Source of the DNA: an uncultured Pseudomonadota bacterium
Lineage (GTDB): Bacteria; Pseudomonadota; Gammaproteobacteria; Burkholderiales; Methylophilaceae
Length of the DNA: 48,208 nt
Direction: 5' to 3'
NCBI GenBank assembly: GCA_903846555.1
Contig: CAINBI010000072.1
Span: forward strand, 1 to 48,208
The position numbers and the translations under genes were made by a program. Below the pieces are notes generated by a model. That model was given only the letters and a program-made list of their open reading frames with translations. It made no database searches and was not told the origin of the DNA. Positions 1 to 48,208 of the stretch are shown in pieces. Every line of letters begins with the position of its first letter. Within the stretch, counting starts at the first letter, position 1.

Positions 1-2
1 AC

Positions 3-758
3 AAACGCCAACGTAGAAATGAAGAGCGTATCCAAGTGATGAAACCCGCTTCTACAGCTTATGGATTTAAAAATACTTGCGATCAAATAAAGCAATATAA
101 CAATATTGAAGCTCAGCATCTCGAAAAATTCCACCTAAGCGACCAGTCGTTAGAGATGCAATTCTCATCTCGCTACGCCGTCAAAAGTAGCGCTGAACCC
201 AACAATGTCATATATACGGATTTTGGTGCTGAACGCTCTAATGTCATTGATGAAAGCAGCAAGGGTCTTGGCTTACAAATTAGCAAAAAAACAAGCGAGG
301 TGAGTTTAGGCATGATGGTGGGCGTTTCGTCTAAAGCGCTAAAATACAACACCAAAATCGGGGTCATTCGCGGTATCAAACCAATAACCTCAATTGAATT
401 GCGTATTGGCGTTGAAGTGTTAAGCAATACTTCTTTTCGCGTTGGAGTGAAAAATACAAACCTTAATGCTGCGAGACACGTTAGTACCAACCAATTTATT
501 GATAAACAACGGTCTAATACTGTTAATGCTTTTAATCTGGATTTTGAAGATAGTTCGAATCACTTTACTTGTTTACTTCTACCACAACAACTTGCCACAT
601 CAAAACCAGAAACTCTTATTTTTCCTATAATTCAATATAATATTGATGATATATTTCTGTTGAAAATTACTGATGCCGATGTGCCAATCAAACTCACTGG
701 AGCTTTAGAACAATATGACAACTGGGTGCGTGTTACCTTTTCTAAAAACGTCAAATAG
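3..758 (+). CDS. PilZ-like domain protein, C-terminal part (5' end lies outside the window)
   Basis: The reading frame is open to the left edge (KRQRRNEERIQVMKP...), so the GTG/ATG at 36-39 is probably not the true start. RRxxxR-like motif, DxSxxG-like 'IDESSKGLG' and 'IGVIRGI...ELRIGVEVLS' resemble PilZ-type C-terminal domains. Confidence 0.5.
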   Translation, partial: KRQRRNEERIQVMKPASTAYGFKNTCDQIKQYNNIEAQHLEKFHLSDQSLEMQFSSRYAVKSSAEPNNVIYTDFGAERSNVIDESSKGLGLQISKKTSEVSLGMMVGVSSKALKYNTKIGVIRGIKPITSIELRIGVEVLSNTSFRVGVKNTNLNAARHVSTNQFIDKQRSNTVNAFNLDFEDSSNHFTCLLLPQQLATSKPETLIFPIIQYNIDDIFLLKITDADVPIKLTGALEQYDNWVRVTFSKNVK

Positions 759-790
759 AGCCGTCTGCTGCAGTGACTTTAATCCACGCA

Positions 791-2248
791 TTACATACCG
801 TTAGCATTCTTTAGCCCCTCGGCACCAGCCTGCCAACCACCACCTAGTGCTTTAAATAACGCCACTGTAGCAACCAGTCTCGCTTGACGACTTTGGATAA
901 ACGCCAATGCTGCGTCGTTGTAGACGCGCTGCGTATCTAACACATCCAAGTAAGCGGAATAGCCAGATTGATAACGATTTGTCGATATTTCCAATGCTAT
1001 TGCAGCGGCCTCCTGACTCCTAAGTAGTGCGGCTTCTAGCTCGGTGTACTGCCGAAGGTTAACCAAGGCATCATTTACTTCTCTGAAAGCGTTTTGGATT
1101 GCACCTTCATAGCTCGCAAGTGCCTGTTTTTGTTTAGCGCTGGCTTGGTCAACGCGTGCATTGCGCTTACCTGAATCAAAAATAGGTAAATTCAAGCTCA
1201 ACCCACCCGTCCAAATACGAGCGGCCGATTTCAATATGTCACCTAGCACTAAGCTCTCACCACCTAAATTAGCCGTGAGAGAAATGGTGGGATACAACGC
1301 AGCTTTAGCCACACCAATGTTTGCATTAGCGGCAATCATCAGCTCCTCAGCTTGTCGAATATCTGGTCGTGCTTCTAACAAACTTGAAGGCAAGCCTGCT
1401 GGTGGCGTTGGAGGAATGAGCGTCGATGTAATATTGGTCCGTGCAATATTCAAATCCAGCACACCGGTTAAAACTGCCAATTGATTGACACTTAAAGCTC
1501 TTAAGCGATTCAGTTCTGTCAGTTGCGCGCTCAGATTTGCACTAGCCACAGTGGCTTGCTGTACATCTAAGGCTGAGGCAATGCCGCCCTTCAAGCGGCG
1601 CTGAGTTAGCGCTAAACTGGTGTCACGATTTTTTAGGTTATCCTGAGAAACTGCGATTTGCGAATCTAAACTACGCAATACCAGATAATTACTAGTCACT
1701 AGGCCAGATAGCGATAACGCTATCGTATCTTTTGCATAGCGGGTAGACAAAGCCTGTGCAATTGAAGATTCTTTAGCACGACGCAATTTACCCCAAAAAT
1801 CCAACTCAAATGAAGTCTCTAGCTGAACCTTATAATTACTTTGTGGGTTAGCTGAAGTGATGGAATTAGAACCGGCCTCAGTCACGCGACTATGGCTAGC
1901 CGCAGCGTTTAAATCGACTTGCGGCAACAGTGCTGCGCCCACTTCCTGCATGACGGCATCGGCTTCTTCAATGCGCGCAACGGCGAGTTTAAGGTCTGTA
2001 TTATTTTGTAACGCTTTATCAATCAAATCATTCAGTATTGGATCTTGATATAACATCCACCAAGTGCTGGATACCGCAACTTGAGCCTGACTACCTGCTT
2101 CACTATATTGCGCTGGCAAAGGTAATGGTGGGCGCTGGTAATCTGGTCCTACCGATTTACATCCACTCAATAAAACTACGGCTACCGCCAAGCAAACCAA
2201 CTTTAAGTTAAGGTGTTTGATGTAATGAGAATTTAAGTGCGGCATCAT
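791..2248 (-). CDS. Outer membrane efflux lipoprotein, NodT/OprM family
   Basis: Lipobox LLSGCKSVGPDYQRP; OMF repeats (LDFWGKLRRAKE, ARPDIRQAEELMIAANANIGVAKAALYPTISL). Overlaps the end of the RND gene by 4 bp. Confidence 0.95.
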   Translation of the reverse strand: MMPHLNSHYIKHLNLKLVCLAVAVVLLSGCKSVGPDYQRPPLPLPAQYSEAGSQAQVAVSSTWWMLYQDPILNDLIDKALQNNTDLKLAVARIEEADAVMQEVGAALLPQVDLNAAASHSRVTEAGSNSITSANPQSNYKVQLETSFELDFWGKLRRAKESSIAQALSTRYAKDTIALSLSGLVTSNYLVLRSLDSQIAVSQDNLKNRDTSLALTQRRLKGGIASALDVQQATVASANLSAQLTELNRLRALSVNQLAVLTGVLDLNIARTNITSTLIPPTPPAGLPSSLLEARPDIRQAEELMIAANANIGVAKAALYPTISLTANLGGESLVLGDILKSAARIWTGGLSLNLPIFDSGKRNARVDQASAKQKQALASYEGAIQNAFREVNDALVNLRQYTELEAALLRSQEAAAIALEISTNRYQSGYSAYLDVLDTQRVYNDAALAFIQSRQARLVATVALFKALGGGWQAGAEGLKNANGM

Positions 2249-5200
2249 ACCGTTTCCTTAGGGCTTTGATTGTTTTGTTCTAGTAGGCTGGCGGCATCAT
2301 CAAAAGCTGAGTCATCTACAAGCAGCTCCTCCACAGGCACATCATGGTGCTTTCTATCCACATGCGTATTACTGAGCCAGGTAAAAAACAAGGGGATAAA
2401 TATCGTAGCAACAAAAGTAGCTAATAACATGCCGCCAAATACGCCAGTACCCATGCTCTGACGTGCTGCGGCTCCTGCACCGGTGGCTAATACCAAAGGC
2501 ACAATGCCTAATACAAACGCCATTGAAGTCATGATAATGGGTCTAAATCTCATTCTAGCCGCCTCCAACGCAGCTTGTGCCACGGGCATGCCTGCCTCCA
2601 TTTTCTGGCTAGCAAATTCAACAATCAAAATTGCATTTTTTGCAGCCAAACCCACCAAAGTAATCAAACCGATTTGAAAGTAAATATCATTGGGCATTCC
2701 ACGGAATAGCACTGCCAACAAAGCACCAGCTAAGGCAAACGGTACCGCCATAATTACCGCTAATGGCAAGGCCCAGGTTTCAAACTGTGCTGCCAAAATC
2801 AAAAACACCATAATGATGGCAAAGCCAAATGCAAAAATAGCGGCTGAACCAGTACGTTTTTCTTGATACGCTTGGCCAGTCCAAGCAATTTGATAGCCGT
2901 CTGGTAGGTTTTGTGCAGCAATATCCTCTACCATTTGAATGGTTTCACCTGAGCTGACACCCGACGCACCGCCACCCAACACTTTGGCTGACAATAAGCC
3001 GTTGTAACGCTCCAATTGCTCTGCGCCTACAACATCACTGACTTTACTCAGGGCCGATAGCGGAACCATTTGACCGCCGTTTGAACGCACATAGACTTTG
3101 CCTAAATCATCAGCCTTCATGCGGTACTGTGCCTCGGCCTGCAATTGCACGCGATAGGTACGACCAGATTTATTAAAATCATTTACGTATAACGAGCCCA
3201 TTGTACTTTGCAAGGTTGCGTAAATGTCCGCCACAGGCACGCCTTGAGAGATGGCTTTAGCTTCATCGACTTCAACAAATAACTGCGGCACAGTGGGGCG
3301 GAAGAAGGTGTTGATACCCGTTAGGCGCTTCTCGCTTTTTAATGCCTCAGTAAAACTATTGACTACTGTAGACAGATGCATGGGGTCAGTATCACTGCGG
3401 CTTTGCACGTACACCTCAAAGCCACCAGAACTGCCTAAGCCACGAATGGCTGGTGGATTAAAGGCAATCGCTATCCCGTCAGGTTGCTGCATACCAATAC
3501 CAAAGAGTTTTTTAACAATATCGCCTGCGGTCGTTTTACGTTCGGCCCAATCTTTTAAGCGAACAAACATAGTCGCGGCACTGGTTTTATTGCCCCCGCC
3601 GATCAAATCAAACCCATTCACCGCAAACTCATGCGCCACAGCAGGATCTTTTGCTATGGCGGAACGCACGGCCTCAGTTGTTTTACTGGTGCGACTCAAG
3701 GTAGCACCATCTGGCATAATCACCGCCGTCACCACATAACCCTGATCTTCCGCAGGTACAAAACTACCCGGCACGCTTCTTAACAACACCACAACCAGTG
3801 CAATAATGGCCGCAAAAACCAAAGTACCCATCAATTTATGATGCAGCGTTAAATTAACCGTACTTGTATAAAGGTTCGTTAACTTTTCAAAGGCACGATT
3901 AAATGGCTTAAAAAATGGAGATTCTTCATGCACTGATTTCAATAAAATGGCACATAAAGCGGGTGTAAGCGTTAACGCAACCACGCCAGAAATAACTACA
4001 GCAACCGCTACAGTGACGGCAAACTGACGGTACATTTCACCCGCAATGCCGCCTAAAAATGCCACTGGCACAAATACAGCACACAGCACCAATACAATAG
4101 CCACAACCGCGCCAGACACTTGCTCCATCGACTTAATGGCCGCTTTCATAGGTGACAATTTCTCTTCTGTCATCAATCTTTCTACGTTTTCCAACACCAC
4201 AATCGCGTCATCCACCACGATACCGATAGAAAGTACCATCGCAAATAAGGTGAGGGTATTGATAGAAAATCCAAAAATCCATAGACCAGCGAAGGTACCT
4301 ATCAGTGAGATAGGCACAGCAATCAATGGAATCAGGGTGGCACGCCAACTTTGCAAGAATAAAAACACCACCAGAACAACCAAGATCATGGCCTCACCTA
4401 GCGTTTTCACCACCTCAGTAATAGAGGACTTGACGAAATCGCTGGTGTCATAAGGCACTTCCCAATCTACGCCAGCGGGAAATCTATGCTTTAATTCAGT
4501 CATCTTTTCTTTAACTGATTTTGCAGTATCAAGGGCATTAGCGCCCGATTGCAAGAAAATAGGAATGCCCACGCCTGGCAAACCATCTAAGGAAGTACGC
4601 ACGTTATAACTTTGTGAACCTAATTCAATGCGTGCGACATCTTTTAGATAAAGCACGCCACGCGGGCCGTCCGCACGAATAACAATGTTGCCAAATTCAC
4701 TAGGCTCAATCAAGCGTCCTTTAGCGGTTACCGTGTAAACAAGTTGCTGACTGGAGGGTGATGGTTCTTGCCCAATTTTACCCGCAGCATACTGTGCATT
4801 CTGTGAGCGAATGGCATTGGCAATATCGGTAGTCGTCACACCAAGCTGAGACATACGATCTGGACGTAACCAAACGCGCATGGAGTAATCTTGCGCACCA
4901 AAAATAGTCGCATCCCCTACGCCTTTAATACGCTTAATGTCATCCAGCACATTCAGCGTGGCGTAGTTGCTTAAAAATAGTGGGTCGTATTTCTTTTGCT
5001 TGTCGGTCAACATGACCACCAGCAAAATGTCATTCGAGCGCTTTTGAACCACTAAGCCAGTGCGGCGCACCTCGTCGGGCAAGCGTGGCAATGCAATGTT
5101 CACGCGATTACTCACGTTAAACGTCGCCTGATTAATATCCGTACCCACTTCAAATGTAGCGGTGATAGTTAAGGTGCCGCTGGAATCTGCGCTAGAGTTA

Positions 5201-5433
5201 AAATATAACAAACCTTCAACCCCGCTCAACTGCTCCTCAATCGGTGCTGCAACCGTTTTAGAAAGCGTATCAGCGCTTGCGCCTGGATAGGTAGCGGTAA
5301 CCAACACTGTCGGCGGAGCAATCTGTGGATATTGTGCAATAGGTAATTTCAGTGCAGCCGCTAGGCCTGCCAGCACAATAATGATGGACAAAACACTGGC
5401 AAAAATAGGCCGAGTAATAAAAAATCTAGTCAT
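2245..5433 (-). CDS. RND (HAE1/AcrB-MexB type) multidrug efflux inner-membrane transporter
   Basis: 1062 aa; [77 protein letters not shown]. Confidence 0.97.
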   Translation of the reverse strand: [1062 protein letters not shown]

Positions 5434-5470
5434 GTTAAATCTCGCTTGAGCTTATTTTTGGTGCTTATTT

Positions 5471-6745
5471 TTATTTAGCAGCGGGCTTATTAGCTGCTAG
5501 CGTTTCGGGCGCCTGACTCGGCGCAGCCCCTAATGCATGTGGCGCCACTGAAGCACCAGGGCGTAACTTGATAATGTTATCAACAATCACTTTTTCTCCC
5601 GCGCTCAGCCCGCTGAGTATCACCCAATTTTTACCCGCCCAATTACCCGCGACTATGGGCTTTATAACCGCTTCATTTTTATCATTAGCCACAAACACAA
5701 ACTTACCTTGATCATTCGTCACGACTGCTGTTTGCGGTACAACAAATACACCATCTTGTTTGCCAGTAGTCACACGAATACGCACAAACTGGCCAGGCAA
5801 TAAGCGTTTATCTTCATTTTCAAATGTTGCACGTAATTGCTGAGTACCCAATTGCGGATCAATACCGCTCGCAGCAAAATTCAACTTTCCTTTTTTGCCG
5901 TATTCTGTGCCATCAGGTAACAACAACGTGACTTCTTCCACATTGGCTGGCGTTAAATGACCGCCCAATTGTGCCAACTCGCTATCAGACATACTGAACC
6001 GTACCCAAATAGGGCTAATTTGACTCACTTTAGTCAGTAAGCTTGTGTTCGCGCTGACTAATGCACCTTCAGAAAACTCAAACCGACCAGCAATGCCTGA
6101 TAAAGGTGAGGTCACCGTGGTGTAAGATAGATTTAACTGCGCTTCACGCACCCCAGCCGCATATTGCGCAAGCCCTGCTCGGGCTAAAGCATGGTCAGAC
6201 ATAGCATTGTCCGACTCACGTTGACTAATGGATTGCGTGGCTAATAAACCATCTAAACGCTTAGATTCGCGTTGAGTTTGCTCAACCCTTGATTCTTGCT
6301 GCGCTAATTGCGCCTTCGCATTTGAAAGTGCAATTTGAAATGGCACAGGGTCAATTAAAAACATCGCCTGCCCAGCTTTAATCGGCGCGCCTTCTTCAAA
6401 CAGTTTTTTAAGTAAAATACCACCCACACGCGGTCTAATCTCAACCTCTTTAGCACCTTCGGTTTGTGCTACTGCTTCTGCGCTAATCGGTACAGTCGTT
6501 GGCTGCAATTCAATCACACTCACTGGCATTGCGGGCATTGCCCCGCCAGCCTGCGCCGCGACATCGTCTTTTTTACCACAGCCCAATAATGCAAGGCTTG
6601 CGATTAAGACTACAGCGGTAAGCTTGGCAGTCATCGCAGGCGGAACGCACTGAAATGTACTTTTTTGTGAATGCGGCTTAAATTGATTGAATGATGTGCT
6701 GAATATCATTGAGACTCCATGTCTTTTGATTGGACTACGCGCCAT
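5471..6745 (-). CDS. RND efflux periplasmic adaptor (membrane fusion protein, AcrA/MexA type)
   Basis: Lipoprotein-like signal (ALLGCGKKD), biotinyl-lipoyl/HlyD architecture (VEIRPRVGGILLKKLFEEGAPIKAGQAMFLIDPVPFQ). The true start may be downstream of 6745. Confidence 0.94.
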   Translation of the reverse strand: MARSPIKRHGVSMIFSTSFNQFKPHSQKSTFQCVPPAMTAKLTAVVLIASLALLGCGKKDDVAAQAGGAMPAMPVSVIELQPTTVPISAEAVAQTEGAKEVEIRPRVGGILLKKLFEEGAPIKAGQAMFLIDPVPFQIALSNAKAQLAQQESRVEQTQRESKRLDGLLATQSISQRESDNAMSDHALARAGLAQYAAGVREAQLNLSYTTVTSPLSGIAGRFEFSEGALVSANTSLLTKVSQISPIWVRFSMSDSELAQLGGHLTPANVEEVTLLLPDGTEYGKKGKLNFAASGIDPQLGTQQLRATFENEDKRLLPGQFVRIRVTTGKQDGVFVVPQTAVVTNDQGKFVFVANDKNEAVIKPIVAGNWAGKNWVILSGLSAGEKVIVDNIIKLRPGASVAPHALGAAPSQAPETLAANKPAAK

Positions 6746-6797
6746 TTAGGCTACGCTAGTGATTGGGCGTTATGTTTAGTGTGCTTAATCAAACTTG

Positions 6798-6850
6798 TTT
6801 ACATGCAAATTTGAATGTATATTATATACAAACAAGAATGTATGTATATA
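6798..6850. promoter_or_regulatory. Candidate AcrR/TtgR-like operator region (two related half-site clusters)
   Basis: TTTACATGCAAATTTGAATGTATATTATATACAAACAAGAATGTATGTATATA. The reverse complement contains TACATACATT-CTTG-TTTGTATATA, resembling the E. coli AcrR operator TACATACATTTGTGAATGTATGTA and the TtgR operator (both from memory). Confidence 0.5.
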
Positions 6851-6938
6851 TGTTTAAAGAAGGCAATCTAAGCCATCTTTGATAGAGTCGATGAGGGCAC
6901 CTTGCACGAAATCCAATACGAGGCATTTTTATTTAAAA

Positions 6939-7111
6939 GAGACCTTTGCACGAGCTAATTTTAACCCTAAAACCCATCAACATCGTCATTCCCGCATAGG
7001 CGGGAATCCAGTTAAGTTGTTGATTCGCCTAGATTCCCGCCTACGCGAGAATGACGATAATTGGCGATTTTATATTAAATTGTGGTTAATTTCGCTTCAT
7101 GCAAAGGTCTC
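6939..7111 (-). repeat. 173-bp MITE-like interspersed element, copy 1 (inverted relative to copies 2 and 3)
   Basis: Perfect 12-bp TIRs GAGACCTTTGCA (6939-6950) and TGCAAAGGTCTC (7100-7111). Internal ATTCCC-N8-GGGAAT palindrome at 6988-7007 and a one-mismatch copy at 7033-7052. The centre is the reverse complement of the centre of copy 2. Confidence 0.88.
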
Positions 7112-7188
7112 TAATAATAACTTCGTGCAAAATCCCCTCATTATTGAAATTTATTTTGATCATTGAATATGCAGGATAGCTAAAATAA

Positions 7189-7806
7189 ATGGTAAGAAAA
7201 ACTAAAGAAAACGCAGAACTTACCCGCCAACGCATTATTGATGCCGCACGCACAGTGTTTTTAGCGCGTGGCGTTAGTCGCTCCACCTTAGAGCATATTG
7301 CAAGCCAAGCGGAAGTGACACGCGGTGCGGTGTATTGGCATTTCAAAAACAAAACAGAATTATTCCACGCAATTCGCGACAAGGTAGTTTTACCACTGAT
7401 AGACCGCATGGATGACACCCTGACCTTAGAAGGTAGCGAAGACCCGCTTACTCAAATTGAAAACAGCCTGTGCGACACTATCAATGAGCTCAACGAGAAT
7501 ATTGAAATGCGTCAGATCTATGAAATTATGATGATTAAATGCGAGTATGTAGATGAGTTTGCAACAGTGCTGCAACAAATTCTCAACAACTGCGCCAATA
7601 TTACCGAAAAAATTCAACTCGCTTACGAGCGCGCACAAACCCAAAACCTGTTAGCTAACGCATATACACCACATGCATTAGCGCTTGATACCCATTTATT
7701 TTTTAGCGGCTTACTGCACATGTGGGTAAAAGATTTTGACGGAAGCAGATTCCGCTTTCAAGCGACAGATTTAATTAAATCACATATCAATTTACGTAGA
7801 AAATAG
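7189..7806 (+). CDS. TetR/AcrR family transcriptional regulator (probable efflux repressor)
   Basis: TetR N-terminal HTH: RQRIIDAARTVFLARGVSRSTLEHIASQAEVTRGAVYWHFKNKTELFHAI; divergent from the RND operon. Confidence 0.95.
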   Translation: MVRKTKENAELTRQRIIDAARTVFLARGVSRSTLEHIASQAEVTRGAVYWHFKNKTELFHAIRDKVVLPLIDRMDDTLTLEGSEDPLTQIENSLCDTINELNENIEMRQIYEIMMIKCEYVDEFATVLQQILNNCANITEKIQLAYERAQTQNLLANAYTPHALALDTHLFFSGLLHMWVKDFDGSRFRFQATDLIKSHINLRRK

Positions 7807-7930
7807 ACACATAATCGTCTTGGCTAAAAAGACACCCATGTCTTCTCTAGCATATTGTGAGTAAACTGAGATTTACAGTACATTTCACCCCGCTTGAATG
7901 GCCATGCGACTTCAACACAAATTAAGGTAA

Positions 7931-9337
<1,407 letters not shown>

Positions 9338-9364
9338 TTTATTGAGCGTCATAGGCTACAGCGT

Positions 9365-11209
9365 ATGATGCTCAAGCAAATAATGATCAAGGCCAAACAA
9401 CGCTGGAACAAGCGGCTTGTTCTGTTTTTTGCGTTGTTAGTGAGTGCTTGTTTTGCGCAAGCGGATGAACACCATAATGATCACCGTTATCAAGTAGAAA
9501 TTTTAGCGCCCGCACCATTCAATACGCTGCTGGAAAAACATCTACAAATCATCAAATGGCGTGATAATCCACGCATCAACCAAGCTGAGTGGCAACGGTT
9601 ACTCAATGTTGCGCCGCAAAATATCAAAGAGATTTTAGCCACTGAAGGCTACTTTTCACCGACTATTACGCCTACGCTTGAAAAAACAGAGGGCCTTGAT
9701 ATTGCTAAATTCACGGTAGAACTTGGCGCGCCAGTATTAATTAACAGTGTTGAGCTAAAATTCACTGGCGCAATCACCCAGCAAACGCAAGACTCCCAAC
9801 TTAAAGATTCCTCACCAAACATACAAAAACTCCGTGAAGAATGGGGGCTGCAAAAAGGCCAGACTTTTCGTCAGGAAGATTGGGCGTTAACCAAGCAAAA
9901 GTTGCTGACCAGCCTACTGGTAGAACGCTTTCCGAACGCTAGCATTACTAGCAGCAAGGCGGAAATCAACTTGGAATCGCACACCGTTGCGCTATTGGTT
10001 GAAGCCGATAGTGGGCCAGCCTTCCAATTTGGCGCGCTGAGTATTACGGGCTTAAAGCGTTACCGTAACCGTATCGTAGAAAACCTAAATCCTATCCAAC
10101 CCAATAGCATTTACACGCAGGCCAGCTTACTGACTTTTCAAACACGCTTGCAGGAAAGTGGCTATTTTAAAAGCGTCGAAGTAACGGCTGATACTAAATC
10201 TGCAAGTTTAGATGCTAACAACGAAACCTCACCGACCAAGGGTGTAGCGGCCAATAGTGCACCGATTAAAGTCGCTGTAGAAGAAAATAAAAGTATTAAA
10301 GTTGGCATCGGCGCTGGTTACAGCACCAATACAGGTGCCCGCACCCAACTTAGCTATGACGATCTTGATTTGCTGAACCGTGGTTGGCGCTTGAATAGCA
10401 GCTTAAAACTTGAACAAAAAGCGCAGTTTTTAGGTGGCCAAGTTCTATTACCCATCACCAAAAAAGGCTATCTTGACAGCATTAACGGCAGCTTGAGTAG
10501 CACTAATATTGAAGGACAAACCGTCTCTTCCAGCGTAGTTGGGGTTAGACGCACATGGGGTCCGCGTAAACTTGAGCAGTATGTAGGTGCCAACTATCTG
10601 ATTGAACAACAGAGTGTGGACGGTGGCGATACCACCACAAAAAAAGTCGGCAGTTTATCTTACGGCATCACGTTAAGGCACACAGACAACGATCTTGCGC
10701 CGACCAAAGGCTATCTATTTAATGCGCAGTTTGCGGTTGCACCATTTGACCAATTATCTGATGGTCGCTTTTTGCAAAGCCACATCAAAACACAAGCGTA
10801 TTACCCGCTGACTAGCAGCACACAATTGATCGCCCGTGCAGAAGGCGGCATGGTGAATGGTAAAAATGGTGCGCCAGAAGCCTTTCTATTTCGCGCTGGT
10901 GGCGACCAATCTGTGCGCGGCTATGCTTTTCAGAGCTTAGGCATTAAAGAAGGTGACGCAATTGTAGGTGCAAAATACTTGGCTACCGGTAGTATTGAAC
11001 TGGTGCAATGGCTGACCAGCCAATGGGGTGCCGCAGTATTTGTGGATTTCGGTAATGCCGCCAACCAGATTGAGGATTTAAAACCAGTGTATGGCTATGG
11101 ATTAGGCGTGCGCTGGAAAAGCCCACTGGGCCCTATCGGCGCAGACATTGCCTATGGACAGGCAACCGATGAATACCGATTCCATTTTAATATTGGGGTA
11201 GCCTTTTGA
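9365..11209 (+). CDS. tamA: Omp85-family autotransporter assembly protein TamA
   Basis: POTRA-like N-terminus, C-terminal surface-antigen barrel (FRAGGDQSVRGYAFQSLG), 4-bp overlap with tamB. Confidence 0.92.
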   Translation: MMLKQIMIKAKQRWNKRLVLFFALLVSACFAQADEHHNDHRYQVEILAPAPFNTLLEKHLQIIKWRDNPRINQAEWQRLLNVAPQNIKEILATEGYFSPTITPTLEKTEGLDIAKFTVELGAPVLINSVELKFTGAITQQTQDSQLKDSSPNIQKLREEWGLQKGQTFRQEDWALTKQKLLTSLLVERFPNASITSSKAEINLESHTVALLVEADSGPAFQFGALSITGLKRYRNRIVENLNPIQPNSIYTQASLLTFQTRLQESGYFKSVEVTADTKSASLDANNETSPTKGVAANSAPIKVAVEENKSIKVGIGAGYSTNTGARTQLSYDDLDLLNRGWRLNSSLKLEQKAQFLGGQVLLPITKKGYLDSINGSLSSTNIEGQTVSSSVVGVRRTWGPRKLEQYVGANYLIEQQSVDGGDTTTKKVGSLSYGITLRHTDNDLAPTKGYLFNAQFAVAPFDQLSDGRFLQSHIKTQAYYPLTSSTQLIARAEGGMVNGKNGAPEAFLFRAGGDQSVRGYAFQSLGIKEGDAIVGAKYLATGSIELVQWLTSQWGAAVFVDFGNAANQIEDLKPVYGYGLGVRWKSPLGPIGADIAYGQATDEYRFHFNIGVAF

Positions 11210-14200
11210 TATTACGCCGCTACTTTTTAATGTGTATCGTCAGTTTCGCGCTGTTGGCCTTTACCCCTGCCAGAGGTGAAATGTCGATTAGCGCCAATAC
11301 CAGCCTAGATACCTTTAGCTACGACATTGATAACATTCACCTTAAACTGGAAAATCTAGAGGCGCGTTGGCAGCTCTCGCCGTTTGGCGATGGCAAATTA
11401 CTGGTTGAAAAAATGCAGGCTAAACGGCTTATCATCACACTGCACGATGATGTTAAGAGAACCGATGATTCTGGCCTGCCAGATCATATTAAACCGCCCT
11501 TTCCTATCAAAATTAAGCAAGCTGAAGTGTCCGAAGTGGTGCTTGTTAGTGCGGGTAAAACCCAAATTTTTAGCCATGTGAATTTTGATCTGGAAGCTGA
11601 TGCCAAAACCATACGGCTAAATCAACTGAACGCAGGCACACCATGGGGTGAAACCGCAATTTCACTGGAAATGAGCACGTCAAAACCATTTGCGCTTAAT
11701 GGCACTGCCACACTTAAACAAGCTGACAACGACACGCCTTATGATGTTAAAACCAAGCTCTCTGGAGACCTGCAAACAATACATTTTGAAAGCACCGCAA
11801 TGCTGGCAAAACAAAATGGTAAATTTTCAACTTATCAAGAAGCGAATAAATCGCCAGACAAAATAGCGCCAGCAGCCCGCGTAACTGCTGATGGTCAGCT
11901 TGGCTTGGCAGAGGATTATCCGCTAACAATTCGTGCCAACATCTCCGAACTCAACCCTCAGCACTGGGGCAACTACCCTGCCGCCAAAATCAATATGCAA
12001 GTGCACGTACAAGGCAAACTGTTACCAGAAATGTTGTTAAATTTACAGTTTTCCACACACAACAGCCAATGGCAAAACCAAGCTTTGGCAAGTTCAGGCA
12101 AGCTAGTGATTGCAGGCAAAAAAATTAGCACTATCGACCTGCAAGCGGCTATTGCCAATAATATAATTAAAGCCCAAGGCAGTTTAGGTCAGCTAGATAG
12201 CAAGCTAGAATGGGCGGCAGAGTTAGCTGACCTCACGAAATTTGGTGCAGATTATTCTGGCGCAGTGAGCGCAAAAGGTTCGCTAGCAGGCACTTTTGAA
12301 AACCTAGCGTTGCAATTAAATTTGAGTGTGAAAAAACTGCATTTACCCGGTGGTATTCAGGTGGATAAATTAGACGGTCAGGCGATGATGATGCCCGAAG
12401 AACATGGCAAAGTTGCAGGGGAGTTTAAAATCAGCGCCTTGCAATATGGCAAACATCCCCTGCTGGATGGCCAAATCACGTTAAAAGGTACACGGTCAAA
12501 CCATCAACTTAATGTCGCGGCACAGGGCAAAGACTTTAAATTAACAAGCCAGTTACAGGGCCGTTTAGCCACCTTAGAACATTGGCTGGGTATGCTTCAA
12601 AGCCTTGTGTATGATGGTGTTGCACCGATTACACTCACGGCACCAGCACCGCTTAATGTAGCTAGAAACACCGTTAGTTTAGAAAATGCCACCTTACAAC
12701 TGGCAAAAGGTCGCGCTGTGATTGATCTGTTAAAAGTTGACGCTAGTGGCTTTGCTAGTAAAGGCCGTATTGAGCAACTAGCATTTGAAGATTTACCGAT
12801 AGCACTACTGCGGCTACCAACCACATTGCAAAGTAATGTCGTTTTCTCGGGTAATTGGAATATCAATGCAGGCGAAAATGTAAATGGCAAACTGAGTCTA
12901 TGGCGAGAATCTGGCGATTTAACCATGACCACATCGAACCGCACTATTCAGCCACTTGGTTTGGAAGAGATGAACGCGGATGTGGTCATAGCTAACAACC
13001 TAGCCAATTTTACCGCAAAAATAAATGGCCGCAACTTTGGTAATTTAGATGCCAATCTAACGACAACGCTGACCAAAACCGACGCAGGCTTTGCTTTACT
13101 CGCAAGCGCACCTCTCACTATAAACGGCAAAGCGCAGTTGCATACATTAGCTTGGCTACCGCTACCATCCTCACTCATGGATGCCAATATAGATGGTGAA
13201 CTGGATTTATCGGTTGCAGGTATTGGCACACTGCAAACACCTAATTTAAGCGGTCGTGTAATTGCAAAAAACCTGCGATTGACATTACCCACAGAAGGCG
13301 TGGTGCTTAGCGACGGCACTTTAGAAGCCAGTTTTGACAATGATAAACTTGTCATTAGCCAAGCCGCTTGGAAAGGCGGCGATGGCTATTTAAAATCTAA
13401 TGGGTCAATGATGCTCGCAAAAGGCAAGCCTGTGATTGATTTAGTCTGGACTGCGGACAAATTCACGGTAATCTCACGCGCAGATCGGCTATTGATATTA
13501 AGTGGTTCTGGCAGAACCACCTTAGCGGAAGATCTGCTGAGCATTTCTGGCGATTTCATGATGAATAAAGGCTTGATTGAACTTGCCAATGAAGACACGC
13601 CAACACTAGGCGATGATGTTGTGATACTTGGGCAATCAGCATCAAACCCAGAACCTGCAGTTAAACTATTATTGAATGCCTTACATATCAACTTGGGCGA
13701 ATCATTTAAATTGCGTGGCCGTGGTTTAGAGGCTGAACTTACAGGCGACTTAACACTAAACGGCCTCACGCAATATCACCCGCATACCGAAGGCGGCATT
13801 CAGGTTAAAAAAGGCACATACATGACCTATGGGCAAGTATTAACCATAGAACGTGGCATTTTGAACTTTAGCGGCACCTTAGATAATCCAGGCATCAACA
13901 TCCGTGCCATGCGTAATAGCGCACCAATTAATGCGGGCATCGAGATTAGCGGTAGCGTTTTTCTACCTGTCACCAAACTTGTTTCAGACCCTAATGTGGC
14001 TGATAGTGAAAAGCTTTCATGGTTGGTGCTCGGTCATGGCATGGACCAAACCACCAAAAATGATTACGGTATGCTGTCTCTTGCCGCTGGGGTTATTCTG
14101 TCTCAAGGCCAATCAGTACCGCTGCAAACGCAAATGGCACGCGCTGCTGGGCTAGATGAACTCAGTTTTTCAGGCGGAAATGCAAGCAGTGCATCCCTTG

Positions 14201-14370
14201 TTTTTGGCAAGCAACTCTCATCCAAACTTTACCTCAGCTATGTCAAAAGCATCAGCGGCTTATTAGACGTTGCAAGGCTTACGTTTAACGTCACCCCGCG
14301 CTGGTCACTACGGGCGGAGGCTGGCACAGAAAGCGCGGTTGATGTGCTGTATACTTTCAGCTTCAAATAA
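11206..14370 (+). CDS. tamB: Translocation and assembly module TamB (AsmA/DUF490 family)
   Basis: 1054 aa beta-helical repeats; C-terminal TamB domain (LSWLVLGHG...; LVFGKQLSSKLYLSYVKSI...GLLDVARLTFNVTPRWSLRAEAGTESAVDVLYTFSF). Confidence 0.93.
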   Translation: MILRRYFLMCIVSFALLAFTPARGEMSISANTSLDTFSYDIDNIHLKLENLEARWQLSPFGDGKLLVEKMQAKRLIITLHDDVKRTDDSGLPDHIKPPFPIKIKQAEVSEVVLVSAGKTQIFSHVNFDLEADAKTIRLNQLNAGTPWGETAISLEMSTSKPFALNGTATLKQADNDTPYDVKTKLSGDLQTIHFESTAMLAKQNGKFSTYQEANKSPDKIAPAARVTADGQLGLAEDYPLTIRANISELNPQHWGNYPAAKINMQVHVQGKLLPEMLLNLQFSTHNSQWQNQALASSGKLVIAGKKISTIDLQAAIANNIIKAQGSLGQLDSKLEWAAELADLTKFGADYSGAVSAKGSLAGTFENLALQLNLSVKKLHLPGGIQVDKLDGQAMMMPEEHGKVAGEFKISALQYGKHPLLDGQITLKGTRSNHQLNVAAQGKDFKLTSQLQGRLATLEHWLGMLQSLVYDGVAPITLTAPAPLNVARNTVSLENATLQLAKGRAVIDLLKVDASGFASKGRIEQLAFEDLPIALLRLPTTLQSNVVFSGNWNINAGENVNGKLSLWRESGDLTMTTSNRTIQPLGLEEMNADVVIANNLANFTAKINGRNFGNLDANLTTTLTKTDAGFALLASAPLTINGKAQLHTLAWLPLPSSLMDANIDGELDLSVAGIGTLQTPNLSGRVIAKNLRLTLPTEGVVLSDGTLEASFDNDKLVISQAAWKGGDGYLKSNGSMMLAKGKPVIDLVWTADKFTVISRADRLLILSGSGRTTLAEDLLSISGDFMMNKGLIELANEDTPTLGDDVVILGQSASNPEPAVKLLLNALHINLGESFKLRGRGLEAELTGDLTLNGLTQYHPHTEGGIQVKKGTYMTYGQVLTIERGILNFSGTLDNPGINIRAMRNSAPINAGIEISGSVFLPVTKLVSDPNVADSEKLSWLVLGHGMDQTTKNDYGMLSLAAGVILSQGQSVPLQTQMARAAGLDELSFSGGNASSASLVFGKQLSSKLYLSYVKSISGLLDVARLTFNVTPRWSLRAEAGTESAVDVLYTFSFK

Positions 14371-14471
14371 ACCTCATTTAGTTCGAATAAAGCTGATAAT
14401 CAGCGCACAAAGTAAACCCAAGTGCGCACTAAATCTTTTACCGCAAACTTGAAAAAATATCTGGAAAATAA

Positions 14472-15071
<600 letters not shown>

Positions 15072-15092
15072 GAATATTGGGAATAAAGAAAT

Positions 15093-15836
15093 ATGGGTTT
15101 AGCTTCAGAAGCATTGCAGTTTTTACGCACGACGCAAAATGGTGTACTTTCAACTTTTTCAGTGAAATTTTCGGGTTATCCCTTTGGCTCAGTCGCACCA
15201 TTTGTGTTGGATCATAACGGTCAACCCGTTATTTTAATTAGCACCATTGCAGAACATACCAAAAACATCATCGCCAACCCAAAAGTATCATTGCTGGTAT
15301 TTTCTGGCGATGATGATCTACAAGCTAATGCGCGCTTATCCATTATTGGTGAGGCGGTGCGGATTGATAAAGACGATATCAATTTACGCAGCCGTTATTT
15401 GCGCTATTTGCCACAAGCTGCCAGTTATTTTGAGATGCATGACTTTCACTTTTACCGCATTGAAATTGCTCAGATACGTTACATTGCTGGCTTTGGTAAG
15501 ATGGGCTGGGTTTCAAAAGATCAGCTTGCACCAGATGGTATTGATAAAACAAAAATCGCTACTGATTCACAGCTGGCCAATCAAGAAACATCTATTATTG
15601 AACACATGAATGCAGATCACGAAGATAGCTTAATCGCATACTGCAAGCACTTTCACGGCATTGAAGTTGTACACGCCCAAATGTTAGGCATAGATACTGA
15701 AGGCTTCGATGTTAAAGTTGATGTGCCAGCTATCACAACATCAAAAATCATACGCTTCAGTTTCGACCACCCTATCCACGATGCACAATCCGCCAGACTA
15801 GCGCTAGTTGGCATGTCAAAGGCAGCAAAACCATGA
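15093..15836 (+). CDS. Pyridoxamine-5'-phosphate-oxidase-fold / HugZ-like protein with DUF2470 domain
   Basis: FLRTTQNGVLSTFSVKFSGYPFGSVAPFV (split-barrel flavin fold) and C-terminal EHMNADHEDSLIAYC (DUF2470). Confidence 0.87.
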   Translation: MGLASEALQFLRTTQNGVLSTFSVKFSGYPFGSVAPFVLDHNGQPVILISTIAEHTKNIIANPKVSLLVFSGDDDLQANARLSIIGEAVRIDKDDINLRSRYLRYLPQAASYFEMHDFHFYRIEIAQIRYIAGFGKMGWVSKDQLAPDGIDKTKIATDSQLANQETSIIEHMNADHEDSLIAYCKHFHGIEVVHAQMLGIDTEGFDVKVDVPAITTSKIIRFSFDHPIHDAQSARLALVGMSKAAKP

Positions 15837-16174
15837 TTAGACACCTTAAACTAGGCGCAAGCGTTAGCCTTATTACACTGATATTATTATCACTAGCTTG
15901 GGAAGCCGTATTAGCGCCTTTTAAACCGGGTGGTTCATTGCTTATGCTAAAAGCAGTGCCATTGCTATTACCCTTATTCGGCATACTGGGCGGCAAACGT
16001 TACACCTACAAATGGGCCAGCATGTTCATTTTGATCTATTTCACCGAAGGCGTCGTTAGAGCTTGGTCTGACATTGGCCTTTCTGCCAAACTCGCCATGC
16101 TAGAAGTGCTACTGACGGTAGTATTTTTTATATGCGCTATTTTTTATGCGCGCCTAAGTCGGCGTAATATTTAA
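15833..16174 (+). CDS. DUF2069 family membrane protein
   Basis: Small multi-TM protein; SLAWEAVLAPFKPGGS...GILGGKRYTYKWASMFILIYFTEGVVRAWSD. Confidence 0.8.
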   Translation: MIRHLKLGASVSLITLILLSLAWEAVLAPFKPGGSLLMLKAVPLLLPLFGILGGKRYTYKWASMFILIYFTEGVVRAWSDIGLSAKLAMLEVLLTVVFFICAIFYARLSRRNI

Positions 16175-16332
16175 GCTCTGGGTGATGCCTAAGTTCTAGC
16201 AATATTTAGCTTAAAACATATTTAATCAACTTGTAAGGTTTACAATGGCAGCTGTACTCAATATGCGTGCCATATTCAGGCTTTTATTAAATTAGCCACT
16301 AACTAAACTTTCGCCCTCAACTATATTTAATC

Positions 16333-17103
16333 ATGAAAATTTTACTCTCAAATGACGACGGTTATTTTGCACCTGGCCTCAATATTCTCGCTGCACACAT
16401 TGCTAAATTAGCTGATATTACAGTGGTTGCACCTGAAAGAAATAGAAGCGGCGCAAGTAATTCACTCACGTTGGATAGGCCTTTAAGCGTTAAAAAAGCA
16501 GCGAATGGCTTTTTTTATGTGAACGGAACGCCAACAGATTGTGTACATATTGCATTAACGGGGCTGATGGACACCATGCCAGACATGGTGATTAGCGGCA
16601 TTAACGATGGTGCTAATATGGGTGACGATACGATTTATTCAGGTACCGTTGCCGCCGCGATGGAAGGCTATTTACTGGGGATCCCATCGATGGCTATTTC
16701 AATGTCACAACATAACTCCACTTATTTTGAAACTGCCGCTAGAGTAGCGGTTGAATTAGTGCAGCACTTTCAACAACATGGCTTTAAATCATCCACTTTG
16801 CTGAATGTAAATGTGCCAGATGTTCCATATGAAGAATTGCAAGGCCGCGTAGTCACGCGCTTAGGCAAGCGCCATAAAGCTGAACCGGTTATTCAACTCA
16901 CAACGCCGCGTAACGAAACCATGTACTGGGTGGGCGCAGCAGGGCAACCGAATGACGGCGGTGAAGGTACGGATTTTTACGCGGTGGTCAACAAGTTAGT
17001 ATCCATTTCGCCAATTCATGTCGATTTAACGAATCATGCGCAATTGGCAGATATTAAAGATTGGCTAGGCTCAGGCAAAAATTATTCAGGAAAGCAGGCT
17101 TAA
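16333..17103 (+). CDS. surE: 5'-nucleotidase SurE
   Basis: [67 protein letters not shown]. Confidence 0.97.
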
Positions 17104-17775
17104 TTGGCACTCATCAGATCAAACACCCAAGCGGGCATAGGCATGACTTCGCTGCGTACACGCGAGCGCATGCTGGTACGTTTACGCGAACAAGGCGTTA
17201 AAGATGAAGTCGTGCTTTCTGCGATTTCTGCAATTCCACGTCATATCTTTGTGGACGAAGCACTCTCGATACGCGCTTATGAAGATGTGTCATTACCGAT
17301 TGGTTTTGGACAAACAATCTCACAGCCTTATATTGTGGCGCGCATGTCAGAGATTTTGCGTCACGGCAAACCTTTATTAAAAGTGCTTGAAATTGGCACC
17401 GGTTGTGGCTATCAAACTGCGGTGCTATCTAGGCTAGCTAAAGAAGTTTACTCTGTAGAACGTATTCGTCCATTAGTGATGAAGGCTCGCGGACATCTAC
17501 GCGAACTTAAATGTATCAATGTGAAATTAGACCATGCAGATGGCAATATGGGTTTGCCGCAACTGGCGCCATTTGATGCTATTTTGGTCACCGCCGCCGC
17601 CAGCCATATTCCACAAGACTTACTAGACCAGTTAGCCATTGGCGGCAGATTGGTGATACCCGTTGGTACCGATGAGCAAATCTTGTATTTGGTAGAACGT
17701 GTATCTCAACTGGATTACCGCCAGACTAAATTAGAAGCTGTGAAATTCGTCCCCTTATTAGGCGGTGTTAGCTAA
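17104..17775 (+). CDS. pcm: Protein-L-isoaspartate O-methyltransferase
   Basis: [53 protein letters not shown]. Start uncertain: TTG 17104 or an internal ATG about 37 bp downstream. Confidence 0.95.
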
Positions 17776-17777
17776 CC

Positions 17778-18791
17778 ATGCATGTTGCTCGCTTTTTTGT
17801 GATCGTATGCCTAGCATTATGCTTTACAAGCTGCGCTAGCCATCAACCAGCACCCGTGATTGATCGCCCTCCCAGCAACAAACCTAGCGCGACATTCAAA
17901 CCAACAGCCATAAGTAAGGCATCTGCTGGCAGGCCTGTTTATAAGGCAGGTGATTGGCGTCCTGACACCTACATTGTAAAAAAAGGTGACACGCTGTTTA
18001 GTATTGGTCTTGAACATGGTTACGACTACAAAGAAATTGCCCAGGCCAATAAGATTAATGCACCATACAATATTAAAGTTGGTCAATCACTTAAATTTAG
18101 CGCATTAAAAGACAAGCCAATAATTGCCGAGAACAAACCGGCACAGACAAACAATGATGGCGTTGAGATTAGCCCTATTAGCAATACTGATTCAAGCGCG
18201 GTCAGCACAACAAAAACTGCACCCGAAATTGTAGTAATTACAGAGCCTAAAGCCATACGCGAGCCGTATAGCGACGAAGCTTTTAAAAAACCACTCCCAG
18301 TCACGAAGCCTGTGGTTGAAAAAGCAGTCGCCTTAGCCACCACCACTCAACCCGTAGCCAAAACACCCACTGACACAACAACTAAGCCTAAAACAGAGGT
18401 AAAACCGAGTGTGGAATCGCCTGAAGACATAGATTGGGCTTGGCCGACCAAAGGTAAAGTCGTTGCAGGTTTTAATGAATCGAGTAATAAAGGGGTTGAT
18501 ATTGCAGGCAGTATTGGGCAAACCGTGAACGCTGCGGCTGCTGGCAAAGTAATTTATAGTGGCTCAGATTTACGTGGCTACGGTAAGTTAGTCATTATCA
18601 AACATAACACCACTTACTTATCGGTTTACGCACATAATAGTCAAATTGTAATAAAAGAGGGCGATTATGTGAGCCGAGGTCAAAAAATCGCGGAAATGGG
18701 TAACACCGATAGCAACTCAGTAATGCTGCATTTTGAAATTCGCCGCCAAGGTAAATCTGTAGACCCTAGTAAGTATTTAGCGGCAAACTAA
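17778..18791 (+). CDS. nlpD: Murein hydrolase activator NlpD (LysM + M23 peptidase domains)
   Basis: Lipobox CFTSCASH; LysM TYIVKKGDTLFSIGLEHGYDYKEIAQANKI; degenerate M23 domain GVDIAGSIGQTVNAAAAGKVIYSGSDLRGYGKLVIIKH. Confidence 0.93.
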   Translation: MHVARFFVIVCLALCFTSCASHQPAPVIDRPPSNKPSATFKPTAISKASAGRPVYKAGDWRPDTYIVKKGDTLFSIGLEHGYDYKEIAQANKINAPYNIKVGQSLKFSALKDKPIIAENKPAQTNNDGVEISPISNTDSSAVSTTKTAPEIVVITEPKAIREPYSDEAFKKPLPVTKPVVEKAVALATTTQPVAKTPTDTTTKPKTEVKPSVESPEDIDWAWPTKGKVVAGFNESSNKGVDIAGSIGQTVNAAAAGKVIYSGSDLRGYGKLVIIKHNTTYLSVYAHNSQIVIKEGDYVSRGQKIAEMGNTDSNSVMLHFEIRRQGKSVDPSKYLAAN

Positions 18792-18805
18792 ATAATATTT
18801 AATTA

Positions 18806-18978
18806 GAGACCTTTGCACGAAGCTGAATTAGCCGCGATTTAATATAAAACCCCTGATTATCGTCATTCCCGCGTAGGCGGGAATCTAGGCGAATCAACCA
18901 CTTAACTGGATTCCCGCCTACGCGGGAATGACAGTGTAGATAGGTTTTTGGGTTTAAATGCGCTCGTGCAAAGGTCTC
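18806..18978 (+). repeat. 173-bp MITE-like interspersed element, copy 2
   Basis: Perfect 12-bp TIRs GAGACCTTTGCA (18806-18817) and TGCAAAGGTCTC (18967-18978). Two internal perfect ATTCCC-N8-GGGAAT palindromes (GCGTAGGC and GCCTACGC spacers). Same length as copy 1. Confidence 0.9.
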
Positions 18979-19033
18979 AATTAAAATTTAATCGATCAAT
19001 ATAACGCTAGAATCTTTAAGGTGAAAATATCAA

Positions 19034-19393
19034 ATGGCTCGAAATACAGACCCCAATAAATACAGTAAAAACAAAGACATTAAGCCTGATAGTCTATTCA
19101 GCAATATTGTCGCAATTGTACGCTTCGGACTTTTGCTGATGGGCATTATAGGTCTCTCAATGGAGGTTTTTAAAGATGATGGATGGTTAAGAACTGCGTT
19201 TAACAAGCTCTTTGCATCAAGCTCTAGCTTGATACTAATACCAGTGATAGTGATTGCCTTGTGGCTGCTTAACCGCTGGATGACCTCTCCTAATAAATCA
19301 GAAACTTCTAAAAGAGGTGAGCTTCCAATGTATGCCATGATGGCGGTTGGCGTCTATTATGCATTTAACTTACTCACAACAGGCTCTTTTTAA
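19034..19393 (+). CDS. Hypothetical membrane protein (two or three predicted TM segments)
   Basis: ATG-initiated 119 aa with hydrophobic segments (LFSNIVAIVRFGLLLMGIIGLSM; LILIPVIVIALWLLNRW); terminator follows. Confidence 0.65.
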   Translation: MARNTDPNKYSKNKDIKPDSLFSNIVAIVRFGLLLMGIIGLSMEVFKDDGWLRTAFNKLFASSSSLILIPVIVIALWLLNRWMTSPNKSETSKRGELPMYAMMAVGVYYAFNLLTTGSF

Positions 19394-19422
19394 TACGATA
19401 TTTTATAGCCTCCCTCACCAAT

Positions 19423-19450
19423 AAAAAAGCGGCTGATAAGCCGCTTTTTT
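19423..19450. terminator. Bidirectional Rho-independent terminator
   Basis: AAAAAAGCGGC-TGATAA-GCCGCTTTTTT between convergent genes. Confidence 0.85.
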
Positions 19451-19481
19451 ATTAGAAAATCACTCGCTAAAAATAGCTCAG

Positions 19482-19856
19482 TTATTTCACTGATTTTTTA
19501 TCTTGCTGCTGATAATACTCACGCACTTCCGTCATATCAAACTCGCGAGCCCATTTAATAATTTCATCAAATGCTGGCGCGCCAATTTCACCCACTTGCG
19601 CATGAATGCCAGCTTGTTCACGAATCACTAAAATACCTGGAATTTGATTCACTTCAAAATACTCACCTATACCAGGGTCTGTTTCAGTATTAACCATGCC
19701 GAATACAATATCTGGGTTAGCCGCAGCAGCAGCTTCAAACGTTGGCGTAAAATCCACGCAAGGGTCACACCAAGGCGCCCAAAAATCCACGATGACAAAG
19801 GCGTTATTTTCAATGGTATCTTTAAAATTATCTTTATTTAGTACAATAACGGCCAT
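19482..19856 (-). CDS. Thioredoxin family protein with non-canonical WCDPC motif
   Basis: NAFVIVDFWAPWCDPCVDFTPTFEAAAAANPDIVFGMVNTETDPGIGEYFEVNQIPGILVI. Confidence 0.92.
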   Translation of the reverse strand: MAVIVLNKDNFKDTIENNAFVIVDFWAPWCDPCVDFTPTFEAAAAANPDIVFGMVNTETDPGIGEYFEVNQIPGILVIREQAGIHAQVGEIGAPAFDEIIKWAREFDMTEVREYYQQQDKKSVK

Positions 19857-19964
19857 AACAAAATCCTAAATTTAATTGATTAATTGAACAACTAGCGCGA
19901 GTTTATCAGACACAGGCATTTTAGTTAAGTGCCAGCTAAGTAAGTCGCACATCACTACAGCGCA

Positions 19965-20567
19965 TTAATCGATTGCGTTACCCCAACTCCCAGCAAAACA
20001 TAGCTCATTCAGTGGTCGACGTGCGCGTGCGGCAGTTTCGCGAGCGAGCAGTTCGCCATCTAAGCTGGCAATATCTGCCGCATAGCCGATTGAAAGCATG
20101 GCCATTGGTGTAAATTGTGCGGGAATAGCAAATGTGTGTCTCGCACTATCCGTATTAAAACCACCCATCTGGTGCGCCATTAGCCCCATGCTACTGGCTT
20201 GCAGGCAAACATTCTCAGCGGCAGCACCTGTATCATATTGCGCCCAGCGATTAGGCTGTTGATTGTGATTAAACAAGCTATCTGCACAAACCAGCAATAA
20301 TATTGGTGCATCTTTTACCCAAGTTTGATTGCTGGCAGCAAGGCAATCAAACGCTTGCTGCCACGCTTTTACGTTTACATTTTTATTCCAAACGATAAAA
20401 CGCCAAGGCTGATCACCAAAACATGACGGTGCCCAGCGCGCGGCCTCAAGCAAAGCAATGGTCTGCGCATGGCTAACAGACAGGCTGGCATCATAAGCGC
20501 GCCCACTCCAGCGGTTAGCAATAACTTCATTAATAGGTACTTGGGTATTAGCTGGTTTATGCATCAC
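19965..20567 (-). CDS. Nitroreductase family protein
   Basis: NRWSGRAYDASLSVSHAQTIALLEAARWAPSCFGDQPWRFIVW; MGLMAHQMGGFN. Confidence 0.93.
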   Translation of the reverse strand: MMHKPANTQVPINEVIANRWSGRAYDASLSVSHAQTIALLEAARWAPSCFGDQPWRFIVWNKNVNVKAWQQAFDCLAASNQTWVKDAPILLLVCADSLFNHNQQPNRWAQYDTGAAAENVCLQASSMGLMAHQMGGFNTDSARHTFAIPAQFTPMAMLSIGYAADIASLDGELLARETAARARRPLNELCFAGSWGNAID

Positions 20568-20604
20568 TTATCCGTTGAAGCTTTATTGAAAATTAGTTGA
20601 AATT

Positions 20605-21678
20605 TTAGGCGTTTAAAAAAGGATAATCTGTGTAACCCTTTTCAGTGCCTCCATAGAATGTTGATGAGTCGGCGGTATTGAGTGGCGCATCTGTTCTAAA
20701 ACGCTCGACTAAGTCTGGGTTGGCAATAAACGGCACACCATAAGCAATTACGTCGGCATGACCACTAGCAATTGCGGTATTGCCTCGCGCTTTGTCAAAT
20801 GCCAGATTGGCCATGTAAGAACCTTTAAAAATCTTACGCAGTGCTAAAAAATCAAAAGTATTATCTTTACCCGTCATGTCACCTTCAATCGCGTGCAAAT
20901 AGGCAAGATTAAATTGATTCAGCTCACTGGTAACGTAGTTAAACAAGGCTTGCGGGTCGCTATCTTGCATATCGTTGAAAGGATTAACTGGTGAAATACG
21001 AATACCCACTTTGTCAGCCCCTGCAACGTCCACTACGGCTTTAGTCACTTCCATTAAGAAACGTGCGCGGTTTTCAAAACTACCGCCGTAATTGTCGGTG
21101 CGCTTATTGCTGCCATCACGTAAAAACTGATCAATTAAATAACCATTCGCCGCATGAATTTCCACACCGTCAAAACCCGCCGCCAGCGCACATTGTGTGG
21201 CGTGAACATAATCTGCAACGATACTGGGTAATTCACTAGCGTCTAATGCGCGCGGCTCAACGTAATCAAGCAAGCCTTGGTAAGTAAATGCCTGACCCGC
21301 AGGCTTAACGGCAGAAGGTGCGACTGGAATTGCGCCGTTTGGCAATAAACTTGGGTGTGAAATTCGGCCTACATGCCATAACTGTATGACGATTTTCCCG
21401 CCTTTAGCATGCACGGCATCGGTGACTTTTTTCCAACCAGCGACTTGGGCATCGGTATAAATACCTGGCAAGGCAGGATAACCGTGCGCCATCGCTGAGA
21501 TGGGCGTGGCTTCTGTAATGATTAAACCTGCCGTTGCACGTTGCTCATAATAAGTCACGTTTATGGCTTGCGGCACACCACCTTCAGCGGCTCTGTTTCT
21601 AGTCAGTGGCGCCATTACCATACGATTTTTAAGACTGATTGAACCTAAGTTAACTGGACTAAATAAATCTAATGCCAT
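20605..21678 (-). CDS. Alkene reductase / Old Yellow Enzyme family NADH:flavin oxidoreductase
   Basis: LFSPVNLGSISLKNRMVMAPLTRNRA; IQLWHVGRISHPSLLPNGAIPVAPSA; GFDGVEIHAANGYLIDQFLRDGSNKRTDNYGGSFENRARF. Confidence 0.95.
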   Translation of the reverse strand: MALDLFSPVNLGSISLKNRMVMAPLTRNRAAEGGVPQAINVTYYEQRATAGLIITEATPISAMAHGYPALPGIYTDAQVAGWKKVTDAVHAKGGKIVIQLWHVGRISHPSLLPNGAIPVAPSAVKPAGQAFTYQGLLDYVEPRALDASELPSIVADYVHATQCALAAGFDGVEIHAANGYLIDQFLRDGSNKRTDNYGGSFENRARFLMEVTKAVVDVAGADKVGIRISPVNPFNDMQDSDPQALFNYVTSELNQFNLAYLHAIEGDMTGKDNTFDFLALRKIFKGSYMANLAFDKARGNTAIASGHADVIAYGVPFIANPDLVERFRTDAPLNTADSSTFYGGTEKGYTDYPFLNA

Positions 21679-22104
21679 GTGCTTCTCCGATAAGTGATGA
21701 GTAAAATGTTGTATATTTTACTATGGGCTAAAATTGTTTGTTCTTGATTGATATGATCTAATTGGTATTTCAATTGGCTGCCTCACGCACTCAAATATGC
21801 GACCAATATTTTCATGTTTAAGTTCTATTATGTGCGAATTTGAATATGAAGGTAAAACTTATACTTGCACAAACACAAACGGCTGATAACTCCAAAAATA
21901 GATTCATGACTAATATCCTTGAAAAAAACTCAAGGTTGGGCATGAATTATTAGGCGTTTTAATATACTGCTAAATAATGCGCTTAAATTTTAATTTTTTT
22001 AGTTTAAAAATGTTTGGCACATTTTTGACACAGTTGGCACATTATTTTGTGTGATTTTACATCACTTCGAATTATGTCGAAGTAACGTAACTCTTTGATT
22101 TATT

Positions 22105-22190
22105 TGGTGCCCGGAGCCGGAATCGAACCGGCACGCCCATAAGGCGAGAGATTTTAAGTCTCTTGTGTCTACCAATTTCACCACCCGGGC
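22105..22190 (-). tRNA. tRNA-Leu (anticodon TAA), CCA encoded
   Basis: Reverse complement GCCCGGGTGGTGAAATTGGTAGACACAAGAGACTTAAAATCTCTCGCCTTATGGGCGTGCCGGTTCGATTCCGGCTCCGGGCACCA; anticodon loop CTTAAAA, long variable arm, T-loop GGTTCGATTCC. Confidence 0.97.
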
Positions 22191-22584
22191 AGATGGAAGG
22201 TTGTACATCAATTAACGGTGCGTATTCTAACACCTACTGAGATTTTTTTAGTAACATTTATCTGGGTTTCCGCTTATTTTTTCATTTAACGACTTGTAAT
22301 ATAATTTCTTTGGTGAGAATTTATATATTGCGTAGCTTAAATAACGAATTCACTTAATTATCAGGAAATACTGGGATTACAGAACCGAACCACCATTTCT
22401 AACCTCTCCATTTTATAAAGTAATGCATAAACTTTCTGGATGCCTTCTTAAATATAGGCGATAGAATGTCATTCCAGATTGACACCTATTTTATTATTTG
22501 GGCTACTATGGTCTCACCTTGTTTTAATAATGAAACAACAATTAAATTAACCTTAATAATCACCAACCTTGGAGTCAAAAAATA

Positions 22585-22932
22585 ATGAAAATGATGAAAA
22601 TGATGTTCGCATTAGTTACTTTTTTAAGTCTTAGCTTTAGTGCAATGGCCGCTGTTAACCTGAATACTGCGTCACAGGCGGAGCTTGAAGCATTAAGTGG
22701 TATAGGCCCAGTTAAAGCGCAGGCCATTATGGATTACCGTAAAAAGAATGGTGGCTTCAAATCTGTAGATGAACTTGAAAAAGTAAATGGTATCGGCCAT
22801 GCGACATTAGAAAAATTACGCAAAGATATTTCAGTCAATGGCAAAGCTGCTGTGGCAGCACCTGTAGCAACTAAACCAGCTAAAGCCGTTGATGCAAAAA
22901 AAGCAAATGATACAAAGGCAAAGGCTAAATAA
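22585..22932 (+). CDS. Secreted ComEA-like helix-hairpin-helix protein
   Basis: Signal peptide ([17 protein letters not shown]) followed by [56 protein letters not shown]; Lys/Ala-rich tail. Confidence 0.93.
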
Positions 22933-22943
22933 TAGCTTTCAAG

Positions 22944-22973
22944 CATTAAGCCCCTAAATTAGGGGGCTTAATG
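22944..22973. terminator. Stem-loop between convergent genes (probable terminator)
   Basis: CATTAAGCCCC-N8-GGGGCTTAATG perfect stem between comEA-like (+) and rppH (-); only a weak T-tract. Confidence 0.6.
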
Positions 22974-23001
22974 TTGTAATAAATCGGCATTACGGCAATA
23001 T

Positions 23002-23478
23002 TTATTTATGGTGCAAATACGGCGCCAACTCATTTAATGCGGATTCATAGACTGCGCGCTTAAATTCAATCACATCTTCTAGCGGCACCCAGTATTCACT
23101 CCAACGCCAAGCATCAAATTCTGGATGCTCGCTGGTACGTAGCGAAACATCACTATCGCGCCCTACCATACGTAGCAAATACCAAATTTGCTTTTGACCT
23201 TTATAGCTTCCACGATACTCGCGCTTAACCCAAGTGGTTGGCACTTCATACCTAAGCCAATCTTTGGTGCGACCCAAAATTTGCACATGCTCAGGCTTTA
23301 AGCCGACCTCTTCCATCAGCTCACGATACATTGCCTGCTCTGGGCTTTCGCCGTGGTCTATACCACCTTGCGGAAACTGCCATGCATGCTCACGGATACG
23401 CTTACCCCAAAAAACCTGATTGTGAGCATTACATAAAATAATGCCTACATTCGGGCGAAACCCGTCTCGATCTAACAT
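23002..23478 (-). CDS. rppH: RNA pyrophosphohydrolase (Nudix)
   Basis: [60 protein letters not shown] (Nudix box). Confidence 0.96.
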
Positions 23479-23521
23479 AGCGTTATACTGCCTTAATTAT
23501 TTAGTGTAATTTTTTCATATT

Positions 23522-24571
23522 TTGAGCATTATTGGAAGCGACCATTTACGTATAAAATGTAAGCCTATGAATATACAAACAATTAAATCCTTAAAAATTA
23601 ATCACTTTATTGCATTTATGCTTACTTGCATGATGAACGTTGCCTGTCACGCTGCAAGTCATCATGTAAATCAAAATATAAGCCCACATTTTGCCTACAT
23701 TACCAATCAGGGTGATGACACTATCTCGGTGATTGACACCACATTAAATCAAGTGATTAGCACCATTAAAGTGGGCAAAGCACCTGTTGGCGTTGCGGTA
23801 TCAGCAAAGTTGCAGCGTGCTTACATTTCCAATGTAGAAAGCCAAGAAATAAGCATGATCAATACACAAAATAACACGGTAGTAGAAACGCTAAAAATTG
23901 AAGGTTCGCCAGTGGGCTTGGCACTATCGCCCGACAGTCAAACCCTTTATGTCGCCGACTGGTTCGACAATCGCATCTTAGCCATTAGCACCCAACCAAA
24001 CCATTTAACCCGCGTAGTTGCCGTAGGCGACGCGCCAGCAGGCTTGGTGGTTAGCCCTAACAAGCAATGGCTTTACGTTGCCAATCGCGATAGCAACGAC
24101 ATTGCCGTCATCGACACCGCAACACTCAGTATTAAAAAGCGCATTAAGGTTGGCACACATCCTTACGGCATTGCCCTCAGTGCCAGCGGAAAATTATTAG
24201 TGAGCGTTAATGTAAAAGATGACACGGTCAGCATTATCAATACCAAAACCAAGCATCAACATACCGTCAAAGTCGGTTATCACCCCTATTGTGCGGCAAT
24301 AAGTCTGGATGAAAAAACGCTGTATGTCAGCAACACGCAAGACGATAGCGTGACGGTCATTAACATTGCCACACAAAAAACGATAGCCACCATTGCGGTT
24401 GGTAGCACGCCAGAAGGCATTAGCTTAGACCACAGCAAGCACCGCGCCTACGTTGCCAACTGGGGCAGCAATAATGTAAGCGTGATAGATACCAACACCA
24501 ATAAAATATTGACGACGATTAAAACTGGCGAAAAAAGTCGTGCGTTTGGGCGGTTTATTTTAAGCCGCTAA
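23522..24571 (+). CDS. YVTN-family beta-propeller repeat protein (exported)
   Basis: About 42-aa repeats with xxYVxNxxxxxVSVIDTxTxxVxxTIxVGxxPxGI; signal-like N-terminus. Start may be the internal ATG of MNIQTIKSLK. Confidence 0.9.
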   Translation: MSIIGSDHLRIKCKPMNIQTIKSLKINHFIAFMLTCMMNVACHAASHHVNQNISPHFAYITNQGDDTISVIDTTLNQVISTIKVGKAPVGVAVSAKLQRAYISNVESQEISMINTQNNTVVETLKIEGSPVGLALSPDSQTLYVADWFDNRILAISTQPNHLTRVVAVGDAPAGLVVSPNKQWLYVANRDSNDIAVIDTATLSIKKRIKVGTHPYGIALSASGKLLVSVNVKDDTVSIINTKTKHQHTVKVGYHPYCAAISLDEKTLYVSNTQDDSVTVINIATQKTIATIAVGSTPEGISLDHSKHRAYVANWGSNNVSVIDTNTNKILTTIKTGEKSRAFGRFILSR

Positions 24572-24711
24572 TGGCAAAATCACCCAGACACATCAATGTC
24601 AACCAAGCCCATTATGACTTCGTTAGCGTGAATACAAGTCGCAATGCATGTCACAATGCATTTTATAAAGTGACGTTCTCATTTATAATGCGTCGTTGTT
24701 TTGAATGATTC

Positions 24712-24736
24712 TTCTCAACATTGAGAATCCCTCTCA
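24712..24736. promoter_or_regulatory. Overlapping palindromes, candidate Fur-like operator
   Basis: TTCTCAA-CA-TTGAGAA (24712-24727) overlapping TGAGA-ATCCC-TCTCA (24722-24736), just upstream of the SRPBCC gene. Confidence 0.4.
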
Positions 24737-24762
24737 TGCTTGGGAATTTTGGAGAAAAATAA

Positions 24763-25299
24763 ATGAAAAAGATGTTAGCAATACTTGCATTAAGCCTAGG
24801 CGTTAGCTTAGTTCCGTTTACAGCCGCTGCACATGGCCCATCGCCACAAAAAGTTGAAAAAGTCATAGTCATCAAGGCTGACCCCGCTAAAGTATGGGCC
24901 ATCGTTAAAGATTTTGGCAACATTCACAGCTGGCACCCAGGCGTTGCCAGCACTAAACTTGAGAAAAAAGGTGACGACACTTTTAGAACACTCACGTTTA
25001 AAGATGGCGGCAATGTGTATGAAAAATTACGCAGTGTAGACGACGCCGCAATGAAGCTTAAATATGAAATTGTCTCAGGCACATTACCGCTAACAGACTA
25101 CAACGCCAGCATGACCGTGGCTAAAGGCGACAAACCTGGCGAAACCACCGTCACATGGGTAGGCCGTTTTTACCGCCTATACAAACTTAACCCACCAATT
25201 CCAGCGGGTCAAGATGATGAAACCGCTGTAAAAGCCATTACTGGTATTTTTGATTCAGGTTTAGCTAACTTGAAGAAAGTGGCTGAAGCCGCAAAGTAG
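24763..25299 (+). CDS. SRPBCC (polyketide cyclase/START-like) family exported protein
   Basis: Signal peptide (LALSLGVSLVPFTAAAHG) then VEKVIVIKADPAKVWAIVKDFGNIHSWHPGVASTKLEKKGDDTFRTLTFKDGG. Confidence 0.88.
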   Translation: MKKMLAILALSLGVSLVPFTAAAHGPSPQKVEKVIVIKADPAKVWAIVKDFGNIHSWHPGVASTKLEKKGDDTFRTLTFKDGGNVYEKLRSVDDAAMKLKYEIVSGTLPLTDYNASMTVAKGDKPGETTVTWVGRFYRLYKLNPPIPAGQDDETAVKAITGIFDSGLANLKKVAEAAK

Positions 25300-25421
25300 T
25301 TGAAACATCAACGTGATTCTGTGCAAAAAATGACAAAATTATCACTTAATCAACATTTAAAGTGACATTTTGATACTTTTTTTCGGTAGTCATACAAAAA
25401 ATATCAGTTTTTATGTGATTT

Positions 25422-25454
25422 AAAAAAGGCGAAACATCATGTTTCGCCTTTTTT
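25422..25454 (+). terminator. Rho-independent terminator
   Basis: AAAAAAGGCGAAAC-ATCAT-GTTTCGCCTTTTTT. Confidence 0.85.
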
Positions 25455-25492
25455 ATTGGCAAAAATAACATACTTGCAATGCGTAGTAAGTA

Positions 25493-25528
25493 TTGACTGC
25501 CAAAAATCCTTACAGTAAAGTAAGGATT
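25493..25528 (+). promoter_or_regulatory. TA operon promoter with overlapping palindromic operator
   Basis: TTGACT (25493-25498), 17-bp spacer, TAAAGT (25516-25521). Perfect palindrome AATCCTTAC-AGTAAA-GTAAGGATT at 25505-25528 spans the -10. Confidence 0.65.
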
Positions 25529-25547
25529 ATTAAAGAAGGAGCATACT

Positions 25548-25790
25548 ATGTCAACAGCAACACTTAGCTCTAAAGGGCAAATTACAATTCCAGCGGCAGT
25601 CAGAGCTGCAATGGGCATCGACAATGGCAGCCGCATTGAGTTTGTCGCCACAGAAAACGGGCAATTTTTAATGATAGCCGCCGTCAGCCCTGCGTATAAA
25701 CTAAAGGGTATGCTACGCAAACCAGAAGCACCCGTTACAATTGAACAAATGAATCAGATGATTGCATCTCGCGGCGCAGCTACACAATGA
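25548..25790 (+). CDS. AbrB/MazE/SpoVT-type antitoxin (VapB-like)
   Basis: MSTATLSSKGQITIPAAVRAAMGIDNGSRIEFVATENGQFLMIA (swapped-hairpin AbrB fold); 4-bp overlap with the PIN gene. Confidence 0.92.
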   Translation: MSTATLSSKGQITIPAAVRAAMGIDNGSRIEFVATENGQFLMIAAVSPAYKLKGMLRKPEAPVTIEQMNQMIASRGAATQ

Positions 25791-26182
25791 TTGGATTAGA
25801 CACCAATGTTGTAGTGCGCTACATTGCGCAGGATGATCCACTACAATCTGCAAAAGCCTCTCGATTATTTGAATCACTCTCCAATGAAAACCCAGGCTTC
25901 ATTACGCTAGTATCAATAGTAGAACTTGTTTGGGTGATGCAAGGTTGCTATCAGGCAAACAAGCAAGACTCAATCGCCATACTGCAAACGCTTTTGCAAA
26001 CACAAGAAATATGCATAGAGAATGCTGAAGTTGTTGCACAAGCATTGCGCGTATACGCTGCGACAAGTGCCGATTTTGCAGACTGCCTAATTGAGCGCTC
26101 GGCCAACCATGCAAAATGCACACGCACCGTGACTTTTGATAGTAAAGCCTCAAAATCGGCAGGCATGATACTGATTGAGTAG
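25787..26182 (+). CDS. PIN-domain ribonuclease toxin (VapC-like)
   Basis: MIGLDTNVVVRYIAQDD...; conserved acidic residues (DTN, E in IVELVWVM, D in ADFADCLI, TFDSKA). Confidence 0.93.
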   Translation: MIGLDTNVVVRYIAQDDPLQSAKASRLFESLSNENPGFITLVSIVELVWVMQGCYQANKQDSIAILQTLLQTQEICIENAEVVAQALRVYAATSADFADCLIERSANHAKCTRTVTFDSKASKSAGMILIE

Positions 26183-26219
26183 CGAAGGAAAAATGCTCAT
26201 CGATCTGCAAACAAAAAAC

Positions 26220-26236
26220 TTGGCACAGCTATTGCA
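26220..26236 (+). promoter_or_regulatory. Sigma-54 (RpoN) -24/-12 promoter
   Basis: TTGGCAC-AGCTA-TTGCA exactly matches TGGCAC-N5-TTGCW; predicted +1 near 26247, upstream of the pilin ATG at 26309. Confidence 0.85.
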
Positions 26237-26308
26237 TTACAATTTCTTAGCACCTAAATGATTTACCCAGTGAAACAACATTTATATTTATTTAAAAGGA
26301 AAGACAAA

Positions 26309-26761
26309 ATGAAACAAGTACAAAAAGGTTTTACCTTAATCGAGTTAATGATTGTAGTGGCCATTATTGGTATTTTGGCGGCGGTTGCAATACCACAGTA
26401 TGGTGACTACACATCTAGAGCCCGTGCAGGCGCTGCGGCGATGGAATTGGATTCAGTGAAAACGGCCATAGCATTATGCTTTACAGAGAATGGTAATGTC
26501 CTAACAGGCTGTAACGCTGGCGCATTAGGTGTACCAAATATTACAATTACCAGAAACATTACAGCCGTAGCAAGTGTAACCAATGGCGTGATTTCGGTAA
26601 CTACTGGTGCAACGACTGCTGCTGGTACCAATTTAACATCTGTACTAACTCCATCATTTACTGCAGGTGATTCAGTATTGACTTGGGTTAACAGTGGTAC
26701 AGTTTGCAACTCAGCTAGAGGCAATAAAGTTGGCCAAAACGGTTGCGCAACTGCGACTTAA
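26309..26761 (+). CDS. Type IV pilin (PilA/PilE family)
   Basis: Type III signal KQVQKG|FTLIELMIVVAIIGILAAVAIPQYGDYTSRARAGAAAMELDSVKTAI. The ATG at 26309 fits pilin leader length better than 26258. Confidence 0.95.
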   Translation: MKQVQKGFTLIELMIVVAIIGILAAVAIPQYGDYTSRARAGAAAMELDSVKTAIALCFTENGNVLTGCNAGALGVPNITITRNITAVASVTNGVISVTTGATTAAGTNLTSVLTPSFTAGDSVLTWVNSGTVCNSARGNKVGQNGCATAT

Positions 26762-26778
26762 TCCTAAGACTTAAAACT

Positions 26779-26807
26779 AAAACCCTGCCTTGCGGCGGGG
26801 TTTTTTT
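26779..26807 (+). terminator. Rho-independent terminator of the pilin gene
   Basis: AAACCCTGCC-TTGC-GGCGGGGTTTTTTT. Confidence 0.85.
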
Positions 26808-27086
26808 ATGGGTGGCAGGAATATAATGTTTGTTGATGATAGCGATTACCGTCATTTTTAACTTGCTTGCAAAACGCCGATGAGCAATATAGCGGTTGAA
26901 TAGATGATGATGTACTGCATGACTATGCATGAGCAAAATACCCTCGCTAAATCATGCCACTTGCTGATTTGACCTTATGTGCAAAATTTTAATGATTTGC
27001 ATCAGCACACAGGTCTTCTGTGAGAAGGGCGTTTTAAGTCTGCTTATTCGTGTTAAGGGGGCGCTGATTTATTCACCCGTGAATCA

Positions 27087-29087
27087 TCAAGCTTTTTTTG
27101 GCGGCATTATAAACTCAGCAGGATGCTGATTCAGCCGATTGGCAAGATTACTGAGCAATAATCGCCATTGCTTAAAGCGTACTTTGCGCGATTTCATGGC
27201 TACATATAGGGCTAGGCTAAAACTTACGACTAGATTCACGCAGCCGATAAGCACAAGACCTGACGCGGCAAACGCTAAGGCCTGCCAACTCAACATAAAG
27301 TCTAAACCGACCACAGAAAACCCGACAAAAGCCGAGGAAAAGGCGATGTGCCTAATATCAATCGGTAAGCCAAACAACACCCCTATTGCCGCCATAGCAG
27401 CCAACAGGCAACCGAAATAGAAATTACCAGCTAGCGCACCTAGGTTATTTTCAACGTAATTCGCAACACGGTCTAATCGCGCAAAGCCTAATAATTTCTG
27501 TAGCCATGTAAGCGCCCGTAATCGCTGTGGAATTTTGTGATACACGGCTAAATTATCGTGGTAGCCGGCAATTAAGCCAGAAATAAATAAGCAAACGCCG
27601 GCAATGGCTGCATAAAATAAAGCGCCGCTATGTATCGGGTCTATGTCTGCCAATAATTGATGGGCTTTTTCTGGGCTCACAAAATGCTGTCCACTTGCGG
27701 TAAATATCCCCCAAGCAATCAGCATCGCGATGGGAATAGCCAATACCACGTTACCAAAAATGGCAATGATTTGGCTGCGCATGGTGTTGGCTATCATGGC
27801 AACCAAGTTATCCATTTCTTTAGATTTACCATCAGCCGCATCAATACTGGCCGCTATCGCAGCGGCGGTCATAGCAGGTTGTTTAGTGGCAACCGTAAAG
27901 TGCAGAATATGAATCAGAATAAACCCAAGGCCATAATTCAGACTAAATAACAGTGCTTCTGTTAGCGGCGCTAAATGGTGCTTGGCGACAAATATTTTAA
28001 GCGTTGCCATCATGGCCACAACCACCCCAGCACCCATTGCTGAGCGCATTAAAGCATAGTATTCATGGCGATTATTAGTAATGTAATGCTCGCCTGTGCG
28101 GCTCGCATTTTCCGTCACACGTAGCGCCATAATCTCCATGTTTTCTTGCCAATGCTGATGCACATCATTTTTATGGCATTCGCTATAGACTAACTCTTTG
28201 AACAAGCGCACGATTTGACAGTACAGTGCTTCAACATGCACAACTTTTTCGCTATTGCGCAAGTAATCAAAAATACACAGCAAGGTTTCTAAACGAGCAA
28301 TTTGCCGCGACATGCGTTGCAACAAAAATGTGAGTTGGATGCTGGTGCCAACCTGTCCGCTATTCCGACGAATTTTAGCAATGATGGTATTACATTGACT
28401 AAGCATGACCAATATAGGTTTGATGTCGCCTTGATTAGCGTTATTCGTAAGATTATTGACTGACGACAAAAACTCGGCCAATTCAGTTTGCTGCGTCATA
28501 AAAGGCGATGTATGTTGTTCAAGTTCAGGGTGATTACGTAGCAATTCTGGCTCTAAGCCTAATGCGGCAATGCGATATGACAGCACTTGTGTGGCTGCCA
28601 ACAAGTTTTGGCGGCACGGTTCGGTGATATTTTCAGGCGCTTCTTCAAAATGCATGGCCACAATCAGTTGCGACCAAACATCATCTGGCACGGCCGAAAT
28701 CCAAATCTCATCACTAGTTTTGCTGAAAAAAAGCGCAAATAAGTCGATTAAATAGGCAGTATCAATGGCTTCAGGTAAAAATTTATGCGAGATTCTACGC
28801 CGCATCTCTGTAAAAAATCCAGCAAATGCAGAATGGCGCGCCACTAAAAATAAGGAGATGGGTTTGTGTTCGCTTAACAGTCGTAATATGGCATCGCGCA
28901 ACTGTTTTGCTTTTTCGGGATCGCTATTCAGCAAATAACAAAGCGCTTGAATCGCATTAACGGCGGCTTCTGTTTGGTGAGGCTTTGGCGGTCTTATTTC
29001 AGCCATTAAGTTTGCTATAAAAGTAACCGTCAACTGCGGTTCGCGCTGCGAATTTTTCGCATATTGCTCAAATACCTGCTCTAGCAT
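27087..29087 (-). CDS. SpecificRecomb (PF10136, 'site-specific recombinase Gcr') family membrane protein
   Basis: 666 aa with soluble N-terminal half and multiple TM helices in the C-terminal half; LSEHKPISLFLVARHSAFAGFFTEMRRRISHKFLPEA; SLNYGLGFILIHILHFTVATKQPAMTAA. Confidence 0.85.
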   Translation of the reverse strand: MLEQVFEQYAKNSQREPQLTVTFIANLMAEIRPPKPHQTEAAVNAIQALCYLLNSDPEKAKQLRDAILRLLSEHKPISLFLVARHSAFAGFFTEMRRRISHKFLPEAIDTAYLIDLFALFFSKTSDEIWISAVPDDVWSQLIVAMHFEEAPENITEPCRQNLLAATQVLSYRIAALGLEPELLRNHPELEQHTSPFMTQQTELAEFLSSVNNLTNNANQGDIKPILVMLSQCNTIIAKIRRNSGQVGTSIQLTFLLQRMSRQIARLETLLCIFDYLRNSEKVVHVEALYCQIVRLFKELVYSECHKNDVHQHWQENMEIMALRVTENASRTGEHYITNNRHEYYALMRSAMGAGVVVAMMATLKIFVAKHHLAPLTEALLFSLNYGLGFILIHILHFTVATKQPAMTAAAIAASIDAADGKSKEMDNLVAMIANTMRSQIIAIFGNVVLAIPIAMLIAWGIFTASGQHFVSPEKAHQLLADIDPIHSGALFYAAIAGVCLFISGLIAGYHDNLAVYHKIPQRLRALTWLQKLLGFARLDRVANYVENNLGALAGNFYFGCLLAAMAAIGVLFGLPIDIRHIAFSSAFVGFSVVGLDFMLSWQALAFAASGLVLIGCVNLVVSFSLALYVAMKSRKVRFKQWRLLLSNLANRLNQHPAEFIMPPKKA

Positions 29088-29151
29088 TTTTGCACTTTGT
29101 GATTCACATTTTTCATACTAGCGTTAACCCCATCTATGGAAAGTTTACTGA

Positions 29152-29321
29152 GAGACCTTTGCACGAAGCTAAATTATCTGCAATTTAATATAAAACCCCA
29201 ATTCTCGTCATTCCCGCGTAGGCGGGAATCCATTTCAATCAACTACTTAACTGGATCCCCGCCTACGCGAGGATGACGAATTTGTTAGATTTTAGGGCTA
29301 ATGTTGCCTAGTGCAAAGCTC
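29152..29321 (+). repeat. MITE-like interspersed element, copy 3 (about 170 bp, degraded right end)
   Basis: Left TIR GAGACCTTTGCACGAAGCTAAATTAT...; internal ATTCCCGCGTAGGCGGGAAT and a degenerate ATCCCCGCCTACGCGAGGAT; right end TGCAAAG-CTC lacks 2 nt of the TIR. Confidence 0.85.
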
Positions 29322-29518
29322 ACACTGACTGTCATTTTATGTAAAAAGTGATGCGGATAAACTAATCTACCCTTGATATTGAATGGTGAATTTTTGCCTT
29401 TTTTCAAGCCTACGATTAAAATATTGCTAACGGGGAATGTTAAGAAATAATGGTATTTTTAAAACAGCTTTTTAAGACCAAACCGCCTGCCCATGAAGAG
29501 CAGGCGAATCTTAAAGCT

Positions 29519-30358
29519 TTACTTTACTTCAGGCTCTGCTTCAGCCTGTTTTGATGACGGCGTTTTCAAGTCATCGGTGATATGTGGGCTTAATGTTTGC
29601 AGTATTTGGCCGAATATTTTTGGATTGCCTGCCACAATATTGCCAGTTTTAAGCCAAGCTTCATTGCCTTCAAAATCGCCGACCATACCGCCCGCTTCTT
29701 GCACAATCAAGCCACCTGCGGCGATGTCCCAAGTTGACAAGCCGATTTCCCAAAAGCCATCGTACCAGCCAGCAGCGACATAGGCTAAATCTAACGCGGC
29801 TGAACCTGGGCGACGAATGCCTGTGGTTTTTTTAATCATGTCTTTTAACATGGCTAAATAAGTATCTAAATGGCTAAAGTCACGGAAAGGAAAGCCCGTG
29901 CCTATCATGCATTCTTGTAATTTAGTGCGCTGTGTCACGCGAATACGTTTATCGTTTAAAAAAGCACCACGGCCTTTAGTTGCGGTAAATAAATCATTTC
30001 TATTCGGGTCATACACCACCGCGTGGGTCAATACGCCGCGCTCTTGCAAGGCTATGGAAATGCAGTATTGGGGAAAGCCATGTAAAAAATTGGTCGTGCC
30101 ATCTAGCGGATCAATAATCCAGATAAAATCAGCATCAATATTAGATTCGCCGCTTTCTTCACCCAAAAATCCGTGATGCGGGTACAGGTCTTTAAGCGTA
30201 TCGATAATGGCTTGTTCAGCCGCCCTATCTACTTCGGTGACAAAGTCGTTATAGGTTTTGGTTTGAATCTTGAGTGAGCCAATGTCCTCAGAGGCGCGTG
30301 TAATAATACTGCCAGCACGGCGCGCAGCTTTCACCGCGTTAGATAGCATAGGATGCAT
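29519..30358 (-). CDS. suhB: Inositol monophosphatase family protein
   Basis: [65 protein letters not shown]. Confidence 0.95.
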
Positions 30359-30604
30359 GTTTTCTCGAATCTATATGAAGTCGCTAGTTATTCAACGTGT
30401 GCCATTTTAAATGGCCTTAAAGATTATTAGCAGGCAAATAGCTGCTGATAAAAATCTATTTTTACAGTTTTGTTTAAAGAGCGTTGTGTTAAAGAGCGTA
30501 TTGTTAAAAAACTAATCAAGTCGCATTTTAATACGATTTCAATTATTCACCAATAATGATTACAGATAGCAAAGCCAGTCAGTCAATCGGCAAGGCGATT
30601 ATTT

Positions 30605-31414
30605 TTAGCAGGGCATGGGTGTTTGCAAGAGACTTTGCCACTGCTCAAGCCAGCCAGCCTCATGCCTGGCTTGCGCTTCAATGATAGACGCACAATTTGC
30701 ATGACGTTGTTTAGCGATAAAACGCAAGGCGACTTCTTTGGGTATCACTTTATCGGCTGTTCCCACAAAGTGTAGTTGCGGTATACCACTAATATTACTT
30801 GCTGTATCCATTGCATTTAGCGATTCTGGCATCACAGAGACCTGATGGAGCTGATTAACATAAGCATGATCTAAGTTAGCTGCCACCGTTCTTAAACTGG
30901 CAATATCATGGCGGCGAGCGGCTAGTAAAACCGCTACTGTAGCACCGCCAGAGTAAGCAATGAGATTGAGTTTTTGCGCTTGAGCTGGGCGACTAAATCG
31001 ATCAATCGCTTGATTCATAGCATCAATCACCTCGGGCGCAAATCGCTTATTTGACCAATACTCGCTGGCGCAAGGCGTGCGCTCAAAATCATTAAACTGG
31101 CAAGGTCTGGCCAAATATAACACGTTAGCCGCAGGATCAATCGCGGCTAAGGCCAAACCCAGCGCATTACGCGGTGTAGGGTCGGCGGAAAGTTGATGTC
31201 GTGATAACCAAGCTAGGCCATCACCTTCGATATACACATTAATGGCTTGCTCTGGGTTATTGAGTCGCGAGTAGGCGGTTAATACAAATCCATTAGCCAT
31301 CATTTGAGACCGCGTTAAACCTGCGCCATGTGCTAGTTGTTGAGCGTGCTCGTGTGTATCTGGTGTGGCGCAAGCAAACAACATGAGTAACAAAAGCCAA
31401 TAGCACTGTTTCAA
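30605..31414 (-). CDS. Alpha/beta-hydrolase-like lipoprotein
   Basis: Lipobox LLLMLFACA; nucleophile-elbow-like AYSGGATVAVLLA; late LHFVGTADKVIP and RHEAGW. Confidence 0.7.
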   Translation of the reverse strand: MKQCYWLLLLMLFACATPDTHEHAQQLAHGAGLTRSQMMANGFVLTAYSRLNNPEQAINVYIEGDGLAWLSRHQLSADPTPRNALGLALAAIDPAANVLYLARPCQFNDFERTPCASEYWSNKRFAPEVIDAMNQAIDRFSRPAQAQKLNLIAYSGGATVAVLLAARRHDIASLRTVAANLDHAYVNQLHQVSVMPESLNAMDTASNISGIPQLHFVGTADKVIPKEVALRFIAKQRHANCASIIEAQARHEAGWLEQWQSLLQTPMPC

Positions 31415-31460
31415 ATTTATTTCCTTTTTAAATACTTTTGCTAAGGTCTTCCATAAAAAA

Positions 31461-31481
31461 CAGCCGAAAAAATCTCGGCTG
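31461..31481 (-). terminator. Rho-independent terminator of the autotransporter gene
   Basis: On the minus strand CAGCCGA-GATTTTT-TCGGCTG followed by TTTTTT. Confidence 0.75.
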
Positions 31482-31531
31482 CTTGTTTACAACATTGACA
31501 TAAGCTGATGATGATCTCAGCCTAAATCTGA

Positions 31532-34500
31532 CTAAAAATCATATCTAAACTTAAAAGAAGCGGTATGACCTACGTAATCGCTTTTCACTTCAGCATCGTA
31601 GTTCACTGATAAATTTTGGCGATTAGCTGTACTTAAATTTAAACCTAAACCAAGGTTAGCAGAATCGCGTGCCTGATTTACTCCAGCCGTAGTAAAGCTT
31701 GTGCCACCAGCAAAAACTGCTGCAATATCTTGATTAGTGTCAGCAAACTCATGGTTCCACATTGCACGCGCTTCAACGGCTGTTTTCATCGACCCTTCTG
31801 ATAAAGGCACAGAAATTTTAGCGCCTAAACCTGAGCGGAATGAATTTGTTTGTGTGTCAGCTACGGTCAGTGCTGCACCAGAATGGCTTCTATCCTCTTC
31901 AGTGTAGCCATCTTGATCTAAGTTCACATAAGTCATTGTAGCCATTGGTGTAATCGTCACTTTACCCATTTGCATAGGATAACCAGCACCAATTTTAGCT
32001 AGATATTGATTAGCATCGTGACTGCCTGTAACAGAAGCACCAGCCAGCGCAACATAACGTTTAGTGTCATATTGATGTCTGCCATAACCTAGCGCCGCAT
32101 CCACATACCAAGCGCCAGCGTTCCATGAGCCATATAACGACCCTTGATAACTATCAATATCCGTTCTGTTAGCCGAAGTAGCACCATCACCATCAATGCC
32201 AGTTGAAGCATAAGCTACAGCGCCACCTACGCGGAAATCGCCATTACCTACCAGTGTATCGCCGCCAAATACAAAACCACCAGTATTAGCCGTGTAACCA
32301 TCAATACTGTCGCGCTTACTTTGGTCGCCTTTAAAGCCAAAACCTTGCATCCAGAAACCAACGCCTTGCGCCGCTTCACCAGTTGAAACGCCACTGTTGC
32401 CATTGCTAGCGGTGCGTGTTGCGTCTTGATGTGTACCGATAACTGAAGAAACCTGATCTACCGCAGCCATCGTAGCTTGCATAGAAGCGTTATTGGCTTC
32501 CGGGCGAAGTTGTTGACCAGCTTTTTCGATGTCTGCCGCAACCGTTAAGCCTTGCACTGCACCACCAAGCGTTGAATTGCCTGCCATTAACGCATCAATG
32601 GCTCTGCCACTGCGGGCTGATACGCCAGCAATGCTTGAAGCGCTATTAATTGAATCTACACCTACGACTAAATTACCAGCTGCATTCGTTGCGATATTCC
32701 AGTTAACCAGCGGTGTGTTTTCGTTGTCTATTGATGGCGTAGTGCCTACCATACTATCAGCCACTAGGAAGTATTCACCTTTATGCACAGTGACTAAGCT
32801 TTTTGGTGTCACTGTCACAGAGCCTGCACCAGCGGTAGCGTCTATGGTTAAGACGTCGCCCATACCCTCAATATTGTGAGAAGGTGCATCAACAGTCGAA
32901 CCTGCGCCACTACCGCTAACAGTAGGGATTAATGTCACATGGCTGGCTACTGGTGTCGCGCCGCCAAGCACATTGCTAGACGCCGTGCGAATGGTGATGT
33001 TGCCAGTAAAGTCACCCGCATTTTCAAAGGTGAAGTTTTTGGTACCGACTGTGGTAATAACGCCTGTTTTCACACTGGTTGTAGCACTTGCATTAGAAGA
33101 TAAAGCGTTTGCATTAGTGGCTGTGCTAGTAGCAGTTAGCCCGGTTATATCGCTAGTCACCGTTCCTGCTTCTGGGCTTACCGTATAAACATTAACTGTT
33201 TGGCTTTTACTGCCAGAAGTTGAAACCACCTCAACAATCGCAGTTTGTCTTGCATTTTCGGCTATGCCGGCAATGGCGCAACCCGCTTGATAAGCGCTGG
33301 CCTGACCACAAGTAGTATCACGTTGGTCTACGTCAATATTGCCTGTCAGCGTTGCACCTGCTTCATTGGTTAACACATGCGTACCGTTACTTAAATACAC
33401 ATTACCAATAATGGTACCTGCATTGGTAATGGTGCTGTCTTGTTGACCAAACTGCGTATTGATCAGTAAACGATCATTCAACACACCTTCAACAGAAAGA
33501 TTATGCCAGCGTTCTGCCATACCATTCACAGCCAAAATATCGCCTTTAATCGTGCCTGTTTCAGCATTATTAATTTCTAATGTACGAATTTCGCCGCCAT
33601 CAGAAACTGAACCAATAGCATAGCCTCGCGCACCTGTATGCCCTGTTGCAGCAACCCACTCAATCAAACCTTCGTTGTTAATAATTTGCGCTATGTTACG
33701 CATGTAAATAGCACCAGCATAATCACCAGTGGCACGAATAACACCTGTTGCACCATTGGCAATATCAATCAAATCACCTTCTTCCTGCGTATTAATGGCA
33801 TTGACAGAAGCTAGGTTTTGTTTGGATGCGAAAGTAAAGTCTGATGAGGTTGCCGTGGTAGCAGAAAAGCTCGTTGCCGTTGCATTAGGTGCAGCCACTA
33901 CCGCTGAGTTTACCGCTAAATTATCGACTAAAGTTACATGTACAGTACGCTCTGCGCTGATAGTACCGTTATTCACTAATGTTAATTCTGTTGCAGCGCC
34001 ACCTTGTTCAACCGCATAAGCAGCGCCGATGCCTTCGTTTTTAACGCTAATGATGCCAGTTTTAGCATTATTGATTTCATAAATGCCTTCAACAGACATA
34101 GTAACGGCCTTGGCAGCTGCGGTATAAGCAACGGAACTACCGTCAATTGCCGTTGTTATGTTAGCAACACTGTTGGCAATACTGGTTGCAGTAACTGCCG
34201 CAGCATTTTTATTAGCATTAATTTCTGCGGCCAAAATTTGCGCTGAGATTGTGCCGGAGTTATTCACCACATTATTGCCACCGCCAAAGTTTGACACCAC
34301 TTTGTAGCCTATCGGGTCAGTACCTGTGCCTGCATAAGCGGCTGATAATGCTGTTGCAAATGTGACCGTTTTATTTGCGATATCAACCGATGTAATCACG
34401 CGTGACTCACCCGCTGGAAAATCACCTTGATCTGCATTGTAACGGCCAAATACAACGGTTTGCCCGACATAAGCTGCGGTTGGTGCAGCGTTAAGCGTTA

Positions 34501-34981
34501 CGGTGGTTACGCCAGTTACGGGAACAGTCACGGTTCCAGTAGTTGCAAACAACGTACCTGAACCAGCATTTAAAGTTGCCGCCCCCATCAAAACGGCAGT
34601 GCGGCCACGGCCAGTGCCTGTAGCAAAGTTGACCGTACGATTATTGCTAATAACGCCGCTGTTGGTCAGCGTACGACCTTCACCATCAAACTGGATTACA
34701 GTAGTGCTGCCGTTTGCTGTTTGCGTCGTGGTATCAACGTAATTCGTTGTGCTGGCGTTGGTTAAATTGCCTACATGCGTAACAACTCCAGCTGAAGTAG
34801 TGTCTGCGCCATTACACAACACAGAAATGGAATTGGCTGTACTTGGGCTGGCAATCGTACCAGTACAAGCAGCACTCACATCCAACGATGCCAAGGCCAT
34901 CAACGGCAACGCAGCCAATACTGCTAAATGTAATTTATGATTTGCACCTGAGTGGCTATTTTTTCTGTTATTTGTTGACAC
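31532..34981 (-). CDS. Autotransporter (type Va) with beta-solenoid passenger and C-terminal barrel
   Basis: Signal sequence (LAALPLMALASLDVSAA); repeated NxGTI-type passenger motifs; C-terminal domain GFWMQGFGFKGDQSKRD...GSLYGSWNAGAWYVDAALGYG...; terminal ...SFKFRYDF. Confidence 0.93.
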   Translation of the reverse strand: MSTNNRKNSHSGANHKLHLAVLAALPLMALASLDVSAACTGTIASPSTANSISVLCNGADTTSAGVVTHVGNLTNASTTNYVDTTTQTANGSTTVIQFDGEGRTLTNSGVISNNRTVNFATGTGRGRTAVLMGAATLNAGSGTLFATTGTVTVPVTGVTTVTLNAAPTAAYVGQTVVFGRYNADQGDFPAGESRVITSVDIANKTVTFATALSAAYAGTGTDPIGYKVVSNFGGGNNVVNNSGTISAQILAAEINANKNAAAVTATSIANSVANITTAIDGSSVAYTAAAKAVTMSVEGIYEINNAKTGIISVKNEGIGAAYAVEQGGAATELTLVNNGTISAERTVHVTLVDNLAVNSAVVAAPNATATSFSATTATSSDFTFASKQNLASVNAINTQEEGDLIDIANGATGVIRATGDYAGAIYMRNIAQIINNEGLIEWVAATGHTGARGYAIGSVSDGGEIRTLEINNAETGTIKGDILAVNGMAERWHNLSVEGVLNDRLLINTQFGQQDSTITNAGTIIGNVYLSNGTHVLTNEAGATLTGNIDVDQRDTTCGQASAYQAGCAIAGIAENARQTAIVEVVSTSGSKSQTVNVYTVSPEAGTVTSDITGLTATSTATNANALSSNASATTSVKTGVITTVGTKNFTFENAGDFTGNITIRTASSNVLGGATPVASHVTLIPTVSGSGAGSTVDAPSHNIEGMGDVLTIDATAGAGSVTVTPKSLVTVHKGEYFLVADSMVGTTPSIDNENTPLVNWNIATNAAGNLVVGVDSINSASSIAGVSARSGRAIDALMAGNSTLGGAVQGLTVAADIEKAGQQLRPEANNASMQATMAAVDQVSSVIGTHQDATRTASNGNSGVSTGEAAQGVGFWMQGFGFKGDQSKRDSIDGYTANTGGFVFGGDTLVGNGDFRVGGAVAYASTGIDGDGATSANRTDIDSYQGSLYGSWNAGAWYVDAALGYGRHQYDTKRYVALAGASVTGSHDANQYLAKIGAGYPMQMGKVTITPMATMTYVNLDQDGYTEEDRSHSGAALTVADTQTNSFRSGLGAKISVPLSEGSMKTAVEARAMWNHEFADTNQDIAAVFAGGTSFTTAGVNQARDSANLGLGLNLSTANRQNLSVNYDAEVKSDYVGHTASFKFRYDF

Positions 34982-35363
34982 TGTTTATTCCCCTAGCTGT
35001 TGAGTGTGTGGTTCTTTTCAATCGATAGGAATAGAGCAACAATCTTGCCACCTGAATGTACAAATAATTTATACATTAAATTCATGAACTTAACAAAATA
35101 TACAAGCTATCAGCGGCTGGCGTGTGGTGGTTGTATACAGCCATGTGGTTGAAAAATAACAATCATATTGGTTTATTTATAGTCAATATAGCAGCGCATA
35201 AGCTGGATAAATAATATCCAATCACAGCTATAGGTGAGCCTAAAAAATACAGTTAAAAAGATAAAGTCTGCTAAATACTTATTTAATTGATGGCAGTGAT
35301 AAAATGCTGTTTTATGATTATTGGCCCGCTTTAACGGTCTAATATCTAACGATTTTACAAAAT

Positions 35364-36125
35364 ATGACACCAACCTCAGATCATTCAAAATTACAAATAC
35401 TGCACAATTTCCGTGTGATACTTTGCCAAACCAGCCATCCTGGCAACATCGGCTCGGCAGCACGCGCCATGAAAACAATGGGTTTACAGCATTTATATTT
35501 GGTTAAACCAGATCGCTTTCCTGATGCACATGCCACGGCATTATCAACAGGCGCGGCAGATTTACTCGAGAATGCGATTGTGACCAACACCTTAACTGAG
35601 GCGCTGTCTGGCTGTGCTTTTGCCATCGGCATGAGCGCACGAAAACGCAGTCTTTCACATGAGTTAGTCAATGTGCGCGCAGCGGCAACTACGGTGATGG
35701 AAATTGCCTCATCGCAAACCGTTGCCTTGGTGTTTGGTACGGAAATGAGTGGTTTAAGCAATGAGGAGCTAGATCATTGCCAATTGCTAGCCATGATTCC
35801 AGCCAATACAGAATATTCATCATTAAACCTAGCCGCCGCAGTGCAAATAATGTGCTACGAGCTTAGAATGGCGGCGCTGGAAGATGCTACTTTTAGTCAA
35901 AACGCCAATATAGAACTGGCCACGATTGATAGCGTAGAAGGCTTTTATACGCATTTAGAACAAACCTTATTGCACATTGGCTACCTAAACCCAGTTGCGC
36001 CTAAAAAGCTGATGGAACGTATGCGACGGATTTACGCACGCATTCGGCTAGAAAAAGAAGAAGTAAACCTGTTACGTGGCATACTAACGCTGACAGTGAC
36101 ACCCAAAAAGCACGATAAATACTAA
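35364..36125 (+). CDS. trmJ: tRNA (cytidine/uridine-32-2'-O)-methyltransferase TrmJ (SPOUT)
   Basis: FRVILCQTSHPGNIGSAARAMKTMGLQHLYLVKP; ALVFGTEMSGLSNEEL; IPANTEYSSLNLAAAVQIMCYELR. Confidence 0.95.
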   Translation: MTPTSDHSKLQILHNFRVILCQTSHPGNIGSAARAMKTMGLQHLYLVKPDRFPDAHATALSTGAADLLENAIVTNTLTEALSGCAFAIGMSARKRSLSHELVNVRAAATTVMEIASSQTVALVFGTEMSGLSNEELDHCQLLAMIPANTEYSSLNLAAAVQIMCYELRMAALEDATFSQNANIELATIDSVEGFYTHLEQTLLHIGYLNPVAPKKLMERMRRIYARIRLEKEEVNLLRGILTLTVTPKKHDKY

Positions 36126-36133
36126 CAATAGAT

Positions 36134-36168
36134 GCCCTGCGAGGCCCGTCCCTATTGCCTCGCAGGGC
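36134..36168. terminator. Strong 12-bp stem-loop after trmJ (terminator or structured spacer)
   Basis: GCCCTGCGAGGC-N11-GCCTCGCAGGGC perfect inverted repeat followed by CTCTATTTTGAT. Confidence 0.6.
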
Positions 36169-36274
36169 CTCTATTTTGATGGTTTTAGGAATGTTCTAGC
36201 TTGTATTTCACTAATAATCAGGCCGTGCAGATAGCAGAATTTTTAAGTTTCCATACAAAATTAAGGCAATACTT

Positions 36275-37042
36275 ATGTTTGATCACGTTAAAGAAGATAT
36301 CGCAATCGTTTTTCAGCGCGACCCTGCGGCGCGCACACACTGGGAAGTGCTGACCACTTACCCTGGCGTACATGCTTTATTGATGCATCGCCTATCGCAT
36401 TGGCTTTGGCATGAGCATTTTTACTGGTTGGCACGCTTTAACTCGCACATTGGGCGTTGGCTCACTGGTATTGAAATTCACCCAGGCGCAACCATCGGTC
36501 GCCGCGTGTTTATTGATCACGGCATGGGGGTTGTGATTGGTGAAACTGCGGTGATTGGCGATGATTGCACGCTTTATCACGGTGTTACCTTAGGCGGCAC
36601 TTCTTGGAACAAAGGCAAACGACATCCAACCCTTGAAAATGGCGTGGTGATAGGCGCAGGGGCTAAAATACTCGGCCCAATTACCATAGGTGCGGGCGCT
36701 AAAATCGGCTCAAATGCGGTGGTAGTCAAAGATGTGCCAGCCAACGCCACTGCGGTTGGGATTCCCGCGCGTATTTTGGAAGAAGAAAAGCCCAATAAGG
36801 AGGATACGCAAATGCATGCTGCCAAAAACCAGAGCTTTACGGCTTATGCAGTGAGCGATGATAACGACAAGTTTAATCCTGAAGCAATGTCTAAAGCATT
36901 ACAGGAATTATTAGCCCATAGCGCCGCGCAGGATGTAAAACTAGCCGCACTGACGCTGCAACTGCAAGCCCTTGTGGCTGATACAGGCAGTGACGCCGAA
37001 GTAGCGACTGCATTTGATATTACGCATGATTTACCCAAATAG
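36275..37042 (+). CDS. cysE: Serine O-acetyltransferase
   Basis: Left-handed beta-helix: [69 protein letters not shown]. Confidence 0.96.
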
Positions 37043-37062
37043 CGTCCAAGTTTAAATCAAAG

Positions 37063-37109
37063 TAAAACCGCAAATAAAACCACAAATAAAACCACAAATA
37101 AAACCCAAG
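37063..37109. repeat. 12-bp tandem repeat, about 3.9 units
   Basis: TAAAACCGCAAA TAAAACCACAAA TAAAACCACAAA TAAAACCCAAG in the cysE-iscR spacer. Confidence 0.85.
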
Positions 37110-37168
37110 TCGCTAAAGTGAAAATCACTCGAAACCAAACCTAAATGTGCGGGAACTAAACCCGCATA

Positions 37169-37193
37169 ATAGTTGACTAAAGTTATCAGGTAT
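37169..37193 (+). promoter_or_regulatory. Type 1 IscR binding site overlapping the iscR promoter
   Basis: ATAGTTGACTAAAGTTATCAGGTAT matches ATASYYGACTRWWWYAGTCRRSTAT at 22 of 25 positions; it includes the -35 TTGACT, with TAGAAT 16 bp downstream. Confidence 0.8.
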
Positions 37194-37231
37194 TATAGAA
37201 TTTCGATAACTTTTTAGGCTAGCTTAAACTC

Positions 37232-37771
37232 ATGAGACTTACCACCAAAGGCAGATTTGCCGTCACTGCAATGTTAGATCTTGCAATGCATGAGGCTAGT
37301 GCCGTTAACCATGCCAACCATTCAGGTGATGTTACTGCCATCATCAAGCCCGTTACATTGGCTGGCATTAGTGAGCGCCAAAGCATTTCGCTGTCATATT
37401 TAGAGCAATTGTTTAGCCGCTTGCGCCGTCAGGGATTAGTGAGTAGCGTTCGCGGGCCTGGTGGTGGTTATAAACTGGCAAAAAATTATGCGGATATTTC
37501 AGTTGCCGAAATTATCAATGCGGTAGATGAGCTAATCGACGCTACGCAATGCGGTGGGCAAGAAAACTGCCGTGACGAAGGTCGCTGCATGACCCACGAT
37601 TTATGGGCAACGCTAAATACCAAAATTTTAGATTATCTTGCAGGCATCAGCTTGGCAGATATGGTGGCTAATCAATCTAGCGGTCAAAAAGTTTCCATTA
37701 CACCGCGTAGTCGTGGCACGGAACGCGGCGACAAAAGTGTGACTGTAGCAATAGAAAAACGACTTGCTTAA
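37232..37771 (+). CDS. iscR: Fe-S cluster assembly transcriptional regulator IscR (Rrf2)
   Basis: [53 protein letters not shown]; Cys cluster [19 protein letters not shown]. Confidence 0.97.
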
Positions 37772-37775
37772 CACC

Positions 37776-38933
37776 ATGAATAACGTCTACTTTGATCATA
37801 ATGCAACCACCGCGCTAGATAATGCTGTGCTAGAAGCCATGTTGCCGTGGATGCGTACGCAAAGCGGCAACCCAACCAGTCGCCATCTATTTGGCAGATC
37901 AGCGCGCGATGCCGTTGAGCATGCCAGAGCCCAAGTGGCAGAAGCTTGCGGGGCTTATAGCTCACAAGTGATTTTCACTTCATGCGGCACTGAGGCTAAT
38001 AACTTTGCCATAAAAGGCATGGCTGGGCATAAACCCGCCAGCCAAATTTTAAGCAGTGCAATTGAACACCCTTGCGTAACTCGACCAGCCATTGCGATGC
38101 AGCAACAAGGCTTTATTAGCCAGCAAATTGCGGTGAATACCGATGGAAAAGTAGATTTAGCTAAGTTAAAACAACAGCTTACAGCACCCACTAGCTTGGT
38201 TTCTGTGATGTTAGCCAATAACGAAACGGGTGTAATACAAGCGCTAGCGGCCATTGCTGAAATGACGCGTGCAGCAAGTGCTTTTATACATACCGATGCG
38301 GTACAAGCTTTGGGTAAAATGCCGCTGAATTTTACTGATTTAAACGTGCATGCCATGACTATTTCTAGCCATAAAATTCATGGCCCACAAGGTGCGGCGG
38401 CGCTTATTTTAGATAAACGCGTTGATATTGAACCGCTGTTACATGGCGGAGGTCAAGAAAAAGGCTTACGTAGCGGCACTGAAAACGTCGCGGCCATTGT
38501 TGGATTTGGTGCGGCATGTGAATTAGCGGTAACCAATCAAAAAAGCTATGTAAGCCATACACAAGCGCTTCGCGAGCAATTTGAACAAGGTTTACTGCAC
38601 ATAAACAACGTCCTTAAGGTGACCATGTTTGGCAACAATGTAACGCGCTTACCCAATACCAGTTTTTTTGCTATTGATAATATTGAAGGTGAAACTTTAG
38701 TGATGGCTTTAGACCGTAAAGGTTACGCTGTTGCCAGCGGCTCTGCCTGCTCTAGCGATAGCACAGAACCTAGCCACGTACTATTAGCGATGGGTGTTAA
38801 TGCAGACATCGCTCGCGGTGCGGTGCGCGTGAGTTTTGGCGCAAATAACACGACAGCACAAGTGGCAGAGTTTTTGGTCACATTGAATAATGAAGTATTA
38901 AGATTGAAACAATTAACGGCTATAGCGGCGTAA
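37776..38933 (+). CDS. Second cysteine desulfurase (NifS/IscS-like) ahead of canonical iscS
   Basis: MNNVYFDHNATTALDNAVLEAMLPWM; PLP lysine SSHKIHGPQG; catalytic-Cys loop ASGSACSSDSTEPSHVL. Start may be 37764 as in the ORF track. Confidence 0.93.
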   Translation: MNNVYFDHNATTALDNAVLEAMLPWMRTQSGNPTSRHLFGRSARDAVEHARAQVAEACGAYSSQVIFTSCGTEANNFAIKGMAGHKPASQILSSAIEHPCVTRPAIAMQQQGFISQQIAVNTDGKVDLAKLKQQLTAPTSLVSVMLANNETGVIQALAAIAEMTRAASAFIHTDAVQALGKMPLNFTDLNVHAMTISSHKIHGPQGAAALILDKRVDIEPLLHGGGQEKGLRSGTENVAAIVGFGAACELAVTNQKSYVSHTQALREQFEQGLLHINNVLKVTMFGNNVTRLPNTSFFAIDNIEGETLVMALDRKGYAVASGSACSSDSTEPSHVLLAMGVNADIARGAVRVSFGANNTTAQVAEFLVTLNNEVLRLKQLTAIAA

Positions 38934-39021
38934 TTGGGGTTGTTGCAGTTTGGTTTTAAACCTCAACCTACAGACACCTGAACCATTTAACTATTTATAA
39001 ATTGCAAGGATAAATGAAAGA

Positions 39022-40275
39022 ATGTCAGCATCAATAGAAATGCCAGTAGCGAAAGATTCGGAAGATCTGCTTTATCCGATTTATTTAGATTACTCTGCCA
39101 CAACGCCAGTTGATCCGCGCGTGGCTGCAAAAATGATTCCCTACATTACAGAGCATTTTGGCAACCCTGCTTCACGTAGCCATCCCTATGGTTGGACCGC
39201 AGAAAAAGCGGTTGAAAATGCACGGGAAGAAGTCGCAAAATTAGTCGGTGCAGACCCTCGTGAAATCGTCTGGACATCAGGCGCGACAGAATCAAACAAC
39301 CTAGCCATTAAAGGCGCAGCAAACTTTTACTCAGCAAAAGGTAAGCATATTATTACCGTTGCCACCGAGCATAAAGCGGTGATTGACACCGTGCGTGAGC
39401 TTGAGCGCGTAGGCTTTGAGGCGACTTATTTGCAACCAGAGCCGAATGGTTTGATTGATCTAGAAAAATTCAAAGCGGCGATACGCCCAGATACCGTGCT
39501 GGCTTCTGTCATGTTCGTCAACAATGAAATCGGTGTGATTCAAGACATCACAGCCATCGGCAATATCTGCCGCGAAAATGGCATTATTTTTCATGTTGAT
39601 GCGGCACAAGCTACGGGTAAAGTTGCCATTGATTTAGAAAAACTACCAGTTGATTTAATGAGTTTTAGCGCGCATAAAACCTACGGCCCAAAAGGCATAG
39701 GCGCACTATATGTGCGTCGTAAACCACGTATTCGTATTGAAGCACAAATGCATGGCGGCGGTCACGAGCGCGGCATGCGTTCTGGCACATTAGCGACACA
39801 CCAAATTGTTGGTATGGGTGAGGCATTTAAACTTGCTCGCGAAGAAATGGATGTTGAAAATGCACGCATTCGTACATTACGCGATAAACTTTTACATGGT
39901 CTCGAAACCATGGAAGAGGTGTATGTCAACGGTGATTTAGATCAGCGCGTACCACACAATTTAAACATTAGCTTTAATTATGTAGAAGGCGAATCGTTAA
40001 TTATGGCGGTAAAAGGCATTGCAGTTTCTAGCGGCTCGGCTTGTACCTCAGCCAGCCTAGAGCCTAGCTACGTGCTACGCGCATTAGGTCGCTCAGATGA
40101 ATTAGCCCACAGCTCAATTCGCTTTTCGATTGGTCGATTCACCACAGAAGAAGACGTGGATTACACGATTCACTTAATGAAAAGTAAGATTGATAAATTA
40201 AGAGAATTATCCCCATTATGGGAAATGTTTAAAGATGGCATCGACCTTTCTAAGGTTCAATGGGCTGCACATTAG
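39022..40275 (+). CDS. iscS: Cysteine desulfurase IscS
   Basis: [79 protein letters not shown]-terminus. Confidence 0.98.
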
Positions 40276-40342
40276 GGCACCTCTATTAAACAATTGCTAG
40301 TAGAAATAACTGGTTGAAATCACCAGATAAAGGAGAAATACC

Positions 40343-40738
40343 ATGGCATATTCAGACAAAGTTTTAGACCATTACGAGAACCCTCGCAATGTAGGTACTT
40401 TAGACAAAAATGACCCTAACGTAGGCACAGGCATGGTCGGCGCACCAGCCTGTGGCGATGTAATGAAGTTAATGATTAAAGTCAATGATGCTGGCATTAT
40501 TGAAGATGCTAAATTCAAAACCTATGGTTGCGGCTCTGCAATTGCGTCTAGCTCATTGGTTACAGAATGGCTCAAAGGCAAAACCATAGACGAAGCTTAC
40601 GCGATTAAAAACTCAGCGATTGCTGAAGAGTTAGCTTTGCCACCAGTGAAAATTCACTGTTCAGTATTGGCTGAAGATGCGATTAAAGCGGCTGTGGCAG
40701 ATATTAAAGCGAAACAAGCCGCAAAAGTAGCGGCTTAA
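40343..40738 (+). CDS. iscU: Fe-S cluster scaffold IscU
   Basis: MAYSDKVLDHYENPRNVGTLDK; GAPACGDVMKL; YGCGSAIASSS; LPPVKIHCSVLAEDAIKAAV. Confidence 0.98.
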   Translation: MAYSDKVLDHYENPRNVGTLDKNDPNVGTGMVGAPACGDVMKLMIKVNDAGIIEDAKFKTYGCGSAIASSSLVTEWLKGKTIDEAYAIKNSAIAEELALPPVKIHCSVLAEDAIKAAVADIKAKQAAKVAA

Positions 40739-40748
40739 TTGACCTGTA

Positions 40749-40770
40749 GGAGCGATTGAAAGATCGCTCC
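40749..40770. repeat. Stem-loop in the iscU-iscA spacer, with REP-like 'TGTAGGAGCG' start
   Basis: GGAGCGAT-TGAAAG-ATCGCTCC perfect inverted repeat. Confidence 0.75.
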
Positions 40771-40808
40771 TTGTATGAAAACAGTAACTACGTATAAAGA
40801 ATTTAAAT

Positions 40809-41132
40809 ATGGCAATCACACTGACACAAACTGCGGCAAACCGCGTTGAAACATTTTTAGCCAACCGTGGCAAAGGCATAGGCTTACGCTTGGGCGTTAA
40901 AACCACGGGCTGCTCTGGCATGGCTTATACCTTAGAATTTGTCGACACCTTGAACGAAGAAGACACCACCTTTGAAAGCAATGGCATTAAGATTATTGTT
41001 GACCCTAAGAGCCTTGTTTACATTGACGGTACCGAATTAGACTTTACCAAAGAAGGTCTAAACGAGGGCTTTAAATTTAGAAACCCCAATGTAAAAGATG
41101 AATGTGGTTGCGGTGAAAGCTTTACGGTGTGA
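40809..41132 (+). CDS. iscA: Fe-S cluster assembly protein IscA
   Basis: [24 protein letters not shown]...; C-terminal CGCGESF. Confidence 0.97.
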
Positions 41133-41686
41133 GTTCAAATCTGCACTTAAATTACTTTGAGTTATTTGGGCTTAGTCCAAAATTTAACCTTGAGTTAGCA
41201 AAGTTAGAAAGCAATTTTCGGAAAATACAATCCGAGTCACATCCGGACCGTTTTGTTACGGCATCCCCTACGGAAAAGTTGCAGTCTATGCAACTTGCAA
41301 CGCTGGCGAACGAAGCCTACCAAACACTTAAAAACCCAGCAAATCGCGCTAAATATCTATTAGCGCTACAAGGCATAGAGGCGATTGCCGAGACCAATAC
41401 CGCCATGCCTTTAGATTTTTTAATGCAGCAAATGGAATGGCGTGAGGCTCTAGAGGATGCAACATCCGCAAAAGACATTAGCGCATTAGAAAATTTACTG
41501 CGTGAAATGCAGCAAGAAGCTAAACTATTGCAAACTGAATTAGGCCTGCTTCTTGACCAAGACTTGTTGTTGAATAAAAACACAGACTACACCAGCGCAA
41601 CAGACGCAACACGTAAACTGATTTTTATCGACAAAGTATATGCCGACATCAATAAAGCCATTGAACAATTAGAAGCAACCCTTTAA
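41129..41686 (+). CDS. hscB: Co-chaperone HscB (J-domain)
   Basis: [35 protein letters not shown] (HPD motif); GTG start overlapping the iscA stop. Confidence 0.95.
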
Positions 41687-41725
41687 ATACAAACACTAAA
41701 ATATAGGCATCAAAATTTAGGCACT

Positions 41726-43588
41726 ATGGCACTTCTACAAATATCAGAACCCGGCATGAGTGCCGCACCACATCAACATAAGTTGGCTATAGGCATTGAT
41801 CTAGGCACCACAAACTCGCTGGTTGCTACGGTGCGTAGCGGCTTGAGCCATGCACTTAACGATGAACACGGCCATGCCTTATTACCTTCTGTGGTGCACT
41901 ACCTAGAGCATGGCGCGGTTGAAGTGGGCTTTAACGCACAAAAACAACAAAATATAGACCCTCACAACACCATCGTTTCCGTTAAGCGATTTATGGGACG
42001 CGGCCTAAAAGATATTGATGTTTCACAACTGCCCTATCGTTTTACAGAAGCAGGCGGTATGGTGCAAATTGAAACACGCGCTGGCATTAAAAGCCCCGTT
42101 GAAATCTCTTCTGAAATACTAAAAACACTTAAAACACGGGCTGAACTTGCACTTGGCGGAGAGCTTGTAGGCGCAGTCATTACCGTTCCAGCTTATTTTG
42201 ATGATGCACAACGCCAAGCGACAAAAGACGCAGCAAGGCTTGCTGGCATCAATGTACTTCGATTACTGAATGAACCAACCGCAGCGGCGGTCGCTTATGG
42301 TTTAGATAATGCCAGCCAAGGTGTATACGTAATTTACGACTTAGGCGGCGGTACATTTGATGTATCCATCCTCAAACTCAGCAAAGGCGTATTTGAGGTA
42401 TTAGCCACTAATGGTGATTCTGCACTCGGTGGTGATGATTTTGATCACCGTATTTTTTGCTGGATATTAGAAACCGCCAAATTATCACCACGTAAAGCGC
42501 ATGACACTCGCTTACTATTAAGCAAAGCACGCGAAGCTAAAGAATGGCTCACAGAGCATTCTGAGGCTAATATCAGTTGCTTATTAAGTGACGGTGAATT
42601 TGTAAACCTAATTTTAAGCAGCGATAAGTTTATAGCGCTTACGGCTAATTTAGTACAAAAAACACTTAGTCCGACACGTAAAGCAATGCGTGACGCAGGA
42701 TTAACTATTGAAGACATCAATGGTGTGGTGATGGTAGGTGGCGCAACCAGAATGCCGCAAGTGCGTAAAACCATTGAGGAATACTTTAAACAAACGCCAC
42801 TGACCAATTTAGACCCAGATAAAGTGGTTGCGCTGGGCGCAGCGATTCAAGCCAATGTGTTGGCTGGCAATAAAAGTGACGAAGATTTATTATTGCTCGA
42901 TGTGATTCCGCTATCTTTAGGTTTAGAAACCTATGGTGGCCTCACTGAAAAAGTGATTCATCGTAATAGCACCTTGCCTGTTGCACGCGCGCAGGAGTTC
43001 ACCACTTATAAAGACGGCCAAACCGCAATGAGCATTCATGTAGTACAAGGCGAACGTGAATTAGTCAGCGATTGCCGCTCACTTGCACGCTTTGAACTAC
43101 GTGGCATTCCGTCTATGGTTGCTGGTGCGGCACGTATTCGCGTCACTTTCACGGTAGATGCCGACGGTTTACTATCGGTATCCGCCCGTGAAACCTCCAC
43201 CAATGTAGAAGCGCATATTGCCGTTAAGCCTTCATACGGACTCAGTGAAGATGAAATCACCAATATACTCAAAGCTTCTTTTAATTGCGCTGAGGCAGAT
43301 AAAAAAGCCCGCATGTTAGCAGAAGCTAGGGTTGCCGCTGGCGCTATACTAGAGGCCGTTACCGTGGCCTTAGCCACAGATAGCGCGCTCATCAGCGTAG
43401 CAGAAAAACAAGCGATAGAAGCCGAAATGCAACGCTTGGATTTGATTAAAGAAAGCCAAGACGATGATGCCATTCACAAAGGGATTGAAGCTCTAAACCA
43501 TGCGACTGAAGCGTTTGCCGCAGCCCGTATGAATGCAAGCGTAAGCCGTGCGTTAGCGGGTAAAAATTTAGAAGACATCAAGCTGTAG
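41726..43588 (+). CDS. hscA: Hsp70-family chaperone HscA
   Basis: [76 protein letters not shown]. The start may be a few codons downstream. Confidence 0.97.
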
Positions 43589-43659
43589 GAGCCAAGTGCC
43601 GCTGATATAGCTTTACAATAAAATCTCGCCGCAATGCATGCTTCTTAAATAGAAAACTG

Positions 43660-43767
43660 CGTCATTCCCGCGAAAGCGGGAATCTAGGCAAACGTCAATT
43701 TTAATAATTCTAACTTACATTCATTAAAATTAATCTGAACTGGATTCCCGCCTTCGCGGGAATGACG
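43660..43767. repeat. Core-only relative of the interspersed element (paired dRS3-like palindromes, no TIRs)
   Basis: CGTCATTCCCGCGAAAGCGGGAATC ... GATTCCCGCCTTCGCGGGAATGACG; palindromes 43664-43683 and 43744-43763; GAGACC TIRs absent. Confidence 0.85.
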
Positions 43768-43801
43768 GAAATTAAAAAATTAGCCTTTAGGAATAATATT
43801 T

Positions 43802-44143
43802 ATGCCACAAATCATCATATTGCCACATGTAGAACTCTGCCCAGAAGGCGCTGCCATTGAAGCCAAAACAGGTGAATCAATCTGTGATGTGCTGTTAAAC
43901 AATCATATTGATATTGACCATGCCTGCGACCAAGCTTGCGCTTGCACAACCTGCCATGTGATTATTCGTGAAGGTTTTAAATCATTGAACGCCTCCAATG
44001 AACAAGAAGATGACTTACTGGATAAAGCTTGGGGTTTAGAGCCGAATTCACGTTTATCTTGTCAGGCAAAAGTTGGTACTGAAGATTTAGTGGTAGAAAT
44101 TCCTAAATACAGCATCAACATGGCTAAAGAAGGCCATCGTTAA
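43802..44143 (+). CDS. fdx: ISC-system 2Fe-2S ferredoxin
   Basis: IDHACDQACACTTCHVIIREGF and SCQAKVGTEDLVVEIPKYSIN. Confidence 0.96.
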   Translation: MPQIIILPHVELCPEGAAIEAKTGESICDVLLNNHIDIDHACDQACACTTCHVIIREGFKSLNASNEQEDDLLDKAWGLEPNSRLSCQAKVGTEDLVVEIPKYSINMAKEGHR

Positions 44144-44174
44144 TCACACTCAGATGTATAAAAGAGAGGTATAA

Positions 44175-44813
44175 CTAAAATAACGATTTTGAATAATCGA
44201 AAGTCACTCTGCCAGAACTGACATCATAAACAGCGGCAGCAATACCAATCTGCTTGGCTTCTAACATGCTGCTTATAATCTCGCTGCCATCCAAAATCGC
44301 TTGAATTTGAAACTCTACGTTGGATTGACACACCCGACCAACATACTCCAAATCATTTGAATCGCAATGCTGATTAAGCCCTTGCTCATGCTGAACCGCT
44401 GGTTGAATATGCTTTAAAATCTCGCCAATGTGACCACCCGTATAATTGTCACAGGCCGCCTTCACTGCACCACAACCGCTGTGGCCAAGCACTACAATCA
44501 ACTTGCTACCCAAATATTTGATAGAAAACTCTAAGCTGCCAATCGCAAAAGGTGATGCAATATTGCCCGCAAGACGCACGCTGAAAATATCACCTAAACC
44601 TTGGTCGAAGATGATTTCCGACGCTGTACGTGAATCACTGCAACCCAAAATAGCCGCAAAAGGATGTTGCTTATCTTTAGTAATATTGACAATACTTAAT
44701 AAATCTCGATGCAATGAAAGGCTTTTGGTAAAGCGCTCATTGCCTTCAACTAATACCTCAAGCGCCTCTTTTGGCGTGATTTTATCGCGGTCTAGTAATG
44801 GATGTTTATACAA
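44175..44813 (-). CDS. Beta-class carbonic anhydrase
   Basis: AAILGCSDSRTASEIIFDQGLGDIFSVRLAGNI; VVLGHSGCGAVKAA. Confidence 0.95.
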   Translation of the reverse strand: MYKHPLLDRDKITPKEALEVLVEGNERFTKSLSLHRDLLSIVNITKDKQHPFAAILGCSDSRTASEIIFDQGLGDIFSVRLAGNIASPFAIGSLEFSIKYLGSKLIVVLGHSGCGAVKAACDNYTGGHIGEILKHIQPAVQHEQGLNQHCDSNDLEYVGRVCQSNVEFQIQAILDGSEIISSMLEAKQIGIAAAVYDVSSGRVTFDYSKSLF

Positions 44814-44863
44814 TGAATTCTCTTTAAATTAAGTAAGGTTACCCACAAGCTATTAAAACCAAG

Positions 44864-46399
44864 TTATCGTTTGTGATACTTACTATGCAAGTTATCCCAA
44901 TGCACTTCTACTGTGCCACCAGCCGCAATGTATTGCTTTTGCCAGCCGCTCAATAAATCGATACAGGCATGGTCGATATACGCTAAATCTTCAAACTCAA
45001 TCTTCACGTCTTTTTTAAGGGCTAAACCTTCTAGTACCGCAGCGAGTTTTGGTAAACCAATAATCGTTGCAGAACCAAACAAATGTACCTCAACGGCATT
45101 ATTTTCTGCATTATCGACAAGTTTTACGACTAAATGTGAGAACACATACAGCAACTTAATAAGCGACAGCATCAAACCAACCATAATCCCAGTCAGCAAA
45201 TTAAAGCTCACAATGACAATAATGGTAATGACATAAATAGCCACTTCTGCGCGGCCAAAGCTTAATAACTCTTTTAACACTTTTGGGTAAGCAAGCTTGA
45301 AACCAGTATACACAAGCACCGCCGCCAAAGCCGCCACGGGAATATATTGCAAGGTAAAAGTGAACACGCTGATAAAAAGCAACAACCAAAAGCCATGCAT
45401 AATCGTTGAAACGCGTGACACTGCACCCGCCGCCACATTGGCACTTGAGCGCACAATCACACCAGTCATCGGCAGCACACCTAAAAAGCCGCAAAGCGTA
45501 TTGCCTAAGCCTTGCGAGAACAACTCTTTATCGTATTTGGTCCGTACGCCACTATGCATCTGATCCACGGCTGAAGCAGAAAGCAGCGATTCTGCACTGG
45601 CTACAAAGGCCAATGAAAACACCGCAACCATCACATGCACATTAAACGTTGCATAAAAATCTGCCAAGCTAGGCAACTGAATTGCATTCGCCAAGTTTGC
45701 GATATCGGCTGGATTAGCAAATAAATCAGTAATGTATTTAAGCTGTAAGTGCAACACATTAGCCACTAAAATTGCCAACAGAACACCTACCAGCGCACCT
45801 GGAACAAGTTTAAGTTTTTTAGGTGCAAATTTGGTCCACAATACAATAGCAGCAATCGTTAGCAAGCCAATAAGCCCTGCGTGGATGTTGCCATTTTGGC
45901 CAGAAATACTCTCCATCACCGCTGTAGGGAAATTCATAATATTTTGAATGCCGTTAGCGGATGGCTTACGGTCTAACATGATATGAAATTGCGAACCGAT
46001 GATTAAAATACCGATACCAGCCAACATGCCATGAATCACCGCAGGGGAAATAGCCCTAAACCAAACACCCAACTTAAATTGACCCGCAAGCATTTGCACA
46101 ATACCAGCTAACATTAAAATCTCACCAAACATCATAATGCCATGCTTAGCGATAATCTCGACTACCAACACCACCAAACCGGCTGCGGGGCCACTTACCG
46201 TTAAAGGTGAACCCGCCACGGAGCCAATGACAATGCCGCCAACAATACCGGTAATCACGCCCGCCGTAGGCGGCAAACCCGAAGCAATAGCAATGCCTAA
46301 GCACAAAGGGATCGCGACCAAAAACACGACAATAGACGCTAGAAAGTCTTTACTTAAATTGGCTTTAAATTGGCTTAAATTGAATACGTTATTTGGCAT
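44864..46399 (-). CDS. SulP family inorganic anion (possibly bicarbonate) transporter
   Basis: FLASIVVFLVAIPLCLGIAIASGLPPTAGVITGIVGGIVIGSVAGSPLTVSGPAAGL; C-terminal STAS-like domain. Confidence 0.94.
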   Translation of the reverse strand: MPNNVFNLSQFKANLSKDFLASIVVFLVAIPLCLGIAIASGLPPTAGVITGIVGGIVIGSVAGSPLTVSGPAAGLVVLVVEIIAKHGIMMFGEILMLAGIVQMLAGQFKLGVWFRAISPAVIHGMLAGIGILIIGSQFHIMLDRKPSANGIQNIMNFPTAVMESISGQNGNIHAGLIGLLTIAAIVLWTKFAPKKLKLVPGALVGVLLAILVANVLHLQLKYITDLFANPADIANLANAIQLPSLADFYATFNVHVMVAVFSLAFVASAESLLSASAVDQMHSGVRTKYDKELFSQGLGNTLCGFLGVLPMTGVIVRSSANVAAGAVSRVSTIMHGFWLLLFISVFTFTLQYIPVAALAAVLVYTGFKLAYPKVLKELLSFGRAEVAIYVITIIVIVSFNLLTGIMVGLMLSLIKLLYVFSHLVVKLVDNAENNAVEVHLFGSATIIGLPKLAAVLEGLALKKDVKIEFEDLAYIDHACIDLLSGWQKQYIAAGGTVEVHWDNLHSKYHKR

Positions 46400-46522
46400 G
46401 ATGCACTTTCAATGATGATTGAATGTAAAGTGTTTTTGTAGCCGAATTATACCTGATGAAGCCTCTATGAGATGAACGAAAAAATCGATATATAAAACCT
46501 GTATTAGGTTGCTCCACCAATG

Positions 46523-46547
46523 AAAAAACCCGCCGAAGCGGGTTTTT
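46523..46547 (-). terminator. Rho-independent terminator
   Basis: AAAACCCGC-CGAA-GCGGGTTTT with T-tracts on both sides, just downstream of the porin gene. Confidence 0.85.
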
Positions 46548-46573
46548 AGTTTTACAAGATTAAGAAGTGATTC

Positions 46574-47986
46574 TTAGAACTTGTAAGTTACGTCAAATTG
46601 GTAAAGTGAATAATTGTCAATATTACCAGCTATGTCAACTTTTGGAGCATTTGTACCATACTCACTGTTTTTGCGTTTACCCCAACCACCAGTAAAGTTT
46701 AAAGCAACATTATCTTGAGCCATGTATTGCGCTTTAAGTACTGTACCTTCCATATTCAAGCGACCATCAAAAATGTCAGAATCAACAGAGTTTTGATCTA
46801 GTGCATAAGTACCTACACTTTGATACCAAAGGTTTGCATTCCAGTCATTTTTAGCCATTTTTTTACCTTCGAATGACTTAAGATCTTTAGCAGAACCAAC
46901 TGAAATACCAACTAACCAAGCTGTGTCGTCATTGGCTAAAGCTGCAACCGTTGCACCAGCAGCAGCTTTACGATCGCTACCTTTAGTATTGTAAGCATAT
47001 TGAGCATATGGTTTTACACCAATATTAGGTGTCACCATATAGTTAACTTCAACTGGAATATCTAAGATTGCAAGGTCGTTTACAGCAAAGCTAGCAGTAG
47101 TATTAAGATTACCTTTCGTTGGAATATAATTCGCAGTAACGCCTGAAGAATTTGCTGTATAGTCATAGTAACCAATCGCAGCTTTTGCAGAAAGGTTGTC
47201 AGCGAATGCTTGCTGTACTCCACCTTGGAAAGCTAGAACCATATTTTGGCGTGATGTTGTTGATGCACCACCATTAGTACTTGCAACTTCTTTACCTGTA
47301 TAAACCCACTGACCTAAGTTAGCAAAAAGGTTAGTTTCACCAAGCTTATAGTTGAATTTCTCTTGCGCACCATCAAACACGATGTCATGGTCAAAAGCCA
47401 TTGCGCTAACCATGTAAAGTGGGTTCTTCATTTTACCAACTTCAATTGCTAGCCAATCTGTTGCTTTCCAACCAATCATAGCGCGCTTAACAAAAATAGC
47501 ACCTTTTGATTTGTCATAAGCATTTCCAGTAGTAACATCACCGAATGATGTGTTATCTGAACGGCCGTTATCACCCATAGAGAAAGCGATATCTGAGTAC
47601 AGATTACCTGACTTAGTTTCAACGCCTAAAGTGATTTTATAGCGCGCTCGGTCTGATTCAGTGTTAAGGCCAGAAGGTGTAGCACTTAATACATCACCGT
47701 CACGCATTTCGTAACGTGCGCGAATATCACCATAAACAGTAGCGTTATCAATTGCATCAGAAACTGAAACTTTACCTGCTTTTTTCAAAGCTTTAGCTTG
47801 ACCAGCAGCTTCGTCTGTACGGCCTTTAGTTAATAAAGCGCCTTCTTCTTCTGTCAACACGCCTTTAGCTACTAGCGCGTTAACGATATCTGTTGTTGAA
47901 TCGGCCATTGCATTAACGCCAAAGCCCATTAACATTGAGCCAGCTAGTGTTGCAGCCACCAAGTTACTTAGTTTAAAATTCATCAA
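46574..47986 (-). CDS. Putative outer membrane porin
   Basis: Signal peptide (LVAATLAGSMLMGFGVNAMA); barrel-type alternating strands (VYGDIRARYEMRDGD...) ending in aromatic YQFDVTYKF. Confidence 0.88.
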   Translation of the reverse strand: MMNFKLSNLVAATLAGSMLMGFGVNAMADSTTDIVNALVAKGVLTEEEGALLTKGRTDEAAGQAKALKKAGKVSVSDAIDNATVYGDIRARYEMRDGDVLSATPSGLNTESDRARYKITLGVETKSGNLYSDIAFSMGDNGRSDNTSFGDVTTGNAYDKSKGAIFVKRAMIGWKATDWLAIEVGKMKNPLYMVSAMAFDHDIVFDGAQEKFNYKLGETNLFANLGQWVYTGKEVASTNGGASTTSRQNMVLAFQGGVQQAFADNLSAKAAIGYYDYTANSSGVTANYIPTKGNLNTTASFAVNDLAILDIPVEVNYMVTPNIGVKPYAQYAYNTKGSDRKAAAGATVAALANDDTAWLVGISVGSAKDLKSFEGKKMAKNDWNANLWYQSVGTYALDQNSVDSDIFDGRLNMEGTVLKAQYMAQDNVALNFTGGWGKRKNSEYGTNAPKVDIAGNIDNYSLYQFDVTYKF

Positions 47987-48165
47987 AAATTTCCTTAGTT
48001 AAGTTAAATAATTTTGCAGTTATGTTTTTCAACAACGTGCATTTTGTTATTTGTATATGACAATTTGATGACATAGAACTAATTAGTAGGCAATTGACAA
48101 CATGCGCGTTGTATTTTTACAACAACGAAAAGCCGCTCCCTAAATTCAATTTGCGTAGCGGTTTT

Positions 48166-48208
48166 GTAGGAGCGGCGCCCTCGCCGCGATTTGCAATGTT
48201 GCTTCGCG
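48166..48208. repeat. REP-like palindromic sequence, truncated by the window edge
   Basis: TGTAGGAGCGGCG-CCCT-CGCCGCGA; GCGGCG/CGCCGC stem with flanking TGTAGGAGC. Confidence 0.5.

Follow-up and report, generated by a model that had tools for sequence, protein, structure and literature searches.

The CGTC-1 REPs have a CGTC head, an 8-bp stem starting with AT, a 4-nt loop and a CCA or CTA tail, and they are arranged as head-to-head dimers (PMC3733652). The class includes the neisserial dRS3 repeats, several hundred of which are present in meningococci, and these are among the CGTC REPs reported to lack a dedicated transposase (PMC3733652). In the 2013 report, the CGTC repeats were not associated with transposase genes, a dedicated transposase was lacking, and mobilization by other transposases was left to future work (PMC3733652).

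Two described MITEs bear on the locus presented here. The BrickBuilt MITE of Porphyromonas gingivalis shares with it the IS5-type ends GAGACCTTTGCA/TGCAAAGGTCTC, which are identical in BrickBuilt_4 (PMC4596501). The ATR of N. meningitidis is an AT-rich repeat that has been proposed, as cited in PMC4596501, to be a MITE of ISNme1 (IS1106).

Structure of the elements in the window

The window, that is, the whole stretch of 48,208 nucleotides that was analysed, forms a single contig of a draft genome (G000) of 2.58 Mb in 170 contigs. It contains three copies of a short element with TIRs and no gene inside, and all three are intergenic, as originally predicted. Copy 1 (6939–7111, minus strand) and copy 2 (18806–18978, plus strand) are both 173 bp long, and the perfect 12-bp inverted ends claimed for them (GAGACCTTTGCA/TGCAAAGGTCTC) are indeed present. 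In copy 2 the perfect inverted ends reach 15 bp (GAGACCTTTGCACGA/TCGTGCAAAGGTCTC), with the left TIR, GAGACCTTTGCACGA, at 18806–18820 (plus strand) and the right TIR, its inverted form, at 18964–18978 (minus strand). This copy is flanked by the 5-bp target duplication AATTA, located at 18801–18805 on the left and 18979–18983 on the right. Copy 1 has no target duplication, and BLAST reproduces its reported inversion relative to copies 2 and 3. Copy 3 (plus strand) is more diverged, with TGCAAAGCTCAC as its right TIR, and is an older copy. It had been placed at 29152–29321. The start of this interval stands, but the true end is 2 bp further, at 29323, because a perfect ACTGA duplication (29147–29151 and 29324–29328) flanks 29152–29323, giving a length of 172 bp.

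Each copy carries two 20-bp palindromes of the form ATTCCC-N8-GGGAAT, arranged as an inverted pair and in some cases with substitutions. The dRS3 (NIME) pattern ATTCCC(N8)GGGAAT recognized in the original prediction is present. These palindromes belong to the CGTC-1 REPs, which extend far beyond the dRS3 of Neisseria. They have a CGTC or TGTC head, an 8-bp stem beginning with AT, a 4-nt loop and a CCA-like tail, and form head-to-head dimers. The first unit of copy 2 (18861–18888, plus strand), with its head pointing outward, consists of CGTC, the 8-bp stem ATTCCCGC/GCGGGAAT, a 4-nt loop and a CTA tail, in agreement with the published definition (PMC3733652). Its head-to-head partner (18906–18933, minus strand) has a TGTC head. 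The corresponding units are located at 6984–7011 (plus) and 7029–7056 (minus, one stem substitution) in copy 1, and at 29206–29233 (plus) and 29251–29278 (minus, stem changed to CGTCATCCTCGC..GCGGGGAT) in copy 3. Arrays of the dRS3 type, intergenic and with flanking RS elements, were not found in the window, which has single dimers inside TIRs instead. In addition, a bare head-to-head CGTC-1 REP dimer is located at 43660–43767 (plus strand). Its spacer is longer, and TIRs are not recognizable around it.

Because of the paired palindromes, the whole unit could form a single long hairpin, as had been suggested for the core. For a single strand of copy 2, such a hairpin is predicted with an energy of −94.8 kcal/mol and a z score of −11.5 as RNA, and with a z score of −11.7 as DNA. 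This hairpin may favor transposition, may reduce harm to the transcripts nearby or may be carried along without a role. An Rfam search gave no match at the elements, and scans for promoters and terminators in the intergenic regions around copies 1 and 2 gave nothing within either element. Copy 1 is located in the region (6746–7188) from which an RND efflux operon (791–6745, minus strand) and a gene for a TetR repressor of the AcrR/MtrR type (7189–7806) diverge. This placement is reminiscent of the Correia element mentioned in PMC2267715 at the meningococcal mtrCDE efflux genes.

Copies in the genome, target duplications and an empty site

A BLAST search of the draft genome gives 79 pieces at E ≤ 0.001, so the repeats in the window are not due to chance. 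About 18–20 of the pieces are full or nearly full copies, in line with the predicted abundance, and the others are fragments. The copies are dispersed in both orientations, and they are most conserved at the ends and in the REP core. The most similar pairs have 98.8% identity, which suggests recent activity.

The target duplications were not part of the original prediction. An exact duplication of 5 bp borders 12 of the 18 two-ended copies of this genome that have CGTC-like heads at both ends, as compared to 0.7 expected and to no more than 4 in any of 1000 permutations. These duplications vary in sequence and are rich in A+T, and their length is fixed at 5 bp. With all loci taken together, the duplication is found in 61/105, as compared to 8.2 expected (maximum 16).

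The empty-site test covered the 18806 copy alone. The expected empty site is found in all 23 congeners that have both flanks, with no trace of a TIR or REP. The intergenic region holding copy 2 is 242 bp here, in comparison to 15–162 bp in these 23 congeners. In the closest relative the site has 63 bp, as compared to the 64 bp predicted by removing the element and one duplication.

Variants of the element are also observed in this genome. In one copy (L015, positions 359–529, contig C119), the spacer that separates the two REPs runs opposite to the arms, as though recombination of the paired palindromes with each other had turned the core over. Three 103-bp elements (L245, L246 and L247, on contigs C22, C41 and C42) have GAGAGCTTTGCA ends, and their core has collapsed to CGTCGGGATGACG, with 5-bp duplications in C22 and C41. 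A 76-bp element on contig C40 was examined as a candidate empty shell but was dismissed, as it consists of one arm in inverted duplication.

An IS5-family element with the same end

The full-length IS with matching TIRs that had been anticipated is found in a congener (G041). This locus, L090, is an intact 1303-bp element of the IS5 family. Its transposase, of 329 amino acids, matches NF033581 (IS5) with 265 bits, above the cut-off of 140. The ends of the element are GAGACCTTTGCACGA and GAGACTTTTGCACGA, and its flanks (TAATT/TAATT) form a 5-bp duplication. The 15-bp TIR of the MITE, including the left TIR of copy 2, is identical to one of these ends, and the length of the duplication agrees as well. 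Past about 15–18 bp, the arms of the MITE are unlike the L090 ends.

The original prediction that an IS5-like transposase is missing from the window extends to the whole draft assembly, in which we found neither an IS with these ends nor a relative of the L090 transposase. The DDE_Tnp_1 loci of this genome do not have these ends. The mobilizing enzyme of this lineage is therefore a putative one, and it may have been lost or may be located in an assembly gap. A search of phages and plasmids gave no carrier of the full element, and the matches were to the core only.

The many copies, the target duplications, the empty site and the IS with the same end in a sister genome together point to an IS5-derived MITE that is moved in trans. 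We consider it very probable (about 0.87) that the three elements in the window are copies of such a non-autonomous IS5-family MITE and that the CGTC-1 dimer is copied with it. The mobilization in trans by an IS5-like transposase that was originally proposed thus gains support, at the level of sequence comparison, from the copies, the empty site and L090. An IS5-family transposase, from an element now absent or unassembled here, would act in trans and bind the TIRs. It would cut the unit out or copy it, and the unit would be joined to its target by a 5-bp staggered cut. The central head-to-head CGTC-1 dimer would be copied along with the shell. Against this explanation stand the assembly without a parent IS, the divergence of the arms from L090, and copy 1 with no duplication.

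CGTC-1 units and the same design in other genomes

In the draft genome, 42 of the 68 CGTC-1 units have a TIR upstream at the expected place (up to 3 mismatches), as compared to about 3% of random positions. The remaining units are shell-less dimers or singles, or have a TIR that is too decayed or cut off. Several shell-less CGTC dimers are known here, at C72:43660 (the bare dimer of the window), in C167, C3 and C101, and at C92:45806. RAYT/Y1 transposases were considered as the movers of the CGTC units and rejected: the genome has eight Y1 loci, none of them near a CGTC-1 unit.

Named genomes were scanned for the TIR followed by CGTCATTC. The matches are mostly in Neisseria dentiae, N. weixii, another Neisseria and Methylophilaceae (including Methylotenera). 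Since the latter have elements identical to those of the congeners, the draft genome is probably that of a Methylotenera-like member of the family. As about 15 chance matches are expected by our estimate, isolated matches in other phyla were not used. The design is abundant in N. weixii and N. dentiae. The neisserial elements are 195–198 bp long, with GAGACCTTTGCAAAA ends and 5-bp duplications that are often AGGCC. The distance from the TIR to the REP head is mostly 45–49 or 55–57 bp in both clades.

When units were sought by the REP sequence alone in the complete genome of N. weixii, 33/44 had a TIR with up to 2 mismatches, a fraction that is not a rate for the genus, since this species was picked because of its matches. 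Most CGTC-1 REPs of the draft genome and of N. weixii appear to have spread by MITE carriage. A search with transposase queries gave 13 IS5-family transposase loci in N. weixii, with GAGACCTTTGCAAAA-type ends 1.14–1.25 kb apart and 5-bp duplications in 7 of them. One of the transposases (L328) passes the same IS5 model as that of L090. Two dRS3 loci checked in N. gonorrhoeae have no TIR. Together with the shell-less dimers described above, they indicate that these REPs also exist outside MITEs.

At the neisserial loci (L094–L201 and L298–L343), the DNA uptake sequence is a frequent insertion site of the MITE and IS copies. Here 24/37 duplications are AGGCC/GGCCT, and the uptake core is located within 15 bp of an end in 29/66 elements. 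Two PLSDB entries labelled as N. gonorrhoeae plasmids (NZ_CP119142.1 and NZ_CP119140.1) have the size of a chromosome, 2.17 Mb, and are probably misfiled.

Several cores and several shells

Two further observations go beyond the original prediction, namely the presence of other CGTC-REP types inside the same TIRs and the presence of the REP dimer in other shells. Within the TIRs of the window elements (shell A), other cores with a CGTC head are present as well: CGTCATTCCGGC and CGTCATACTCGG in Neisseria, CGTCATTCTGAG in the draft genome (L048 and L053), and TGTCATTTCGAA in a congener.

Conversely, the CGTC-1 dimer of the draft genome is also found inside an IS5-like shell B, which has GGAAGCGCTGATTTATT-type ends and 4-bp duplications of the YTAR type. 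This family (L248–L262, on contigs C77, C167, C68, C56, C151, C46, C29 and C90) mostly carries the CGTTCGCCCTGAGCTTGTCGAAGG palindrome pair, and has the CGTC-1 dimer twice. The duplications at these two dimers are TTAG in C90 and TTAA/CTAA, an imperfect one, in C29. At L262 (536–664, contig C46), the loop of a shell-A MITE has received a shell-B MITE, which used CTAG as its target and has this sequence on either side. This nesting fixes the order of the two events. In the window itself, a solitary end of the shell-B type (GGGGGCGCTGATTTATT) is located at 27057–27073, just past the 3′ end of the gene at 27087–29087. We did not find a partner for this end. In Cupriavidus, the CGTC-1 dimer is in a unit of 128–129 bp with GGTAATGCCGTTCAGT ends, which match the ends at IS4-family transposase features on plasmids of the Burkholderia group.

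Alternative explanations

The strong hairpin folding, the intergenic location and the position of copy 1 between the efflux operon and its repressor gene would be consistent with regulatory or RNA elements that are conserved at fixed sites and are not mobile. However, the 18806 site is empty in 23/23 relatives, with no conserved orthologous copies at the site tested, and the elements have target duplications and occur in both orientations, which makes a fixed regulatory function highly improbable. The order of events could also be the opposite, with the REPs present first, IS5-type elements preferring them as targets, and the pattern being the debris of insertion. A type 2 association of ISNm1106 (IS1106) of N. 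meningitidis with REPs has been described (PMC1525189) and favors such a preference. Yet the topology is reversed here, as the REPs are within the TIRs and the duplications outside the TIRs do not have the sequence of a REP. We regard this order as very unlikely.

It is also conceivable that the CGTC-REP dimer is itself mobile and was inserted into pre-existing, nearly palindromic MITEs, so that the TIRs mark only a landing pad. REP dimers are lodged inside palindromes in Anabaena variabilis and Halothiobacillus neapolitanus (PMC3733652). In the draft genome the same dimer is found in shell A, in shell B with its GGAAGCGCTGATTTATT ends and bare, and in Cupriavidus it is in a shell with IS4-type ends; all of this would agree with a mobile dimer. 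In contrast, both the duplications and the empty site coincide with the outer borders of the complete unit, which indicates that in these copies the shell and the core were moved as one. Moreover, the length of the element and the spacing of its arms are fixed, and no empty shell clearly matching the state before insertion was found. A mobile dimer can be true of the origin of the element, not of its present spread, and as an account of these copies we hold it to be unlikely. A broader reading is that the CGTC-REP dimers are modular passengers, loaded repeatedly by a transfer process of their own into the MITE shells of unrelated IS: the IS5-type shell A (5-bp duplication), the IS5-like shell B (4-bp YTAR duplication) and the shell with IS4-type ends in Cupriavidus. 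Shell A would in turn take CGTCATTCCCGC, CGTCATTCCGGC, CGTCATTCTGAG, CGTCATACTCGG and other REP types. The CGTC-1 dimers of H. neapolitanus, all of which are inside 41-bp palindromes (PMC3733652), are a published parallel. We put this forward tentatively, as a possibility. If true, it would explain the wide spread of a REP class that has no dedicated transposase.

Comparison with known systems

The IS5-derived MITE with a co-copied REP dimer, as we read the elements in the window, offers a possible route for copying CGTC REPs around genomes. In the 2013 study (PMC3733652), the CGTC-1 REPs had no association with transposases. In comparison, most dimers of the draft genome are inside IS5-type TIRs with duplications. 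That most CGTC REPs are found inside IS5-type shells with duplications, in genomes from two families of bacteria, provides a concrete, testable carrier. It would also mean that some catalogued REPs are the conserved centers of decayed MITEs. The recurrence of CGTC REPs in the shells of different IS suggests a mix-and-match system of small palindromes and MITEs.

Other small palindromic elements share part of this design. The Correia elements (NEMIS/CREE) are also small palindromic MITEs of Neisseria, of about 100–155 bp, but they have different ends of their own and a TA target duplication instead of the 5-bp duplications here. The REPINs and GTAG REPs, which are mobilized by RAYTs, are head-to-head REP dimers as well. 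However, the elements here have neither a GTAG tag nor a RAYT neighborhood.

In a literature search for the TIR string, BrickBuilt was the sole relevant MITE, and a search with sparse coverage of subscription journals gave no earlier account of IS5 MITEs with CGTC-REP dimers inside them. Like the element in the window, BrickBuilt has no transposase, is intergenic and has a trapped repeat as its core (PMC4596501). This core is a 23-bp minisatellite and the duplications are irregular, whereas here the core is a CGTC-REP dimer and the duplications are consistently 5 bp. The ATR is a MITE of about 183 bp with ISNme1-like TIRs, GAGACCTTTGCAAAA (cited in PMC4596501), and, going by that description alone, is not described with a CGTC-REP/dRS3 dimer. 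As a type, the element is known, near BrickBuilt and ATR, and the novelty lies in the recurrent association of CGTC-REP dimers with MITE shells that are unrelated to each other.
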